This document shows, piece after piece, positions 1 through 64,000 of a stretch of DNA of 64,000 bases. Numbering within the stretch: position 1 is the stretch's first letter; the number at the start of each line of letters is the position of its first letter. The stretch is from Thermoflavimicrobium daqui (lineage in GTDB: Bacteria > Bacillota > Bacilli > Thermoactinomycetales > Thermoactinomycetaceae). Where the stretch lies: the NCBI RefSeq assembly GCF_003313465.1, contig NZ_KZ845665.1, forward strand, positions 434,001 to 498,000. The letters are read 5' to 3'. The notes under the pieces are model-generated. The model did no database searches and was not told the DNA's origin. It saw only the letters and a program-made list of their open reading frames with translations. A program made the translations under genes and the position numbers.

Positions 1-32
1 CCTGTCACTAGGATCTTGGTTAACTAGATAAA

Positions 33-75
33 ATCCAACCCTTCTTATAATTAAAAGTAGGGTTGGATTAAGTAT
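33..75 (-). terminator. Rho-independent terminator of the TPR-peptide unit
   Basis: Inverted repeat AATCCAACCCT / AGGGTTGGATT around an AT-rich loop, followed on the minus strand by TTTTAT. It lies about 45 bases after the stop of the small peptide gene and would end a transcript covering the TPR gene and the peptide. Confidence 0.7.
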
Positions 76-116
76 TTTGAATAAATAATGATTTCGATAA
101 AGAGGTAGACTGTCTG

Positions 117-170
117 TTATAATGGTTGATCTGGTGGTGGATCACCAATTATTTGATGTAATAGTTTCAT
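117..170 (-). CDS. Putative short signalling peptide (17 aa) downstream of TPR gene
   Basis: The minus strand reads ATG to TAA encoding MKLLHQIIGDPPPDQPL. A good Shine-Dalgarno sequence (GAAGAGGTGAG) lies a few bases before the ATG. The gene starts about 38 bases after the stop of the TPR-repeat protein on the same strand and before a terminator, so the two are probably co-transcribed. There is no obvious signal peptide, although the first residues are moderately hydrophobic. The DPPxD stretch recurs in other small reading frames at 8937-8990, 8854-8906 and 9016-9090, and a degenerate copy lies at 6150-6188. By analogy with RRNPP systems (Rap, NprR, PlcR, Rgg with small peptides), I infer a cognate signalling peptide. 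No direct evidence of function. Confidence 0.55.
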   Translation of the reverse strand: MKLLHQIIGDPPPDQPL

Positions 171-207
171 GTTCTCACCTCTTCCCAATGGAATATGAAT
201 TTTGAAA

Positions 208-1377
208 TTAATCTCTTGGGGGAAATGTAGTTTGTTTTCGCTTTATATTCTGTTTCACTTCCAATTGTATAGCAACCTGAAAGTATTGGTCTACACATTT
301 TTTATACTTATCTACATTTAGATCTTCATAGCTTTTGGCCATTTTCATTAGTATCTTACTTTGTTGTTCTAAGAGATTATATTTTTCAGCGATTTTCAAT
401 GCCTCTGTATAAAACTTGTTAGCTTTTAGGTTTGACTTTTTTTTCACAAGGAGATCACCCATTGCTACTTTAGAGTCTAGAATATAAAAGTCATTTTTTG
501 ATTGGATACTTAAAGATATGGCTTCCTCTATTGCCGACTGTGACAGCTCTACTTTTTCAGTTTCTAAGTATAATAAACCTAATGATGTATATATTGGTGC
601 GAGTAGGTATTTATTCCTGATCTTGTGTTTTAGCCCCAAAGACGATTTGAAACATATTTCTGCATTTCGAAAGTAACCCTTTTTACTGTAAATATCGGCT
701 AGGGTAGCCCAAAGTTCAAAGGAACGATCATACATTCGATTTATTCGTGCCATTTCGATCCCTTCAAATGCATAGCAAATAGCTTGCTCAAACAGTTCCA
801 ATTTGTTGCATAAGTGAGCTCTCATTTGATATAGATTAAGAACGGTTTCTGAGCTGACGATATGGAGTATTTTAGACCAAATTTTTTCAATTAATGCTAG
901 TGCTTCATCATCTCTGTTTAACTTCTCTAGATAAATCACCTTGTTTATATAAAGGTTATGCTCAATGTAGCTTCGGTTCCCATCATGAACAAAATATTTT
1001 AATCCTTCTTCTACAAAAAATAATGCTTGATCTAGATTGTTTAAACGATGGTGGATTCTACCTAACCCGTTAAAGCTAGCAGCTTTTAGGTTAGTACAAT
1101 TTTTTTCGGGATGACAATCAACTAGTTTTATCGTTTTTTGATAGTGTTCTATGGATTCATTCCATTTTCCAAGACCCTCATAGTATTTCCCTTTTAGATA
1201 AGAAATATCAATGAGTAAAAGGTTATTTTTATCAATGTCCAACTCCCCTAATATTTCCCCTAATATTTCCCATGCTTCTTCAAAGTTAACCATGTCTATA
1301 TAATGACTGGCTTGCTCGAAAAGGAAGAGTAGACTTACATGTACATACAAACTTTGGATTGGGGAAATATAGTCCAA
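208..1377 (-). CDS. TPR-repeat protein, RRNPP-regulator-like, 5'-truncated
   Basis: About 370 residues of tandem helical repeats with TPR spacing (for example LKGKYYEGLGKWNESIEHY, FNGLGRIHHRLNNLDQAL, TSLGLLYLETEKVELSQ), covering almost the whole protein. The family pattern is an N-terminal HTH followed by five to nine TPRs that bind a peptide. Here no HTH is present. The only available start is TTG at 1377, and its first roughly 20 codons are antisense to the PHP domain of the divergent gene; natural TPR sequence begins near position 1320. The gene therefore seems to have lost its 5' end at a rearrangement junction. A homologous but more degraded copy lies at 9122-9450. A tiny peptide gene follows downstream. 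It may be a peptide-binding regulator remnant or a Rap-like protein without DNA-binding function. Confidence 0.6.
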   Translation of the reverse strand: MDYISPIQSLYVHVSLLFLFEQASHYIDMVNFEEAWEILGEILGELDIDKNNLLLIDISYLKGKYYEGLGKWNESIEHYQKTIKLVDCHPEKNCTNLKAASFNGLGRIHHRLNNLDQALFFVEEGLKYFVHDGNRSYIEHNLYINKVIYLEKLNRDDEALALIEKIWSKILHIVSSETVLNLYQMRAHLCNKLELFEQAICYAFEGIEMARINRMYDRSFELWATLADIYSKKGYFRNAEICFKSSLGLKHKIRNKYLLAPIYTSLGLLYLETEKVELSQSAIEEAISLSIQSKNDFYILDSKVAMGDLLVKKKSNLKANKFYTEALKIAEKYNLLEQQSKILMKMAKSYEDLNVDKYKKCVDQYFQVAIQLEVKQNIKRKQTTFPPRD

Positions 1378-3527
1378 CTGAAATCGTCAAAGCTGCCAAA
1401 TTTTTAGGGATAGAAGCAATTGCAATTACAGATTATATGTCAGTTCAAGGATTAGATGAAGCCAATAAGATAGGAAAAAAATTAGGAATATATGTTGTCC
1501 CTGGTATAGAAATACCAGTGAGAGAGTTAGGACAAATAGAAAAAATTATTGGATATGGTGAGGGTTTAAGAAAAGAAAGATTTATTAAATCCTTAAAAAA
1601 CGCTCCTCTCTCAACTAAAAAAACTATTCAATTAATCAAAGATTATCAAGGTATCTCAGTACTTTCATATTCAGAAAGGATACCTTCTATTATTGAACTG
1701 TTGATTGATATGGGATTAGATGGGGTTGAGGTTATTCATCCCTGTTTAACTAAAAAGGAACAAATAAAGTGGAAAATGTTTGCTCGTAAACATCGCTTAT
1801 TATTATTTGGTGGTAGCAATTTTCAGGGCTCTTCTATTAACAATTCCATACTATTAGGACTAGGACATCGGAATTTAAAGAATGTAGATGTCCCTTATGG
1901 GTACTTTACAAGAGGGATTTTAGGAATTAAGCAAGCACCTCTTATGGAAGGAGTTACAGACGTTACTAAACTTACTCTAGAGGAAAAGCTAGGATTAATA
2001 ATAAAGCCCGGCTTTGAGTGGCCAATTGTAAATGATAAGGAAGATCAACGACTTATAAACACATTTGGAATAGGACTAAACAAAATTAACAAAGATCGGA
2101 TTACTGATATAGATAAACTTCAATCTTATTTATCTTATATTATCAACATTAGTTCGGTTCCTGTCATGCTTACCATTAATCAAGAGGGGGGGAGGTTAAA
2201 TACAATTGATTGGGAGAATTTTATTTTGTTTGCAGGCAATAGAGCTATAGGTGCTTTAAATGATGACATGCTTGCGTATGAAGTTGGAGTAGCTATTGGT
2301 CAACAGTTGCGTAGTTTAGGTATAACATGGAACTTGGCTCCGGTTTGTGATGTACTTGATCCAAATAATCCATCATTAGGTAATCGGTGCTTTAGTGAGG
2401 ATCCTAAAAAAGTAGCACTTTTAGCGTCATCTTTTATTAAAGGAATGCAAGAGCAAGGAGTCGCCGCAACAGCTAAACATTTCCCAGGTCTAGGGCATTC
2501 CAATGTCGACTCCCATATAGATATTCCTATTATACCTTCTATTTCTCCTGCACATTTAATTCCATTTATAGAGGCTATCAAAGCAAATGTGTCAAGTATA
2601 ATGGTTAGTAATCTAATTGTGAAAGATATTGATCCTTTTTATCCTGCATTTATGTCAAAAAAAGTTATTGATTATTTAAGACAAGATTTGGGCTTTAATG
2701 GTGTTATAATTACAGAAAATATTAGTATACCTATTTTAAATAAAGTTTATGGAGACATTGGAAAAATAGCAGTAAGGGCGTTTGAAGTTGGAGCAGACAT
2801 TATATTAATTGATCCAGACTTTTCTAAGGAAAAGTATGATTCTAATGCTATGCAAAAAAGTAATGAAAGATCAGCTACACTAAAAATTAAGGTATATGAA
2901 GCACTAAAACAGAGTATTTTAACAGGAAAAATTTCAGAACAGAGATTAAATGAATCAGTAAAGAGAGTTTGGATGTTACGTAAAACTTTTGGGATTAATA
3001 AATTACCTGATATTTCATTGAATAAGCTTAACAAGATACATACTGGATTAGCTAAGAAAATATCTAATAGATGCCTAACAGTTTTTAAAGATAAGGGAAA
3101 TATTGTACCATTAAGGCTTAAACTAAATGAGAAAATATTAGTTTTTAATATACTTCCTATGAAACAGACACGAGCTGATAGTTCATGGAAAAGTACAAGT
3201 AATATCAAGAAAATACTAAACTATTTTCCGGGACACTACTTTGAAATTGATCTAAGAAAAAAAGAAATTCCACCTCTTTTTACTCATGATAAATATATTA
3301 TTATTGGAACATATGATCTTTATTTTTGCGATGATTGTGAAATTAAGTCCTTTTGTTCATTATTGAATATTTTGTCCAAACATAATAAGATTATTGTTCA
3401 TGTTGCATTAGGAACTCCACAAGATCTGATGATAGGTCGTGCTGATTTAAGCATTGCTCTATATAATCCATATGAATTATCGATAGAATCATTATCTGAT
3501 TTTTTAAAGGTAAATTGGACAGTATAA
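1359..3527 (+). CDS. PHP domain - glycoside hydrolase family 3 fusion, 5'-truncated
   Basis: The N-terminal part is a PHP phosphoesterase-like domain. The usual first motif (DLHVHTNFG) is readable in frame at about 1332-1358, upstream of the first usable start (TTG 1359), but no start codon precedes it, so the 5' end is lost. Residues about 200-600 form a GH3 (NagZ-like) beta-N-acetylhexosaminidase domain with NQEGGR, KHFPG and the VDSH dyad. The nucleophile position usually reads TD, but here it is TEN, so Asp is replaced by Glu. A C-terminal Rossmann-like GH3_C domain follows. No signal peptide is visible. The next gene is a UDP-N-acetylhexosamine pyrophosphorylase-like enzyme, suggesting an amino-sugar function. 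The PHP-GH3 architecture is unusual. Activity is uncertain because of the truncation and the substituted nucleophile. Confidence 0.65.
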   Translation: MGKYSPTEIVKAAKFLGIEAIAITDYMSVQGLDEANKIGKKLGIYVVPGIEIPVRELGQIEKIIGYGEGLRKERFIKSLKNAPLSTKKTIQLIKDYQGISVLSYSERIPSIIELLIDMGLDGVEVIHPCLTKKEQIKWKMFARKHRLLLFGGSNFQGSSINNSILLGLGHRNLKNVDVPYGYFTRGILGIKQAPLMEGVTDVTKLTLEEKLGLIIKPGFEWPIVNDKEDQRLINTFGIGLNKINKDRITDIDKLQSYLSYIINISSVPVMLTINQEGGRLNTIDWENFILFAGNRAIGALNDDMLAYEVGVAIGQQLRSLGITWNLAPVCDVLDPNNPSLGNRCFSEDPKKVALLASSFIKGMQEQGVAATAKHFPGLGHSNVDSHIDIPIIPSISPAHLIPFIEAIKANVSSIMVSNLIVKDIDPFYPAFMSKKVIDYLRQDLGFNGVIITENISIPILNKVYGDIGKIAVRAFEVGADIILIDPDFSKEKYDSNAMQKSNERSATLKIKVYEALKQSILTGKISEQRLNESVKRVWMLRKTFGINKLPDISLNKLNKIHTGLAKKISNRCLTVFKDKGNIVPLRLKLNEKILVFNILPMKQTRADSSWKSTSNIKKILNYFPGHYFEIDLRKKEIPPLFTHDKYIIIGTYDLYFCDDCEIKSFCSLLNILSKHNKIIVHVALGTPQDLMIGRADLSIALYNPYELSIESLSDFLKVNWTV

Positions 3528-3584
3528 TCACTAAAGACTAAAAATGAGATGTAAAATGTTTAGACATTATTTATCCTAAATTAA

Positions 3585-3612
3585 AAATCACCATTTCGGT
3601 GTTTTTTTTATA
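3585..3612 (+). terminator. Terminator after PHP-GH3 gene
   Basis: Short stem CACC/GGTG with a 5-base loop followed by eight T residues, 60 bases after the stop codon. Confidence 0.6.
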
Positions 3613-3669
3613 TAATCTGACTTTTAATTTCTTGATGTTATTAAGCTTAATAGCATATAATAAGGATAT

Positions 3670-3724
3670 CTTTTATTACAAATAAGTTACAGAGAGGACC
3701 TTTTATTACAAATATATTACAGAA
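3670..3724 (+). repeat. Two direct repeats of about 25 bp upstream of the UDP-sugar pyrophosphorylase
   Basis: CTTTTATTACAAATAAGTTA and CTTTTATTACAAATATATTA begin 30 bases apart (3670 and 3700) and both continue CAGA. They sit 50-100 bases before the start codon of the next gene, so they may be a regulator-binding site or a simple duplication. The spacing is close to three helical turns. Confidence 0.45.
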
Positions 3725-3774
3725 GTAAAAGTTAAGCTATGGAGGAATGTTAACTAAAAAGGAGTGTATTAAAT

Positions 3775-5142
3775 ATGGTTAATCATATGAAATATAAAAA
3801 GATCAGAAATATATTATTAAGATATCAACAAGAACATTTGCTTAATCATTTATCTGACCTTAGACCTGAAGAGCAGGAAATATTGCTAAGCCAAATAGAT
3901 AGTATTGACTTTAAGCAAATGGAAAACTTATATAGACAAGTTGAAAATAATTTAAATAATAATACTGAAGAGGCTGTATTTAATCCGTTAGAGTCTGTAA
4001 ATTGGCAAGAACTTAGTAATGAGATGAAAGATCATTGTTTTGAATTAGGTATGAACCTAATCAAACAAGGAAAAGTTGGAGTATTAGTTGTTGCAGGAGG
4101 TCAAGGTAGTCGTTTGGGATATGAAGGTCCAAAAGGTACTTATGATATTGGACTACCCTCAAAAAAGTCTTTGTATCAACTTCAAGCAGAGCGCTTATTG
4201 AATCTATCTAATAAGGCAAATAGAGTTATTCCTTGGTATATCATGACTAGTCCAGAAAATCATGAAGCAACTGTCCTTTTCTTTGAATTAAATTCTTTTT
4301 TTGGATATCCACAGGAGGATATTTTTTTCTTTCAGCAAGATGTTCTACCAGCTTTGGATTTGAATGGAAAAATAGTAATGAAAAGCCCAAAAGAAATTTA
4401 TTTGGTTCCAAATGGGAATGGCTGTTGCTTTTCAGCTTTAAAAAGATCTGGAGGATTGAATGACCTAAATAAAAGGGGAATAGAGTGGTTATTTTATTAT
4501 AATATTGATAATGCATTAATAAAAGTAGCAGATCCAGGTTTTATTGGATATTCTCATATGAAGGGTAATCCAATCGCTAGTAAATTTGTTGAGAAAAGAA
4601 ATCCAGATGAAAAGGTAGGGGTATTTGGACTAAAAAATGGTCGTCCTTGTGTAATAGAGTATACCGAATTACCTGAGAGCATGAAATATAAACAAATATC
4701 TACAGGACAATTAATGTTTAACCAAGCAAATATTTCTGTGCACTTATTTCATAAGGATTTTATAGAAGAAATAGCTGATTATGATTTACCCTACAGAGTT
4801 GCTCGAAAGAACTTGAATATTTCTAATGGAAATGTAGATGTATTTAAATTTGAGTTATTTATATTTGATCTGTTTCCATATGCAGATTATATGACAAGTA
4901 TTCAAGTAATTAGAGAAGAAGAATTTGCTCCTGTTAAAAATAAAACGGGACCAGATAGTCCAAGTACAGCTAAAAAGTTAATATTAGACTTACATCATAA
5001 ATGGCTAATACAATCAGGTGTACCATTAGAAATGATTAAAGGTAAATCAGTTGAAATCTCTCCTCTCCTTTCCTATGCAGGTGAAGGGTTAAGTGTAGAG
5101 CTAATAAAAAAATATAGCAATGGGCTCTTGATTTTAGAATAA
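3775..5142 (+). CDS. UTP-dependent sugar-1-phosphate uridylyltransferase, UAP1/UDPGP family
   Basis: A 455-residue protein of the eukaryote-like UDPGP/UAP family, which makes UDP-N-acetylhexosamine or UDP-glucose from UTP and the sugar 1-phosphate. The signature VAGGQGSRLG followed by PKGTYDIGLPSKKS is seen at about residues 108-140. WYIMTSPENH, a glycine-rich PNGNGCCF segment and YYNIDNAL (uridine and metal-binding strand) follow in the expected order. It is not the usual bacterial GlmU or GalU. The start ATG 3775 has AAAGGAGTG 8 bases upstream. It lies after the PHP-GH3 gene with its own promoter-sized gap of 247 bases. Both are very AT-rich, which suggests a shared acquired origin. Substrate preference (GlcNAc versus Glc) cannot be settled by eye. 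Confidence 0.8.
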   Translation: MVNHMKYKKIRNILLRYQQEHLLNHLSDLRPEEQEILLSQIDSIDFKQMENLYRQVENNLNNNTEEAVFNPLESVNWQELSNEMKDHCFELGMNLIKQGKVGVLVVAGGQGSRLGYEGPKGTYDIGLPSKKSLYQLQAERLLNLSNKANRVIPWYIMTSPENHEATVLFFELNSFFGYPQEDIFFFQQDVLPALDLNGKIVMKSPKEIYLVPNGNGCCFSALKRSGGLNDLNKRGIEWLFYYNIDNALIKVADPGFIGYSHMKGNPIASKFVEKRNPDEKVGVFGLKNGRPCVIEYTELPESMKYKQISTGQLMFNQANISVHLFHKDFIEEIADYDLPYRVARKNLNISNGNVDVFKFELFIFDLFPYADYMTSIQVIREEEFAPVKNKTGPDSPSTAKKLILDLHHKWLIQSGVPLEMIKGKSVEISPLLSYAGEGLSVELIKKYSNGLLILE

Positions 5143-5400
5143 CTATCTGAAAAGTGGGTAAGAGAAAAAATATTATAAAAGAAAATAAACGTATCATTTT
5201 TGTTGATCTATTCGGTCGACTTTCTGACTATGTAATTACAGCTTAAAGAAACTAATTATATAAAGTAAACCCTATTTAATGACCACATAATGACCACGCA
5301 ATTTGGTAAGTTAAAGGTAACTTTGAGACTTACGAAAAAACTAAAGTCCGCACTAATATTGGCTTCGATGTACTTTGATTAGCTAGAGTTAGTAAGCGAA

Positions 5401-5450
5401 TTACCTTGACACAGTAGAGGTCGCTAGTTCGATCCTAGTACTTCTCACCA
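5401..5450 (+). tRNA. 3' half of a tRNA-Val(GAC)-like gene (fragment)
   Basis: The sequence shows an anticodon loop TTGACAC (anticodon GAC), a short variable region, a T arm GCTAG-TTCGATC-CTAGT, the acceptor strand ACTTCTC and the ending ACCA. The 5' half (acceptor strand GAGAAGT, D arm) is absent upstream, and the anticodon stem carries a mismatch. It is therefore an integration-site remnant rather than a working tRNA. Confidence 0.6.
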
Positions 5451-5452
5451 AC

Positions 5453-5486
5453 CAAATCCCTTGATATTCAAGGGGTTTTTTGTTAT
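5453..5486 (+). terminator. Terminator behind the tRNA fragment
   Basis: Stem CCCTTGA/TCAAGGG with a 3-base loop followed by GTTTTTTG, directly after the tRNA CCA end, as in a native tRNA terminator. Confidence 0.75.
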
Positions 5487-5650
5487 GCTTGGAAGCTGGT
5501 TTGGGAAAAATAGTGCGAAAATGGGGAAATGACCACATTTTGACCACATAATGATGTGAAAGATTATATGTTAAAGGAACTAAACTACATGGTAGCATCA
5601 TGGAAAAACTATCCTTTTTCAAGGATTGTAAGTCACAACAGCAAGATCTT

Positions 5651-5812
5651 CATGTTTGTCGCGAAACCAACATGCCTGCACTTTTGACTGAGAACGGATT
5701 TATTGATTCAGAATGTGATTCAGTTATTTTAAAAGAAACCGAGAAACTGGATCTTATTGCGGCTCATGTTTTAGCTCTTGATAAAGTATTTGGGTGGAAA
5801 AGAAAGTTATAG
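5651..5812 (+). pseudogene. C-terminal fragment of N-acetylmuramoyl-L-alanine amidase (phage endolysin)
   Basis: The open frame 5600-5812 carries, from about 5660, CRETNMPALLTENGFID and then LKETEKLDLIAAHVLALDKV. This matches the end of Amidase_3 zinc amidases, where the glutamate of the ENGF motif is catalytic. Only about 50 C-terminal residues remain; the catalytic core and metal ligands are missing. The upstream codons (MEKLSFFKDC) are not amidase-like. It is a remnant of a prophage lysis gene next to the attachment-site region. Confidence 0.7.
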
Positions 5813-5914
5813 AAAAGAGGAAATATGGTTAATTAATGCCAATTTAACGACAAATGGTTATGTTGGGATATTTTTTTAGCACTAGTGTTATCAAAAAGTA
5901 GAGTTTCAAATAAA

Positions 5915-5956
5915 AGACGAACCTATTCAGTCATTTTATAGGTTCGTCTATTTTAG
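5915..5956 (+). terminator. Terminator-like hairpin
   Basis: Perfect 12-bp stem AGACGAACCTAT / ATAGGTTCGTCT, then ATTTTAG, 100 bases after the endolysin fragment. The rest of 5957-6140 shows only short broken coding traces that I cannot assign. Confidence 0.55.
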
Positions 5957-6138
5957 TTTCAAAGGATATGTAAATAATGATTTTTCCTATTTGATAGTAA
6001 TAAATACGCTGGATGATGCAACGATGCAGTATAGATAATCCGTTTTATCCAGACATGTATCAAAATAATGGATCACTAGGAAAGATAATTTTATTTTTTC
6101 TTCTTTAAGACAATATGTAGAACTATCCCTTTATCAGT

Positions 6139-6188
6139 TAAGTGCACCTTAATGGTTGATCTGGTGGTGGATCAACCATTATTTGAGG
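6139..6188 (-). pseudogene. Degenerate copy of the DPPxD peptide gene
   Basis: The minus strand encodes PQIMVDPPPDQPL in frame, against the intact HQIIGDPPPDQPL at 117-170. The 25 bases at 6150-6174 are identical to 120-144. The expected start and ribosome-binding site are lost, and the stop is displaced (RCT follows the conserved end). It lies just downstream of a TPR-like fragment on the same strand, keeping the TPR-then-peptide order. Confidence 0.6.
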
Positions 6189-6203
6189 CAGATGATCACG
6201 AAG

Positions 6204-6380
6204 TTATCTGGTGGGCCATTTAAAAGGTATTTTGTTATAAGCAATTCCTCCATTTTTAATATATTTAATAGCTTCCTCAAACATTTTGTGATTTTTATTT
6301 ATTTTCGCTTCTAAGATATATACACTGAGCAAGCTATCGATACTTCTTACGTTTTCTTCTCCATCGTTATAATTTTTCAT
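6204..6380 (-). pseudogene. TPR-protein C-terminal remnant
   Basis: A 58-codon frame on the minus strand (MKNYNDGEENVRSIDSLLSV ... KMFEEAIKYIKNGG) with the helical pattern of a TPR unit. It ends 16 bases before the peptide-gene remnant. Too short to be a working regulator; read as a leftover of a third TPR-peptide cassette. Confidence 0.4.
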
Positions 6381-6497
6381 TCAAAATTATGGTAAGTTTG
6401 CAGCGTCTATAGAGTCTAAGGAAATTAAACAATTCCTCCAATCCTGTAAAAATCCCGGGAGGTTCACAGACTTTATTCTATTTAAAGGTGGTAACCA

Positions 6498-7087
6498 ATG
6501 AAATTAGAACAAAGGCAATCGCCTATTTCAGATTTAGATATCCGTACTAACAATGGAAAGATGCAAATAGGTGGTTATGCCGCAAGATTTCATAAGTTGC
6601 CTATGCCATTATGGGGATTTCGAGAACAGATTCAACCCGGGGCTTTTTCTAAATCTATTCAAGAAAATAACATCAAAGCCTTGTGGAATCATGACTCGAA
6701 CTATCCACTAGGGAGTAGTAAAAGTGGGTCGCTGCGACTCCAATAGGATGAGCAAGGGCTACGATTTGAGCTGGATCTCCCTGATACTTCTTGGGGGAAG
6801 GACATATTTGCATCGATTAAGCGGGGAGATGTAGAAGGGGTCTCTTTGGTTCTCAGGTCATAGAAGATCAGTGGGATCAATCTGATCCAGAGAATATCAT
6901 TCGTACCTTGATTGATGTCAACTTAATTGAGATCTCCCCTACTCCTTTTCCCGTTTATCCATCTACATACGTTGGAATAAGGTCTATACAAGAAGTATAT
7001 ACAGAATTCCTTTCTAAGCAACAGCCATCTGTTCATGTCAATCTATTGTGTAAAAGGTTAGAGTTAGCTGAAAAACTTAGCCCATAG
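6498..7087 (+). pseudogene. HK97-family prohead protease (U35), disrupted
   Basis: The N-terminal 82 codons (GGYAARFHKL, FREQIQPGAF, ALWNHDSNYPLG) match HK97-type prohead proteases, which cleave the capsid scaffold during phage head maturation. A TAG at about 6744 interrupts the frame. It resumes as DEQGLRFELDLPDTSWGKDI and SIKRGDVEGVS. A one-base shift near 6855 is then needed to read QVIEDQWDQSDPENIIRTLI and EISPTPFPVYP, and the frame ends at 7087. So there is one nonsense and one frameshift lesion. AAAGGTGG precedes the ATG. The major capsid gene remnant follows, in normal phage order. Confidence 0.8.
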
Positions 7088-7115
7088 AAGAGCTTTTTTT
7101 ATTAGGAGGAAAAAG

Positions 7116-7330
7116 ATGAGAGATATTGTAGAGATGCGGCAAGCACGAGCTGCCTTAGTAAGTGAAGCTCATAAGATCTTAGATCAAGCCTATGAAGAAA
7201 AAAGAGATTTAACCGCTGAAGAAGAGGAAAAATACAAGCAGCCCAGACCAATACCGCAGGGGGCTATCTTATCCCTACGGATTTTGAGCGAACTCTCATT
7301 CAGAAGCTACTTTCATTTAACAAAGGATGA
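7116..7330 (+). pseudogene. Phage major capsid protein (HK97 fold), internally deleted
   Basis: The start ATG follows AGGAGGAAAAAG. The first 42 residues (MRQARAALVSEAHKILDQA, DLTAEEEEKYKQ) are the coiled N-terminal delta-domain of HK97 capsid proteins. The frame then shifts and reads GGYLIPTDFERTLIQKL, the start of the mature shell domain, before a stop. A central segment and the whole C-terminal shell domain are deleted. Confidence 0.75.
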
Positions 7331-7543
7331 TAGCACAGAAAAAAGCCCGAACCCTCCACGAAGACCACGGATGGGATTGGGCTTTGTTAATGTATGTTGG
7401 TTTGGTTATGTTAGGCTTCAATGAAGATACATTTTGGAGATGTAGTCAAACGGAAGTTGCTTGCACTACTTGAAGTCCATAAAAGAATAAATAGTATCGA
7501 GGCTGAGGAAGAAAAGGCTGTATTTATTGATCAAGTTTTATGA
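7327..7543 (+). pseudogene. Phage tail assembly chaperone-like remnant, frameshifted
   Basis: One frame reads ARTLHEDHGWDWALLMYVGL and LGFNEDTFWR. After a one-base shift the next frame reads KRKLLALLEVHKRINSIEAE up to TGA 7543. The FW-R ... LLALLxVH pattern is typical of small proteins between tail-tube and tape-measure genes in siphophages. Such genes can use programmed frameshifting, but the fusion directly onto the capsid remnant and the lack of a proper start argue for decay. Confidence 0.55.
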
Positions 7544-7600
7544 TAAAAGGAGATGTTTCTTATCTTGGTATGCTGTTGAGTCTTTATTTGGTAAAGGTAT

Positions 7601-7698
7601 GTTTCAATTCCACTATGGATACAATTCAAACTGCTTGCGAGCAGGTTTCAATGAGAAATGTAAACCAGTTTCAATTCCACGATGGATACAATTCAAAC
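7601..7698 (+). CRISPR. Two-repeat CRISPR relic with one 36-nt spacer
   Basis: Two 31-base copies at 7601-7631 and 7668-7698 differ at one base (position 14, T versus G). They start GTTTCAATTCCAC and end GATACAATTCAAAC, the usual shape of 30-nt repeats from type I-B/III arrays in Firmicutes. The intervening 36 bases (7632-7667) have spacer length. No cas genes are in the window. The surrounding DNA is decayed prophage, so this is likely a dead or orphan mini-array. Confidence 0.6.
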
Positions 7699-7750
7699 CC
7701 TTTTGTAAATATCAGCATTTACAAGCACTTTCATTATATCAAAAAACAAA

Positions 7751-7803
7751 AAAGTCTGTAAACCTATCATCTTGCAAAAACATGGGGAGGTTCACAGACT
7801 TTT
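7751..7803. terminator. Inverted repeat with shared phage element
   Basis: AAAGTCTGTAAACCT (7751-7765) pairs with AGGTTCACAGACTTT (7789-7803) with one mismatch, just before the tape-measure gene. The right arm also occurs at 6457-6475, before the protease gene. It acts like an intergenic terminator of the phage late operon. Confidence 0.5.
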
Positions 7804-7828
7804 ACTCAGATTTGAGGAGGTGATAGTG

Positions 7829-8113
7829 ATGGCAGATCAAGCGGGAGAATCGATGGGAAATGCCTTTGATCAAATGCAAGTGGCAGGTACAAGAATTACT
7901 GCTGCTGGTCTGGGAATTGCAGCTGGATTAGGCAGTGCTGTCAAGACCACGGCGGACTTTGATGCTCAGATGTCAAAAGTCCAAGCACTTGCGGGAGCTA
8001 CCGCACAAGACTTTCAAAAGTTAAGAAATCAAGCGATTCAATTAGGATCAGATACTTCCTATAGTGCGAGTCAAGTATCAGAAGGAATGACGATACTGGT
8101 TGCATCTGGCTAA
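7829..8113 (+). pseudogene. Phage tail tape measure protein, N-terminal fragment
   Basis: ATG 7829 follows GAGGAGGTGATAGTG. The 94 residues (GLGIAAGLGSAVKTTADFDA, MSKVQALAGATAQDFQKL, LGSDTSYSASQVSEGM) match the conserved start of TP901-type tape measure proteins, which set tail length and are normally 600-1500 residues. The frame ends at VASG-stop in the middle of the conserved block, so at least 80 percent is missing. What follows is unrelated sequence, marking the right edge of the prophage remnant. Confidence 0.8.
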
Positions 8114-8211
8114 GCGACTTATTATTTTTTTGTTGTATGTGTTGATATAACCATTACATAATGTTAAATTACAGATGTTTCCAGAAGTAGATTGAGAAAG
8201 GGACTGTGTCC

Positions 8212-8472
8212 ATGATAAGTATTCTAAGCACAGACAAAACAGTTTATGAAGGAGGAGAATTTGTTTATAGAGCTGTTGATTTAAAAGACATTCATGAAAA
8301 GCTGAAAACAACAGCTCTACCAAAAAGGATTTTTAAGATTCAAGAATTAGTTGTTTTGAATGAAGAAGAGTGGATACAGTTTACTTCCGATTTGCTTGAA
8401 GATTATCCATTCTTAAAAGGAAGTGGAGGAACCTACATTAATTCTACTGGAGTGATTGATTATGTTTGGTGA
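8212..8472 (+). CDS. Hypothetical protein, 86 aa
   Basis: Open frame from ATG 8212 (GAGAAAGGG lies 10 bases upstream; GTG 8206 is an alternative). The product is mixed alpha/beta, soluble and acidic near its C-terminus (EEEWIQFTSDLLEDYPFLKG). I recognise no family. Its TGA overlaps the ATG of the next gene (TGATG), indicating translational coupling and a real two-gene unit. It lies between prophage remnants and decayed TPR DNA. Confidence 0.45.
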   Translation: MISILSTDKTVYEGGEFVYRAVDLKDIHEKLKTTALPKRIFKIQELVVLNEEEWIQFTSDLLEDYPFLKGSGGTYINSTGVIDYVW

Positions 8473-8693
8473 TGAAGGGAGAATTTGTAGGAAGTCGGTT
8501 GATCGATGTGGACACACAAAAGTTTCTCTTGGTTGATCCACAAGGTTATTCATATGTTCGCTATGTAGCATTAAGTTCTCATTATGTAAGAACAAAGCAG
8601 CGAGAAGGGCTGGACTATCATCGGCTGATTTCGAATGTAAGGAATATGGTAGAAAAAATTAAACGCTCGGCGGCAACCGAGCGATCCAAGTAA
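8472..8693 (+). CDS. Hypothetical protein, 73 aa, coupled to previous gene
   Basis: ATG 8472 overlaps the preceding stop. The product has a strand-rich first half (EFVGSRLIDVDTQKFLLVDP) and a basic helical C-terminus (ISNVRNMVEKIKRSAATERS). Family not recognised; such small coupled pairs are common in phage and accessory DNA. The last codons contain the hairpin CGCTCGG/CCGAGCG, and a terminator follows 30 bases later. Confidence 0.45.
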   Translation: MKGEFVGSRLIDVDTQKFLLVDPQGYSYVRYVALSSHYVRTKQREGLDYHRLISNVRNMVEKIKRSAATERSK

Positions 8694-8721
8694 TTCAAGA
8701 CCTAATATAAATGTAACAAAG

Positions 8722-8758
8722 TTCCTCACTGGGTACAACTGGTGGGGAATATTTTTTG
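8722..8758 (+). terminator. Terminator of the 8212-8693 gene pair
   Basis: Stem TTCCTCACT / GGTGGGGAA (with G-U pairs) followed by TATTTTTTG. Confidence 0.55.
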
Positions 8759-8853
8759 TGAATTTTCTATAAATAAACTGAAAGGAAAGTGATTAGATAA
8801 AATAGTTTTAAATGGATCAATAGAAAAATATAGTTATAAAAGAGTAAATCAAA

Positions 8854-8906
8854 TCAATCTATTGGATGGTCACCAGCATAAGGCTTATAGGATAGTAACA
8901 TTTCAT
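8854..8906 (-). pseudogene. Frameshifted DPPxD-type peptide gene
   Basis: A tandem copy of the peptide gene at 8937-8990 (offset 83 bases). ATG 8906 begins MKCYYPI; one base is missing mid-gene, after which PYAGDHPID-stop is in register with the intact SYAGDPPTD-stop. The ribosome-binding site is weaker than in its neighbour. Confidence 0.55.
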
Positions 8907-8936
8907 ACTCTACTTTTTATGTTAGAGTAGTTCAAA

Positions 8937-8990
8937 TCAATCTGTAGGAGGATCTCCAGCATAAGATTTAAAAAGATAGTAACGTTTCAA
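8937..8990 (-). CDS. Putative signalling peptide (17 aa) with DPPTD end
   Basis: TTG start, product MKRYYLFKSYAGDPPTD. GTGAGGTGAG, a near-perfect Shine-Dalgarno sequence, ends 5 bases before the start. It has the same length and the same DPPxD motif as the peptide at 117-170, and lies on the same strand downstream of a TPR-gene remnant. The N-terminus is basic and aromatic, not a Sec signal. I infer a communication-peptide gene whose receptor gene has decayed. A frameshifted tandem copy lies next to it. Confidence 0.5.
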   Translation of the reverse strand: MKRYYLFKSYAGDPPTD

Positions 8991-9015
8991 ACTCTCACCT
9001 CACTTTGTAATTTCG

Positions 9016-9090
9016 TTAATCTGTAGGAGGATCATCATTTGAATATAATTTTGCAGGGAGTATTTCTTCTTGTAACTTTACTTTTTCGTT
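9016..9090 (-). pseudogene. Peptide-like frame ending DDPPTD without start codon
   Basis: The minus strand reads LQEEILPAKLYSNDDPPTD-stop, preceded by a strong GGGAGGAGGAG but with no ATG, GTG or TTG in frame after it. It shares the DPPTD ending with 8937-8990 and sits directly behind the TPR remnant, in the same place as the peptide at 117-170 behind its TPR gene. The start codon was probably lost. Confidence 0.4.
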
Positions 9091-9121
9091 TCTTCTCCTC
9101 CTCCCTAGTAATTATACGGCA

Positions 9122-9450
9122 ATTTTGAAATATTGGTCTACATATTATATTGAATCAGGTCTCGTTATTCGAAACATTTAGCTAGCTTTATTAAAATAAG
9201 ACTTTGTTTCTCTAGAAAGGAATGTTTTTCGGCTATTTTTAAAGCCTTTTCATATAGGATTTGTCCCTTTGTATTTAAATTTTGTTTTACGAGGCAATCT
9301 CCCATTGCTTCAAGTGCTTCCAAAAATACAAAATTATTCTTGCTCTTTTCACCCAACTTAACTGCTATTTCTAATGTTTTTTGTGCTAGCTGTATTTTAT
9401 CGGTTTCCAGATACAATTATCCTAATAAAGTATATGTCGAAACAAGCAAA
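9122..9450 (-). pseudogene. TPR regulator C-terminal remnant
   Basis: LYLETDKIQLAQKTLEIAV, LEALEAMGDCLVKQNLNTKG and YEKALKIAEKHSFLEKQSL align with the C-terminal TPRs of the protein at 208-1377. A stop interrupts at KCFE, where the intact copy continues, and a further frameshift is needed to follow the homology to about 9122. An upstream stop separates STYTLLG from LYLE. The homology ends near 9450, where a plus-strand tRNA-synthetase fragment begins. Confidence 0.7.
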
Positions 9451-9720
9451 ATTTACCCCGTTCTTCAAGGATATGATTCATACATGCTTAAATCTGACTT
9501 AACCATAATTGGATCAGATCAGCTTTTTAATGAGATGTTGGGATGGTTTTACCAAGAAAAGTTTGGTGACGAACCTCAGGTTATTATCACAACCAAAATT
9601 ACTCCAGGATTGGATAGGAAAGAGAAACAAAGCAAGAGTCTTAATAATTATATCGGTTTGGAACATTCACCAAGAGACAAGTTTGGGAATGAATGGTTTC
9701 TGAATATTTTCGGGAATTAG
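9451..9720 (+). pseudogene. Tyrosyl-tRNA synthetase fragment
   Basis: The frame reads YPVLQGYDSYMLKSDLTIIG-SDQLFNE, then KFGDEPQVIITTKITPGLD and KQSKSLNNYIGLEHSPRDKF. These are the central class I catalytic region of TyrRS, including the KMSKS-type loop in the form KQSKS. The N-terminal half with the HIGH motif and the C-terminal RNA-binding domain are absent; the frame stops at IFGN. It has no start and is a remnant. It abuts the TPR remnant head to head. Confidence 0.75.
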
Positions 9721-9829
9721 TTAATAACAAATGAGATTGGACTCTTCTAGATATTTTCTGCGATTATATCATGCTGTTTATGTAGTCATAATAATGATAT
9801 ATTTCTAATTAATAAAGGAGTGGTTTTTA

Positions 9830-10260
9830 GTGATTCCAAATTTTCATCATTTAGTTAGGGCAGTCATTGTGAAAGAGGATAAAGTGTTACTTGCCCATAT
9901 ATAGGAGAAGAACATACCTTTTTACCTGGAGGTCATATTGAGTTTGGTGAAAGTGCCATAAATGCTTTGAAACGTGAAATTCAAGAAGAATTAGGCATAG
10001 ATTGTAACATTGTTCGTTTTTTAGGACTAGTGGAACATAAATGGGAGAGTAAAGGAAAACTAAATTGTGAAATCAATCAAGTATTTGAAGTTGACTGTCC
10101 TAGCTTACATTTGTTAAATAACCCTACTTCAAAAGAATCACATTTAGAATTTTTCTGGTCACCTATAGATGATTTGGATAGCTATAATTTAAAACCGTAT
10201 CCTTTACGTGATTTAATTGCAAATTTTAATAACTTAGTAAATATGCAGTATGAAAATTAA
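9830..10260 (+). pseudogene. NUDIX hydrolase, frameshifted
   Basis: GTG 9830 with AAAGGAG upstream starts VIPNFHHLVRAVIVKEDKVL, the first strand of a NUDIX fold, but TAG closes this frame near 9903. After a frame change the protein continues GEEHTFLPGGHIEFGESAIN and ALKREIQEELG, a complete NUDIX box (G-x5-E-x7-REUxEE-x-G), to TAA 10260. One lesion splits the gene. NUDIX enzymes cleave nucleoside diphosphates linked to another moiety; the substrate is unknown. It lies between tRNA-synthetase-like pseudogenes. Confidence 0.75.
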
Positions 10261-10314
10261 TAGTAAATAGAAATAGAAGCTACTAAAGTATAGTCATAGA
10301 AAGGTGGAAAACAG

Positions 10315-11585
10315 TTGAGTAAAATTAATCCGAATCCCGCAAGGGGAATGCGCGATCTTCTTCCTCAGGATGTAGATTAAGGGAGTATCTTTCATCAATC
10401 ATTATCGATACATATAGGAAGTATGGATTTAATAAAATTGAAACACCATATGCTGAACGAATTGAGTTACTGACAAGCGGAGAAGGTGGCGAAAATGAGC
10501 AGTTAATTTTTAAAATCCTTAAGAGAGGTGACAAATTACAGCTCGATAAAGCAGAAGCTATCGACGATTTAGTTGATTTAGGACTGCGATATGATTTAAC
10601 GGTTCCATTAGTCCGATTTTATGCAAATAATCGTAGTAAGCTCCCATATCCATTTCGAAGTATTCAAATTGGCCCAGTGTGGAGAGCGGATCGACCACAA
10701 AAAGGACGGTTCCGACAATTTCACCAATGTGATATTGATATCATTGGTGATAGTAGTATTTTGGCTGAAATTCAATTGATTTTGGCAGCCTCTGAAGTGT
10801 TACAACAAATTGGATTTGAAGAACATACAATTCGGTTAAATGATCGAAAGATCCTTACGGGTCTTGCTGATGCAGCCAATATCAAACCTGAAGATCACAG
10901 TACTTTTTTTATCACTTTAGACAAACTAGATAAGATTGGTTTAGATGGTGTAAAGCAGGAATGTTTAAATAAAGGATTTAACTCAAAACAGGTATCCATC
11001 TTTTTTGAAGCAGTACATCAAATATTTACAACCGCTTCATTAAGTGAACAGATTAACCTATTACCAAAGTCTATCACTGAACAAGTAATAATTTCTTTTC
11101 AGCAGATATTCCAAACTGTTCAAGACCAATTAATAGGTGGAGCATCTATCAAGTTTGATCCTACTTTGGTGAGAGGTATGGGTTATTATACAGGACCTAT
11201 TTTTGAAATTGAAAGTAAAGGATTTGGTGGTGCAATTGCTGGTGGTGGAAGGTATGATGATATGTCAGGAAAGTATCTTTCAAAACCAGAGCCGTCTTGT
11301 GGTATATCCATTGGATTTGAGCGAATCCTATCAATAATTGAGGATACGAATTTTGAAATACCCAAGAAGGAAAATAGACTTGCGTTTTTATACCCCAAAA
11401 ACCTTTCTCCCAATGAATTCTCAGAATTACTTAGTCAGGCAAAATATTGGCGTGAAGAAGGTTACATTGTGACTCTTACAGAACAAAAAAAGAATACAAA
11501 TAAACAACTTAGTCAATTAAGTGAAAATGGCTTTGGATTTTTTGTAAAATACGGTGAAAGTGAACTAAGAAAAATACAGTCATAA
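10315..11585 (+). pseudogene. Histidyl-tRNA synthetase-like gene with one frameshift
   Basis: TTG 10315 with AAAGGTGG upstream opens SKINPNPARGMRDLLPQD (motif 1 region) but meets TAA at about 10378. One base later the frame runs unbroken to 11585: LREYLSSIIIDTYRKYGFNK, LRYDLTVPLVRFYA, VWRADRPQKGRFRQFHQ (motif 2), LVRGMGYYTGPIFE and GGGRYDDMSGKYL (histidine loops), CGISIGFERIL (motif 3) and a C-terminal anticodon-binding-like domain. The gene is otherwise full length. The motif 2 sequence resembles eukaryote/archaea-type HisRS rather than the usual Bacillus HisS, so this is probably a second, acquired copy. A single deleted T explains the break. Confidence 0.8.
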
Positions 11586-11594
11586 TATATCCCT

Positions 11595-11631
11595 TAAAAA
11601 GACTTTGCCTTTATTGGTAAGGTCTTTTTTT
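11595..11631 (+). terminator. Terminator after HisRS-like gene
   Basis: AAAAAGACTTTGCC pairs imperfectly with GGTAAGGTCTTTTTTT, 10 bases after the stop. Confidence 0.65.
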
Positions 11632-11831
11632 GTTAAACTTTATACCAATTTTTTTATGTAAATTTATCCTAATTTTATGTTAATTACATCAGAATATTTA
11701 GTTAATATACACACAATCTAAAGAAAGTATTCAACGGCTTTTGGTGGGAAGCTCAGGGTTAATCCTAAGATTTTCTGAAATTCCTTTGATCTCGGTTGTA
11801 AATCTTTTGTTTTTCTATCTTAAGAGAAATA

Positions 11832-12270
11832 GATGGAGCATTTCAACTTGCATGTTGGGATAACACATTACAGAAAGGATATCTTTATAAAAGCTTAATT
11901 TGTAAATCTTCCCTATATTATCTCAAACATGAAAGAAGCCTTATATGGTCATCTCATGTTTTAAACTTACTTTGTTTCCAGCAATCTTATGATTATCAAC
12001 TTGATTTTCGGAGTTTTGTATCAACTTGTATGGGAGATTCAGTTGCACCAGAAAAAAGTCATTTCTATAATATTTATCAATTACCAGCAGGACATCTTTT
12101 AACATTCAGTAATGGACAAACTCATGTTATAAAAGTTGATACTCTCTCTCCTGACTCATCAAAAAAAATTAAATATATATGACTATGCCTATATGGTTAA
12201 AGAGATTTTGCTAAATACTATACAAAAAAGATTTAATTCGAAAGAACAAGTAGCTGTTATCTTAGTCTAA
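11832..12270 (+). pseudogene. Asparagine-synthetase-like remnant (AsnB / lasso-cyclase type)
   Basis: The frame DGAFQLACWDNTLQKGYLY, LYYLKHERSLIWSSHVLNLL and YNIYQLPAGHLLTF matches the back half of the glutaminase-like domain of asparagine synthetase family proteins. After TGA 12181 a shifted frame reads YMVKEILLNTIQKRF and KEQVAVILV-stop, ending where the SGGLDSS ATP-pyrophosphatase motif should begin. The catalytic domain is missing. Single-copy AsnB and lasso-peptide cyclases share this layout; the divergence suggests the latter, but that is inference. Sequence 12271-12604 contains no recognisable gene. Confidence 0.55.
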
Positions 12271-12604
12271 AATTATTAGTTCCTTCTGGATTCAAATGTA
12301 TTACAAGAAAATTGGCAAGGAGTGTATTTAGGGAACAATATTTCAGAGGTAACCCTAAGGTAGATCCTTTTTAGCAGGTTGAATCAAAATGGGTTTCACA
12401 ACAAGATGAAAAATTAAGAGAGAGTAAAGGGGGGAGCGGAGTAAACTATTTGAGTTTATATAATACCAACTTTAAAAGATATATATACAATCATATCAAT
12501 AAAAATGAGTCTTTGGTATAAATCAAGGATCCATTTTTATATTTAGCTAATAAGAGTAATACAACTCATAATTATGGTTGTCCTTTTTTAACTCTCTCAA
12601 GAAA

Positions 12605-12999
12605 TTATTTTAAGTCCTCTTGAATTTCCTTAGTATAAAGTCCTGCCATGATCTTTACACCATGCTTTTGGAGGTATTCAATTCCTTTTCCATCAACTTT
12701 AGAGTATGGGTCACGAATTCCAATAACAACTCTTTTCACTCCGGCCTGTACGAATGCTTCACAACATAGACCTGTTCGCCCCAATGTGCACAAGGCTCCA
12801 ATGTACAAGACGGTGGAGTTTACCGCCTTATCTCTAGCCATAAGTGCATTTATTTCTGCATGAGGGTATGACCTCTTCCAACGATTTCGCCATCTTTCAC
12901 AATGATAGCACCTACAGGAGAATTCGTTCCTGTTTTCCCTTGAGCGAGTCCACCTTCTAAAACTGCTTCCCACATGAATTCTTGATCAGTTTTATTCAT
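12605..12999 (-). pseudogene. RibD-like zinc nucleoside/pyrimidine deaminase, broken
   Basis: The minus-strand ATG 12999, after AGAGGAGAAGATCT, begins NKTDQEFMWEAVLEGGLAQG, SPVGAIIVKDGEIVGRGH and then hits TAA. A shifted frame gives HAEINALMARDKAVNSTVLY (HAE zinc motif), CTLGRTGLCCEAFVQAGV (second zinc motif, PCxxC changed to LCxxx) and DPYSKVDGKGIEYLQKHG. The spacing between GRGH and HAE is too short, so a small deletion caused the shift. Start overlaps the stop of a GntR-type remnant (TAATG), so the two once formed an operon. Confidence 0.65.
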
Positions 13000-13172
13000 T
13001 AGATCTTCTCCTCTCGGAAATTAATGCTATAGGAAAATTCGTAGCAATCAGCTCTATAAATAAGTGAACAAAGTTCAATCAAGTTGTTGTTAAGATCAAA
13101 TACCTTTCGAATGATTCGAACGACAGGGATATTAGAATTTTTGGGTAGTTGTAATTTTCCCTTCTCTTTAAT
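12999..13172 (-). pseudogene. GntR-family regulator C-terminal remnant
   Basis: The minus strand reads KLQLPKNSNIPVVRIIRKVF, DLNNNLIELCSLIYRADCYE and FSYSINF, closely matching the last 55 residues of the intact GntR regulator at 15097-15807 (LQIPKNTTIPIVRIQRKVF ... NRADCYEFQYRF). The HTH and most of the effector domain are absent. It overlaps the deaminase gene by one base. Confidence 0.7.
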
Positions 13173-13177
13173 TGCAA

Positions 13178-13213
13178 CAAAAAAGGCGGAGGACTTCCCC
13201 TCTGCCTTTTTTG
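13178..13213. terminator. Bidirectional terminator
   Basis: AAAAAAGGCGGAGG / CCTCTGCCTTTTTT with a 6-base loop; T-runs on both strands. Marks the boundary of the decayed accessory region. Confidence 0.75.
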
Positions 13214-13362
13214 CGACTGTTTTTTAAATTAAACCAATAGTTAAAGAGAAAGAGAAACTTTCTTGAACAACCCTAGTATAAATTAATCCGATACTATTTA
13301 CAAGGACTATATTGGAAAAGTGTGTTCCTTTGGAGTATTCTGTTGGAAAAGTAAAGAGATAG

Positions 13363-13398
13363 AAAAAAGGCTTTGGAGGTTTTTCCTAAGCCTTTTTT
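13363..13398 (+). terminator. Terminator/attenuator upstream of amine oxidase
   Basis: AAAAGGCTT...AGG pairs with CCTAAGCCTTTTTT, with a 3-base bulge. It sits 125 bases before the likely start of the amine oxidase and may be a leader attenuator or simply end upstream transcription. Confidence 0.5.
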
Positions 13399-13495
13399 CC
13401 TTTATCAATGTTCACTCCTATATTTTACTAGTTTTTGAATCTCCCTTTTACATAATCAACTTTTTTAATCATAGGATGAGAAAGGAGGGTGTATA

Positions 13496-13519
13496 TGATA
13501 AATGTTTTGGAGAGGTGAA
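13496..13519 (+). CDS. Possible 7-codon leader ORF before the amine oxidase
   Basis: ATG 13496 follows GAAAGGAGGGTGTAT and encodes MINVLER-stop. The stop lies inside the GGAGAGGTGA that serves the next start (TTG 13524), so translation could be coupled. The function is unknown. Confidence 0.35.
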
Positions 13520-13523
13520 CCAG

Positions 13524-14975
13524 TTGAGCCAATTGCCGCTGCATCAAATGATTGATATTATTCGGAACGGACTTCAAAAAGGACAGCGACCACATAAGGT
13601 GGTGATTGTTGGTGCTGGAATGGCAGGATTGGTTGCTGCATCCTTATTAAAAGAAGCTGGACATCGAGTAACGATTCTAGAAGCGACGAATAGAGTGGGG
13701 GGGCGTGTACTTACTGTACGTCAGCCTTTTACTCAGGAGCAATATATCGATTTAGGTCCTATGCGTATTCCAGATAGTCATTATTTGACTATGGAATATA
13801 TTCGTAAGTTTAATTTACCTTTGAATCGCTTTGTTAATTCTACACCAAGAGATATTTTACATCTAAATGGCATAAAGACGAGGCTTCAAACATATGAGCG
13901 GAATCCATCTATTTTAAAATATCCTGTATTCCCTCATGAACGAAACAAGATTTTTTCTGATCTATTTAACATGGCGATACAACCCTTAGTAAACTTGATC
14001 AATCAAGATCCTAAAAGAAATAGTTATATTGTCATAAAGGAATTTGATAAGTATTCTTTGGACACCTTTCTTAGGCATAATCCTTTTGGAATTAAACTTT
14101 CATTAGGAGCGATTGAGCAGATTATTATTCTTACGGCAAATGAAGGAATGTCAGAGTTTGCTTTTTTAGAGTTATTTCGGGATTACTTGATATTCACAAA
14201 TCCTAATATCCGATTCTATGAGATTGTAGGCGGATTTGATCAGTTGCCAAAAGCATTCATACCATTAGTGGAAGAGAATTTATTTTTTCAAAAAGAGGTT
14301 ACTAGAATTAAACAAGATCAAAAGAAAGTCACGATACACTCGGTTGATACTAAAACACGTCAGCCTTTTATAGTAACGGCCGATTATGCGATTGTCGCTA
14401 TTCCATTTTCTGTATTACGCTCGATTGATGTAGAGCCAACTTATTCTTTTTCTCATAATAAATGGAGAGCGATTCGAGAACTTCATTATGTTCCATCTAC
14501 CAAAATGGGGATCCAGTTTAAGAATCGGTTTTGGGAAAAGGAGGGGATGTATGGTGGACAGACAACAACCAATTTGCCGATTAAGTCTATTTACTATCCG
14601 AGTCATGGCTTTGGGCAAAAAAATGGGGTTGTTTTAGCCAGTTATACATGGGAGGATAATGCATTGTTTTGGGATCGTTGGTCAGATGAAATGAAAATTC
14701 AGTATGCTTTACAAAACTTAGCCGTCATCCATGGACAAGATATTATGGATGACTATATTAAAGGAGTCGTCCAAAGTTGGCATCATCAACCGTATGCTGC
14801 AGGGGCTTTTGTTTTTTATAAGCCAGAACAAGAATCCGAACTTTTTCCTCATATTATCTCACCGGAAGGAAGAATTCACTTTGCTGGGGAACATGGTTCA
14901 CACTACCATGGCTGGATTCAGGGAGCCATTGAGTCTGGGATTCGTGCTTCATTCGAGGTCCATTATGCTATCTAG
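13524..14975 (+). CDS. FAD-dependent amine oxidase (L-amino-acid oxidase type)
   Basis: The frame is open from 13320, but the 68 extra codons look non-coding; TTG 13524 has GGAGAGGTGA 5 bases upstream and gives 483 residues. Residues about 22-55 form the dinucleotide fold VVIVGAGMAGLVAASLLKEA with the ExxxRxGGR continuation (EATNRVGGR). The C-terminus has FAGEHGSHYHGWIQGAIESG, the FAD-contact and substrate-channel motif of flavin monoamine/L-amino-acid oxidases. The reaction is oxidative deamination of an amino acid or amine to the oxo acid with ammonia and H2O2. There is no signal peptide, so it is cytoplasmic. It is followed by a terminator and a convergent GntR regulator, which may control it. 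Substrate unknown. Confidence 0.8.
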   Translation: MSQLPLHQMIDIIRNGLQKGQRPHKVVIVGAGMAGLVAASLLKEAGHRVTILEATNRVGGRVLTVRQPFTQEQYIDLGPMRIPDSHYLTMEYIRKFNLPLNRFVNSTPRDILHLNGIKTRLQTYERNPSILKYPVFPHERNKIFSDLFNMAIQPLVNLINQDPKRNSYIVIKEFDKYSLDTFLRHNPFGIKLSLGAIEQIIILTANEGMSEFAFLELFRDYLIFTNPNIRFYEIVGGFDQLPKAFIPLVEENLFFQKEVTRIKQDQKKVTIHSVDTKTRQPFIVTADYAIVAIPFSVLRSIDVEPTYSFSHNKWRAIRELHYVPSTKMGIQFKNRFWEKEGMYGGQTTTNLPIKSIYYPSHGFGQKNGVVLASYTWEDNALFWDRWSDEMKIQYALQNLAVIHGQDIMDDYIKGVVQSWHHQPYAAGAFVFYKPEQESELFPHIISPEGRIHFAGEHGSHYHGWIQGAIESGIRASFEVHYAI

Positions 14976-15051
14976 TCTCTGTCGACTATTAAATAATAGA
15001 GGTAATGGGTTGTATGGAACGATTCATATAATTAAAATGACTATAAAGTGG

Positions 15052-15090
15052 TAAAACCACCGCGTCCTAAAAGGGAAGTGGTGGTTTTAT
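15052..15090. terminator. Terminator between amine oxidase and GntR gene
   Basis: AAAACCACC / GGTGGTTTT stem flanked by T/A runs, usable by both convergent genes. Confidence 0.8.
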
Positions 15091-15096
15091 TTAAAT

Positions 15097-15807
15097 CTAC
15101 AAGCGAAAGCGATATTGAAATTCATAACAATCAGCTCGGTTGATCATCCAGCATATTTGTAGTAGCTGCTCACGATGATCAAATACTTTACGTTGAATCC
15201 TCACTATTGGAATAGTAGTGTTCTTGGGAATTTGCAGCTCGTCAGTTTCATTAGGTGAAGGGAGATCTGAGACCAATGTCTCATCACAGATTAGCGAACG
15301 GAATCCAAGTGTTTTCATTGTACGATAGAGCATTGCGTGAGACTTCTCTAGTCGTGATTGTAATTTATCTAAAGGTAGTATATTGGTAATATAAGATCGT
15401 GCAATCGTTACAATCATTTCGTCGCGAAGTTGTTGAGTATGAGAAAATAGGACGGGTGGTTGGATTTGGGTACGAATAGATTGAGGTAGTTCTTCTTCAT
15501 GTTCAATGATTTTTAGTTGAATAATCATTTCGTTACTTATATCATGATGTTCCCGGATAAAGTCTCCTCTTCGATGCGATCGATAAGGAATCGAACGTAC
15601 AGTTCTCTTTTTTGTTGTATTTTCTTCAGAAAAGACAAGTCCTTCACGGATTAGGGCATTTACAGCATTTTGGACAGTAGCTGCGTGTGCATTAAATTCT
15701 TTCATTAACTCAAAGTTAGTGGGGAAGGCTTGCCCTGGTTTTAACTCTCCGCGAAGTATGCGCTCCCTCAGCTGTTGATAAATATCTTGCCATTTAGTTC
15801 TAACCAC
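15097..15807 (-). CDS. GntR-family transcriptional regulator with UTRA-like domain
   Basis: A 236-residue protein. The first 75 residues form a GntR winged HTH (WQDIYQQLRERILRGELKPG, FPTNFELMKEFNAHAATVQN, ALIREGLVFSEE). The rest resembles the UTRA effector-binding domain of the HutC group, ending FDHREQLLQICWMINRADCY. HutC-type regulators sense small metabolites such as amino acids or sugars. It converges with the amine oxidase. A fragment of a close paralogue lies at 12999-13172 next to a broken deaminase, showing duplication of this regulator in the region. The effector cannot be deduced. Confidence 0.8.
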   Translation of the reverse strand: MVRTKWQDIYQQLRERILRGELKPGQAFPTNFELMKEFNAHAATVQNAVNALIREGLVFSEENTTKKRTVRSIPYRSHRRGDFIREHHDISNEMIIQLKIIEHEEELPQSIRTQIQPPVLFSHTQQLRDEMIVTIARSYITNILPLDKLQSRLEKSHAMLYRTMKTLGFRSLICDETLVSDLPSPNETDELQIPKNTTIPIVRIQRKVFDHREQLLQICWMINRADCYEFQYRFRL

Positions 15808-16047
15808 TTTCTGAAAAACTCCTCCGTCATGATTAGTAGGGATTTAAGCTCATTAAAATAAAAAGCATTAGGGAAACATTTTTTTCACCTCATGTAGCCT
15901 CCCTAAAAAATTTGGATAAACTTAGTTTAATCGAAAACAAAAAAAATTTAAAGTTTGGTATTGTCAAACTAGTCATATAGATATAGACTACTAATTGGAA
16001 TAATTTTACTCAAATGTTAATTTGTTGAATTCGTAATCTATACCTAG

Positions 16048-16263
16048 ATGAATAAAAAAGGGGGAGTTTTTCTGAAGAAGAAAGGGATAGGGAAACCAGC
16101 TCTTTATAGTGAATTGCGTGTGACTATCATAACGAATAATGGCAAAAGGGTAGAAATTGATTTACAAGAAGTTTCCATTATTAAAGAAAAAGGTAGCATT
16201 ATTAAAATTGTAGGAAAACATTATGATATCTTCGCCTCAGGAACTGATGTACCTGATATTTGA
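16048..16263 (+). CDS. Hypothetical protein, 71 aa
   Basis: Basic N-terminus followed by beta strands (YSELRVTIITNNGKRVEIDL, EVSIIKEKGSIIKIVGKHYD), suggesting a small barrel or coat-like fold. The ATG at 16048 lacks a clear ribosome-binding site; AAAGGGGGAG occurs just inside the frame, so a downstream non-ATG start is possible. A terminator follows at once. No family recognised. Confidence 0.45.
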   Translation: MNKKGGVFLKKKGIGKPALYSELRVTIITNNGKRVEIDLQEVSIIKEKGSIIKIVGKHYDIFASGTDVPDI

Positions 16264-16270
16264 TGTAAGC

Positions 16271-16311
16271 ATCCCACTTTCTTTTTCTCATGAAAGTGGG
16301 ATATTATTTTA
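16271..16311 (+). terminator. Terminator
   Basis: ATCCCACTTTC / GAAAGTGGGAT, 11-bp perfect stem, then ATTATTTT. Confidence 0.75.
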
Positions 16312-16506
16312 TATAATAGTGAAGTCAACTATTTAGGATAGATGTTATTTGACATTTTATTAAAAAAAATACTATACTTCTTTTTCAAGAACTTATATAA
16401 CCAGTTGTTGTATAAAGGTTTAAGCCTTTTATATGGCCTAACTATCAATCGTAACGTTTGGTAAAAGATAGTAGTAATAACCTTGTTAAGATAAAAGGGG
16501 ATTGAA

Positions 16507-17595
16507 ATGAATAGAAAAACGATGATTTTAATGACATCAATCTGTTTGATCATGTTAATCGTTATCTTTTTCCCACCACAAGTGGTTTGGCTTCATTCTT
16601 CAGATCATCCAGCTAAAACACATCCAGCTAAAACGACACATTTAGTGAAGCCCAAAAGCTTAACAAAAAACGGTTTTACCTATATACCGATCTCTAATCT
16701 GGAGAAACGATGGAAATTTGTTATGGATATGAATTATATAGATGGTAAGGTTACATTTGTACATAATAAGAAAAAAGTAATATTATTACAGGAAATACCT
16801 GTTATGCAAATAAATGGTCACTTTGTGCCGATAGAGGCAGGAATGTTAAAAGAAAAAAATGAATTCTGGATCACGAATGAGTCGATTAGACAAATTGAAA
16901 AAGAGCTGAAGGATGATAAAAACTCGATTCATTCCCCTGCTATAGCTAATCAACGTATTCCTTTAAATAAAGTGGTTTCATATCTTTCTTTTTTAGAAAA
17001 GCCCATTCATGGTGCACATGTTAGTACCAAAGATACTCAATTACCAGGCGCTCCTCGAACCTATAGGAATGGAGTACATGAGGGGATTGATTGGTATAGT
17101 TATACAACAGGAGTAGAGATTACCAAAAACACTCCTGTTCTCTCAATGGCTGATGGAGTGATTGTTCGAGCTGATCATGAGTATCATGAGATGTCTGAAG
17201 AGGAGCGCGATCAATTGCTTAAACAAGCTGCTACATTAGATCGGACACCTGAATATATTTTAGATAAGCTCCGTGGTCGCTCTGTGTGGATTCAATATGA
17301 TAAAGGCGTCCTAGCTCGTTATGTTCATTTGGATCGGATTTCGGATAAAGTAAAAGTTGGTGATAAGGTTAAAAAAGGGCAGTTGATCGGATATGTAGGT
17401 AATTCAGGAACAAGTGATGGTGTATTAGGAAATAAAGAAGGTCTTCATCTTCATTTGGATATATTTATCTACGGAGAATGGTTTTGGAAATATTATACGT
17501 TAGACGAAAGACGTAGCATTCTAGAAAAAGTATTTCCGAAAAAACTAATTCCATATAAGGTAGATAAAGCTGTAACCCCTCGTTCAAAAGAATAA
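16507..17595 (+). CDS. M23-family metallopeptidase, membrane-anchored
   Basis: 362 residues. Residues 6-26 are a single hydrophobic segment (uncleaved signal anchor or signal peptide). A copper-amine-oxidase-N-like strand region at about 45-130 (FTYIPISNLEKRWKFVMD, VIPVMQINGHFVPIEAG) resembles cell-wall-associated domains. The C-terminal M23 (LytM) domain carries the zinc motif HEGIDW and HLHLD, separated by VRADHEYHE and a GYVGNSGTSDG loop. M23 enzymes cleave peptidoglycan cross-bridges; in spore formers several act in engulfment or wall turnover. ATG 16507 follows AAAAGGGGATTGAA. Monocistronic, with a terminator overlapping its end. The substrate bond is unknown. Confidence 0.8.
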   Translation: MNRKTMILMTSICLIMLIVIFFPPQVVWLHSSDHPAKTHPAKTTHLVKPKSLTKNGFTYIPISNLEKRWKFVMDMNYIDGKVTFVHNKKKVILLQEIPVMQINGHFVPIEAGMLKEKNEFWITNESIRQIEKELKDDKNSIHSPAIANQRIPLNKVVSYLSFLEKPIHGAHVSTKDTQLPGAPRTYRNGVHEGIDWYSYTTGVEITKNTPVLSMADGVIVRADHEYHEMSEEERDQLLKQAATLDRTPEYILDKLRGRSVWIQYDKGVLARYVHLDRISDKVKVGDKVKKGQLIGYVGNSGTSDGVLGNKEGLHLHLDIFIYGEWFWKYYTLDERRSILEKVFPKKLIPYKVDKAVTPRSKE

Positions 17596-17608
17596 GGGGT
17601 TGTTTTTA
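17574..17608 (+). terminator. Terminator overlapping the M23 gene end
   Basis: AACCCCT (17573-17579) pairs with AGGGGTT, then GTTTTTAT. The left arm lies in the last codons of the gene. Confidence 0.7.
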
Positions 17609-17639
17609 TTATCTATGAAATAGGGTTTTATGATAAAAT

Positions 17640-17890
17640 GAACTATGTTTTGAGCAAGTTGCATCATTCGATCCAAAACCTGGATCATTCCTAAAACGAG
17701 AGCGAATCACTTTTGTGTAGGATCGACTTCTCTCCCTAGGGACAAGAGCTTTTAAGAGTGGAACCTTTAAGAAGTTTGATGGAATGATATTGGTTGGAGT
17801 GAGTGAGGAAGCAATGAGCGGCTGATTTAGAAGGCAACCTCTGTTTTGTTAAATGAGGATAAGCTATATGAATTGAAATAAAGAAAATCA
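17640..17890 (+). pseudogene. Possible decayed coding sequence
   Basis: One frame reads FEQVASFDPKPGSFLKRERI and, after a stop, LLSLGTRAFKSGTFKKFDGM and ILVGVSEEAMSG. These look protein-like but are interrupted by several stops. I do not recognise the family. The rest of the 377-base gap before the PAP2 gene shows nothing else. Confidence 0.25.
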
Positions 17891-17972
17891 GATCATTTAT
17901 TTAATTTTCCTTTATATAAACCACTTATAATAAAGCCATAAAAGAAATTTGTTTTGGACGGAGGTTAGGCAA

Positions 17973-18518
17973 ATGAAAAGCTTTGTTGCCTGGCTGATTC
18001 GATATGATGGGTTAATAGTATCTTATTTTAATCGCCAATGGAAGTGTCGCTTATTAGATATCATGATGCCACGAATTACTCATTTAGGAGGAGCAACAGG
18101 TACGATTTCTTTTTTATTATGCTGGCTGATCTTTAGCTCGAAAGAATTTAAGATGTGGGCAGTAGAAGGATTTGTATCTTTAGCGGGTAGTCAATTGATC
18201 GTTCAGCTTTTTAAGAATTTGCTACCACGTCTCCGTCCTTACTTAAAGTTTTCGGAACTACATACATTTCCTAATCCTTTAACAGACTATTCATTTCCAT
18301 CAGGACATACTACAGCAGTCTTTTCAGTTGTAACTACATTTGTTTTACATCTTTCTAATTATGTTTATATTCTTTTACCTATCGCGTTCTTAGTAGGTTT
18401 TTCAAGAATTTATCTTGCTTTGCATTATCCTTCAGATGTTCTCATTGGCAGTTGTCTAGGGAGTGGTTTTGCTATGTTTACAATGTATGGCTTTGAGTGG
18501 TTAGAGCTTACTAGATAA
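17973..18518 (+). CDS. PAP2-family phosphatase, integral membrane
   Basis: ATG 17973 follows GACGGAGGTTAGGC, giving 181 residues. Several membrane segments carry the three phosphatase motifs: KNLLPRLRP, PSGHT and SRIYLALHYPSDV. Members dephosphorylate lipid phosphates such as undecaprenyl pyrophosphate, phosphatidylglycerol phosphate or phosphatidate at the outer membrane face. In this family, size and topology fit undecaprenyl-diphosphatase (BcrC/YodM-like) or PgpB-like enzymes. Monocistronic; convergent with the next gene and sharing a terminator. Confidence 0.85.
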   Translation: MKSFVAWLIRYDGLIVSYFNRQWKCRLLDIMMPRITHLGGATGTISFLLCWLIFSSKEFKMWAVEGFVSLAGSQLIVQLFKNLLPRLRPYLKFSELHTFPNPLTDYSFPSGHTTAVFSVVTTFVLHLSNYVYILLPIAFLVGFSRIYLALHYPSDVLIGSCLGSGFAMFTMYGFEWLELTR

Positions 18519-18600
18519 GGATGGAAAATTTTATGGTTCGAAGTGTGATATGTGACGGACTAAGAGGATAGCCTTTCTAGTAAAAATCAATTTAGAAGTT

Positions 18601-18630
18601 TTAAGGGGGAATGTGATCCCCCTTCGTTTA
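18601..18630. terminator. Shared terminator between convergent genes
   Basis: AAGGGGG / CCCCCTT stem with an 8-base loop, then CGTTTATTATTT. Confidence 0.6.
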
Positions 18631-19047
18631 TTATTTGCGTGTATTAAAATACATGGTACGTCCATTTAACAATTGTAACTGGGCTTCAAGTTGTTTGGCT
18701 AGAAAGCGAGAATATTCATTGGCTTTGGTACAATCACCATGAGTTGCACGATCAGGTAGAACGAGTTGGATATAATGATATCCTGTATCCTTTTCCTGAG
18801 AAACGCCAATTAATAAGTAGTAGTATTGAGAAGGTTCAATTCCTTTAAGCATTAAGTACTGAATTCCATCTTGCTCCTTCTCTTCGATGGTATAAGGAAA
18901 AGCAGCCTGTTGATAATCCCAGCCAAGTTGTTGACCGGTATAAGCTGTCATCTCCTTGTAATAAGCTAATAATTTTTTTACATCATCCAAAGTAATTTCA
19001 CTCTGTTTGGAACCTTCTACCAATTTGATGTAAGCGCTTTTACTCAA
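18631..19047 (-). CDS. DUF1885-family protein
   Basis: 138 residues, cytoplasmic. The N-terminus (KSAYIKLVEGSKQSEITLDD) and the middle (LGWDYQQAAFPYTIEEKEQD) match the Bacillales-specific DUF1885 family, for which structures but no function are known to me. ATG 19047 follows GGGGAGAAAAAG. Divergent from the GAF protein gene with a 140-base promoter gap. Confidence 0.65.
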   Translation of the reverse strand: MSKSAYIKLVEGSKQSEITLDDVKKLLAYYKEMTAYTGQQLGWDYQQAAFPYTIEEKEQDGIQYLMLKGIEPSQYYYLLIGVSQEKDTGYHYIQLVLPDRATHGDCTKANEYSRFLAKQLEAQLQLLNGRTMYFNTRK

Positions 19048-19189
19048 ACTTTTTCTCCCCTTAAAACAACATGATTATCCTCATATTAGCATTTCACATA
19101 AGGTTGTCAAATACACATTTTTGTCAATTGTCTATCAATCTTTCTTGTGATAAAATTTTTATAATAAAGATGTAAGGGGATGAATCTCG

Positions 19190-19630
19190 ATGAACAAGGC
19201 GGATCTACTGGATGAGCTCCGCGCGGAAATCGGGGTTGTATCAGATAATTGTCATGGACAAATTAAAGAGCTATATCAATTTGTTTGTAAGCGATTATAT
19301 GAGAAAGTGGCGGGATATCAGTCTGTTTCAATTTATTTAACAAATGAGTATTCTTTTTTCTGCTATATCTGTCATGGTTCAAATGCACTCCCTTTAGTCA
19401 TCCCCTTTGGTGAAGAGATATTGAGTTTGGGAGCCTTACATGCTGGAGTGATGATGAAACGAGTAGGGACAAGATTATTAGCGGTAGCGCCATTTTATCG
19501 TGGGCATCAATTGATAGGAGAATTAGTGGTTCAAGGCAATTTGCAAGATGAAATGGATGATGAAGATCTTTCTTTATTCCATGAACTAGCTACATTATTT
19601 GAGCGAAAGGTAAAAGAAAGTTATTATTAA
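19190..19630 (+). CDS. GAF-domain protein
   Basis: 146 residues consisting of one GAF-like domain: helix IKELYQFVCKRLYEKV, strand SVSIYLTNEYSFFCYICHG, LLAVAPFYRGHQLIGELVVQ, and the ending helix DLSLFHELATLFERKV. Stand-alone GAF proteins in Bacilli sense small molecules or act as free methionine-(R)-sulfoxide reductases, but the catalytic cysteine pattern of the latter is not evident. ATG 19190 follows AAGGGGATGAATCTCG. Role unknown. Confidence 0.6.
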   Translation: MNKADLLDELRAEIGVVSDNCHGQIKELYQFVCKRLYEKVAGYQSVSIYLTNEYSFFCYICHGSNALPLVIPFGEEILSLGALHAGVMMKRVGTRLLAVAPFYRGHQLIGELVVQGNLQDEMDDEDLSLFHELATLFERKVKESYY

Positions 19631-19765
19631 GGTCATATGTTTAACTAAGTAAAGAATCGGGTATATTTAAAAAAATAAGAAGGAAATTGTATAGCTATAT
19701 AAAATAGGAGATTTTTTTATAATCTTATGGGAATATTCAAAAAAATATAACGAGGAGGAGATCGG

Positions 19766-20065
19766 ATGAGCCATGAAAGATTATATGACGAATCGGAGCA
19801 AGCACGAGTCCGTTTCGTAGGTTTTGTTTCTGATTTGGGTCGATATGACTTTGGGATAGTGTATACCCATATGTTTTTTGGGAAACCGTTAGTTATTTGT
19901 ATGCAAACAGGTCGCTCCTCGTTACTCTCAATAGAAGATGTAGATGATCTGGAGTACCTCAAAGACAACTTTAATCTTAAATCGATGAAAGAAGCAGAAG
20001 AGCTAGCGGTATTTTTACGTAATAACCTACCATCTACATTAATTGACGCTGAGTCAGAACATTAA
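19766..20065 (+). CDS. DUF3055-family protein
   Basis: 99 residues. ERLYDESEQARVRFVGFVSD, YDFGIVYTHMFFGKPLVICM and QTGRSSLL are the family signature of DUF3055 (SAV0927-like), a small conserved Bacillales protein of unknown function. The start ATG has GAGGAGGAGAT 8 bases upstream. A strong terminator follows. Confidence 0.8.
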   Translation: MSHERLYDESEQARVRFVGFVSDLGRYDFGIVYTHMFFGKPLVICMQTGRSSLLSIEDVDDLEYLKDNFNLKSMKEAEELAVFLRNNLPSTLIDAESEH

Positions 20066-20098
20066 TGATTAATCGATGTCTGAAAGAATGAAGTAGTT

Positions 20099-20138
20099 TA
20101 AACTGTTGACCAATTGATCGGGTCAACAGTTTTTTTTT
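20099..20138 (+). terminator. Terminator
   Basis: AACTGTTGACC / GGGTCAACAGTT, then eight T residues. Confidence 0.85.
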
Positions 20139-20187
20139 GAATAGGGCCTAAAAAACACTCCCAATGATTTCTAATACGAGATATTAA

Positions 20188-20225
20188 TATATCATATTGA
20201 CATGATTAGTATGTCATATTATACT
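20188..20225 (+). promoter_or_regulatory. Sigma-A promoter with two CcpN-like operators
   Basis: TTGACA (20197-20202) and TATACT (20220-20225) are spaced 17 bases. TATGTCATATT (20210-20220) fits the published CcpN consensus TRTGHYATAYW exactly, and TATATCATATT (20188-20198) fits with one mismatch. The two overlap the -10 and -35 regions, as expected for repression of sr1 under glycolytic conditions. Confidence 0.65.
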
Positions 20226-20293
20226 TTGGATATAATAAGACGTTATACGGAAGGTACAAATGTTATATCCTGTTGGGGTGGGAGGCTAAATTG

Positions 20294-20413
20294 ATGGAGA
20301 TTATTGTTTGTCAAAAATGCGATGAAGTGATTTCTTATATGGAAAGTAATAAAGTAGGAACCCTTTATGGAACTTGCTGTGACTGTGATGAAGAAGAAGA
20401 AAAAGTGAACTGA
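20294..20413 (+). CDS. sr1P: GapA-binding peptide SR1P
   Basis: 39 codons: MEIIVCQKCDEVISYMESNK, then VGTLYGTCCDCDEEEEKVN. The length, the two cysteine pairs (CQKC, CCDC) and the TLYGTCC motif match SR1P of B. subtilis, encoded by the dual-function RNA SR1. In that species SR1P binds GapA and promotes its association with RNase J1, while the RNA also base-pairs with ahrC mRNA. TTG 20291 is an alternative start; GTGGGAGGC lies just upstream. A CcpN-type promoter precedes the gene, and a strong terminator ends the RNA about 250 bases from the promoter, close to the known SR1 size. Confidence 0.85.
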   Translation: MEIIVCQKCDEVISYMESNKVGTLYGTCCDCDEEEEKVN

Positions 20414-20422
20414 TCTGATAAA

Positions 20423-20468
20423 AAGGCTTGGTTTTTCGATAAATAAAAGAAAAACCAAGCTTTTGTTT
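20423..20468 (+). terminator. Terminator of the SR1-like RNA
   Basis: AAGGCTTGGTTTTTC pairs with GAAAAACCAAGCTTTT; T-rich tail TTGTTTT. Confidence 0.8.
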
Positions 20469-20525
20469 TATGGTTAAACAGAAAAAAGCGACTCTCTCAC
20501 TTGATAGTTGGAGGTCGCTAATCGA

Positions 20526-21983
20526 TTATTTAATAACTTTTACCATTTTTAGGGTAGGGTCTTCTGTACCTTGTACTGGAAGTCCTGCCTCAATGTGTTC
20601 TAGTATATATTCAATATTATTTGCAGTAATACGCTCACCTGGCTGGAGTACAGGAATTCCGGGTGGATAAATCATAATAAATTCAGCCATAATACGTCCC
20701 GCTGCTTCTTTAAGTGGGATGTTAATGGTCTCACTATAAAAGGCATCACGAGGTGAGAGTACTAATTCTGGAATATCTGGAATGGATATCGGAATCGTAA
20801 GTGTCTGTTCTGGTGTATAAAAATGATTGGATAAATCGTTTAAGGCATGGATTAATACCGAGACTGTTTCTTCATTATCCCCAGGTGTGATTAAACATAA
20901 AATATTATATAAATCACTTAGTTCAACTTCAATATTATGATGTTTACGCAGCCATTTTTCAGCTTCATAACCAGTGATGCCTAGATACTTGAGATGAATC
21001 GTTAATTTTGTTTCATCTAAGTCATAAAGAGCATCATTATCTAGCCATTCTCTTCCCATACACTTAAGCCCTGGTATCTCATTAATCTGTCTACGAGTAT
21101 AGTCTGCAAGCTGTAAAACTTTATCAATGACTTCCTTTCCCTCTGTTGCTAGATAGCGACGTGCTGCATCGATAGAGGCTAAAAGGATATATGATGTAGA
21201 TGTAGTTGTTAGCATGCTAATGATGGATTGAACTCGGTGAGGATTTACTAGACCTTCTTTGACATTTAAGATAGAGCTTTGAGTTAGTGATCCTCCTAAT
21301 TTGTGCACACTTGTGGCAGACATATCCGCCCCAGCGTCCATAGCAGAAATGGGGAGTTGATCATGAAAGTGTGTAAGGATTCCATGTGCTTCGTCAACAA
21401 GTACGGGAATACCAAAGCGATGAACACGATCAACAATATCTTGTAGATGTCCAGCAATACCAAAATAGGTCGGATTAATGACTAAAACTGCTTTGGCGTC
21501 TGGATGCTGGGATATTGCTTTTTCTACTTGATATGCGGTTACTCCATGTGCAATACCTAATTGTTTATCCATCTTTGGATGAATAAAAATCGGATGAGCT
21601 CCCGCCAAAATAATAGCAGAAAGAACCGATTTGTGAACATTTCGAGGGACTATTATTTTATCTCCAGGGGAGCAAACAGACATAACCATCGTCATAATGG
21701 CTCCGCTCGTTCCTTGTACAGAAAAGAAGGTATGATCAGCACCAAAAGCTTCAGCAGCTAGCTCTTGCGCTTCTTTAATCATACCGTGTGGATGATGTAG
21801 ATCATCTAATGGCTCGATATTGATTAAATCGATTGATAAGGCATTTGGACCAATGAATTCACGGAATTCCGGATCCATTCCATGTCCTTTTTTATGTCCA
21901 GGAATATGAAACTGATAAGGATTTCGACTGGCATGTTCTCTTAATTTTGTAAATAATGGTGTTGTCGATTGTTTTGGATTCAT
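20526..21983 (-). CDS. speA: Orn/Lys/Arg decarboxylase (arginine decarboxylase SpeA-like)
   Basis: 485 residues, PLP-dependent fold type I. The PLP lysine lies in ATSVHKLGGSLTQSS at about residue 228, with VDEAHG (PLP-binding Asp) upstream and the N-terminal IPGHKKGHGMDPEF block typical of the short Bacillus-type decarboxylases without the wing domain. SpeA makes agmatine for polyamine synthesis; YaaO-like paralogues look alike, so substrate (Arg, Lys or Orn) is not certain. ATG 21983 follows AAGGCAGGTGGGGACCT. It is transcribed alone, convergent with the SR1P gene. The 430-base AT-rich gap upstream (21984-22415) holds no gene that I can see. Confidence 0.8.
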   Translation of the reverse strand: MNPKQSTTPLFTKLREHASRNPYQFHIPGHKKGHGMDPEFREFIGPNALSIDLINIEPLDDLHHPHGMIKEAQELAAEAFGADHTFFSVQGTSGAIMTMVMSVCSPGDKIIVPRNVHKSVLSAIILAGAHPIFIHPKMDKQLGIAHGVTAYQVEKAISQHPDAKAVLVINPTYFGIAGHLQDIVDRVHRFGIPVLVDEAHGILTHFHDQLPISAMDAGADMSATSVHKLGGSLTQSSILNVKEGLVNPHRVQSIISMLTTTSTSYILLASIDAARRYLATEGKEVIDKVLQLADYTRRQINEIPGLKCMGREWLDNDALYDLDETKLTIHLKYLGITGYEAEKWLRKHHNIEVELSDLYNILCLITPGDNEETVSVLIHALNDLSNHFYTPEQTLTIPISIPDIPELVLSPRDAFYSETINIPLKEAAGRIMAEFIMIYPPGIPVLQPGERITANNIEYILEHIEAGLPVQGTEDPTLKMVKVIK

Positions 21984-22415
21984 AGGTCCCCACCTGCCTT
22001 CTTTTAATTAGCACGACGGATAGTATAACAGAAAGTAGGCAAGAACAAAAGAAAAAAACGATGTATTTTTATACAAAACTAAGATGTATTTTCTTGAATT
22101 ATAATAATATATAACATATATTGGTTATAATAATAGGGATCATTATGTATAAATATAAAAATTGGGTGTTAATTCTTTAATATTTTTTATTATATCCAAA
22201 ATAGAACATAGGATCCCCGATAATGATAAAAAATATACACATTTTATATAAAGATATGTTCATTTTTTAGCTATAATTTAAATTAGAATTTATGGATATC
22301 CCAAAAAAAGAATAATCCTTCCTTTGATATAGTTTAAAGATTAGAATCTGGTTATGAATTAACCGGCAAGGAATGATGCTTATTTAAACTTCAAAAAGGG
22401 AGAGAGAGTTAATTT

Positions 22416-23468
22416 ATGCACTCAGATAAGCGATCAAGGCAGCAAAGAGAGCATGATCATGAAGACTTTAATACATATACTCCACGTCGAAAACGAAGTC
22501 AAAAATATAATAAGAAAAGTAAAAAAACAATATGGAGAGTTACTATTTCTTTTGTTTTGCTTATTTTGGTTGGAGTGGGATATATTGTAACGCAAACGTG
22601 GGGAGCAATTGCTAAAGGTCATGATGATAAAGGGAAGTCAGACCTAAGAGATAATCAAGTCAGTATGGAAGAACCCTTTACCATGTTACTGTTAGGAACC
22701 GACCAACGAGGAGCTAAGTCAACGAATTGGCGTCCAGATGTGATGATGGTTGTAGCAATTAATCCGAAAACTAAATCAGCAAAAGTGTTAAGTATTCCAC
22801 GAGATACCTATGTTCCAATTGCCAATACGGATGAAAAAGCCAAAATTAATGCAGCTGCTTATTATGGAAAATTAAAAAATGTAGATATGGTCCAAAATGT
22901 TCGTAAGACGATTGAAAACTGGCTGAATATCCCAATTGATTATTATGCGAGGATTAACTTCCAAGGCTTTACCGATATTGTTGACACATTAGGTGGTGTA
23001 GATGTAACAGTTCAAAGAGAGTTTAAACAACAAATGATCGGTGGGCAAATGGCTCATTTTAAACCAGGGAAAAGTCACTTAAATGGAGCTCAAGCTTTAG
23101 CTTATGTCCGAATGAGAAAACAAGATCCTTTAGGTGATAAAGGACGAAATATGCGACAACAAGAAGTTATACATCAATTAATGGATAAGATGGTTAGTTT
23201 TGAATCGATAGCGAAATTTAATTCGCTTGTACAAGCAGTTGGTAATAACTTTACTTATAGTTTTAAGCCTAATCAGTTTTTAGATCTTAAGAATATATAC
23301 AGTGAGATACCTAGAAATAAAATTAAAACGATTCAACTTAAATCAACTGCGGACCCTCAGAGAAATTATATCGAACTAGTCTCCGAACAAGAATTAGCAA
23401 GGGTGACCAAAGAATTACAAGATCAATTAGAACTGAAACCAACCATTCAAAAAGCCAACGGAGGTTGA
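22416..23468 (+). CDS. LytR-CpsA-Psr (LCP) family cell-wall polymer ligase
   Basis: 350 residues. A basic cytoplasmic N-terminus (to about 42) is followed by one membrane segment (ISFVLLILVGVGYIVTQTW) and an external LCP domain: MLLLGTDQRGAKSTNWRPDV, VLSIPRDTYVPI, KINAAAYYG, FTDIVDTLGGVDVTV, ALAYVRMRKQDPLGDKGR. The arginines and aspartates for pyrophosphate/Mg binding are present. LCP enzymes transfer wall teichoic acid or other anionic polymers from undecaprenyl carriers to peptidoglycan. Start ATG has GGGAGAGAGAG upstream. Monocistronic with a strong bidirectional terminator. Confidence 0.85.
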   Translation: MHSDKRSRQQREHDHEDFNTYTPRRKRSQKYNKKSKKTIWRVTISFVLLILVGVGYIVTQTWGAIAKGHDDKGKSDLRDNQVSMEEPFTMLLLGTDQRGAKSTNWRPDVMMVVAINPKTKSAKVLSIPRDTYVPIANTDEKAKINAAAYYGKLKNVDMVQNVRKTIENWLNIPIDYYARINFQGFTDIVDTLGGVDVTVQREFKQQMIGGQMAHFKPGKSHLNGAQALAYVRMRKQDPLGDKGRNMRQQEVIHQLMDKMVSFESIAKFNSLVQAVGNNFTYSFKPNQFLDLKNIYSEIPRNKIKTIQLKSTADPQRNYIELVSEQELARVTKELQDQLELKPTIQKANGG

Positions 23469-23486
23469 TCCGTTGGCTTTTTTTAT
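23452..23486. terminator. Bidirectional terminator
   Basis: AAAGCCAACGGA / TCCGTTGGCTTT then TTTTAT, between convergent genes. Confidence 0.85.
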
Positions 23487-24112
23487 AAAGTAGATGCTAG
23501 TTGATAGAGGGGATATACCTTGTTAAATGTATCTTCGATTTTATTGATTAGCATCTCTCCACTTAGTGTAACTGCTTCTTCTTTTGGAATAAGGGTACCA
23601 CAAAGGAACTCCGCTTTTTTTACTTTTTCTAAGCGTTCTAAGATCGTTTTAACCTCATCGGGTTGAAGATTATTAACAGAGGTGACCTCAGGACGAGTAT
23701 GGTCTTGTGAAATGTAAAAGTACTTGGGGATATTAGGCCATACTTCATCAAACTTTGCTAAGAACTGACGAGCAAAAGCTGGCTTACGATCACACTCATA
23801 GATTAAAGCAAACCATATAAATAGGTGTGAATCTCTTAAACCGAACTGAAAGTGTGGGTAAGCTTTATAGCCGCGTTTGTTTGTCGCCCAAGCTACCCAT
23901 GTCTCATCAGGTGGATTCACAGTCCGACGGGCATGTTTAGCAATATGTATATAAAATGGATCTTGGATGAGGGTGGTCAGAAATGTAGCCACTTCTTCAC
24001 CAATTGCTGCAAATTTGGGCTGAATATGCTCTTTTAATTTAGCCATTCTCGACTCTAAACCTTCTACTTGAAAGACTGCAAAATCGGTATTAGTAAAACG
24101 AGGAATCGACAT
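23483..24112 (-). CDS. yktB: DUF1054 protein, YktB-like
   Basis: About 209 residues from ATG 24112 (GGTGGAAAT just upstream); ATG 24127 would add five residues. FTNTDFAVFQVEGLESRMAK, FYIHIAKHARRTVNPPDETW and AYPHFQFGLRDSHLFIWFA are characteristic of the YktB/DUF1054 family found across Bacilli. The structure is known to be a distinct alpha/beta fold; function unknown to me. Convergent with the LCP gene. Confidence 0.8.
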   Translation of the reverse strand: MSIPRFTNTDFAVFQVEGLESRMAKLKEHIQPKFAAIGEEVATFLTTLIQDPFYIHIAKHARRTVNPPDETWVAWATNKRGYKAYPHFQFGLRDSHLFIWFALIYECDRKPAFARQFLAKFDEVWPNIPKYFYISQDHTRPEVTSVNNLQPDEVKTILERLEKVKKAEFLCGTLIPKEEAVTLSGEMLINKIEDTFNKVYPLYQLASTL

Positions 24113-24481
24113 ATTTCCACCATCCATTCAATCAATCACTTTGGGTCTAACTAGCAAAAATGATCTTTCGATCTATTTTTTGTAGATTGCTTTTATCTTA
24201 CCATAGTAAAGTCGAAAATAAAAAAATTTGAATATCTTATTGACTGTTAGCTAGTTTTACGCTTGAAAATCATAAATTGATTCATTTAGAAATACTTTAC
24301 TATGAAGAATGAAAAAAAAGCTATCTATACAAATACCGTTCCGTAATCTTTAAAATTTCGTACACTATCTTAGGAGTAATGGAATTTGTTTTATAGGTTT
24401 ATTTCCTCAGAATAGGGGGCATCCTGTAGCCAGATTGTTCATTTCCTTGAAATGGAATGGAAGGAAATGATCGATTGAGGA

Positions 24482-24802
24482 AAAGGAGGTGAATACTGTT
24501 ACTTTAAACATGAACAATGATCCGCAGACAAAGATAAATTATCAACCTTTTCAGAAAAATATTCTATAATACAAGTATTAAAATAGGGTGAAAAGTGAAA
24601 GCTAAATAGGGCTATTGATTAACCTATGTATGTAAAAAACAGAGAACCATTTTTTGCTAAGCGGAGATTTGTACAGACAGTGGACTAGAAAATAAAATCG
24701 ATGTAGTAATAAAGGTCGTTGGTAAGTAAAAAGAAGAAGCAATGATAAAATGAAAATATAAAAATGGCCACGCTTGTCTATGTTTTTAGTAACAGTGCTG
24801 CG
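24482..24802 (+). ncRNA. Structured leader with bridged ribosome-binding site (copy 1)
   Basis: Perfect SD AAAAGGAGGTG at 24481-24491, then ACTGTTACT (24495-24503), whose complement AGTAACAGT lies almost 300 bases later at 24788-24796, 6 bases before ATG 24803. The helix extends inward: AAACAT (24506-24511) with ATGTTT (24780-24785), and AACAA (24513-24517) with TTGT(C). Same layout in copies at 31581, 37426 and 48165. The leader interior holds no gene that I can identify. The 24113-24481 stretch upstream is also gene-free. Confidence 0.65.
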
Positions 24803-25003
24803 ATGATAACTATGGAAGATGTCATTAAAGCTTTTCGTTGTCGAGCCCCTGAAGAACGAATTCCTGTCCTTCGGTTAGAGTTAGACTATGAACTTGCCCA
24901 ATTATATGAAGCGATGATGGAGAATAGTCAGGTCAAAGTTGATGAATGTAAACAGAGATTAGAAAAAATTCGCAGAGAAATGTTAATGTTAGAAGCATTA
25001 TGA
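24803..25003 (+). CDS. Small coiled-coil protein, 66 aa, unknown
   Basis: Mostly helical and charged: IKAFRCRAPEERIPVLRLEL, YELAQLYEAMMENSQVKVDE, KQRLEKIRREMLMLEAL. I chose ATG 24803, not ATG 24764: the 13 codons between (including VYVFSN) are explained by a conserved RNA helix, and no ribosome-binding site precedes 24764. With the helix folded, the perfect SD at 24481-24491 is placed 13 bases from ATG 24803. Family not recognised. A perfect 28-base palindrome and terminator follow. Confidence 0.5.
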   Translation: MITMEDVIKAFRCRAPEERIPVLRLELDYELAQLYEAMMENSQVKVDECKQRLEKIRREMLMLEAL

Positions 25004-25068
25004 TTATTATGTGAAAGACTGTCTCCCTAAGGATAGAAAGGATTTGTGGTTAAATTTGTCGAAATTGT

Positions 25069-25106
25069 AACGTGTACTTTTATAAAAGTACACGTTAAAT
25101 TTTTAT
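25069..25106 (+). terminator. Perfect palindrome / terminator
   Basis: 28-base perfect palindrome built on AACGTGTACTTTTA, followed by AAATTTTTAT. Located between the coiled-coil gene and pepA; could also be an operator. Confidence 0.6.
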
Positions 25107-25132
25107 GAAGAAGAATATAGGGAGGCGTAGGC

Positions 25133-26623
25133 ATGAATTGGAAATTTTCGCATGAGTCTATCAGCAAGCTGGCTGCCGACGCGATGATTCTTTTTTATAC
25201 GGAAGATTGTGTCACTCTATCCGAAGATTTAAGAGAAGTGGACTATATGTTAGAAGGACATATTTCTCGATTGATGATCGATGGAGAAATTACTGGGAAG
25301 TTTGGAGAAGTGACGATTTTACGGGACTGGAATAAAAAGCCGATGACACGTGTATTCATCACTGGACTTGGTAAAAAAGAAAAGGTAGATCTTTTTAAAT
25401 TGAAAGATGCGGTAGCTATTGCAGCGCGTAAAGCGAAAAAAATAGGGCTCAAGCAGCTGAGTATAAGCAGCCCTTCCTATATGATTCAACACTTTAATCC
25501 AGTAGATATCATTCAATCGTTAGTTGAAGGAATTGAATTGGGGACATATCAACATCATACTTATCAAGAGCATAAACAGGATAGTGAACCAAATATCATT
25601 TTGTCATGTAAGGGCTTTCCAGAAAAAGCTGTGGAAATTGGAGTAGAACGAGGAATTATTTTTTCACAAGCTACCAATCTAGCACGTTTCCTTACGAATG
25701 AGCCGGCTAATCGCCTAAACCCAGAATCTTTTACCCAGTATGCCCAAAAAATTGCAGAGAAAAGTGGACTTTCCATCGAGATCTTGGAAGAAGATCAGTT
25801 AATATCAAAGAAGATGCAAGCTTTATTATCAGTCTCTGCTGGAAGTAAGTATGGAGCGAAAATGGTCGTTTTATCTTATAATGGAGCTCCAGATTGTACA
25901 GATGTGATTGGCTTAGTAGGGAAAGGTGTGACTTATGACAGTGGAGGATTGCAAATCAAAAAAGATGCTCATGTTCTCAGTGAAATGAAAGTGGACATGG
26001 CTGGTGGCGCGGCCGTTTTGGGAGCAATGGAAGCAATTGGAGCGATTAAGCCTCATACCAATGTGATTGCAGTTATTCCTTTATGTGAAAATATGATAGA
26101 TAGCAATGCATATCGTCCTGGAGATGTTATTTCAACTTATAGTGGCAAAACGATCGAAATCACGCATACAGATGCGGAAGGTCGTCTGGTTTTGGCAGAT
26201 GCTCTTACTTATATCAAGCAATTAGGAGCAACTAAATTGGTAGATGTAGCAACATTAACCGGAACAGTTTATAGTACATTTGGTCATGAAGTATCTGCCA
26301 TGATGACAAATAACCAGGATTGGAGTAGCGAGGTACTATATGCTTCAAAAATTACTGGAGAACGGATTTGGGAGTTACCACTTTACGAAGAGTATGAAGA
26401 ATTAATGCAGAGTGAGATTGCCGATTTAAAAAACTTTGGTGGATGGGGAGCTGTCAGTATACAAGGTGGGATTTTCTTAAAGCATTTTGTAGGGGAAACT
26501 CCATGGGTTCATTTGGATATAACAGGGACAATATTACGTCCCGAAGAAAAAGGAGTTTATGAAAAAGGAGCTACTGGTGCGATTGTACGAACTTTGATCC
26601 AATTAGCGATGCGAACATACTAA
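25133..26623 (+). CDS. pepA: Leucyl aminopeptidase, M17 family
   Basis: 496 residues, normal for M17. The C-terminal catalytic domain shows VGKGVTYDSGGLQIK (metal-binding Lys and Asp), KVDMAGGAAVLGAMEA, and THTDAEGRLVLADAL, with the signature NTDAEGRL changed to HTDAEGRL. The N-terminal domain is divergent. M17 enzymes are cytosolic hexamers with two metal ions that remove N-terminal Leu and other residues during peptide turnover. ATG 25133 has GGGAGGCG 5 bases upstream. It is followed by the GDPD gene after 43 bases, probably co-transcribed. Ser/Thr/Asn to His in the signature is mildly unusual. Confidence 0.88.
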   Translation: MNWKFSHESISKLAADAMILFYTEDCVTLSEDLREVDYMLEGHISRLMIDGEITGKFGEVTILRDWNKKPMTRVFITGLGKKEKVDLFKLKDAVAIAARKAKKIGLKQLSISSPSYMIQHFNPVDIIQSLVEGIELGTYQHHTYQEHKQDSEPNIILSCKGFPEKAVEIGVERGIIFSQATNLARFLTNEPANRLNPESFTQYAQKIAEKSGLSIEILEEDQLISKKMQALLSVSAGSKYGAKMVVLSYNGAPDCTDVIGLVGKGVTYDSGGLQIKKDAHVLSEMKVDMAGGAAVLGAMEAIGAIKPHTNVIAVIPLCENMIDSNAYRPGDVISTYSGKTIEITHTDAEGRLVLADALTYIKQLGATKLVDVATLTGTVYSTFGHEVSAMMTNNQDWSSEVLYASKITGERIWELPLYEEYEELMQSEIADLKNFGGWGAVSIQGGIFLKHFVGETPWVHLDITGTILRPEEKGVYEKGATGAIVRTLIQLAMRTY

Positions 26624-26666
26624 TCTATAGAAGAGTTTCAAATGGGCGATTGAGGGTGAATTGATA

Positions 26667-27410
26667 ATGAATACAAAAGTCATTGCACACCGGGGCTTTT
26701 CCGCTAAGGCTCCCGAAAATACTTTAGCTGCTTTCCAGTGGGCTATCAAGACAAAAGCAGATGGCATTGAGCTTGATGTGCATTTAACACTCGATGGGGA
26801 AGTCGTGGTCATTCATGATGAAAAGATTGATCGTACGACAACTGGGCAGGGTTGGATTAAAGATTTCACAATCGCTGAGCTTCGCCAATTCCAGAATGGA
26901 GTATGGTTTTCTGAAGAGTATTCAGATCAGATTATACCAACACTTGATGAGGTACTAGAGTTAGCAAGTAATACCGAGTTATTATTAAATATAGAGTTGA
27001 AAAATAATGTGATTTTTTATTCGGGCTTAGAAGAGACGGTGGTTCATAAAGTTGAACATTTTGGGTTAGAAAAGCAAGTAGTCATTTCTTCATTTAATCA
27101 TACAAGCTTAGCTTATTTACATCAATTTCGCCCCAATTGGTCCATAGCTGCATTATATGAAGAGCATTTATATAAACCTTGGATATATGCTAAAACTTTT
27201 GGTGCTTCTGCCCTTCATCCCATTTATACTGTGGTAACTGAAGAAATGATTGAGCAGTGCAATCAGCACGGAATTTTGGTCCGTCCATATACGATAAATT
27301 GTACTCAGGATATGAAACGTTTCGTTGATCTTCAAGTTGATGCGATTATTACAGATTTTCCAGATCAACTTTATGGATTATTACAAGAAAAAGCCATTGA
27401 GATCAGTTAG
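26667..27410 (+). CDS. Glycerophosphodiester phosphodiesterase
   Basis: 247 residues from ATG 26667, which follows GAGGGTGAATTGATA. GDPD TIM-barrel motifs are complete: VIAHRGFSAKAPENTLAAF, ADGIELDVHLTLDG, VVIHDEKIDRTTTGQG (catalytic His pair and Glu/Asp metal ligands), and the ending VDAIITDFPDQL. It hydrolyses glycerophosphodiesters to glycerol 3-phosphate plus an alcohol. No signal peptide, so intracellular, like YhdW/YqiK homologues. Terminator 30 bases downstream. Confidence 0.88.
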   Translation: MNTKVIAHRGFSAKAPENTLAAFQWAIKTKADGIELDVHLTLDGEVVVIHDEKIDRTTTGQGWIKDFTIAELRQFQNGVWFSEEYSDQIIPTLDEVLELASNTELLLNIELKNNVIFYSGLEETVVHKVEHFGLEKQVVISSFNHTSLAYLHQFRPNWSIAALYEEHLYKPWIYAKTFGASALHPIYTVVTEEMIEQCNQHGILVRPYTINCTQDMKRFVDLQVDAIITDFPDQLYGLLQEKAIEIS

Positions 27411-27443
27411 GTTGCACGGGTTAGAATGAAAGTGATATGATGG

Positions 27444-27471
27444 AAAGGCGCCGAGCTTGGCGCTTTTTTCT
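27444..27471 (+). terminator. Terminator of pepA-GDPD unit
   Basis: AAAGGCGCC / GGCGCTTTTTT with a 5-base loop. Confidence 0.85.
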
Positions 27472-27524
27472 TATGAAGAGGTTGTAAAAGTGTGTACAAT
27501 CTCAATGAAGGAAAGGTGATTACG

Positions 27525-28364
27525 ATGAAAATCGGCTGTCATATAAGTGTAGCGAAAGGACTTTATCCCGCTGCAAAACGAGCTCATGAGCTAAATGCTG
27601 CTGCATTTCAAGTATTTACAAAGAATCCAAGAGGCTTAAGGCCCAAAAAGTTAAATTTAAAAGATGCAGAAAAAGGAAGGAATTACATAAAAGAGCATGA
27701 TATGACACTTGTTGCCCATACGCCTTATATTACCAACTTATCTACACCTAAAGCAGATCTACAAGAAGTAACGATTCGTTCTATTAAAGAAGATTTACAT
27801 ATTGCAGAAGCTTATGGTGCGGTTGGTGCTGTAGTACATTGTGGAAAACATGTGGGCGAAGGAGTAGAGTTTGGGAAAAAGAGGATGGTAGAAACCTTAA
27901 ATTTTATATTGGAAGAATACCAAGGCACACCAAAGTTATTATTAGAAAATACAGCAGGACAAGGCAGTGAACTTGGGCTAACCATTGAAGAGCTAGTCGA
28001 AATAAGAGAGGCGACCGACTATCCAGAAAAGATTGGTTTTTGTTTTGATACGTGTCATGGTTTTGCTGCTGGTATGTGGTCTTATGATACTTTTGCTGAG
28101 TGTGTTGATACGATGAAAAAAACAGGGTACTTGAATCATTTGGTGGCAATCCATTTTAATGATAGTAAAGTCCCTTTTAATAGCCGCAAAGACCGACATG
28201 AAAAAATAGGTAAAGGCGAAATCGGGGCTGAAGCTTTGTCTCTTTTTCTAAAGAGTGATGTTTTTGAGGGACTTCCTATTATTTTAGAGACACCAGTCGA
28301 AGATGAGAGTGAGTATGCAGATGAAATCGCTTATCTGCACCAGCTTCGACCAGAGAAGTCGTAA
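27525..28364 (+). CDS. nfo: Endonuclease IV (apurinic/apyrimidinic endonuclease)
   Basis: 279 residues from ATG 27525 (AGGAAAGGTGATTACG upstream); the frame opens 11 codons earlier without a ribosome-binding site. Zinc-site motifs: VAHTPYITNLSTP, GAVVHCGKHVGEG, LLLENTAGQGSELG, GFCFDTCHGFAAG, VAIHFNDSKVPF, ILETPVEDE. Trinuclear-zinc enzyme that cleaves 5' of abasic sites in base excision repair; in spore formers it protects germinating spores. The YlaH-like gene starts 18 bases downstream. Confidence 0.92.
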   Translation: MKIGCHISVAKGLYPAAKRAHELNAAAFQVFTKNPRGLRPKKLNLKDAEKGRNYIKEHDMTLVAHTPYITNLSTPKADLQEVTIRSIKEDLHIAEAYGAVGAVVHCGKHVGEGVEFGKKRMVETLNFILEEYQGTPKLLLENTAGQGSELGLTIEELVEIREATDYPEKIGFCFDTCHGFAAGMWSYDTFAECVDTMKKTGYLNHLVAIHFNDSKVPFNSRKDRHEKIGKGEIGAEALSLFLKSDVFEGLPIILETPVEDESEYADEIAYLHQLRPEKS

Positions 28365-28381
28365 AGAAAGGAGGAGAAATC

Positions 28382-28651
28382 ATGTTTGATTGGGTTGATC
28401 AACTTCCAGGGTATGGAAGATATCTAATCATTCTAATTTTATCCGCTGTTATTTATCAAATGGCTTTTGCACGTAATCTACCTCTTTTAAAAAGTATCTT
28501 CGTTTATATCGTACTAGCTATTGGTTGTGTGATTCTCCTTATTTTTCAAATTATGCAGTTTCCTATTATTGAGGCGATGTTAATTACGGTAGTACTCATC
28601 GTTTTAACACGTTTACGATTGATGTTTGGAAAATCAAATCAATCCAAGTAA
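28382..28651 (+). CDS. ylaH: YlaH-like membrane protein
   Basis: 89 residues with three hydrophobic segments (YLIILILSAVIYQMAF, FVYIVLAIGCVILLIFQIM, MLITVVLIVLTRLRLMFG) and the family phrase FARNLPLLKS. It matches YlaH of B. subtilis, whose function is unknown. GAAAGGAGGAGAAATC precedes the ATG. The downstream order (small protein, ylaI, ylaJ) also resembles the B. subtilis yla region. Confidence 0.75.
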   Translation: MFDWVDQLPGYGRYLIILILSAVIYQMAFARNLPLLKSIFVYIVLAIGCVILLIFQIMQFPIIEAMLITVVLIVLTRLRLMFGKSNQSK

Positions 28652-28674
28652 GATTAAGTGTTAAAAAAGAAAGT

Positions 28675-28716
28675 CCCCTTTTTACCCTCATCGAGGTAGT
28701 GAAAAAGGGGTATGTA
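28675..28716 (+). terminator. Terminator-like stem
   Basis: CCCCTTTTT / AAAAAGGGG with inner CTC/GAG pairing; weak T tail. Confidence 0.5.
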
Positions 28717-28753
28717 TTGAACGAATTTAAACTGGTGGAAGTGGGGGAGTTTT

Positions 28754-29035
28754 ATGCAGTTGAAAGATGCACTGTTTAATTGGTTACAAATTCAAATCGT
28801 TTGGGAAGCTCGTCCATCAGATCGTTCTGCACGGGATACAGTCCTTTTTTTTACGGAAATTTTACGTGAAGATCATCAAGTGTCAGATTTAGAGAAGCGA
28901 GAAGAGGAATCGGAGTATGTCATTTCATTTCGCCAACATGATGAAATGCTTTCCTATTCCTTTCCTAAAGAAGCTGCAGAAAAGCTTCTTTCGGATATTG
29001 TTTCAGAGCCTAAGTACAATCAATCGTTTGAATAG
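28754..29035 (+). CDS. Conserved small protein, possibly YlaL-like
   Basis: 93 residues, no membrane segment. FNWLQIQIVWEARPSDRSAR, TVLFFTEILREDHQ and FPKEAAEKLLSDIVSEPKYN. Position between ylaH and ylaI suggests a yla-region family (possibly YlaL), but I am not certain of the match. TTTATG start after GTGGAAGTGGGGGAG. Its end overlaps the 3' end of the convergent ylaI gene by 16 bases. Confidence 0.55.
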   Translation: MQLKDALFNWLQIQIVWEARPSDRSARDTVLFFTEILREDHQVSDLEKREEESEYVISFRQHDEMLSYSFPKEAAEKLLSDIVSEPKYNQSFE

Positions 29036-29223
29036 CCCAAGTAGATAAACTCATTCGTACGTTCTTCGCTTTCTTTTTCTTGATGCCGCTTTTCAACTTG
29101 TTTACTAATTCGTAGATAGCATGTTGGGCAAATTTGAATTTTGTGTGGATGCTTTTTTACTTTCTTTTCTTGGATTTTATTAAGCTCAAAAGACTGATCA
29201 CATAAGATACAAATTAATTTCAT
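29020..29223 (-). CDS. ylaI: YlaI-like zinc-ribbon protein (DUF2197)
   Basis: 67 residues with two CxxC pairs: CILCDQSFELN and CPTCYLRISKQVEKR, joined by a basic stretch (KKVKKHPHKIQ). It matches the YlaI/DUF2197 family of small zinc ribbons. Function unknown; nucleic-acid or protein binding is likely from the fold. ATG 29223 follows TAAAGGGAGTTATTT. Confidence 0.75.
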   Translation of the reverse strand: MKLICILCDQSFELNKIQEKKVKKHPHKIQICPTCYLRISKQVEKRHQEKESEERTNEFIYLGYSND

Positions 29224-29339
29224 AAATAACTCCCTTTAACGTTGGAATCAAGTGAATGAGCTTAACTCTATTCTATGGAAACAATACAAGGGATACAAGT
29301 AATGGATGACGACAAGTTTAAGTTAAGAAGCTTTTGTAC

Positions 29340-29372
29340 CAGGAATGGGTTATTTTCATGAACCCATTCCTG
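29340..29372. repeat. 12-bp inverted repeat without T tract
   Basis: CAGGAATGGGTT / AACCCATTCCTG around a 9-base loop, in the gap between ylaI and ylaJ. No U-run on either strand, so not a standard terminator; it could be an mRNA-stabilising stem at the ylaJ 3' end. Confidence 0.5.
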
Positions 29373-29416
29373 ATATCGGAGTTTATCCTAAGTATGAGAA
29401 AGTGGATGATATTTAT

Positions 29417-29986
29417 TTAAGGTGTTTGTTTTAGACGTTGTTCATTGGTACGTGTAGGTGGTTCTTCTCGTTTGGGAGCTTCTCTAGAAGGCTGTGGCAC
29501 AATACGATTGGTGATATCTGCTAGTTCTTCAAGTATGCCACCAAGAGGGCGACCTTGCCGAATATCATGATTCACATCGCGTAATCGTTGAACAAGATCA
29601 ATGTCAGCAGTTACCAGTGCGCGAGCTCCTTGAGGGTCTTCATGTAAAGCTTGTGCAACCGTGTACTTAACTGTTCCCACACGTCCACGATCTAAACGCG
29701 GATCTAAATCAATCCCAACAATCGTATACTTTCCGAGTACAACTGCGGTTGCTCCACGTACATGAGGAACGCTTGTCGCAAGGTTGACCAATCGATTGGC
29801 GATGGCTTGTGATGATTGATCCCGTTTTGGCTGTGGAATGGTTTGCTTGACTCGTTCTGTATGAGAAATAGGTTGGTTAGGACCCGGTGTTGCTTCTTTA
29901 GCTGGTGGCTTATTACTTGTTTCACACCCTGTGATTAGTATGGATATAACAAAGAGAATACTTAATCGTCTAAGAAGTAGATGCAT
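29417..29986 (-). CDS. ylaJ: YhcN/YlaJ-family sporulation lipoprotein
   Basis: About 190 residues from ATG 29986 (GTGAAAGGAAG upstream; an in-frame ATG nine codons earlier lacks a ribosome-binding site). Lipoprotein signal peptide with lipobox LITGC, a proline-rich linker, then the YhcN/YlaJ domain (IANRLVNLATSVPHVRGATA, VVLGKYTIVGIDLDPRLD, VAQALHEDPQGARALVTADI). These proteins are made in the developing spore and sit in the inner membrane; they aid spore stability or germination. The C-terminal tail is rich in Pro, Arg and Glu. Confidence 0.85.
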   Translation of the reverse strand: MHLLLRRLSILFVISILITGCETSNKPPAKEATPGPNQPISHTERVKQTIPQPKRDQSSQAIANRLVNLATSVPHVRGATAVVLGKYTIVGIDLDPRLDRGRVGTVKYTVAQALHEDPQGARALVTADIDLVQRLRDVNHDIRQGRPLGGILEELADITNRIVPQPSREAPKREEPPTRTNEQRLKQTP

Positions 29987-30147
29987 CGTATTTCTTCCTT
30001 TCACGGTTTTCATTTAGCTATAGTGTTTCCTGAAGAACAAAATGTATGAGTAATGGTGAACCCAAGAGTATGGGAATTTATTGAGGAAGAACTAAAAGGA
30101 AATGCTAGAAAAATGCATTTCACTATGTAAAGGTGGTAATCAAAGCG

Positions 30148-30777
30148 ATGAGAGTCGAAACATTTTCTTTAGGACCTGTAATGACAAATGCTTATTTAAT
30201 ATATGATGAAGAAAGTAAAGAAGGCATTGTATTTGATCCGGGGATGAATCCCAGTCCACTCATTAACCAAATCAAAGAGCTAGGATTAAAGATTCAGGGA
30301 ATTTTACTTACACACGCGCATTTTGATCATATTGGTGGTCTAGAAGAAGTTCGTCAACTAACACAAGCACCTGTGTATGTACATCGGATTGAAGAGGATT
30401 GGCTTACAGACCCTAAACAGAATGGCTCCGCATTGTTAATGGGAAAACCGATTGTTTGTCAGCCAGCTGATTTCCTTTTGGATGGAGGAGAAAAACTAAC
30501 ATTCATCGGCGAAAATTTCCAAGTTATCCATACGCCTGGCCATTCTCCCGGAAGTGTGTCATATTTGTGCGGATCTTTGCTTATCAGTGGGGATGTTTTG
30601 TTTGCGGGGTCGATTGGTCGAACTGATTTACCAGGAGGAAGCTTGGAGACTTTAATGAATTCGATTCATCATCAATTATTGACGTTACCTGAAGAGACCC
30701 GTGTTTTGTGTGGGCATGGTCCAGAAACGACAATTGGCCGAGAGATGGAACAAAATCCATATATCACTGGTTGGTAA
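30148..30777 (+). CDS. yqgX: MBL-fold metallo-hydrolase (glyoxalase II-like, YqgX type)
   Basis: 210 residues from ATG 30148 (AAAGGTGG upstream). Metallo-beta-lactamase motifs: LLTHAHFDHIGG, IHTPGHSPGSVSYL, ISGDVLFAGSIGRTDLPGG, VLCGHGPETTIG. Such enzymes hydrolyse thioesters; in bacillithiol producers YqgX is a candidate S-lactoyl-bacillithiol hydrolase in methylglyoxal detoxification, which fits with bshC at 46292 but is inference. A strong terminator follows. Confidence 0.82.
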   Translation: MRVETFSLGPVMTNAYLIYDEESKEGIVFDPGMNPSPLINQIKELGLKIQGILLTHAHFDHIGGLEEVRQLTQAPVYVHRIEEDWLTDPKQNGSALLMGKPIVCQPADFLLDGGEKLTFIGENFQVIHTPGHSPGSVSYLCGSLLISGDVLFAGSIGRTDLPGGSLETLMNSIHHQLLTLPEETRVLCGHGPETTIGREMEQNPYITGW

Positions 30778-30781
30778 ATAG

Positions 30782-30829
30782 ATATACAAAAAAGGTAGTG
30801 CTTAATTGCACTATCTTTTTTGTATATGG
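30782..30829. terminator. Strong terminator
   Basis: ATATACAAAAAAGGTAGTGC pairs fully with GCACTATCTTTTTTGTATAT around a 6-base loop. Confidence 0.9.
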
Positions 30830-30835
30830 TTCACA

Positions 30836-31439
30836 GGGAACAGGGGAAATTTTAGATGCGTCTACTCAATTAGCAAAAGGTGCTGAGCAGATGGGCAAAT
30901 GGTCTGGCGATCATTGGACAAAAATGAATACTCTAAGAAAAATAAATATCAAAAATTTAGAATGTCGGATTGATAAGATTGAGTGGATCATAAGCGAAGT
31001 GCGTACAAAAAAATGGCAAATCCCAATTTTACCAATTCCACCTAAAATAGCTGAAATAAAAGGACAAATTCGCCAAGATATAGCTCAAATCAAAAAACAA
31101 TGGTAAAGTCTAGTTTCACAGGTTCATCAAGTTGATAAGCTTATTAAAGGAAGTAAACATCTGGCAAAGGGAAGCAGGCAATTAGAAGTAGGGATCCAAT
31201 TGTTAACACAAGGAACTCAAAAGTTAAATACACTTTATTTGTAAATGTAACGAAGGAGTTAAGTGAAGGAAATAAGAAACTAGCTAGCGAATTAATCAAA
31301 GCATCGAAGAAAAAGTTACCTCCTATAGAAACGCCATCCATCATCTAGCTCCATTGATAAACTCGCTAGTAGTTATTTGGCTGTTTTTGTTAATTCCACT
31401 GTGTATCTGGATGTTAAGACAAAGACGAGGGTTTGCATG
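30836..31439 (+). pseudogene. Decayed repeat-rich membrane protein (YhgE/Pip-like)
   Basis: Successive frames read EILDASTQLAKGAEQMGKW, a 90-residue linker (KINIKNLECRIDKIEWIISE, IAEIKGQIRQDIAQIKKQ), then after a stop LDKLIKGSKHLAKGSRQLEV-type repeats, and finally, in another frame, PLINSLVVIWLFLLIPLCIW as a membrane helix and RQRRG tail. The LxxGxxxLxxG repeats with a C-terminal helix resemble YhgE/Pip-type or similar envelope proteins. Several stops and shifts show it is dead; the 5' end is missing. Confidence 0.45.
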
Positions 31440-31580
31440 AGTTAAAAGAAAAAGATCAATTGGAATCTCTCTAGTTTTCAATAGATTGATCAAAAATGTC
31501 ATCTTTTTTTCACTTTATCCGATTTTTTCTTAATAGTAGATCTGTCATGATTGTGGGGGGACAATATCGGGTTCAATTAA

Positions 31581-31621
31581 GGGGGTGGATGCTGTTACTC
31601 TACTGAGTGGCAGTGATGTAG
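31581..31621 (+). ncRNA. Bridged ribosome-binding site hairpin (copy 4, minimal)
   Basis: AAGGGGGTG (31579-31587), then CTGTTACT (31592-31599), six-base loop, AGTGGCAG (31606-31613, two G-U pairs), then 8 bases to ATG 31622. The simplest member of the leader family; the long interior of the other copies is replaced by a 6-base loop. Confidence 0.55.
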
Positions 31622-32218
31622 ATGAAAAGCAGAAATTGGCTAATTGCAGCCTTGCTCATATTTGCAGTTGTTGGAACAATATGGTGGAAATGGCCACAAG
31701 AGCAAGTGACATCAACGCAAAAAGGAGCAAATCAAGGAAAAGCAGCGGTTACTCATGCAGATTGTCGTGAAGAAGAGCAAGCTGAAACAGGATATTGTGC
31801 ACCAAACTTTACTTTGACCTCACTTGATGGTAAAAAAGTGGAGTTATATCAAAATCATGGGAAGCCAACTTTTCTTAACTTCTGGGCATCTTGGTGTGAA
31901 CCATGTAAAAGAGAGATGCCAATGCTTCAGAAGGCCTATCAAAAGTATAAAGGACAAGTTAACTTTTTGATGGTAAACGCAACAGCATTTGACGATGAGA
32001 AAAAAATGCGCGATTATGTAAAGCAGAACGGCTTTAATTTTCCCATTCTTTTAGATCCATATCGACCGAAATATGTAACAACTACACAAACTCATTATGG
32101 TGTTTTAGGCTTTCCGATGACTTTCATTGTGGATGCGAAAGGGAAAATCATGTATAAACACCCAGGGGAGATGAATCAAGAAGTACTTGATGATATTATG
32201 CAAAAACTGACCAACTAG
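31622..32218 (+). CDS. TlpA/ResA-like membrane-anchored thioredoxin
   Basis: 198 residues. Residues 5-23 form a signal anchor (WLIAALLIFAVVGTIWW). The thioredoxin domain carries FWASWCEPCKREMP with the active-site CEPC, and the cis-Pro in GFPMTFIVDAKG. A cysteine pair before the domain (DCREEEQAETGYCAPNF) is unusual for ResA. Likely an extracytoplasmic thiol-disulfide reductase working with CcdA encoded 24 bases downstream, which would supply reductant from the cytoplasm. ATG 31622 is served by the hairpin-bridged SD described above. Confidence 0.82.
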   Translation: MKSRNWLIAALLIFAVVGTIWWKWPQEQVTSTQKGANQGKAAVTHADCREEEQAETGYCAPNFTLTSLDGKKVELYQNHGKPTFLNFWASWCEPCKREMPMLQKAYQKYKGQVNFLMVNATAFDDEKKMRDYVKQNGFNFPILLDPYRPKYVTTTQTHYGVLGFPMTFIVDAKGKIMYKHPGEMNQEVLDDIMQKLTN

Positions 32219-32242
32219 AAAGGGAGAGGGCGAAGAAAAACA

Positions 32243-32956
32243 ATGGAACAAATCACATGGTGGCTTGCTTTTGGAGCGGGCTTTCTTTCTTTTATTTCTC
32301 CTTGTTGTCTACCGCTATATCCTTCGTACTTATCATACATTACAGGCATTTCTGTTTCGCAGCTTAAGGACTCATCACGCCCACGCGAAGTTCAAAAAGC
32401 AGCTTTGATTCATGCTTTTTTCTTTGTTTTGGGCTTTTCTTTGATTTTCTATGCACTCGGCTTTGCGGTAAGTTGGGTTGGATCACTTTTTAAAGCATAT
32501 CAAGATGTAGTGCGTATGTTATCAGCTATTCTCATGATTGCGATGGGATTATTTATGCTCGGAATTTTTCGTCCTAAATTTATGATGAAAGAAAAGAAAT
32601 GGGAAGTTTCAAAGAAAGGACTAGGCTTTGTAAGTTCTACGTTCATTGGTATGGGCTTTGCAGCGGGATGGTCCCCATGTATTGGGCCTATTTTAGCATC
32701 TGTATTAGCAATGACATCGCTACATCCAGAACGTGCTTTTGTCTATATCACCTTTTATACTTTGGGCTTTTCAATTCCTTTTTTATTAATGGCTTTTTTT
32801 ATTGGTCGGACAAAATGGTTGCTGAAAAATTCGAGCCGTTTTATGAAAGTCGGTGGAGCTTTGATGGTGATATTTGGGGTTCTACTATATACAGACCAGC
32901 TGACGGTGATTATTGTATGGTTAACTCAGCTGACGGGTGGATTCCGTGGCTTTTAG
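32243..32956 (+). CDS. ccdA: Cytochrome c biogenesis protein CcdA
   Basis: 237 residues with six membrane helices. The two conserved cysteines are in FLSFISPCCLPLYPSYL (helix 1) and GFAAGWSPCIGPILAS (helix 4). CcdA carries electrons from cytoplasmic thioredoxin to extracytoplasmic ResA-type proteins for cytochrome c maturation and, in sporulating Bacilli, for StoA/SpoVD redox control. It is placed between two ResA-like genes, giving a complete reductive pathway. AAAGGGAGAGGGC precedes the ATG. Confidence 0.9.
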   Translation: MEQITWWLAFGAGFLSFISPCCLPLYPSYLSYITGISVSQLKDSSRPREVQKAALIHAFFFVLGFSLIFYALGFAVSWVGSLFKAYQDVVRMLSAILMIAMGLFMLGIFRPKFMMKEKKWEVSKKGLGFVSSTFIGMGFAAGWSPCIGPILASVLAMTSLHPERAFVYITFYTLGFSIPFLLMAFFIGRTKWLLKNSSRFMKVGGALMVIFGVLLYTDQLTVIIVWLTQLTGGFRGF

Positions 32957-32975
32957 TGCAACTTTGTAGGCAAGT

Positions 32976-33010
32976 AGCTGAAATGAAAGGTCATTTCAGC
33001 TTTTTTTTTA
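32976..33010 (+). terminator. Terminator after ccdA
   Basis: AGCTGAAATG / CATTTCAGCT with a 6-base loop, then TTTTTTTT. Confidence 0.88.
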
Positions 33011-33060
33011 GTGTGTTACAATCGAAGCAAAAAATAATAGATGTTATAGAATAAGGTGAG

Positions 33061-33594
33061 ATGATGAAGAAAGAAACTCGATTATGGATTCGACGCGTTA
33101 TCTTTCTGGTATTACTGGCGGCTCTTGGTTATTCTTTATACCTTGTCATTAATCCAAGTACTGCCCAAAAACCACAAGTAGGACAAGTTGCCCCTGACTT
33201 TCAGCTTAAAACGTTAGATGGTAAAGAAATTAAATTAAGTCAACTACGAGGAAAAGCAGTTATGCTTAATTTTTGGGGAACTTGGTGTGAGCCTTGTCGC
33301 AGTGAAATGCCTGCTATGCAGAGCATGTATAGTAAATATAAAAATAAGGGATTTGAAATTTTGGCTATTAATATTGCAGAAACGGATATTGCTGTCTCGA
33401 ACTTTAAAGAGCAATATCAACTTGGATTCCCTATCTTGATGGATAAAAGCCGCGATGTAGTCCGACTGTACAAAATTAAGCCATTACCAAGTAGTGTTTT
33501 TATTGATCCTCAAGGTAAAGTTAAAAACTTTATTGAAGGTCCTTTGGATACAAGTCAGCTAGAGCTTTATATTAATCAGATTTTACCGAGATAG
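33061..33594 (+). CDS. resA: Thiol-disulfide oxidoreductase ResA
   Basis: 177 residues: signal anchor at about 10-30 (VIFLVLLAALGYSLYLVI), then VGQVAPDFQLKTLDGKEIKL, FWGTWCEPCRSEMP with the ResA-type CEPC active site, and cis-Pro loop PLPSSVFIDPQG. ResA reduces the haem-binding CxxCH cysteines of apocytochrome c outside the membrane. AAGGTGAG precedes the tandem ATG ATG. A rhodanese gene follows 69 bases later. It is a second ResA-like protein next to ccdA. Confidence 0.88.
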   Translation: MMKKETRLWIRRVIFLVLLAALGYSLYLVINPSTAQKPQVGQVAPDFQLKTLDGKEIKLSQLRGKAVMLNFWGTWCEPCRSEMPAMQSMYSKYKNKGFEILAINIAETDIAVSNFKEQYQLGFPILMDKSRDVVRLYKIKPLPSSVFIDPQGKVKNFIEGPLDTSQLELYINQILPR

Positions 33595-33663
33595 AGTTTT
33601 TGAAGTAATATGATGTTAAAAAGGAAAGTTCAAAGTAAAATAAAAGAAAAAGAGGTGTTTTCG

Positions 33664-33981
33664 ATGAAGAAATATGAAGATCTAGAAGCCAAGAAGTTGA
33701 GTCAGGATTTTGCTGATATAAAAGAAAATTATATCTGGATCGACGTACGTACACCAGAAGAGTATACAAATGGTCATATCCCGGGAAGTATACATATTCC
33801 TCATGATCAGATGGAATTACGCTATCAAGAGTTATTACCATACAAAGAGAAGAAGCTTCTTTTAATCTGTCGAAGTGGAAAGCGAAGTGTTTTTGCTGCT
33901 AATGTTTTAGCTGAGCACGGTTTCCCCTCGTTGTTTAATATGAAAGGCGGAATGTTAGAGTGGACAGGTCCCATCGAGTAA
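33664..33981 (+). CDS. Rhodanese-like sulfurtransferase
   Basis: 105 residues from ATG 33664 (AAAGAGGTG upstream); an upstream in-frame ATG at 33610 lacks a site. Rhodanese motifs: WIDVRTPEEYTNGHIPGSIH and active-site loop LLICRSGKRSVFAANVL with catalytic Cys. The single-domain enzyme carries persulfide sulfur. The cysteine synthase frame overlaps its last 22 bases, so they form one operon, suggesting a role in sulfur metabolism. Confidence 0.85.
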   Translation: MKKYEDLEAKKLSQDFADIKENYIWIDVRTPEEYTNGHIPGSIHIPHDQMELRYQELLPYKEKKLLLICRSGKRSVFAANVLAEHGFPSLFNMKGGMLEWTGPIE

Positions 33982-34952
33982 GTCAGTCAAGACAATTCCC
34001 CTTTGCTCGTACTGTTAATCGTTTATCAGAATTGATCGGCCAAACTCCAGTTGTGAAGCTGCAAAAATTGGTTAGTCCATCGAGTGCAGATCTTTTTGTG
34101 AAGCTAGAGAAATTCAATCCTGGCGGTAGTGTCAAAGATCGTACTGCATACAATATGATTGATTGGGCTGAAAAACAAGGACATCTTCGGCCTGTTTCCA
34201 CTATTATTGAGCCAACGAGTGGAAATACTGGGATTGGCCTTGCAATGGTTGGAGCCTTTAAAGGCTATCGGACGATTTTAGTGATGCCAGATACGATGAG
34301 TAGGGAAAGGATTCGAATTTTAAAAGCATATGGTGCGGAGGTTGTGTTGTCTCCCGGTAGTGAGCGGATGCCAGGGGCTATTCGCCTTGCAGAAGAGCTT
34401 ATGAAGAAAATTCCTCATTCATTTATGCCTTATCAGTTTCAAAATGTCGCTAATCCAGATGTTCATCGGCGAACCACAGGCCCAGAGATTTTAGAACAGA
34501 TGGAAGGTAAGTTAGATGCATTTGTAGCCACTGCGGGAACAGGCGGTACTATTACAGGGACAGGAGAATATCTACGTAAGCATATGCCTCACTTAAGAAT
34601 TACGGTGGTTGAGCCTAAAAATTCTCCCGTTTTGGCAGGAGGAAAACCAGGTCCACATAAGGTGCCAGGAACAAGTCCAGGCTTTATTCCTCCGATTTTA
34701 AACCAACAGATTTATGATGAAATACTACATGTCACTGATGACGAGGTCACAGAGATAACAAGGAGTTTAGCACGAGAAGAAGGCTTGCTTGTAGGACCTT
34801 CATCAGGCGCTGCGGTTTGGGCAGCATTACAAGTAGCTCAACAGCTTGGAACAGGCAAAAAGGTTCTTTGCATAGCTCCTGATACAGGAGAGCGTTATCT
34901 AAGCACAGATATTTTTGCATTTGAAGGTTGCGATACTAATAAGTCCTTATAA
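33960..34952 (+). CDS. cysK: Cysteine synthase family PLP enzyme
   Basis: 330 residues if GTG 33960 is used; the core family start (RLSELIGQTPVVKL) begins about 20 residues in, and no better start is visible. Motifs: LEKFNPGGSVKDRTA with the PLP lysine, EPTSGNTGIGLAM phosphate/asparagine loop, TAGTGGTITGTGEYL, and GLLVGPSSGAAVWAA. It makes cysteine from O-acetylserine and sulfide, or is a cystathionine-beta-synthase-type paralogue. It overlaps the rhodanese gene and is followed by a MidA-like methyltransferase gene. Confidence 0.82.
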   Translation: MDRSHRVSQSRQFPFARTVNRLSELIGQTPVVKLQKLVSPSSADLFVKLEKFNPGGSVKDRTAYNMIDWAEKQGHLRPVSTIIEPTSGNTGIGLAMVGAFKGYRTILVMPDTMSRERIRILKAYGAEVVLSPGSERMPGAIRLAEELMKKIPHSFMPYQFQNVANPDVHRRTTGPEILEQMEGKLDAFVATAGTGGTITGTGEYLRKHMPHLRITVVEPKNSPVLAGGKPGPHKVPGTSPGFIPPILNQQIYDEILHVTDDEVTEITRSLAREEGLLVGPSSGAAVWAALQVAQQLGTGKKVLCIAPDTGERYLSTDIFAFEGCDTNKSL

Positions 34953-34992
34953 GTTTTCCGTGCTTGATCTTGTAGAAAAGAGGGCAGATGCT

Positions 34993-36069
34993 TTGACTAC
35001 CTCCTTACAACAAATCGTTATAGATGAAATAAAAAAGTCTTCCAGAAGGGCACTGCCTTTCTCCCGGTTTATGGAGCTATCTTTGTATCATCCGGATTGG
35101 GGATACTACCAAACAAAACAAATGAAACTGGGAAAAGAAGGAGACTTTTTTACGAATGCGCATGTAGGAGATTTAGTAGGGAAAGTATTAGGTCGTGTTT
35201 TTCATAAATGGAGTCATAAGCCTTATGTTATTGTGGAAATGGGACCTGGGGATGGTAGATTAACTGAAGCGGTTATTGGTAGCTTGCTTCAATTAGGTGT
35301 CTCGCCGGATATGATCCAATTTTTTTTGGTGGAAACAAGTGACTATATGAGGCAATGTCAGCAAAAGAGGCTATCTGGTTTACCCATCTCCTGCAAATGG
35401 GCTTCCCATATTTTAGAATTGCCCAAAGTTCCATTTGCAATTGTATATAGCAATGAGCTAGTGGATGCTTTTCCTGTGCATCGAATTTGCCAAGTAGGTG
35501 AAAACTTACAGGAAGTCTGTGTCACTTTTGATGAAGATCAGGAAATTTTTCATGAGGTTCTGGCTCCATTATCCACAACAGCTTTGCAACATTTTATCCA
35601 AGACTTTGAAATTAAGCTTACAGAAGGACAAGTGATTGAAGTCAATTTACAGGCTTATGATTGGTTAAAAGAACTGGCTAGCTGGATGGAAACAGGGTAT
35701 TTATTAACGATCGATTATGGTGGCACTCAAGAAGAGCTTTTTAACTCCGTACGTAAAAATGGAACCATACGTTATTATCGCCATCACCAAATACTAGATG
35801 ATCCCTACTCTTTGTTTGGGGAAATTGATATGACAAGTCATGTTAATTTTTCTTCGTTGATGAAATGGGGGGAGGAGCTAGAGTTTCAAACCGTAGGATT
35901 TCAGACACAAGGAGCTTTTTTATTAGATCAGGGAATTTTGGATCTGGTTCCAGTGGTTCCAGCTTCTAACCCGTTTAGTCCTGAAGCAAAACAAATGAGA
36001 GCGATGCAGCAATTGATCCACCCAGATGGAATGGGAGAAGTATTTCGAGTACTTGTTCAGAAAAAATAG
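34993..36069 (+). CDS. SAM-dependent methyltransferase, MidA/NDUFAF7 (DUF185) family
   Basis: About 358 residues from TTG 34993, which has AGAGGGCAG 6 bases upstream; the frame is open from 34915, overlapping the previous gene. Family motifs: LPFSRFMELSLYHPDWGYY, FTNAHVGDLVGKVLGRVF, IVEMGPGDGRLTEAVI (SAM site), AIVYSNELVDAFPVHRI, LLTIDYGGTQEELF. The mitochondrial member methylates an arginine of complex I; bacterial roles are unclear. Shared terminator with the convergent DUF2626 gene. Confidence 0.8.
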   Translation: MTTSLQQIVIDEIKKSSRRALPFSRFMELSLYHPDWGYYQTKQMKLGKEGDFFTNAHVGDLVGKVLGRVFHKWSHKPYVIVEMGPGDGRLTEAVIGSLLQLGVSPDMIQFFLVETSDYMRQCQQKRLSGLPISCKWASHILELPKVPFAIVYSNELVDAFPVHRICQVGENLQEVCVTFDEDQEIFHEVLAPLSTTALQHFIQDFEIKLTEGQVIEVNLQAYDWLKELASWMETGYLLTIDYGGTQEELFNSVRKNGTIRYYRHHQILDDPYSLFGEIDMTSHVNFSSLMKWGEELEFQTVGFQTQGAFLLDQGILDLVPVVPASNPFSPEAKQMRAMQQLIHPDGMGEVFRVLVQKK

Positions 36070-36113
36070 GTTGTTTAAGGAATGTAAAAGAGAAACTAGG
36101 GTAAATATGAATA

Positions 36114-36138
36114 AAAGCTCCCAGTGGGAGCTTTTATT
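36114..36138. terminator. Bidirectional terminator
   Basis: AAAAGCTCCCA / TGGGAGCTTTT with almost no loop, between convergent genes. Confidence 0.8.
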
Positions 36139-36139
36139 A

Positions 36140-36388
36140 TTAATGAACGGCAGCTTGTACTCCATCCATCATAAAAGTAGCATACCAAACCATACCACAG
36201 AATGAGACAAACATGTATCCAGCAAAGAAGTACATATATGTTTTTTCTGTTAATTTAAGTGCACCTAAAATGACAAAGAAAGCAGTTTGTACTAAAAAGA
36301 GGATAGCTGGAATATACATTTCTCCTGCTAAAAACATAAGTGCTATAACTCCAGCCCAGAAACCTAATACATGAAACATGCGTGCCAT
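36140..36388 (-). CDS. yqgY: DUF2626 membrane protein, YqgY-like
   Basis: 82 residues, three membrane helices (FHVLGFWAGVIALMFLAG, ILFLVQTAFFVILGALKL, MYFFAGYMFVSFCGMVWYAT). The start MARMFHVLGFWAGV is diagnostic of the DUF2626 family, which occurs in Bacillales. In B. subtilis the YqgX-type hydrolase is a genomic neighbour of yqgY; here they are 5 kb apart. GGGGTGGGCTAG lies before the ATG. Function unknown. Confidence 0.8.
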   Translation of the reverse strand: MARMFHVLGFWAGVIALMFLAGEMYIPAILFLVQTAFFVILGALKLTEKTYMYFFAGYMFVSFCGMVWYATFMMDGVQAAVH

Positions 36389-36519
36389 CTAGCCCACCCC
36401 TTTCCGTTTAAGGCTACCTCATTTTATGAACCTTTAATTGCTAATTTGTGCATACGATCACAGATTTATTATACCTAGAGCTTTTTAGGGTATCAAGTTA
36501 AGAAGAAAGGATGTTTGAA

Positions 36520-37272
36520 ATGAAGACACTTGTTTTCTCAAAAAAAGATGGGATCGGCTGGATTCGTTTTCATCGACCAGAGGTGCGAAATGCTGTCAAT
36601 CTACAGATGATAGAAGAATTGGAACAAGTTATTACGAAATGTGAACAAGATGATACACTCCATGTTCTTATTTTTTCTGGAGATGAAAGAGCCTTTGTTT
36701 CAGGTGGGGATGTCCGGGAGTTTCACCAATTGGAGAAAAAAGAAGAGATTTATCCCATCATGTTTCGAATGGGACAGCTACTAGAAAGAATGGATCAATT
36801 GAACTGTTTAACTATAGCAACAGTTGAAGGAACAGCAGTAGGAGGAGGTTGCGAGATCTTAACCAGTTGTGACCTTTGTGTAGCTTCCGAAAAAGCTAAA
36901 TTTGGCTTTATACAAGTTCATTTAAAGATTACGACAGGTTGGGGAGGAGCGGGTCGATTGACTAGAAAAATCGGTTCGGGGCGAGCTTTATATTTACTAT
37001 TAACGGGTGAAATAATCTCTGCTACCAAAGCATATGAACTGCAACTGGTGGATCACCTTTATAAACAAGAAAATTTTAGAGATGAAGTTACAGCTTTGGC
37101 AGAACACTTGGCAAGTATTCCTTCTAAGGTTATTCAAACTTACAAACAAATCGCTAGACTCAATGGGGCTACACCGACATTCCCTCTTGAAGCAGAAAGT
37201 TGCTCTATTCTCTGGGAAGGAAAGGAACATAGACAAAAGGTAGAAGAATTTTTACGAAGAACAGATAGGTAA
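36520..37272 (+). CDS. Enoyl-CoA hydratase/isomerase family protein
   Basis: 250 residues from ATG 36520 (AAAGGATG upstream). Crotonase-fold motifs: IRFHRPEVRNAVNLQMI, FVSGGDVREF (oxyanion hole), TVEGTAVGGGCEILTSCDLC, then KFGFIQVHLKITTGWGGAGR. The GWGG turn is typical of decarboxylase-type members (methyl/ethylmalonyl-CoA decarboxylase) rather than classical hydratases, so a metabolite-repair decarboxylase is possible. It stands alone, upstream of rsfA; the true yng-type hydratase is at 41375. Confidence 0.75.
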   Translation: MKTLVFSKKDGIGWIRFHRPEVRNAVNLQMIEELEQVITKCEQDDTLHVLIFSGDERAFVSGGDVREFHQLEKKEEIYPIMFRMGQLLERMDQLNCLTIATVEGTAVGGGCEILTSCDLCVASEKAKFGFIQVHLKITTGWGGAGRLTRKIGSGRALYLLLTGEIISATKAYELQLVDHLYKQENFRDEVTALAEHLASIPSKVIQTYKQIARLNGATPTFPLEAESCSILWEGKEHRQKVEEFLRRTDR

Positions 37273-37425
37273 ACATAGACAAGCTTGTAACTTTTTTAAG
37301 AGAGATAAATGTATACATCCACATGATTTCGGTTATAAAAATTAATAGTTACATATACTAGGTTTTATATTAATTGCATACAAATAGAACAAATAGGTTT
37401 TTGTTTAAATGATACGAGATCAAGT

Positions 37426-37538
37426 AAAAGGAGGTGGATACTGTTACTTAAATATAGGCAATAGTCCATGAATGCGGACAAATAAAGATAACGTTAATCA
37501 TGGATATATTCGTCTATGTTTTCAGTAACAGGAGCCTG
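37426..37538 (+). ncRNA. Structured leader with bridged ribosome-binding site (copy 2)
   Basis: AAAAGGAGGTG (37426-37436), CTGTTACT (37441-37448) pairing with AGTAACAG (37524-37531), 7 bases before ATG 37539. The helix extends: AAA with TTT (37450-37452/37520-37522), then TATAGGC (37453-37459) with GTCTATG (37512-37518). Inside is GTCC/GGAC. Together about 18 pairs around a 50-base interior, similar in sequence to copy 1. Confidence 0.65.
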
Positions 37539-38153
37539 ATGGCTGTTAAACGTCAAGATGCTTGGATGGCGGAAGATGATATGGTATTAGCAGAAGTAAC
37601 ACTTCGGCATATTCGTGAAGGCGGGACTCAGCTGGCTGCTTTTGAAGAAGTAGCACAAAGGCTAGGTAGAACCCCTGCAGCTTGTGGATTCCGCTGGAAT
37701 AGCTCTGTAAGAAAAAAATATGAAGCTGCAATTCAAATCGCAAAAGCTCAAAGACAAAAAAGAAGTCAGGAGAGAAGAATTTCTTATACTACATATACAT
37801 CTAGAGAGGATCATTTACAAGATCCAAATTATTCACTGGATCATATAATCCGTTTTTTACGGCAACATAAAAACGAGGTAGGCGAGCTTCGTAGGCAACA
37901 GAAACAGTTAGAAAAAGAATTACAAGAGCGAGAAGAGCAGATGGAGAGATTAGAAAGAGAAAATTATGCAATGAAAAGTCAGCTTGACTCTATGCAAAAT
38001 AATTATCAAGTAGTCAATGATGATTATCGTACATTAATTCAAATCATGGAGCGGGCTCGAAAGATGACTATACTGGATGAAGAGGAGAATGGAATGCATA
38101 AAGCTAAATTCCGTATGGAGACGAATGGGAATTTAGAAAGGATTGATAAATAG
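37539..38153 (+). CDS. rsfA: RsfA-family prespore-specific transcriptional regulator
   Basis: 204 residues from ATG 37539 (the frame extends to ATG 37500, but those 13 codons form the leader helix). The Myb/SANT-like N-terminus [40 protein letters not shown] and [20 protein letters not shown] is diagnostic of RsfA/YlbO; a coiled coil ([20 protein letters not shown]) follows. In B. subtilis rsfA is transcribed by sigma-F in the forespore and modulates sigma-F-dependent genes. The neighbouring gene is ylbP as in B. subtilis. AGGAG next to the ATG coincides with the helix 3' arm. Confidence 0.88.
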
Positions 38154-38161
38154 TAACAGGA

Positions 38162-38198
38162 GAGTCCCCACAAACGATACGCTGTGGGGACTTTTTTT
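38162..38198 (+). terminator. Terminator of rsfA
   Basis: AGTCCCCACA / TGTGGGGACT stem, then TTTTTTT. Confidence 0.88.
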
Positions 38199-38214
38199 AT
38201 TTGAGAAAAATTGA

Positions 38215-38688
38215 TTATACTTGTAAAGAGACACCCTCAGGTAGCCATACATAAGGGCTTTCACCACGGTCACGAACCGGGTTATAATGCACAGGTTGAA
38301 AACCCATCTTTTCCCAAAAAAGGGTAGAACGATTACGGGCATTTGTTTTAATGGGGAGTCCAAAGCTTTTGGCAAAGGAGATTAGTTCACTCCCTAATCC
38401 GTTTCGTTGATAAGGTGCTAATACTTCTAGCTTCCATAGCTCTAAATGATCTTGAGCAGGCAGAAAATAACGATCATATTTTCCTGAAATCTGATATAAA
38501 CTCATACGGGCGACTAACTTATCATCTTGGTAAATCCCATAAAAGGGTGAATCCAATTCATTTTCTATCAGGTTTGCTTCTAGGTCACCTAACATGGATA
38601 ATTCAGCTAAGCCATACTCACGAAACTCTTTGAATTCCTCCAATGTTTTGAAGTTGATTTTTAACTTTTCAACCTGATATAGCCCCAT
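38215..38688 (-). CDS. ylbP: GNAT N-acetyltransferase, YlbP-like
   Basis: 157 residues from ATG 38688 (GGGGGAATAACT upstream). GNAT fold: LIENELDSPFYGIYQDDKLV, LEVLAPYQRNGLGSELISFA (acetyl-CoA loop Q/RxxGxG/A), TLFWEKMGFQPVHYNPVRDR. It matches YlbP, encoded next to rsfA (ylbO) in B. subtilis. Acceptor unknown. Convergent with rsfA. Confidence 0.82.
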   Translation of the reverse strand: MGLYQVEKLKINFKTLEEFKEFREYGLAELSMLGDLEANLIENELDSPFYGIYQDDKLVARMSLYQISGKYDRYFLPAQDHLELWKLEVLAPYQRNGLGSELISFAKSFGLPIKTNARNRSTLFWEKMGFQPVHYNPVRDRGESPYVWLPEGVSLQV

Positions 38689-38873
38689 AGTTATTCCCCC
38701 CATTTATCAATGTGCATTCTTATTCCTATTATATATCAATTAAAATTTCTAGGAGGAATCAATTTATTTTTGTCGAAAATCTCACTTAGTGATATAATTT
38801 ACTCGTTTAGATAGAAAATTATAATTTTTTTGCCGTTACTTATTTCTATTTTACAAAAGGAAGTGATAGGAGT

Positions 38874-40217
38874 ATGGCTATTCAAAAGGTTTTAATTGCT
38901 AATCGTGGTGAAATCGCTAGACGTATTATTCGAACGTGTCAAGAACGAGGCGTCAAAACGGTAGCAGTGTACTCCGAAGCTGACAAAGACTTACCTTATG
39001 TAAGCGCCGCTGATGAATCGAGGTGTATTGGAGAGCCACCTGTAGCTAAAAGCTATCTACAGATGGATAAGATGATTGAAGTTGCCAAAGAAGTAGGCGC
39101 AGATGCGATTCATCCAGGGTATGGGTTACTATCAGAAAATGATGAGTTTGCTAGGAAGGTCATACAAGAGGGAATCATATGGATAGGACCAGACCCAGAA
39201 GTAATCGCTTTGATGGGAGATAAAGTCGTCGCTAGACAAACCATGCAAAATGTAGGTGTTCCTGTAGTACCTGGGGCTGATCAGATAAGTACTATTGAAG
39301 ATGCAGTTCAGGCAGCAGAACAGATCGGGTTACCTGTGATGATCAAAGCGAGTGCTGGTGGTGGCGGAATTGGAATGTATGTGTGTCATACTTTAGAAGA
39401 TGTGAAACAGTTTTTCCCAACAGCACAAAGCCGTGCAAAAGCATATTTTGGAAATGATCGTTTATTTATTGAAAAATGGGTTAGTCCATCACGACATGTA
39501 GAGGTACAAATCATCGCGGATGCCAGTGGTCAAGTTCTTCACTTATATGAGAGAGAGTGTTCTGTTCAAAGGCGAAATCAAAAAGTGATTGAAGAAAGCT
39601 TGTCCCCATCGATTTCATCGGAAACCCGAATACGTTTACACGAAATGGCAATCCAAGCTGCCCAGGCAGTTCAGTATACAGGAGTAGGTACAGTAGAATT
39701 TTTAGTAGGACCTAATGATGAATTTTACTTTTTAGAAATGAATACACGTTTACAAGTAGAGCATCCCGTAACAGAGTGTATAACAGAGTTAGACTTGGTA
39801 TCGTTGCAACTTGATTTGGCAATGGGGAATAACATCCCATTTTCACAGGATGAAGTAAGAGCCAAAGGGCATGCGATGGAGTTTCGCATTTGTGCAGAAG
39901 ATCCAAAACAATTTATCCCTTCTCCCGGAAAAATATCAAGGTTTCGGATACCTAAAGAAAAGGGAATACGTGTTGATGCAGGCGTAAAAGAAGGAAGTGT
40001 GGTTACACCATTTTATGATTCGTTAATTGCTAAGTGCATTGTAAGCGGTTCCAATCGTGAGGAAGTTTTAGAAAAGAGTAAGCAAGCTTTACAATCCTTT
40101 GAAATTGAAGGAATCAAGACAAATATCCCAACACTCATTCGAGTTTTGGAAGAATCTAAATTTGTACAAGGTAATTATCATACGCAGTTATTAAAGGAAA
40201 TGGGTTACAAAGCTTAA
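38874..40217 (+). CDS. yngHA: Acyl-CoA carboxylase, biotin carboxylase subunit
   Basis: 447 residues. ATP-grasp biotin carboxylase: KVLIANRGEIARRIIRTCQE, IHPGYGLLSENDEFAR, MIKASAGGGGIGMYVC, HVEVQIIADASGQVLHLYER-ECSVQRR and FLEMNTRLQVEHPVTE. It carboxylates biotin on the carrier encoded next. The operon (biotin carboxylase, BCCP, HMG-CoA lyase, enoyl-CoA hydratase, carboxyltransferase) matches the B. subtilis yng cluster, and the set fits methylcrotonyl-CoA carboxylase of leucine degradation. In B. subtilis the cluster is expressed in the mother cell by sigma-E. GGAAGTGATAGGAGT precedes the ATG. Confidence 0.9.
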   Translation: MAIQKVLIANRGEIARRIIRTCQERGVKTVAVYSEADKDLPYVSAADESRCIGEPPVAKSYLQMDKMIEVAKEVGADAIHPGYGLLSENDEFARKVIQEGIIWIGPDPEVIALMGDKVVARQTMQNVGVPVVPGADQISTIEDAVQAAEQIGLPVMIKASAGGGGIGMYVCHTLEDVKQFFPTAQSRAKAYFGNDRLFIEKWVSPSRHVEVQIIADASGQVLHLYERECSVQRRNQKVIEESLSPSISSETRIRLHEMAIQAAQAVQYTGVGTVEFLVGPNDEFYFLEMNTRLQVEHPVTECITELDLVSLQLDLAMGNNIPFSQDEVRAKGHAMEFRICAEDPKQFIPSPGKISRFRIPKEKGIRVDAGVKEGSVVTPFYDSLIAKCIVSGSNREEVLEKSKQALQSFEIEGIKTNIPTLIRVLEESKFVQGNYHTQLLKEMGYKA

Positions 40218-40231
40218 AAGGAGTGAATGAG

Positions 40232-40447
40232 ATGGCAAAGGTTTATTCAAATATGGCAGGAACAGTGTGGAAGGTACTCGTAAAAGCTGGAGATCAAGTA
40301 GAATCAGATCAAACTCTTATTATTTTAGAGTCGATGAAAATGGAAATACCCATTCTAGCAGAGCAAAATGGAACCGTAAAAGAAGTAAAAGTAAGTGAAG
40401 GGGATTTTGTTAATGATGGTGATGTGCTCGTCGATATAGAAGAGTAG
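40232..40447 (+). CDS. yngHB: Biotin carboxyl carrier protein
   Basis: 71 residues from ATG 40232 (AAAAGGAGTGAATGAG upstream). A single biotinyl domain with LESMKMEIPI, the lysine of MKM being biotinylated, and the hinge QNGTVKEVKVSEGDFVNDGD. Stand-alone short BCCP of the YngHB type, partner of the carboxylase encoded on both sides. Confidence 0.9.
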   Translation: MAKVYSNMAGTVWKVLVKAGDQVESDQTLIILESMKMEIPILAEQNGTVKEVKVSEGDFVNDGDVLVDIEE

Positions 40448-40460
40448 AAAGGATGAGATC

Positions 40461-41342
40461 ATGATCCAGGTGGTTGAAGTGGGTCTTCGAGATGGCTTGC
40501 AAAATGAAAAGTTAATGATACCTACCCATGTTAAACAAAGATTGGTACAGAGATTAATAAATGCTGGGATTAAGGAGATTGAAGTCACTTCTTTTGTGCA
40601 TCCTACCTGGGTACCGCAATTGGCAGATGCTGATTTATTGGCAAGTCAGCTTCATATTGATCCCGGTGTAACTTATCGAGCGCTCGTTCCTAATCGCAAG
40701 GGATTGGAACGAGCCCTTCGAACTCCTATCCATGAGTATGCTGTGTTTATCTCTGCTAGTGAGACACATAATCAAAAAAATATCAATAAAAGTATTGAGG
40801 AAACATTTCCAGTTTTACAAGAGGTAGTAGCAGAAGCTAAACAACATCAAAAACGAGTACGTGGCTATGTTTCTACAGTTTTTGGCTGTCCCTATGAAGG
40901 GAAAGTGGATTTAAAGCAAGTGGTTATGATTTGTGAGCGGCTGATGGACATGGGCGTTTATGAAATCTCATTGGGCGATACCATTGGTGTAGCTACACCT
41001 AATCAAGTAAAGGAAGCATTAACTGAGCTATTGAGGCAGTTCTCAAGTGAACAGTTGGCTGTACATTTCCATGACACAAGGGGAACTGGACTTGTCAATG
41101 CCTATGTCTCCTTAGAATGTGGTATTACCACTTTAGATAGCTCTTTGGGAGGTTTAGGTGGCTGTCCCTATGCTCCAGGAGCAACAGGTAATCTCGCGAC
41201 TGAAGATTTAATTTATATGTTAGATGGAATGGGAATAAAGACAGGTATTAACTTAGAAGAGCTTTGCCAGACGAGCCACTGGTTAGAAGAACAATTAGGT
41301 AAGAAGCTATCCTCGAAGGTGCTAAGAAGTTATTTTCAATAG
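40461..41342 (+). CDS. yngG: Hydroxymethylglutaryl-CoA lyase
   Basis: 293 residues, DRE-TIM metallolyase fold: VEVGLRDGLQNEKLMIPT, IKEIEVTSFVHPTWVPQLAD, ISASETHNQKNINKSIEET, YEISLGDTIGVATPNQV, LAVHFHDTRGTGLVNAYVSL, and GGLGGCPYAPGATGN with the catalytic Cys. Splits HMG-CoA to acetyl-CoA and acetoacetate, last step of leucine breakdown. Tight operon spacing (13 bases after BCCP). Confidence 0.92.
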   Translation: MIQVVEVGLRDGLQNEKLMIPTHVKQRLVQRLINAGIKEIEVTSFVHPTWVPQLADADLLASQLHIDPGVTYRALVPNRKGLERALRTPIHEYAVFISASETHNQKNINKSIEETFPVLQEVVAEAKQHQKRVRGYVSTVFGCPYEGKVDLKQVVMICERLMDMGVYEISLGDTIGVATPNQVKEALTELLRQFSSEQLAVHFHDTRGTGLVNAYVSLECGITTLDSSLGGLGGCPYAPGATGNLATEDLIYMLDGMGIKTGINLEELCQTSHWLEEQLGKKLSSKVLRSYFQ

Positions 41343-41374
41343 CCGATCATTTCTAATAGAAAGGAACGAAGATC

Positions 41375-42151
41375 ATGGGTCAAATTCAGTGGGAAAGGGA
41401 GGAAGGAATTTCGATTATTACCCTGTCCCGCCCTGAAGTATACCATGCATTAAATTATTCTTCTCTGAAAGAATTAGAGCAAATTATTACGGAACTGAAG
41501 TATGATCGAAATACTCGTGTAGTTATTGTTACAGGTACGGGTGAGAAAGCTTTTTGTGTAGGAGCCGATTTAAAAGAGAGACGAACATTTAATGAAGAAC
41601 AAGTTCGCCGTTATATTTTCCAAATTCGAGAAACATTTTCGAGTTTGGAACGGCTTCCTCAGCCAGTGATTGCTGCAATCAATGGGATGGCGTTGGGAGG
41701 AGGAATGGAGCTTGCCTTAGCTTGCGATATTCGGATTGCAGGGTCACATGTTGTACTAGGACTTACAGAAACATCGCTTGGGATTATTCCTGGTGCTGGT
41801 GGAACTCAGCGTCTCTCACGTATTGTTGGGAAAGCAAAAGCAAAAGAATTGATTTTTACTGCACAGAAGATATCAGCGAAACATGCTTTCGAAATCGGCT
41901 TGTTAAATGAAGTAGTCAAACCAGGTGAAGAACTTGCTCAGGCAAAAAAGATGGCAGATCTGATCAAGCAAAATGCACCACTCGCTGTGGCACAGGCTAA
42001 ATTTGCTATCGATCAAGGTATGGAAACAGATCTGACGACTGGACTTGCTCTTGAAACAAAAGCATATGAAACATTAATCCCGACTAAAGATCGTCTGGAA
42101 GGACTTCAAGCATTTAAAGAAAAGCGAAAGCCTTGTTATAAAGGTGAATAA
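41375..42151 (+). CDS. yngF: Enoyl-CoA hydratase (methylglutaconyl-CoA hydratase candidate)
   Basis: 258 residues, crotonase fold: FCVGADLKERRTFNEEQV (oxyanion hole), AINGMALGGGMELALACDIR with first catalytic Glu, and GLTETSLGIIPGAGGTQRLS with second Glu. By operon context it hydrates 3-methylglutaconyl-CoA to HMG-CoA, linking the carboxylase to the lyase. GAAAGGAACGAAGATC precedes the ATG. Confidence 0.88.
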   Translation: MGQIQWEREEGISIITLSRPEVYHALNYSSLKELEQIITELKYDRNTRVVIVTGTGEKAFCVGADLKERRTFNEEQVRRYIFQIRETFSSLERLPQPVIAAINGMALGGGMELALACDIRIAGSHVVLGLTETSLGIIPGAGGTQRLSRIVGKAKAKELIFTAQKISAKHAFEIGLLNEVVKPGEELAQAKKMADLIKQNAPLAVAQAKFAIDQGMETDLTTGLALETKAYETLIPTKDRLEGLQAFKEKRKPCYKGE

Positions 42152-42167
42152 GTAAGGGGGATCATAC

Positions 42168-43703
42168 ATGAAACCGTCTTGGTCAGAACAGCTTCGTGAA
42201 CGTGAAAAACAGATTAAATCAGGTGGGGCGCCTAAGTATCATGAGAAATTGGCAAAACAAAATAAACTATTTGTTCGAAAGAGACTTGAACTGCTGTTTG
42301 ATGATGGTTTTGAGCTAGAAGATGGACTGTTTGCGAACTGTACATCAGATGGCTTACCAGCGGATGGGGTTATTACTACAATTGGAAAGATTCACGGTCA
42401 GACCGTTTGTGTGTTGGCAAATGACTCGACTGTAAAAGCGGGTTCTTGGGGAGCAAGAACTGTTGAAAAAATGATTCGAATTCAAGAAATTGCTGAAAAA
42501 CTAAAAGTGCCTATGCTCTATCTCGTTGATTCTGCGGGTGCTCGTATCACTGATCAGATTGAAATGTTTCCAGGCCGAAGAGGGGCAGGGCGGTTATTTT
42601 ACAATCAAGTCAAGTTATCTGGAATGATACCACAAGTATGTATTTTATTTGGCCCTTCTGCAGCTGGTGGAGCATATATTCCCGCATTTTGTGATGTAGT
42701 GATTATGGTTGATAAAAATGCAAGTATGTATCTTGGGTCTCCGCGAATGGCTGAAATGGTCATTGGTGAAAAAGTTTCACTCGAAGAGATGGGCGGAGCT
42801 CGTATGCATTGTACAGTAAGTGGTTGTGGCGATATTTTAGCTAAAGATGAGGCAGAAGCGATAGCAACTGCACGGCGATATTTAAGCTACTTTCCGGCTA
42901 ATTGGGAAAAGAAACCAGAGTTGACTCCAGCCAAATTGCCAGCAAAAACAGCCCGTCCTATTGCTGATGTTGTACCGGATCATCAAAATATGCCTTTTGA
43001 TATGCTCGATTTTATTCATGGATTAGTTGATGAAGATAGCTTTATGGAAATAAAGCCATTATTTGCAAAGGAACTGGTTACAGGCTTTGCTCGCCTGAAC
43101 GGACGAGCCATTGGAATTGTTGCCAACCAACCGAAAGTTAAAGGAGGCGTTTTATTTGTAGATTCTGCAGATAAAGCAGCCCGATTTATTACCTTATGCG
43201 ATGCCTTTAATATTCCCCTTCTCTTTTTAGCTGATGTACCAGGATTTATGATTGGTACCCAAGTAGAAAAGGCAGGGATTATCCGGCATGGGGCAAAAAT
43301 GATTTCAGCAATGTCTGAAGCGACGGTTCCGAAAATTTCTGTGATTGTACGTAAAGCTTATGGAGCTGGACTTTACGCTATGGCTGGCCCCTCATTTGAA
43401 CCAGATTGCTGTTTAGCATTACCGACTGCACAAATTGCAGTGATGGGACCAGAGGCAGCTGTCAATGCGGTATATAGTAATAAAATTGCTGAGTTAGAAG
43501 AACCTGAGCGAAGCCGTTTTATTCATGAGAAACGGGAAGAGTATAGACAAGATATTGATATTTACCGTTTAGCCAGTGAACTGATTATCGATGGTGTAAT
43601 TGCTCCAGAAGATTTACGGCAAGAGCTCATTGATCGCTTCACTGCCTATGAAAGTAAACAAGTTCACTTTAGTCAGAGAAAACATCCTGTTTATCCGGTA
43701 TAA
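42168..43703 (+). CDS. yngE: Acyl-CoA carboxylase carboxyltransferase subunit
   Basis: 511 residues. Fused alpha/beta carboxyltransferase: VKAGSWGARTVEKMIRIQEI, PMLYLVDSAGARITDQ, FGPSAAGGAYIPAFCDVVIM, then FVDSADKAARFITLCDAFNI, DVPGFMIGTQVEKAGIIRHG, KAYGAGLYAMAGPSFEPD. The motifs fit propionyl/methylcrotonyl-CoA carboxylase beta subunits. Transfers the carboxyl group from biotin to the acyl-CoA (methylcrotonyl-CoA by context). Ends the operon; terminator follows. Confidence 0.9.
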   Translation: MKPSWSEQLREREKQIKSGGAPKYHEKLAKQNKLFVRKRLELLFDDGFELEDGLFANCTSDGLPADGVITTIGKIHGQTVCVLANDSTVKAGSWGARTVEKMIRIQEIAEKLKVPMLYLVDSAGARITDQIEMFPGRRGAGRLFYNQVKLSGMIPQVCILFGPSAAGGAYIPAFCDVVIMVDKNASMYLGSPRMAEMVIGEKVSLEEMGGARMHCTVSGCGDILAKDEAEAIATARRYLSYFPANWEKKPELTPAKLPAKTARPIADVVPDHQNMPFDMLDFIHGLVDEDSFMEIKPLFAKELVTGFARLNGRAIGIVANQPKVKGGVLFVDSADKAARFITLCDAFNIPLLFLADVPGFMIGTQVEKAGIIRHGAKMISAMSEATVPKISVIVRKAYGAGLYAMAGPSFEPDCCLALPTAQIAVMGPEAAVNAVYSNKIAELEEPERSRFIHEKREEYRQDIDIYRLASELIIDGVIAPEDLRQELIDRFTAYESKQVHFSQRKHPVYPV

Positions 43704-43705
43704 TA

Positions 43706-43738
43706 AAAGGAGCCATAATTAATGGCTCCTTTTTTATT
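43706..43738 (+). terminator. Terminator of the yng operon
   Basis: AAAAGGAGCCATAATTAATG region: AAGGAGCCAT / ATGGCTCCTT then TTTTATTT. Confidence 0.88.
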
Positions 43739-43751
43739 TGGAGGTGATAGG

Positions 43752-44678
43752 ATGAGGACGGCAGTTATCGGCTGTGGTTCACTTGGTTTATTGTGGGGAG
43801 CTCGCTTTACCCAAATACCAGGAGCCTTAACATTACTAACTCGTTCTAAGGAGCAGCAACAGCAGCTGAACCAATATGGAATTGATTTTGAAAGCCTTGA
43901 TGGGCGAAAAAAACAAATTCCTGTTCAAGCCATGTGGATTGAAGAATTACCACAGCCTGTACAATTTGACATGGTACACGTTATGGTAAAACAAAATCAT
44001 CTACCACCGATCATTCCCATCCTACAAGAAATAACAAGTCCCACTTCTCGCCTGTTATTTTGGCAAAATGGGTTAGGACATGAAAAACAGATCGAACTGT
44101 TAGCTAATCGACCTTGGACTTATGCAGCTATAACTACGGAAGGAGCACATAGGAGCTCTTATAATACGGTAAAGCATACAGGTAAAGGTGAAACTTGGGT
44201 TGGTCCGTTTCCGAAGTTACTTACTTTTGATCCTCCTATACAAGAATGGATCATCGCGGTAGAAAATTTAGGTTTGCAGATCGCAATGGATCAGCAAATT
44301 TTTCGCAGAATGTGGGAAAAATTAGCGATAAATTGTGTGGTTAATCCAATCACTGCGTTACATCAAGTGAAAAATGGGGAATTATTATCATCGGAATATA
44401 TTTCGGAAATCGAAAAAATAAGCAGAGAAGTACAAGCAGTGGCACAAAAGAAAGGATTTTCTTTTGAATTGGATGATATGATACAAAAAGTGGCTTATGT
44501 TTGTCGAAATACGAAAAATAATTATTCTTCTATGCTTCAGGACTTATTGCAAGGAAGGCAGACGGAGATTGATTATATGAATGGGGCAATCATACGCTAC
44601 GGAAAGGAAGAGAAAATTCCTACAGCATATAATCAGTATCTAGTGGAAAGGATTCATCATCGAGAAAATAATGGTTGA
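43752..44678 (+). CDS. panE: 2-dehydropantoate 2-reductase
   Basis: 308 residues from ATG 43752 (GGAGGTGATAG upstream); earlier in-frame codons overlap the terminator. RTAVIGCGSLGLLWGARFTQ is the NADPH-binding site; VMVKQNHLPPII (catalytic-loop Lys), LFWQNGLGHE, KLAINCVVNPITALHQVKNG with the active-site Lys and Asn, and the C-terminal TEIDYMNGAI helix follow. It reduces ketopantoate to pantoate in pantothenate/CoA synthesis. In B. subtilis the orthologue (ylbQ) lies next to ylbP and bshC; here the yng operon is inserted before it. Confidence 0.88.
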   Translation: MRTAVIGCGSLGLLWGARFTQIPGALTLLTRSKEQQQQLNQYGIDFESLDGRKKQIPVQAMWIEELPQPVQFDMVHVMVKQNHLPPIIPILQEITSPTSRLLFWQNGLGHEKQIELLANRPWTYAAITTEGAHRSSYNTVKHTGKGETWVGPFPKLLTFDPPIQEWIIAVENLGLQIAMDQQIFRRMWEKLAINCVVNPITALHQVKNGELLSSEYISEIEKISREVQAVAQKKGFSFELDDMIQKVAYVCRNTKNNYSSMLQDLLQGRQTEIDYMNGAIIRYGKEEKIPTAYNQYLVERIHHRENNG

Positions 44679-44741
44679 CTAAAAAAAGGGGAGAATACTC
44701 ATCCTGAATTAATAGAAGGATGACTTGGAGGAGATTTTCCC

Positions 44742-46136
44742 TTGGTAAATGTAAAAAAATTTTCGATGATGTCTTCAACAATTGCGATTTATTTAAGTGC
44801 GTTGGATATGGTTGTATTAATCCCTGCACTAAATTGGATCAATAGAGAATTTATGTTATCAATCCGTTGGGGTGTATGGGCAGTAGCTATTTATTTAATT
44901 AGCTTTGCCGTAGCGTTACCCTTGATGGAAAGATGGGCTAGTTTGGTGGGGCGACGAAAAGAAATGGGATATGCTTTACTTTTTTTTTCGAGTGGAGCAG
45001 TCTTATCGGCAGTGAGCCATAACTGGTTATTATTTTTATTTGGACGAGGCTTGCAAGCATTCGGTGCCAGTGGTATGGTTCCATTTTTATCTCAAAGATT
45101 TTACCGTTTGTTTCACATCTCTCGTACAAAAGGCTTTCGATTGATTTGGATTGCTTTATTGATCCTAACCCCTATTTTTTCTGTTACGTGGATCAGTTTA
45201 CTCGGGTGGCGTAGTTTCTTTTTATTATATTTATTACTGGCTTTTTTTCTCTTTTTCTTACTTAACAAATGGCTACCTCAAAAGATGATGGGGACACGTC
45301 ATACAAGTTTTAGTTGGGGGACACCCATCTTTGGTTTAATCGTCATCTTATTGATGTTAGCAATGACCCGAATTTATCTACCACTTGGATTTCGTGCTTG
45401 GATTCATCCCCGTGTACTTCCGTTGTTGATTCTTGCTCTGGGTTTAATTGTGATTCTTTTTATGGTAGAAAGAAAGAAACGATACCCTTTTTTCGAACCG
45501 CATTTATTTGGAAAGCCATATCTTTGGTTATTGTATATTATTATTATGATGACTGGATTTAGTTGGGCCATATTGGTATTATTGCCATGGTGGTTTACTC
45601 ACTTCTTCCATCAGCATGATCTTTGGTATGGAGGTATTTTAGCTCTTATTTTGGCAGCATCTGTTGTTACAGTGTGGGTCACTCAGAAATGGGTGGAGCA
45701 AATATCTTTTTCAGTTATTGCAGGTTGTGGATTTATTTGTGCAGCAGTGAGCTATATATTGTTATTTTGGATTCAAAACATGTGGCTGATTTTACTCTTA
45801 TTTGTGTTACTTGGAATTGGTATGGGGTTGACCATATCGGCACCAGTTCATCATGTATTATTTCGAATGGTTGAACCTGAACGCTGGAGAAGTGGTTTAA
45901 CAGTACTTGGTATGTTTCGAGCTGCTGGAGGATCACTAGGACTTGTGGTGATGGCACAACTACTAAATGTATGGGAGCCAGGGTTATCACGCTGGTATGA
46001 CCCCAATTATCCTGTTAATCCTTCGTTAGATATAGCATTTGGTTATATGTTTAATCTCGCTGCACAAAGTGCTGTAATAGGAGTTATCCTAAGCTTTTTC
46101 TTGTGGTGGAGAGGAAAACGTGGGTATTTACAATAG
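44742..46136 (+). CDS. MFS transporter (drug/proton antiporter type)
   Basis: 464 residues, start TTG 44742 with TTGGAGGAG 9 bases upstream. About 12-14 membrane helices; helix 1-3 region SALDMVVLIPALNWINREF, loop MERWASLVGRRKEM (MFS loop 2-3 motif), LFLFGRGLQAFGASGMVPFL (motif B), and GMGLTISAPVHHVLFRMVEP in the second half. The pattern fits DHA-type exporters. Substrate unknown. It stands alone between panE and bshC. Confidence 0.8.
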   Translation: MVNVKKFSMMSSTIAIYLSALDMVVLIPALNWINREFMLSIRWGVWAVAIYLISFAVALPLMERWASLVGRRKEMGYALLFFSSGAVLSAVSHNWLLFLFGRGLQAFGASGMVPFLSQRFYRLFHISRTKGFRLIWIALLILTPIFSVTWISLLGWRSFFLLYLLLAFFLFFLLNKWLPQKMMGTRHTSFSWGTPIFGLIVILLMLAMTRIYLPLGFRAWIHPRVLPLLILALGLIVILFMVERKKRYPFFEPHLFGKPYLWLLYIIIMMTGFSWAILVLLPWWFTHFFHQHDLWYGGILALILAASVVTVWVTQKWVEQISFSVIAGCGFICAAVSYILLFWIQNMWLILLLFVLLGIGMGLTISAPVHHVLFRMVEPERWRSGLTVLGMFRAAGGSLGLVVMAQLLNVWEPGLSRWYDPNYPVNPSLDIAFGYMFNLAAQSAVIGVILSFFLWWRGKRGYLQ

Positions 46137-46150
46137 ATTGATAAGACTTA

Positions 46151-46185
46151 ACAAATAAGGCTATAAGATAGTCTTATTTGTAACT
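46151..46185. repeat. Inverted repeat, possible terminator
   Basis: ACAAATAAG-G-CTAT / ATAG-T-CTTATTTGT with AAG loop, directly after the MFS gene; weak T content afterwards. Confidence 0.45.
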
Positions 46186-46291
46186 TAGATAGCTTCTTAG
46201 ATAAATGTCGTTGTTTTAAACTTCGTTTCAATGATTTAAGATCTGAATATGATTCATCCAGATAACTGTATAGAAAGAGGGGGCAAGGTGC

Positions 46292-47950
46292 ATGAAGCAA
46301 GTTGCACCAAACAGGATGAAGTATAAACAAATAACGAATCCTTGGTCGAGTCGCTTTACTATAGATTATTATAATTTTAATAACACTATTCATTCTTTAT
46401 ATGAATACAACCCTTTTGATGATCAAAGTTATGTCAAGCGAATTAGCTATCTGGAAGGAAGGGAAAATCTTGCACATAGACAAGAATTAGTGCAAATACT
46501 CCGCTCTTTTCATGCCCCAGAATTACTTCATCCTAAGGTCGAATATAACTTACAACGATTAAGTCAATCTGACAGTGTAGTAGTGATTGGTGGACAACAA
46601 GCAGGACTGATGACAGGTCCGATGTATACAATTCACAAAGCCATTACGATTATTCAAATCGCACACAATGAAGAGAAAAAACTGGGCCGCCCTGTTATTC
46701 CGGTTTTTTGGATAGCGGGTGAAGATCATGATTTAGACGAGGTAGATCATGTTTGGATTCAAGATGATCGAGCTCAACTTGTTAAACATCGCTTGGATTA
46801 TGAAGACAAAGGGAAATATCCAATTTCTTCATTAAAAATTAAACCCGAGCAATTGCATATCTGGTTGGCAGAGCTAAGTAAACTTTTACCAGATAGTCCA
46901 TACAAACAAGAGTGGCTTAAGCGATGTACAAGTTTAATTACAGAACCTATTTCCTGGACTCGTTATTTCGCTAGACTCATGCATGATTTATTTGGAAAAT
47001 GGGGTCTGATTTTAATTGATTCATCTGATTTAGCGCTACGGAAGTTTGAAGTATCTTTTTTTCAGAAACTCCTTGAGAAAAATCAGATTTTGAGTGAGAA
47101 AGTAGCTAAAGCGGCCACTCAATTTGAAAAACTGGGATATGATGTGCCTGTTGAGCTATCTGATCAAAAAGCTCATTTATTTATTCATGCAGATGGGGAA
47201 CGCCATCTTTTATATCGTGATCAAGATGAATGGTTTACCAAAGAAGGACAACACCGTTTCAGCACAGAACAAATTATTAAAATTTTACATGATAGTCCTG
47301 AAAAATTTAGTAATAACGTTTTGACACGTCCATTGATGCAAGAATTTTTATTCCCCACGCTTGTATTTGTTGGGGGAGGTAGTGAAGTTGCATATTGGGG
47401 ATTGTTAAAAGAAGCTTTCTTGGAAATGGGTCTTCAAATGCCAATTGTATTTCCACGTCCGAGCATGACGATTGTTGATCGGCGAGTGCAAAAAAGGATG
47501 GAACAGTTTCAATTAACCTGGAGTGATCTTGTTTCGGATTTAGAAAAGAAGAAAGATGAGTGGTTAGAACACCAGACTCATGTGGATTTTTCAGCAATGT
47601 TTGATGATCTCAAACTAAAAACCGAAGAATTATATCAACCACTCATAAAAATTTTGAAAAAAGAAGTTGGTATGGATTTAAACCAAATGGCAGAAAAAAA
47701 TAAGCAGAAGGTATGGGAACAAATAGACTTTCTTGCACAATATACCGAACGGCAATTCACACTTAAACATCAGACTGTACTTCGTAGATGGGATGAGCTT
47801 ATAAGCACCCTATCACCGAGAAAGCGCCCACAGGAACGAGTACTTAACCTTCTTTCTTTTTGGAATCGGCATGGTTTAGAGTGGATAGATCAAGTGATTA
47901 GTGATCCATTTATCCATCGAGAAAATCATCTACAATTAATAATTATGTGA
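46292..47950 (+). CDS. bshC: Bacillithiol biosynthesis cysteine-adding enzyme BshC
   Basis: 552 residues, usual size about 540. VVIGGQQAGLMTGPMYTIHK, PVIPVFWIAGEDHDLDEVDH, SNNVLTRPLMQEFLFPTLVF, FVGGGSEVAYWGLLKEAF and MPIVFPRPSMTIVDRRVQK are diagnostic for BshC, the Rossmann-fold ligase that adds cysteine to glucosaminyl-malate to finish bacillithiol. AAGGTGC precedes the ATG 46292; later in-frame ATGs exist, so the exact start is uncertain. As in B. subtilis (yllA) it lies just upstream of the mraZ cluster, with ahcY inserted between. Confidence 0.92.
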   Translation: MKQVAPNRMKYKQITNPWSSRFTIDYYNFNNTIHSLYEYNPFDDQSYVKRISYLEGRENLAHRQELVQILRSFHAPELLHPKVEYNLQRLSQSDSVVVIGGQQAGLMTGPMYTIHKAITIIQIAHNEEKKLGRPVIPVFWIAGEDHDLDEVDHVWIQDDRAQLVKHRLDYEDKGKYPISSLKIKPEQLHIWLAELSKLLPDSPYKQEWLKRCTSLITEPISWTRYFARLMHDLFGKWGLILIDSSDLALRKFEVSFFQKLLEKNQILSEKVAKAATQFEKLGYDVPVELSDQKAHLFIHADGERHLLYRDQDEWFTKEGQHRFSTEQIIKILHDSPEKFSNNVLTRPLMQEFLFPTLVFVGGGSEVAYWGLLKEAFLEMGLQMPIVFPRPSMTIVDRRVQKRMEQFQLTWSDLVSDLEKKKDEWLEHQTHVDFSAMFDDLKLKTEELYQPLIKILKKEVGMDLNQMAEKNKQKVWEQIDFLAQYTERQFTLKHQTVLRRWDELISTLSPRKRPQERVLNLLSFWNRHGLEWIDQVISDPFIHRENHLQLIIM

Positions 47951-48023
47951 ATTGGTTTTCCGCTTTCAACTTATTTTAGGTATAATATACAATGACATTA
48001 TTATTTTTTTTTCGGTCAGAACG

Positions 48024-48140
48024 ATGGAAGAGTTGTTGCATAAACAAAAACCCATTGATCTTGATCTATTACCTAATCAGCTACAGGAGTGCAACAATCT
48101 CTTAAGTCAGCATTTGAAATTTTCCTTTGACCGTAACTAG
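48024..48140 (+). CDS. Possible small protein, 38 aa
   Basis: Open frame MEELLHKQKPIDLDLLPNQL continuing to FSFDRN-stop, acidic to neutral and helical. AGGTATAATATAC lies about 45 bases upstream and could be a -10 region, but the ribosome-binding site is poor (GTCAGAACG). The frame opens at 47952. Weak candidate. Confidence 0.25.
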   Translation: MEELLHKQKPIDLDLLPNQLQECNNLLSQHLKFSFDRN

Positions 48141-48164
48141 TATAGAAGTCTACTATAGCTAGAA

Positions 48165-48328
48165 AGAGAGGTGAAAACCTGCTACTTTAACTATGAACTG
48201 GCTGATAGAGCATATAGGATAACTCGATGTTAAGGCTAATGCCAAGCTTTATAGATAGAATGAAATGAAATAGGAAATCTGGTTATATATATACTTTGTC
48301 TATACCGAGAAACAAGTAGCAGGGAAGT
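48165..48328 (+). ncRNA. Structured leader with bridged ribosome-binding site (copy 3)
   Basis: AAAGAGAGGTG (48163-48173), CCTGCTACTT (48178-48187) pairing perfectly with AAGTAGCAGG (48314-48323), 5 bases before ATG 48329. Relative to copies 1 and 2 the middle pair T-A is C-G, a compensatory change. Inner ATGAAC (48193-48198) faces GTCTAT (48298-48303), as in copy 1. Confidence 0.65.
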
Positions 48329-49588
48329 ATGAATTCAGTAGAAAAAAGTATGATTCGTGATGTAAATCTAGCATCACAAGGTCGTATGAAAATGGACTGG
48401 GCATGGGAGCATATGGCGATCTTAAGTCGTTTACGTGAAAAATGGTTAGTGCAAAAACCATTTGAAGGCAGAAGAGTAGCTATCTCATTACATCTTGAGG
48501 CGAAAACAGCTTGTCTTGCTGAGTTGCTTCATGATGCAGGGGCAGAGGTAACGATTACGGGGAGCAACCCTTTATCTACGCAGGATGATGTATGTGCGGC
48601 TTTAGTACAAGCAGGAGTAACTGTATTTGCTAAGTATAATCCGTCTCCAGAGGAATATAAGCAGCACTTGCTACTAACCTTAGAGACACGACCTGAGCTT
48701 ATTATTGATGATGGTGGGGATTTAGTTAGCTTACTTCACTCCGAAAGGCAAGATCTGATTGAATATGTACGGGGTGGATGTGAAGAGACAACCACTGGAA
48801 TTAACCGCCTCGTATCTTTAGAAAAATCAGGGGAATTAAAGTTTCCGATGGTTGCTGTAAATGATGCTTATTCTAAATGCTTTTTCGATAATCGATATGG
48901 TACAGGGCAATCCGTTTGGGATGGAATTAATCGTACGACTAATTTAGTTGTTGCTGGTAAAACAGTTGTAGTCATCGGTTATGGTTGGTGTGGAAAAGGT
49001 GTAGCACTTCGAGCCAAAGGTTTAGGAGCCAAGGTAATAGTAACTGAAGTAGATCCGATTAAAGCGATTGAAGCTCATATGGACGGTTATACCGTTTTAC
49101 CGATGATTGAGGCAGCTAAACGAGGAGATATCTTTGTAACGGTTACAGGAAACAAAAATGTAATTAATGGAATGCATTACCGCGTGATGAAAAATGGGGC
49201 TATACTTGCGAATGCTGGTCATTTTGACATTGAAATTGATAAGATTTCTTTGGAAAGACAAGCGGTTAACCAACGTGTTGTCCGTAAAGATATTACGGAA
49301 TATGTCATGGAAGATGGACGGAAAATCTACTTACTTGCGGAAGGACGGTTGGTCAATTTAGCTGCTGGTGATGGTCATCCAGCAGAAATTATGGATATGA
49401 CCTTTGCTTTACAAGCTTTAAGCCTTCTGTATATCCATGAAAACCATGGGAAAATTGGACCATCCGTAATTGATGTTCCATATCAGTTGGATTCACAAGT
49501 AGCTCGGTACTATTTGGATTCACAAGGTATCCAAATTGATGATATGACTGAAGAGCAAAAACAATATCAAGCTAGCTGGAATTTGTAG
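48329..49588 (+). CDS. ahcY: Adenosylhomocysteinase
   Basis: 419 residues. RVAISLHLEAKTACLAELLH, EETTTGINRLVSLEKSGELK, VNDAYSKCFFDNRYGTGQS, VVVIGYGWCGKGVALRAKGL (NAD site), NAGHFDIEID and DGRLVNLAAGDGHPAEIMD-type ending (LAEGRLVNLAAGDGHP). Hydrolyses S-adenosylhomocysteine to adenosine and homocysteine. B. subtilis lacks this enzyme and uses MtnN plus LuxS, so its presence is notable for a Bacillales genome. Translated from the hairpin-bridged leader; terminator follows. Confidence 0.93.
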   Translation: MNSVEKSMIRDVNLASQGRMKMDWAWEHMAILSRLREKWLVQKPFEGRRVAISLHLEAKTACLAELLHDAGAEVTITGSNPLSTQDDVCAALVQAGVTVFAKYNPSPEEYKQHLLLTLETRPELIIDDGGDLVSLLHSERQDLIEYVRGGCEETTTGINRLVSLEKSGELKFPMVAVNDAYSKCFFDNRYGTGQSVWDGINRTTNLVVAGKTVVVIGYGWCGKGVALRAKGLGAKVIVTEVDPIKAIEAHMDGYTVLPMIEAAKRGDIFVTVTGNKNVINGMHYRVMKNGAILANAGHFDIEIDKISLERQAVNQRVVRKDITEYVMEDGRKIYLLAEGRLVNLAAGDGHPAEIMDMTFALQALSLLYIHENHGKIGPSVIDVPYQLDSQVARYYLDSQGIQIDDMTEEQKQYQASWNL

Positions 49589-49613
49589 TTTCCATTAATT
49601 TGAAAATCCCCTT

Positions 49614-49646
49614 TGAATCCTGCACATGCGTGCAGGATTTTTTGTG
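49614..49646 (+). terminator. Terminator of ahcY
   Basis: AATCCTGCAC / GTGCAGGATT stem with 4-base loop, then TTTTTG. Confidence 0.85.
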
Positions 49647-49651
49647 CCCAA

Positions 49652-49706
49652 TGTGGTATAATTTACAATGTGGTGAAAAGTGGAGGAAAGTGGGGGGAAG
49701 GGGTTG
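49652..49706 (+). promoter_or_regulatory. dcw promoter with MraZ boxes
   Basis: Extended -10 TGTGGTATAAT at 49652-49662. GTGG occurs at 49670, 49680 and 49690, with GGGG at 49700, an exact 10-base period (GTGGTGAAAA, GTGGAGGAAA, GTGGGGGGAA). This is the form of MraZ operators: short direct repeats one helical turn apart just before mraZ, so autoregulation is likely. Confidence 0.7.
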
Positions 49707-49725
49707 ACGAGGGGAGGATAAGGTC

Positions 49726-50157
49726 ATGTTCATGGGTGAATATCGTCATTCTATTGACGATAAGGGTAGACTAATCATTCCGGCCAAGTTTCGTGACGGA
49801 CTTGGTTCATCATTTGTTGTCACACGTGGACTTGATCATTGTCTTTTTGCATACCCTCAGTCAGAATGGATACAATTAGAGCAAAAGCTCAAAGCGCTCC
49901 CATTTACCAAAGCAGATGCTCGGGCTTTTACACGCTTCTTTTTCTCAGGTGCGAGTGAAGTAGATTTGGATAAGCAAGGAAGAGTACATATCCCCAGTAA
50001 TCTTCGTGACTTTGCACGATTAAAAAAAGAATGTGTTGTAATCGGGGTATCTTCACGTGTTGAGATTTGGTGTAAAGAAGAATGGGAAAATTACTATACC
50101 CAATCCGAAGACTCTTTTAATGAGATTGCTGAGAGTCTTGTCAATTTGGACTTATAA
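49726..50157 (+). CDS. mraZ: Transcriptional regulator MraZ
   Basis: 143 residues with two AbrB/SpoVT-like repeats: [20 protein letters not shown] and [40 protein letters not shown] between them. MraZ forms ring oligomers that bind GTGG-type direct repeats and controls the dcw operon. AGGGGAGGATAAGGTC precedes the ATG. First gene of the cluster; rsmH starts 17 bases later. Confidence 0.94.
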
Positions 50158-50174
50158 AAAAAGGATGAAGTAGG

Positions 50175-51107
50175 TTGTTCAAGCATGAGACAGTTCTAAA
50201 ATTTGAAGCAGTAGAAGCACTTCAGATCAAATCAGATGGCATTTATGTGGATTGCACTCTAGGTGGTGCAGGACATAGTCAAAAGATTGCTAGTCAATTG
50301 GAATCGACGGGTACACTAATCGGCTTAGATCAAGATGAGAGGGCCCTTGAAGCTGCTAGAGAGAGATTAAAAGATGCAGTTTGTCGAATTTTCTTGGTTA
50401 AGTCTAACTTCCGCCGGGTAAAAGAAATAGTAAATGAACTTGGATTTTCAGAAGTAGATGGTATTCTCTTCGACTTGGGTGTATCTTCTCCACAGCTGGA
50501 TGAAGGTGAAAGAGGCTTTAGCTATCATCAAGATGCGCCTTTAGATATGCGTATGGATCAAGAGCAAGAGCGCTCAGCTTTCCATGTAGTTAATGATTCG
50601 TCTGAAGAAGAACTCATCCGTATTTTATTTGAGTATGGTGAAGAGAAATTTGCTCGTCGGATTACTAGAGAGATTATCAAGAGGCGGGAACAGCAACCCA
50701 TTACTACAACATTCGAGTTGGTTGATTTAATAAAAAAAGCGATTCCAGCACCAGCTAGAAGGTCAGGCCCCCATCCTGCTCGGCGTACATTTCAAGCTAT
50801 TCGTATTGCAGTTAATGATGAATTAAATGTATTTCGTGACGCTTTGGCTCAGTCTGTCGAGCTACTTAAGCCAGGCGGAAGGGTGAGTGTAATTACTTTT
50901 CACTCATTAGAAGATCGAATTTGCAAGCAGTTCTTTTTAGAAAAAGCAAAAGGCTGCATTTGTCCTCCAGAATTTCCAGTATGTACATGTAATGAACGGC
51001 CACTTCTTAAAGTGATAACAAAAAAACCGATTATACCAAACACAGAAGAATTAGAGAGAAATATACGAGCGCGTTCAGCTAAACTACGTATTGCTGAAAA
51101 GTGCTAA
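50175..51107 (+). CDS. rsmH: 16S rRNA (cytosine1402-N4)-methyltransferase RsmH
   Basis: 310 residues, TTG start ([15 protein letters not shown]). [16 protein letters not shown] and [15 protein letters not shown] form the SAM site; [59 protein letters not shown] and [18 protein letters not shown] are family signatures. It methylates C1402 in the ribosomal P site. AAAAAAAGGATGAAGTAGG precedes the start. Confidence 0.94.
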
Positions 51108-51148
51108 GGGGTTAAGAAAGAGCGAGGTAGTGTAAGGAGGTTAAGGGA

Positions 51149-51523
51149 ATGAGAGAGAATCGAGGGAATGTAGCAGTAGCTTTACCTTTTGGACAGAGTA
51201 CAGCTGCCACAAAACCAAAACAAAAGAGAAGACCGCGTTTAAAAGTGATTGGGCTTACGACGGGAGAGAAGGTGCTATATCTTCTAAGCGTACTCGTTGG
51301 TGTTCTGTTAGCTCTCGTTGTCATCTCAAAATATGCAGAAGTGACAGAACTAAATGCGTCCATTAACCAGACAGATACAGAAATTCGAAAGGTCAAAGAG
51401 GTCAATCTTCAACTGGATACGGAAAAGAAAAAATTGAATAATACAGAGAGAATCCGTGATTTTGCAGAAAAGAATGGCTTGTATTTAGATACGGTTAAAT
51501 CACTTCCCTCAATTCAACAGTGA
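51149..51523 (+). CDS. ftsL: Cell division protein FtsL
   Basis: 124 residues: basic cytoplasmic N-terminus with KRRPRLKVIGLTTGEKVLY, one membrane helix (LLSVLVGVLLALVVISKY), then an extracellular leucine-zipper coil (LNASINQTDTEIRKVKEVNL). Bitopic divisome protein that works with DivIC/FtsB and PBP2B. GTAAGGAGGTTAAGGGA precedes the ATG. The position between rsmH and pbpB is diagnostic. Confidence 0.9.
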   Translation: MRENRGNVAVALPFGQSTAATKPKQKRRPRLKVIGLTTGEKVLYLLSVLVGVLLALVVISKYAEVTELNASINQTDTEIRKVKEVNLQLDTEKKKLNNTERIRDFAEKNGLYLDTVKSLPSIQQ

Positions 51524-51587
51524 ACTAGAATGATGGATAATTGAGACCGAGGATATAGAAAGAAATGAATTGAGGAGAAATGAGCTT

Positions 51588-53360
51588 ATGGGTAGCCCAT
51601 TGAAACAAAGTAAAGAGCGTTCCCTCCTAATCGGTCTGATTTTAACCTTGTGTATGGCTGCCATAATCTTTCGACTGTTATGGATACAGGTAGTTGATGC
51701 AGAAAAGTTGGTCAGTCAAGCTCAAGAAAGCTGGGAAAATAATAACCAGGTGATTAAGGCAAAACGGGGAACGATATATGACCGTACAAAAATAAATGCC
51801 TTGGCTTGGGAAGTAAACGCTTATTATTTTGTAGCAGATCCTTCTCAGATAAAAGATGTAAACAAAACTGTCAAACTTTTGTCCCCTATTTTACAAATTG
51901 CCGAATCGTCATTACGTGAAAAGGTAAGTCAAAAGAGACGATTTGTTCCACTAAAAGAAAATGGCAAGTTTAAATATCCAAAAGAAGTGTATGATAAAAT
52001 CCTAAGCTTAAAAGACAATGGGGAGCTAAAAGGAATTTATGGATATAAAACATCTGCTCGTCAATATAGTGGACCGCAATTAGCTCATGTGCTTGGTTTT
52101 TTAAATAGTGACGATAAACCTGTGGGTGGAGTTGAATCTTATTATAATGAAAAGTGGTTAAAAGGCAAGGATGGGATTATCAAATATAAAAAAGCAAAAG
52201 ATGGAATGATGATTTCAGATGGTCCTGAGAAGTTTCAACCGCCTGTTCCAGGAAAGGATTTAGTACTTTCCATTGACTCTAGTATACAAAATCATGTTGA
52301 AGCAGTTTTAAATCAAGTGTTGAAATCACACCCAGCTAAAGGAGCGACAGCAATTGTAGCAGATCCTCGTAATGGTGAAATTTTAGCAATGGCGAGTCGG
52401 CCCACTTTTGATCCTAATCGTTCTACCTCTACATATACACAAGAAAATGGACTGAATCTAGCTGTCCAAAGCCAGTTTGAGCCAGGATCGACCTTTAAAA
52501 TCGTTACTTTAGCTGCAGCAATTAACGAAAATCTTTTTGATCCAAATGAAACTTTTCAATCTGGTACGATTAAGATTGATGATCAAACAATTCGAGATTG
52601 GCAAGCGGATGGCTGGGGAACGATATCTTATCGTGAAGGAGTTTATAAATCGAGTAATGTTGCCTTTGTAAATCTGGCTGAAAAGTTAGGTGCTGATCGT
52701 TTTCAGGAGTACATTGATCGTTTTGGATTTGGGAAAATGAATGCGAAGTTTGGTAAGAAAACAGGACTTGATCTTCCAGCAGAAGAAAAAGGGATTTTTT
52801 ATCATCGAGTACCATATCGGTCTGAAATAGCAACTGCTGCATTTGGACAGGGGATCTCAGTAACACCTATTCAGCAGATTCAAGCTGTTAGTGCGATTGC
52901 CAATGGGGGAGTACTTTATAAACCTCATTTATTAAAAGAAGTGTGGGATGCAGAACAAAAAAAATTGGTGCATCGAGAAAAACCAACGGGTAAGCGGATT
53001 ATTGAACAAGAAACGGCCAAGAAAGTACGCGAACTACTCCGAGGGGCTGTAAAATATGGCACTGGACAAGAAGCAGATTTGCCAGGTTATCGCGTTGCAG
53101 GTAAGACTGGAACAGCACAGAAGCCAGATCCAAATGGTGGTGGATATTTAAAAGATAAATATATTGTTTCTTTTGTCGGATTTGCACCTGCTGAATCTCC
53201 AGATGTTGTCGTTTATGTTGCTTTCGATGAGCCGACCAATGCTTATGGTTCTACATCAGGTGGAACGATAGCTGCACCAACTGCCCGTGATATTTTAAAG
53301 AAAACACTTCAGTTGCGTGGAGTTCCACCCAAAGATGAAGAGGAATTCGACTTAAAATGA
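51588..53360 (+). CDS. pbpB: Division-specific class B penicillin-binding protein (PBP2B/FtsI)
   Basis: About 590 residues from ATG 51588 (TTGAGGAGAAATG upstream; TTG 51570 is possible). One membrane helix near the start (LLIGLILTLCMAAIIFRLLW), dimerisation domain (AKRGTIYDR), then transpeptidase motifs SQFEPGSTFKIV (SxxK), YKSSNVAF (SxN) and GKTGTAQKPDPN (KTG). It cross-links septal peptidoglycan. Unlike B. subtilis PBP2B it ends soon after the catalytic domain (GVPPKDEEEFDLK) with no PASTA repeats. Confidence 0.9.
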   Translation: MGSPLKQSKERSLLIGLILTLCMAAIIFRLLWIQVVDAEKLVSQAQESWENNNQVIKAKRGTIYDRTKINALAWEVNAYYFVADPSQIKDVNKTVKLLSPILQIAESSLREKVSQKRRFVPLKENGKFKYPKEVYDKILSLKDNGELKGIYGYKTSARQYSGPQLAHVLGFLNSDDKPVGGVESYYNEKWLKGKDGIIKYKKAKDGMMISDGPEKFQPPVPGKDLVLSIDSSIQNHVEAVLNQVLKSHPAKGATAIVADPRNGEILAMASRPTFDPNRSTSTYTQENGLNLAVQSQFEPGSTFKIVTLAAAINENLFDPNETFQSGTIKIDDQTIRDWQADGWGTISYREGVYKSSNVAFVNLAEKLGADRFQEYIDRFGFGKMNAKFGKKTGLDLPAEEKGIFYHRVPYRSEIATAAFGQGISVTPIQQIQAVSAIANGGVLYKPHLLKEVWDAEQKKLVHREKPTGKRIIEQETAKKVRELLRGAVKYGTGQEADLPGYRVAGKTGTAQKPDPNGGGYLKDKYIVSFVGFAPAESPDVVVYVAFDEPTNAYGSTSGGTIAAPTARDILKKTLQLRGVPPKDEEEFDLK

Positions 53361-53447
53361 GGTTTTTCTTCTCTTCTTATAACTCACTTTAAGGCAATGA
53401 TATTGAAATTTTATCTAGCATTATAGTATCATTAAATTGGATTTTCA

Positions 53448-53473
53448 AACGCCTTTAAGGCGTTTTTTTTGTG
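53448..53473 (+). terminator. Terminator after pbpB
   Basis: AAACGCC / GGCGTTT with 5-base loop, then TTTTTG. Separates the early dcw operon from the following gene. Confidence 0.85.
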
Positions 53474-53606
53474 TAAACTGTTTCTTTTTTTATCAGTCAT
53501 ATTTATGATATAAATAAAAGTTAATAATAAATTTATGGTTTGATCGTTTACTCTATGTTAAATCATTGTTACAGTATTAGACAGTTAGATATGGGGGCAT
53601 GCTGTC

Positions 53607-54185
53607 GTGTTAAAAAGATTTTTTATAGGATTGTTTGCGCTTAGTTTCCTCGGAGCTTCTGTATATTTTGCAGGAGGATTCGGGATTGTTATCAAAAAAG
53701 AGAGATCACAAGTTGCCGCACAACAAAAGAAGCCAAAACCAAAAGAAACGAAACAAGTTAAAATGGGCGAAACAATTGAAATCCAAGATGTGAAGGTTTC
53801 TGTTGACTTTGCTAGAGCACGTCAAGTAGGTTTATTCGGTGATGGTGCACCTCTTAATGACCATTTTGTTTATATTGATATGATTTTTGAGCAAAGCAAA
53901 GATCGATCAACTATGGTAACAATACTTAATCGCTTGAAGTTAGTCGATGCCAATCAAAAACAATATACAAATGCAGTCAAACCTATTATAAAAACATTAG
54001 ATAGTACTGATCATAAAGTTTTGGGTAAGATTGCGTTTGACGTTTCTAATAGCGATTCTTATGAACTTATTTATGATGATTCTAAAGCAAATGTTCGTTA
54101 TGTATGTAAACTAAAAGTAGCCGATTTGCCAAATTTAAAGCAAAAAAAGACTAAAAACGTAGAACCACAAACAGGAAATCAATAA
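53607..54185 (+). CDS. Secreted/membrane-anchored protein with DUF4352-like domain
   Basis: 192 residues, GTG start after GGGGGCATGCTGTC. N-terminal hydrophobic segment (FIGLFALSFLGASVYFAGGF), a lysine-rich linker (KKPKPKETKQVKMG), then a beta-sandwich-like domain (IEIQDVKVSVDFARARQVGL, FVYIDMIFEQSKDRSTMVTI, KLVDANQKQY, GKIAFDVSNSDSYELIYDD) resembling DUF4352/Telokin-like extracellular domains. The insertion between pbpB and spoVD is not seen in B. subtilis. It has its own terminators on both sides, so it is transcribed separately. Function unknown. Confidence 0.6.
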   Translation: MLKRFFIGLFALSFLGASVYFAGGFGIVIKKERSQVAAQQKKPKPKETKQVKMGETIEIQDVKVSVDFARARQVGLFGDGAPLNDHFVYIDMIFEQSKDRSTMVTILNRLKLVDANQKQYTNAVKPIIKTLDSTDHKVLGKIAFDVSNSDSYELIYDDSKANVRYVCKLKVADLPNLKQKKTKNVEPQTGNQ

Positions 54186-54196
54186 ACTTAAATCCA

Positions 54197-54241
54197 AAAG
54201 CTCCATACCTAATCGAATAGGGATGTGGAGCTTTTTCATTT
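54197..54241 (+). terminator. Terminator
   Basis: AAAAGCTCCATACCT pairs with AGGGATGTGGAGCTTTTT (G-U pair inside). Confidence 0.8.
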
Positions 54242-54371
54242 AGATTTATGGGGTTTCCTATTTTCTATATAAAAGGGGAATCAAACAAATAGCCCTTAAG
54301 TTGAGTCATTATTTAACATGTACTTGAATAAGCTTGTCTAGAGAAGTCCCTGATGGAAAGGGGGATCACTT

Positions 54372-56288
54372 TTGCGGATTGTGCAGAAAGTGGTACGAAA
54401 GCGCCTGTTTTTATTTCTCTTAATAGCAACACTTGTATTCTTAGCTTTATTGGGTCGGCTCTCCTATGTTCAACTAGTGCAAGGAAATTGGCTTTCAAAA
54501 AAGGCGCAGGATCTTGGATCCCGTGATATTCCTTTCCAAGCGAAACGCGGGCGGATTCTTGATCGCAATGGGAAAGCGCTGACCTATAATATTAGTTCTC
54601 CCACTGTACTTATGATTCCAGCACAAATTAAGGATCGAGAACGAACGGCTAGAGAGCTTGCTCGTATATTACAAATATCCGAAAAAAAAGTAAAAGAACA
54701 AATTAGTAAAAGAAAGATGTTTGTAGCCATTCGACCCGAAGGAGTTAAGATTTCTGAAGAAAAAGCTAGGCAGATTCAAGCACTGCGAATGCCAGGGGTT
54801 TTTATCACAGAAGATAGTAAGCGCTACTACCCGTATGGAAATTTGGCCGCGCATTTATTGGGTTTTACTGGAATTGATAGCCAAGGATTAGCGGGGCTTG
54901 AGCTTGTCTATGATGAGCGATTAAAAGGAAGACCTGGATATGTCTCATTTAGTGCGAATGCACGTGGTGAGGAATTACCAGGTGGGATGGATCATTATAT
55001 TCCTCCTCGAGATGGTTTAGATCTCATGCTTACATTGGATAAGTCCATTCAGACAATTATGGAAAGAGAGATGGACCAAGCAATGGCCCAGTACCAACCA
55101 GAAAATATCCTAGGAATTGCCATGGACCCCAAAACTGGTGAAATATTAGCCATGAGCAGTCGGCCTACTTATCGTCCTGATCAATACCGATTTGCTGATC
55201 CAATGATTTATAATCGAAATCTGCCGATTTGGAAAACATACGAACCAGGTTCTACATTTAAGATTATCACACTCGCAGCTGCACTTGAGGAAAAAAAAGT
55301 GAATTTTAATGAAACATTTAGTGATCCAGGTTTTATTGTAGTAGCGGGCGCAAGATTACGCTGCTGGAAAGCAGGTGGACATGGTCATCAAACATATTTA
55401 GAAGTCGTTGAAAACTCTTGTAACCCTGGATTTGTTAATTTAGGACAACGCTTAGGAAAAGAAAAATTGTTATCATATATAAAAAAATTTGGATTTGGTG
55501 AGAAAACAGGCATTGATCTAAGTGGTGAAGCCAAAGGAATCTTATTTAAGCCACAACGAATGGGACCAGTCGAATTAGCAACAACAGCATTTGGTCAAGG
55601 TGTTTCTGTGACACCGATTCAACAAGTAACCGCCGTTTCTGCAGCCGTTAATGGTGGCAAGTTGATGGTTCCTCATTTAGCAAAAGCTTGGATTAATTCA
55701 GATACAGGAGATACTATCGAGCGAAATCAACCAAAAGCCAAAAGACGTGTGATTTCTGAGGAGACGTCGAAAAAGATCCGTTTTGCTTTAGAAAGTGTAG
55801 TAGCCAAAGGGACAGGAAGAAAGGCGTTTATCGATGGTTACCGAGTGGGTGGAAAGACAGGAACAGCACAAAAAGTAGGTCCAAATGGGGTTTATTTAAA
55901 AAACAATCATATTGTTTCATTTATTGGTGTTGCCCCAGCGGATGATCCTAAGCTTGTGGTGTATATTGCCGTTGACAACCCCAAAGGGATTCAATTTGGT
56001 GGAGTGGTGGCAGCACCCATCGTGGGAAAAGTTTTGCATGATAGTTTGCGATATCTAGAGATACCAAAAAGGAAAAGTCAAATTCCACCTGAAGATACAC
56101 CACTGACCACTCCGATTGTCGAGGTTCCTAATTTAATCGGTCAAGAAACTGACAAAATTAGAACTAGCTTGTATTCGTTCCAGTTAGAATACAGTGGTGA
56201 CGGGGAAAAAGTGATTGATCAAGTTCCAAAACCTGGGGAAAGAGTCAAAAAGGGTTCAACCATCCGAATCTACTTGGGTGACAAATGA
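54372..56288 (+). CDS. spoVD: Sporulation-specific penicillin-binding protein SpoVD
   Basis: 638 residues, TTG start after AAAGGGGGATCACTT. Membrane helix LFLFLLIATLVFLALLGRLS; dimerisation domain AKRGRILDRNGKALTYN; transpeptidase motifs YEPGSTFKIITL, VENSCNPGF (SxN with Cys) and GGKTGTAQK; one C-terminal PASTA domain (VEVPNLIGQETDKI). SpoVD makes spore cortex with SpoVE. In B. subtilis the SpoVD active-site region has cysteines reduced by StoA/CcdA; the Cys in SCN here and ccdA at 32243 would allow the same. Confidence 0.93.
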   Translation: MRIVQKVVRKRLFLFLLIATLVFLALLGRLSYVQLVQGNWLSKKAQDLGSRDIPFQAKRGRILDRNGKALTYNISSPTVLMIPAQIKDRERTARELARILQISEKKVKEQISKRKMFVAIRPEGVKISEEKARQIQALRMPGVFITEDSKRYYPYGNLAAHLLGFTGIDSQGLAGLELVYDERLKGRPGYVSFSANARGEELPGGMDHYIPPRDGLDLMLTLDKSIQTIMEREMDQAMAQYQPENILGIAMDPKTGEILAMSSRPTYRPDQYRFADPMIYNRNLPIWKTYEPGSTFKIITLAAALEEKKVNFNETFSDPGFIVVAGARLRCWKAGGHGHQTYLEVVENSCNPGFVNLGQRLGKEKLLSYIKKFGFGEKTGIDLSGEAKGILFKPQRMGPVELATTAFGQGVSVTPIQQVTAVSAAVNGGKLMVPHLAKAWINSDTGDTIERNQPKAKRRVISEETSKKIRFALESVVAKGTGRKAFIDGYRVGGKTGTAQKVGPNGVYLKNNHIVSFIGVAPADDPKLVVYIAVDNPKGIQFGGVVAAPIVGKVLHDSLRYLEIPKRKSQIPPEDTPLTTPIVEVPNLIGQETDKIRTSLYSFQLEYSGDGEKVIDQVPKPGERVKKGSTIRIYLGDK

Positions 56289-56323
56289 TAGAAAGGTGAT
56301 TAAAATAGGAGTATAAAAATGGG

Positions 56324-56356
56324 TGCCAGGATAAAATCCCTGGCATTTCTCTTGTT
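56324..56356 (+). terminator. Terminator-like stem after spoVD
   Basis: TGCCAGG / CCTGGCA with a short loop, then TTTCTCTTGTTT; may be partly read through into murE. Confidence 0.5.
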
Positions 56357-56442
56357 TATCTATGATTCTAGTAGATGGTTGTATTCAATTCTAGCTAATA
56401 AAGGTGTTTTTTTGTAATTGAATTATCTCAAGGAGGAATTGT

Positions 56443-57930
56443 ATGAGATTAGAAGATATCATCCAACCACTCATTTTGAAACAAGTGATTGGAGATTTAG
56501 GTACAGAAATTAAAGGGATTAAAATTGATTCGCGACAAGTAGAATCAGGAGACTTGTTTATTGCACTTCGCGGATTAACTGTGGATGGTCATCGTTTTAT
56601 CGATAAGGCTATTTCACAAGGAGCAGCGGCAGTGATGGTTGAAGAACCGATCTCAGCTAATATTCCAGTTGTCATTGTACCTGATACAAGAAGAGCGATG
56701 GCTATGGCTGCTGCAACCTTTTATCGTCATCCAACGAAAGAATTAAAAGTGATCGGGGTAACAGGAACAAATGGTAAGACAACCACTACAAATTTAATCC
56801 AGCATATTTTAAATGATCAGGATCAAAAAACAGGTTTAATCGGAACGATTTCTATGAAAGTAGGAAATCGTGAGTACAAGGTAAACAATACAACTCCTGA
56901 AATTGTTGATTTACAACGAAGCTTTCGCTGGATGTTAGATGAAGGGTGTAAATATGCGGCGATTGAGGTTTCTTCCCATGGCTTAGTAATGGGAAGAACA
57001 AGAGGTTGTGAGTTTCATATTGCTGTTTTTACAAATTTGACACAGGATCATTTGGATTATCATGAGACAATGGAGAAGTATCGGGATGCAAAAGGACTGC
57101 TTTTTAACCAGTTAGGTACCCGATATTCCGATGATCCACAATTTAATCAGGTGGCCGTTCTCAACGCTGATGACCCTGTGTCAAAGCATTATGCAAATAC
57201 AACTTCGGCTCAAGTCATTACATATGGGATTGATCAAAAGGCGGATGTTCGGGCTGAAAATATAAGAATTACGGCTACAGGTACTCGTTTTATGCTGCGT
57301 AGTTTTGGTGGTGATATCGAAATGAACTTACAATTGGTCGGAAAGTTCAATATCTATAATGCGCTAGCAGCAGTAAGTGTAGCTCTTTTGGAAGGTATTT
57401 CACTTGAGAAGGTGAAAAAAAGCTTAGAATCCATTTCTGGAGTAAATGGTCGATTTGAGCGAGTACAAGCCGGACAAAATTTTACGGTTTTAGTAGATTA
57501 TTCGCATACGCCTGATAGCTTAGAGAATGCTTTACAGACGATCCGAGAATTTGTGGATGGACGAGTGATTTGTGTAGTAGGATGTGGTGGAGATCGAGAT
57601 CGTAGCAAGCGGCCTGTCATGGCACAAATTGCTGAAAAGTATAGTGATCTTACTATCATCACCTCAGATAATCCAAGAACAGAACCACCTGAAGAAATTA
57701 TTGCCGAAATGGTTGCAGGAATTAAAGGAGTGAACCTCAAACGGTATGAAACTATTGTAGATCGTAGAGAAGCGATCCATTTTGCTATTCATCAAGCAAA
57801 AGCAAATGATGTTGTACTTATTGCTGGAAAGGGACATGAAACGTATCAAGAAATAAATGGTGTTCGTTATGACTTTGACGATCGGCTTGTTGCAAAAGCG
57901 GCGATTGAATCCCGCCGAAGTGAGGGTTAA
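56443..57930 (+). CDS. murE: UDP-MurNAc-tripeptide synthetase MurE (meso-DAP adding)
   Basis: 495 residues. DSRQVESGDLFIALRGLTVD (UMP site), VTGTNGKTTTTNLIQHIL (P-loop), NNTTPEIVDLQRSF, EVSSHGLVMGRTRGCEFHIA, FTNLTQDHLDYHETMEKY, and SDNPRTEPPEEII. The DNPR motif indicates meso-diaminopimelate rather than lysine. Adds DAP to UDP-MurNAc-L-Ala-D-Glu in the cytoplasm. CTCAAGGAGGAATTGT precedes the ATG. Confidence 0.94.
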   Translation: MRLEDIIQPLILKQVIGDLGTEIKGIKIDSRQVESGDLFIALRGLTVDGHRFIDKAISQGAAAVMVEEPISANIPVVIVPDTRRAMAMAAATFYRHPTKELKVIGVTGTNGKTTTTNLIQHILNDQDQKTGLIGTISMKVGNREYKVNNTTPEIVDLQRSFRWMLDEGCKYAAIEVSSHGLVMGRTRGCEFHIAVFTNLTQDHLDYHETMEKYRDAKGLLFNQLGTRYSDDPQFNQVAVLNADDPVSKHYANTTSAQVITYGIDQKADVRAENIRITATGTRFMLRSFGGDIEMNLQLVGKFNIYNALAAVSVALLEGISLEKVKKSLESISGVNGRFERVQAGQNFTVLVDYSHTPDSLENALQTIREFVDGRVICVVGCGGDRDRSKRPVMAQIAEKYSDLTIITSDNPRTEPPEEIIAEMVAGIKGVNLKRYETIVDRREAIHFAIHQAKANDVVLIAGKGHETYQEINGVRYDFDDRLVAKAAIESRRSEG

Positions 57931-57932
57931 AT

Positions 57933-59336
57933 ATGGAAAGAAGATGTGAATGGATTAAAAAAGTAACAGAAGGTACATGGGTTGGATCTCCTACAGATCT
58001 TTACTTGGCTGTACAAGGTGTTTCTACAGATACCCGAGAGTTAAGTTCCAATCAACTATATGTACCATTGGTAGGAGAAAGATTGGATGGTCATCAATTT
58101 ATTGATCAAGCCATCGAAAAAGGGGCAGCGGCTGCTTTATGGCAAAAAGATCATCCCTTACCAGAAGTGGAAATTCCTCTTATTGTCGTATCCGATACAC
58201 TTGCAGCCTTACAAAGGTTAGCTCAAGCTTACCGGAAAGAGCTCAGAATTCCTGTCATTGCCATTACAGGTAGTAATGGAAAAACCACGACAAAGGATCT
58301 TGTTGCTTCGGTTTTAACCCAGAAGTATCAAGTTCACAAAACAAAAGGGAACCTAAATAATCATATTGGCGTTCCACTTACGATTCTTAGCATGCCCGCT
58401 CAAACAGAAATAGCAGTGATAGAGATGGGAATGAATCATCGTGGAGAGATTGAACATCTCTCGCGAATTGCAGAGCCTGATGCCGCAGTGATTACCAATA
58501 TTGGTGAATCACATATTGAATTTTTGGGTTCACGTGAAGGAATTGCTGAGGCGAAATTGGAAATAAGAGAAGGATTAGTAGAAAAAGGACCCATCTTTTT
58601 TGATGGGGATGAGCCATTATTACGAAGTAAACTCGCTCGAGAGACTCGTCCACTCTTTCCGATAGGATGGGGAGAAAATAATGTTGATAGGCCCGCTAAT
58701 GTGGTATTAGACGGTGTAAAAGGTTATCATTTTTCCTCAACACGTACGGGTACTTCCTTTCATCTTCCTTTACTAGGAAGACATAATGTGATCAATGCGA
58801 TGCTAGCGATAAGTGTAGGGCGCTACTTTGGACTAGAAGAACAGCAAATTGCTGAAGGTCTTCTACAAGTGAAACTGACCGGAAGACGCTTAGAGTTAAA
58901 AACGGCTGTAAGTGGAATGCAAATTATTGATGATGCATACAATGCTAGTCCCACCTCTATGCGGGCGGCGATTGATCTCCTGATGGAATTAGATTTATCA
59001 CTAGAAAAGTGGGTTCTACTCGGTGATATGCTTGAAACCGGGCAGCAAGAAAAAATTTATCATCAGGAAATCGGAGAGTATGCAGTAAATCGTGGAGTTT
59101 CTCATATTTATACTGTAGGAGATCGTGGTCGTTATATTTTTGAGGGAGCTATTCGTGCGAATCACGATTCGAATCGAATGATTCAGCATTTTGCATCGAT
59201 AGAGGAAGCGAGCCGATTCTTGGCACAAGTAGGAGGACCAGAGGCTATTCTACTCATTAAAGCTTCACTTGGAGCACAATTAGTTCAAGTTGTTCATCAT
59301 CTAACAGAAGGAGAGTCGAGTAAGAAAAATGGGTAA
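57933..59336 (+). CDS. murF: UDP-MurNAc-tripeptide:D-Ala-D-Ala ligase MurF
   Basis: 467 residues. [95 protein letters not shown] and LGDMLETG are MurF signatures. Starts 2 bases after murE, so coupled; its last 8 bases overlap mraY. It is placed between murE and mraY, whereas in B. subtilis murF lies elsewhere on the chromosome. Confidence 0.93.
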
Positions 59337-60369
59337 TATAGATATCCGGATTGTTCTTATTCCCCTTACGGTAGCATTTGGCCTAGGAGTATTTCTCGGC
59401 CCATTTTTAATTCCGATGCTTCGACGTCTAAAATTTGGACAGAGTATTCGTCAAGAAGGTCCAGAAAGTCATTTGCAAAAACAAGGAACTCCCACCATGG
59501 GTGGATTAAATATTTTGACGGCAATGGTTTTAACAGCTGTACCTTTTAGCAGCTACTTTATCTTAAATAAGTCAGATAGTGCGATTAATGCCGATCTATT
59601 CTTTCTTATTTTTGCTACGCTAGGTTATGGAATTATTGGCTTTCTTGACGATTATATTAAAGTAGTCATGAAGCGAAGCTTAGGACTTACAGTCACTCAA
59701 AAGTTATTTGGTCAATTATTTATTGGACTGGTTTTGTTTTGGGTGCTGATGGAAGTACGGATCTCTCCTGAAGTACAAGCAATCACAGGTAAAAGCTTTA
59801 TTTATTCCATTCATATTCCAGGTACCAGTTATGTACTTGAGATGAATTGGTTATATTTACCGTTTTTGTTATTTATCTTGATTGGTTTCTCAAATGGGGT
59901 AAACTTAACGGATGGATTAGATGGTTTGTTAGGTGGAACAGCAGCGATTGCTTATGGAGCATATGCTATTATTGGAATGGTACAAAGCAACTATACAGTA
60001 GCGATCTTTTCGATGGCGATGGTTGGTGCATTACTCGGTTTCTTAGTTTTTAATGCCCACCCCGCAAAAGTATTTATGGGGGATACTGGTTCGCTTGCAC
60101 TGGGTGGAGGACTTGCTGCTCTCTCAGTTATTACGAAAACAGAGCTTTTGCTTCCAATCATTGGTGGAGTATTTGTGATGGAAACCTTATCGGTGATGAT
60201 CCAAGTAACTTCGTTTAAATTACGAGGGAAGCGTGTATTCCGCATGACACCATTACATCACCACTATGAGCTAAAAGGTTGGTCAGAGTGGCGTGTAGTA
60301 TTAACATTCTGGGGTGCAGGACTCATTCTAGCAGCGATTGGTGTGTATATTGAGGTGTTCTTAAAATGA
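59329..60369 (+). CDS. mraY: Phospho-MurNAc-pentapeptide transferase MraY
   Basis: 346 residues, ten membrane helices. [36 protein letters not shown] (DDxxK active site), [38 protein letters not shown], and [19 protein letters not shown]. Transfers phospho-MurNAc-pentapeptide to undecaprenyl phosphate, forming lipid I. Overlaps both murF and murD (ATGA). Confidence 0.94.
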
Positions 60370-61748
60370 ATGAATTCGAATTCTCAAATTGTTCGGTTGT
60401 CGTTTTAGGATTAGCCAAAAGTGGAGTAGCTGTTGCCAAGCTACTCCACCAATTAGGTGCAAAAGTAATCGTTAATGATCGGAAAACTCGTAAAGAATGC
60501 CCAGAGGCTGAAGAACTTGAGCAGCTTGGAATTCAAGTAATTACGGGTGGACATCCTGATGACTTATTGGATGGGGATGTGGATTTACTAGTGAAAAACC
60601 CTGGAATTCCATATCATGTAAGTCCTGTCCAAGTGGCGCTAAAACGAGGGATTCCTGTTGTTACTGAGGTAGAAATTGCAAGCCAACTAACAAAAGCACC
60701 GATCATAGGTATTACAGGCTCCAATGGCAAAACGACAACCACTACTTTGGTAGGTAAGATGTTGACAGCAGGAGGCTTAAAAGCAACAGTTGCTGGAAAT
60801 ATAGGCCAAGCGTTAACAGATACAGTCCTAAAACTTTCTACAGATGAATGGCTGGTTGCCGAGTTAAGCAGTTTCCAATTAAAAGGGGTGCAAACTTTTC
60901 GACCTCAAATTGCTGCTTTATTGAATTTAGTCTCAGCCCATATGGATTATCATCAAACGATGGAAGATTATATTTTATCCAAACAGCGGCTATTTCAAAA
61001 TCAGACAGTAGATGATATAGCAGTCCTTAACTTAGATTCACCTGTTTGTGTTGATATTAGCAAATCTATTTCATCAACGATTTGGTGGTTTAGTCGTCTA
61101 CAAGAAGTAGAGCAGGGAGTTTGTGTGAAAGATGACTGGATCGTATTTCGAAGAAGTGGCGAATACTTCCAAAAAATTCTGCCGATATCAGAAGTTGCTT
61201 TACCTGGATCTTTTAATCTAGAAAATGCTCTGGCGGCAATAGCCATTGCCTTAACTTGTGGATGTCCAATTGCAGCGATCCAAGAAACACTTCGTACTTT
61301 TACTGGTGTAGAACATCGTTTGGAGTATGTAAAGACATTGGATGGAGTGAAATATTATAATAATTCCAAAGCAACCAATGCTCAAGCTGCTTTAAAATCA
61401 CTGGAAGCCTTTACTGAACCGATTGTACTGATTGTCGGTGGATTGGATCGTGGAGTAGATTTTAAAGAGTTAATTCCAGCATTCAAAGAAAAAGTGAAGG
61501 CAGTGGTAACATATGGCCAAACAGCTTCTGTCTTTTTAAAACGAGCAGAAGATGCGCAGATCACTGAACGTCATCAAGTAAATGATATCCGTGACGCTGT
61601 GATAAAAGCGGGTGAACTTGCTAAGCCTGGTGATATTGTCCTTCTTTCCCCTGCTTGTGCGAGTTGGGATATGTATACCTCTTTTGAAGAACGGGGAAGC
61701 ATTTTTAAACAAGCTGTGCATAATCTTAATAATAAAAAGCTTGTTTAA
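60366..61748 (+). CDS. murD: UDP-MurNAc-L-alanine:D-glutamate ligase MurD
   Basis: 460 residues. [123 protein letters not shown]. All ligase motifs are intact. ATG overlaps the mraY stop by 4 bases. Confidence 0.94.
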
Positions 61749-61765
61749 AGAGGTGAAGGGCGCCC

Positions 61766-62866
61766 ATGCCGAAAATGCGAACAACTCCTGATTATATCAT
61801 CGTTATTGCGATTTTGCTGTTACTCACGATAGGAGTCATTATGGTTTATAGTGCTAGTGCTGCTTTAGCTTATCATAAATATGGAGATAGTTTTTATTTT
61901 GCCAAACGACAGTTTTTGTTCGCTGCGCTGGGCGTTTTTTTGATGTTTGTGGTTGCGAATATCGAACCAAAAGAATTAGAAAAGTGGGCAACTACAAGTT
62001 TAATCATTTGCTTTCTCTTGTTATTAATTGTACTAATTCCAGGGGTAGGGATCTTCCGAAATGGAGCTCAAAGTTGGTTAGGGATTGGAGCATTTAGTAT
62101 TCAACCCTCAGAATTTATGAAGTTGGCTATGATTGTTTTTTTAGCCAAACTATTTTCTCAACCGGGTTATGATATAACAAAGTTTGCTAAAGGATTATTA
62201 CCAGGTTTACTTATTTTGGGAGCAGCTTTCGGTTTAATTATGCTCCAGCCCGATTTGGGTACCGGAACGGTCCTAGTGGGAACAGGGGTTGCTTTAATTT
62301 ATACAGCAGGAGCACGAATGAAGCATCTTTTGGGCTTCGCTACGCTCGGAGTTGCAGGATTTGTTGGTTTGGTCTTAGCTGCTCCTTATCGTATTAAGCG
62401 GATTATCGCTTTTCTGGATCCTTGGCAGGACCCGCTAGGAGCAGGTTATCATTTGATCCAATCATTGTATGCGATTGGTCCTGGGGGATTGCTTGGGTTA
62501 GGACTTGGAATGAGTAGACAAAAACATTTGTACTTACCAGAACCGCATACCGATTTTATTTTTTCAATCTTAGCTGAAGAACTCGGTTTTATAGGGGCTG
62601 GAGCCGTACTCATCTTATTTTTGATCATCGTTTGGCGCGGATTACGTATAGCGATTGTTGCTCCAAATTTATTTATAAGCTTAGTAGCAACAGGTATTAC
62701 AGCGATGATTATGATTCAAGCAGTGATTAATATCGGAGTTGTTTCTGGTGCTTTTCCTGTAACAGGGATCACCCTACCTTTTTTGAGCTATGGTGGCTCA
62801 TCGTTAACTTTAACTTTGGTTGCTATAGGCATATTATTAAACTTATCACGTTTTACAAAGCATTAG
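61766..62866 (+). CDS. spoVE: SEDS glycosyltransferase SpoVE/FtsW
   Basis: 366 residues, about ten membrane helices. VMVYSASAALAYHKYGDSFY, NGAQSWLGIGAFSIQPSEFM, MLQPDLGTGTVLVGTGVALI, HTDFIFSILAEELGFIGAG, and GITLPFLSYGGSSLTLTLVA are SEDS-family motifs. The position between murD and murG and the presence of spoVD suggest SpoVE, the spore-cortex polymerase; a vegetative FtsW role cannot be excluded. AAAGAGGTGAAGGGC precedes the ATG. Confidence 0.9.
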   Translation: MPKMRTTPDYIIVIAILLLLTIGVIMVYSASAALAYHKYGDSFYFAKRQFLFAALGVFLMFVVANIEPKELEKWATTSLIICFLLLLIVLIPGVGIFRNGAQSWLGIGAFSIQPSEFMKLAMIVFLAKLFSQPGYDITKFAKGLLPGLLILGAAFGLIMLQPDLGTGTVLVGTGVALIYTAGARMKHLLGFATLGVAGFVGLVLAAPYRIKRIIAFLDPWQDPLGAGYHLIQSLYAIGPGGLLGLGLGMSRQKHLYLPEPHTDFIFSILAEELGFIGAGAVLILFLIIVWRGLRIAIVAPNLFISLVATGITAMIMIQAVINIGVVSGAFPVTGITLPFLSYGGSSLTLTLVAIGILLNLSRFTKH

Positions 62867-62884
62867 TAAAGAGAGGTGAGTAGG

Positions 62885-63997
62885 ATGAGGAGAATTATTT
62901 TATCCGGTGGAGGTACAGGTGGTCATATCTATCCAGCGCTTGCTATTGCCAAGGCTGTTAAGAAGCGACATCCGAATGTGGAAATTGGATATATCGGAAC
63001 GAAAAATGGATTGGAAGCGAAAATAGTACCAAAACAAGGAGATATAAAACTATTCACTGTAGAAATTCAAGGTTTCAAAAGAAGTTTATCCCTCGATAAT
63101 TTTAATACAGTAAGGAAGTTTTTATCAGCAGTCAAAAAATCAAAGGAGTACATACGTGAATTTAAGCCAGATGTGGTTGTAGGTACAGGTGGTTATGTGT
63201 GCGGTCCTGCTGTTTATGCAGCACATAAATTAAATGTACCTACATTGATTCATGAACAAAATGTAGTGATTGGATTAACTATTAAATTTTTGGCTCGCTA
63301 TGCTGACGTGGTAGCTTATAGCCTACAAGAATCAGGTAAATACCTAAGCAATACAAAACGGCCTATTTTTACGGGGAATCCACGGGCAACGGAGGTCATT
63401 GAGGCAAACCCAGAACTAGGACGTAGGTCTCTAAATATTTTTGATCCTCGCCCTATCGTACTATTTGTAGGTGGAAGTCGTGGTGCTAAAGCAATTAATG
63501 AATCAGTATTACAAATGATTCCTTATATGAAACAAACACCTCATGTCCAATTTGTTTATGTAACGGGAGATGTACATTATGAACAGATTCGTTCACAGAT
63601 CCCCTTTCATGAGGTACCTAACCTAGATGTACGTCCATTTATTTATAATATGCCAGATGTACTCGCTTCTACGTACTTAGTAGTGAGTCGAGCAGGTGCC
63701 TCAACTCTAGCTGAAATTACGGCTTTAGGACTTCCTTCGATATTAATCCCTTCACCTTATGTTACCAATAATCATCAAGAGGCAAATGCACGATGGATGG
63801 AACAACAAGGTGCGACAAAAATGATTCGTGAAAGTGAACTTTCAGGAAAATATTTATGGGATTGGATCTATTACCTACTTCAGCGACCTGACGAACATCA
63901 AAAAATGAGTGAAGCAGCTAGAAGATTAGGACGACCTGAAGCAGCCGAAGTGCTGGTAGATGAATTAGATAAACTGGCAAGTTTAGGACATTGGTAA
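62885..63997 (+). CDS. murG: UDP-GlcNAc:lipid I GlcNAc transferase MurG
   Basis: 370 residues from ATG 62885 (AAGAGAGGTGAGTAGG upstream; in-frame GTG 62876 lies inside that site). ILSGGGTGGHIYPALAIAKA, VVGTGGYVCGPAVYAAHKLN, LIHEQNVVIGLTIKFLARYA, FVGGSRGAKAINESV, VSRAGASTLAEITALGLPSI. GT28 enzyme that completes lipid II at the inner membrane face. The gene is complete and ends at the window edge. Confidence 0.94.
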   Translation: MRRIILSGGGTGGHIYPALAIAKAVKKRHPNVEIGYIGTKNGLEAKIVPKQGDIKLFTVEIQGFKRSLSLDNFNTVRKFLSAVKKSKEYIREFKPDVVVGTGGYVCGPAVYAAHKLNVPTLIHEQNVVIGLTIKFLARYADVVAYSLQESGKYLSNTKRPIFTGNPRATEVIEANPELGRRSLNIFDPRPIVLFVGGSRGAKAINESVLQMIPYMKQTPHVQFVYVTGDVHYEQIRSQIPFHEVPNLDVRPFIYNMPDVLASTYLVVSRAGASTLAEITALGLPSILIPSPYVTNNHQEANARWMEQQGATKMIRESELSGKYLWDWIYYLLQRPDEHQKMSEAARRLGRPEAAEVLVDELDKLASLGHW

Positions 63998-64000
63998 TTC

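Follow-up and report, generated by a model that had tools for sequence, protein, structure and literature searches.

Four leaders in the window and their genes

The window, i.e., the whole 64,000-nucleotide stretch of Thermoflavimicrobium daqui DNA analysed here, contains four genes on the forward (+) strand that start with ATG at 24803, 31622, 37539, and 48329 and are each preceded by a Shine-Dalgarno (SD) sequence, an arm, and a complementary arm. These leaders had been pointed out in a preliminary description made from the sequence alone, and all four were found at the genes named there.

Copy 1 lies upstream of a gene for a conserved 66-aa protein of unknown function (24803..25003), for which no Pfam match (with a longer frame) and no NCBIfam match was obtained. 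Between the host SD AAAAGGAG (24481..24488; core GGAGG at 24485-24489) and the ATG lies a stretch of 307 nt (24489..24795), an internally decayed IS607-type element according to the reading given below, which ends in GTCTATGTTTTTAGTAACAG and is absent from the ortholog L369. Since AG occurs at both junctions, the two ends of the element could also be drawn as much as 2 nt further left. The 5' arm CTGTTACT at the left end (24496..24503) and the 3' arm AGTAACAG at the right end (24788..24795) enclose 284 nt. The ATG at 24764 falls within the inserted element, and 24803 is taken as the start, as the preliminary description had it. Further upstream of the 66-aa gene, a GGGGGCATCCTGTAGCCAG-like block (24414-24440) was observed, which recurs before the orthologs in several genomes of the family; it gave no meaningful Rfam match and is perhaps a separate regulatory RNA.

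Copy 2 is the most reduced, consisting of the SD GGGGGTG and the hairpin CTGTTACT-6 nt-AGTGGCAG (31581..31613; GGGGG at 31581-31585, arms at 31592-31599 and 31606-31613, 6 nt enclosed). It precedes a gene for a ResA/TlpA-like, thioredoxin-like thiol-disulfide oxidoreductase (31622..32218), with Pfam AhpC-TSA and Redoxin over the cut-off and an NCBIfam ResA match below it. Copy 3 (37434..37531) follows the host SD AAAAGGAG (37426..37433; core GGAGG at 37430-37434), has the arms CTGTTACT (37441-37448) and AGTAACAG (37524-37531) with 75 nt between them, and stands before a gene for an RsfA-family regulator (37539..38153; NCBIfam TIGR02894, 163.4 bits, cut-off 126.45). In copy 4, a second SD, GAGAGGTG (48166..48173), resembles the site within tnpB (AAAAAGAGAGGTGAAAAACCTGCT), the ortholog L244 serving as a further comparison, and the arms CTGCTACT (48179-48186) and AGTAGCAG (48315-48322) span 48179..48322 and enclose 128 nt; the gene downstream is ahcY, encoding adenosylhomocysteinase (48329..49588; NCBIfam NF004005, 656.4 bits, cut-off 275).

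With the helix excised, the SD core is 13, 14, 13, and 13 nt from the ATG in copies 1 to 4, and the 3' arm ends 6-8 nt before it. The helix formed by the arms (P1) has predicted probabilities of 1.00, 0.99, 1.00, and 0.95, respectively. The fold of copy 3 has a z-score of -4.61; the whole-leader folds of copies 1 and 4 were not better than those of shuffled sequences (z -0.68 and -0.89), with P1 present in both. The enclosed lengths first reported (about 284, 75, 126, and 6 nt) were about right in size and wrong in order relative to the ATGs, as 6 nt belong to 31622 and about 126 nt to 48329. Of the inner pairing first ascribed to copies 1-3, the sequence GTCTATGTTTT is exact in copies 1 and 3 only.

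The 19-nt 5' motif (up to 3 mismatches) matches the window three times against a shuffle mean of 0.10, and the 20-nt 3' motif twice against 0.00. Rescanning the window with the same criteria returned the four copies and one more set at 53686, whose supposed start (53934) sits within the ORF 53607-54185; this candidate was taken as chance.

Identity of the elements

The right-arm motif occurs in many copies across the same bacterial family. It is found on both strands, and some copies are inversely paired at the ends of elements of ~1.1-1.5 kb that contain tnpB sequence, which in L088 is split over two frames. In 23 family genomes, the pattern GAGGTGN{3,6}CTGYTACT matched 42 times and its reversed form 4 times, the 42 being a mixture of leaders and tnpB-internal sites. 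A scan of named genomes with the exact right-end motif gave at least 112 stretches. The 80 matches listed include Thermoactinomycetaceae, Bacillus, Sporosarcina, and Domibacillus, with sizeable numbers from Selenomonas, Mitsuokella, Anaerovibrio, and Sporomusa; the few listed that came from MAGs of other phyla were taken as chance.

The proteins and the RNA of the fuller copies place the elements in the IS607 family. TnpB of L087 matches 8IAZ, the ISFba1 TnpB (E 1.3e-96). The protein encoded before tnpB in L113 and L133 (TnpA) consists of a MerR-type HTH and a serine resolvase domain (PF00239), and that of L113 is assigned to NF033518 transpos_IS607 (216.5 bits, cut-off 110). An IS607 TnpA is thus present in the autonomous L113 and L133; the relics in the window have no genes left. 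RAGATH-18, the TnpB guide RNA, scored above the Rfam gathering score in four of six loci. It was not found by Rfam in the window relics L001 and L003, whose interior has been lost, and Rfam gave no match anywhere in the window. The four helices in the window are almost certainly the paired ends of relics of such IS607-family transposons, i.e., elements with a TnpA recombinase, a TnpB nuclease, and a RAGATH-18 guide RNA. An origin from IS200/IS605 elements with a Y1 TnpA was considered and rejected: PF01797 occurs in 7 of 8 genomes, yet none of the 12 fetched loci (L325-L336) has the right end at fewer than 4 mismatches, and the two-gene copies carry an IS607 TnpA instead.

The genome of the window (G000) contains nine tnpB-type matches (TNB; contigs C13, C20, C5, C3, C11, C2, and C1). 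They lie mostly in short or broken frames, with one open frame of 318 aa at C13:65969. For two RAGATH-18 matches in this genome (L388 at G000:C3:89427 and L408 at C2:87397), a right end was not recognised at the usual spacing.

Insertion directly after the Shine-Dalgarno core

Comparison of filled and empty sites established that, in host genes, the element inserts directly behind the SD core AAGGAG. For copy 1, the empty site of the congener L369 reads, letter for letter, AAAAGGAG/TGCTGCGATGG (AAAAGGAG/TGCTGCG-ATG; the slash marks the junction), and the filled site in the window reads AAAAGGAG/GTGAATACTG…AGTAACAG/TGCTGCGATGA. The atpD site is empty in G013 (TTAAGGAG/GGAAATAAGATG, i.e., TTAAGGAG/GGAAATAAG-ATG), and in G022 the element stands between the same letters. 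In these two exact cases nothing was lost and no target was duplicated, the junction being ambiguous by at most 2 nt. The site of copy 3 agrees with insertion at the SD, its ortholog (L367, AATAAGGAG/GAGTTTTTTTTG) having diverged. Copies 1 and 3 and the atpD element are each immediately preceded by AAGGAG, which contains the predicted target-adjacent motif (TAM): as given in the main text of PMC11061315, cleavage by 23 IS607 TnpBs (22 strains) requires the TAM AGGAG (18/22) or GAGGG (4/22). The TAM AGGAG is the SD core. In that main text, the terms Shine-Dalgarno, start codon, ribosome, RBS, and inverted repeats do not occur, and among the open-licence papers listed, none ties TnpB or IS607 to the SD. 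A mobile element with the SD as its target is likewise absent from the preliminary description.

Orthologs without the element were found for trxB, gpsA, odhB, dnaN, atpD, tkt, sufU, and ispF. For copy 2, the orthologs L338 and L339 have the SD-hairpin-ATG arrangement, and L340 and L341 lack it. The gene ahcY is present in all 23 family genomes, and the element in 4 of 19 leaders (18 plus that of the window, leaving out G010, G013, G019, and G021), namely, in three genomes of the genus and in Paenactinomyces (G012), the latter being of a different type. In pyrG, the element is present in all three genomes of the genus. Host genes assigned over NCBIfam cut-offs include dnaN, pyrG, trxB, tkt, ispF, greA, and sufU; for gpsA and atpD, where the fetched gene was cut, the assignment is the best match below the cut-off. 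Several of the genes that carry an element are essential in B. subtilis.

Position of the insertions relative to start codons

Right ends were found without asking for a gene, and yet they are followed by one far more often than the TAM would predict. From the stretches with the exact right-end motif (at least 112), 109 right ends were retained after removal of duplicates and of ends with fewer than 260 nt downstream. The ATG of an ORF of at least 60 aa begins at +5 to +11 in 62 of these 109, against 3, 4, 8, 8, and 7 of 109 at five other 7-nt offsets and 3.7% at random positions. When GTG and TTG are included, the count rises to 80 of 109, compared with 10-20 at the controls. At the same loci, 181 of 1453 AGGAG sites (12%) precede such an ATG (P ~3e-28 against the right ends); within the window, 15 of 147 do so. 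Insertions before start codons are therefore four to five times over-represented even given the AGGAG target. This is the pattern expected when insertions at such positions are tolerated and those at other places are removed by selection.

Another set was collected by RAGATH-18 alone, i.e., without the right-end motif; its matches came from 17 of 398 phylum genomes, from 1 of 13 in one class, and from 86 of 380 in the class of G240. From 60 loci looked at, 10 with an unrecognised right end were dropped, and a start codon stands at +4 to +12 in 36 of the remaining 50 right ends (7, 7, 4, and 11 at other offsets). Six of the ten dropped loci (L410, L412, L414, L418, L419, and L432, in the class of G240) have a further type of right end, TATCGTAGCGG, downstream of the RAGATH-18 match, which the right-end pattern misses.

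Among 67 family elements, 63 have no SD-like 5-mer 4-18 nt before the start codon; a 4-mer is present in 19 of the 67. Copy 3 is among the four exceptions, its junction reading AGGAG, which gives an SD-like 5-mer close to the ATG. For the 63, therefore, translation either does without an SD or uses one across the helix.

Complementarity and covariation of the arms

The 67 elements were picked for pairing, SD, and ORF from loci fetched by motif or orthology, so that their pairing rate is no estimate; the P1 probability is at least 0.5 in 58 and below 0.5 in 9 of them. The inner arms had no role in this choice. In the 56 longer elements, they pair at -8.02 kcal/mol with their own partners against -6.27 kcal/mol with swapped partners (0/5000); the signal comes from 40 diverse elements (0/5000), the 16 similar short type B elements alone giving 360/5000.

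Between clades, the arms are complementary and covary. Over 15 distinct arm/right-end pairs, whose rows from other clades were found by pairing (L417 and L436 being short elements, not tnpB genes), 97.0% of cells are paired, compared with at most 74.4% in slid registers. Two-sided changes occupy 15 cells against 3.7 in shuffles (0/500), and the covariation score is 0.440 against 0.251 in shuffles (0/500) and at most 0.238 in slid registers. Two other measures did not exceed the shuffles in this comparison, namely, the number of pairs with a two-sided change (4 vs 2.4, 52/500) and of further pair types (9 vs 9.1, 397/500), and pair 8 is broken in 4 of the 15 rows. A count with loose motifs, in which chance matches within ORFs dilute the signal, covers 117 pairs, of which 68 are fully paired, with 246 paired cells against 231.4 (sd 3.2; 1/5000 permutations) and 216 Watson-Crick cells against 192.4 (2/5000). 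All these counts concern copies that are related rather than independent, from one family studied closely and others by sample. The earlier proposal of a multi-copy family with a long-range helix from SD to start before unrelated genes is thus backed by sequence evidence, including covarying arms.

Upstream of the TlpA-like gene in G001, L339 has an SD-hairpin-ATG with a wholly different stem, CCGTT...AACGG. It was not counted as a compensatory change, as it may be the relic of a CGG-ended clade at the same gene. The right arm can also pair locally (ACATGGAC-ATTT-GTCTATGT), and guide-RNA folding and host translation may conceivably compete for this strand.

A second Shine-Dalgarno sequence within tnpB

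The two ends of the element are complementary to each other, and many elements have a further site complementary to the right end inside tnpB, with an SD and arm of its own (GGAGGTG...CTGCTAC). This site is fixed at synonymous positions: its codons GGT (Gly), NCT (Pro, Thr, or Ser), and GCT (Ala) are each used in 18 of 18 copies, many of them closely related, against a background of 34-37% in the surrounding reading frame, motif included. The count covers 18 of 38 tnpB-like loops, the 20 without the amino-acid motif being left out. The loop that holds the site sits after an SRKYE-like helix of TnpB, and it reads GGAGGTGAATACCGTTACAG (L382) or AAAGGAGATCGTTACTG (L406) in clades where CTGTAACGG or CAGTAACGG takes the place of AGTAGCAG as the right end.

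Of 33 elements with enough sequence, 14 have, upstream of their right end, an SD and behind it an arm that pairs over 8 bp or more; three of these 14 come from G240 and three from G317. Shuffling the right ends gave such a site in 2 of 660 trials, and in the other 19 elements none was seen upstream. Short derivatives hold another SD plus arm within the element that resembles this stretch of tnpB. Both arrangements exist, i.e., use of the host SD, as in copy 1, or of an SD inside the element, as in the atpD element. Copy 4 belongs to the latter: a congener keeps the host AAGGAG before AAAGAGAGGTGAAAACCTGC, and the window reads AGCTAG there.

Proposed mechanism and alternative explanations

The leaders are quite probably relics of SD-targeting transposons in which an RNA helix re-joins the SD to the start codon, and this is the best explanation for the evidence as a whole. 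On this view they are old, internally deleted copies of IS607-family TnpB/RAGATH-18 elements that inserted after the SD core AAGGAG and so separated the SD from the start codon. Repair would take place at the RNA level, where the right end (AGTAGCAG, CTGTAACGG, etc., mostly 5-11 nt before the host start) would pair with an arm that follows an SD. This arm would be either the left end, beside the host's own SD (copies 1 and 3), or the arm of the SD-plus-arm site, which lies in the tnpB coding sequence of autonomous elements and is kept in short derivatives (copy 4). The helix would loop out between 6 nt and ~0.7 kb with the tnpB-internal arm, or the whole element with the left-end arm, and place the SD ~13 nt from the AUG for the ribosome. 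Translation of the host genes, including housekeeping genes, would continue, and relics could shrink down to SD-hairpin-ATG.

That the helix bridges the SD to the host start codon is itself probable. It would form in the mRNA, ribosomes would initiate across it, and it would be kept for that reason. SD placement, spacing, covariation, and codon constraint favour initiation via an SD across the helix; the spacing of ~13 nt with the helix excised is long and counts against bridging. A broader view, that this is a class of transposons living in ribosome-binding sites and bringing a portable one, can be called fairly likely. The SD plus arm of tnpB would then rebuild the initiation site of any gene, essential ones included, TnpB would use the SD as its target-adjacent motif, residues of the TnpB loop would have given way to SD plus arm, and hundreds of bases would be looped out.

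The principal alternative is that arm complementarity serves the transposon only, as an end-joining DNA feature or a guide-RNA stem, that proximity to an SD follows from the TAM, and that the hosts start without an SD. Some proximity is indeed expected from the TAM AGGAG (PMC11061315, main text) and from the GG target that IS607 has according to excerpts of PMC6188088, and a terminal inverted-repeat (IR) stem is described for group B IStrons, which have an IS607 component, in excerpts of PMC4227781. This explanation is nevertheless unlikely, as an ORF with ATG follows 57% of insertions against 12% of AGGAG sites, the tnpB-internal arm comes after an SD and away from the element ends, G-U pairs are used, and relics without a guide RNA retain SD-hairpin-ATG. 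Moreover, the abstract of PMC6188088 describes IS607 as having no terminal inverted repeats, a legend in the same paper marking short sequences shared by both ends.

Removal of the element from the host RNA by splicing or by cutting and ligation, which would join SD and AUG covalently, would be in line with IStrons, which are related in target and end structure and splice by a group I intron (PMC4227781, excerpts). It is very unlikely here: no group I intron was found in six loci, where Rfam returned only RAGATH-18 (E up to 1), and the relics L002 and L008 with their 6-nt loops cannot be ribozymes, so that splicing is ruled out for them. The least credible reading, a riboswitch-like class with a sensing interior as first suggested, or a protein-bound regulatory leader, fits the conserved stem sequence before unrelated genes and was dropped once the right-end motif proved to be the paired ends of TnpB elements. 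The interiors, transposon remains from 6 nt up to a full tnpB element, vary in size (6 to ~300 nt among leaders) and sequence, the leader is missing altogether from empty orthologs, and Rfam is blank in the window and gives only the TnpB guide RNA RAGATH-18 in fuller copies.

If SD-targeting with repair by a helix holds true, it would explain in biological terms why IS607 TnpBs have the motif AGGAG, which is a ribosome-binding site found ahead of a large fraction of Firmicutes genes. A further prediction is that initiation takes place in vivo over helices with hundreds of enclosed bases, at housekeeping genes and in several groups of Firmicutes.

Comparison with known systems

In phage T4 gene 25 or 38, a hairpin between SD and AUG shortens the distance between them. 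Such hairpins concern single genes, are short, and are not known to stem from a transposon, unlike the elements described here. MITE-like deletion derivatives of IS elements are short, non-autonomous copies that keep their ends; the present elements also keep an SD plus arm and lie in one orientation between SD and ATG.

The closest relatives are the IS607 TnpB systems with a RAGATH-18 reRNA (ISFba1 and others; PMC11061315), which are like those found here in TnpB sequence, RAGATH-18, and the TAM AGGAG; an IS607 TnpA is likewise present in the autonomous copies studied here. Insertion at an SD, pairing of the ends, and an SD in tnpB are, however, not described in those terms in the main text of that paper. 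Group B IStrons, as described in excerpts of PMC4227781, share with the present elements an IS607 component, a target ending in GG (e.g., GAGG), and a terminal IR stem, and they have a 3' repeat complementary to the 3' IR, comparable to the local pairing of the right arm. In that group, 58% of the insertions with gene predictions are inside genes. IStron insertions are made harmless through RNA, as is proposed here, but they carry a group I intron and splice, whereas no group I intron was found by Rfam in six loci of the present elements and bridging of the SD is proposed instead. If this is true, the elements would represent the translational counterpart of the self-splicing IStron, which suggests a second way, beside splicing, for a mobile element to make its insertion harmless.
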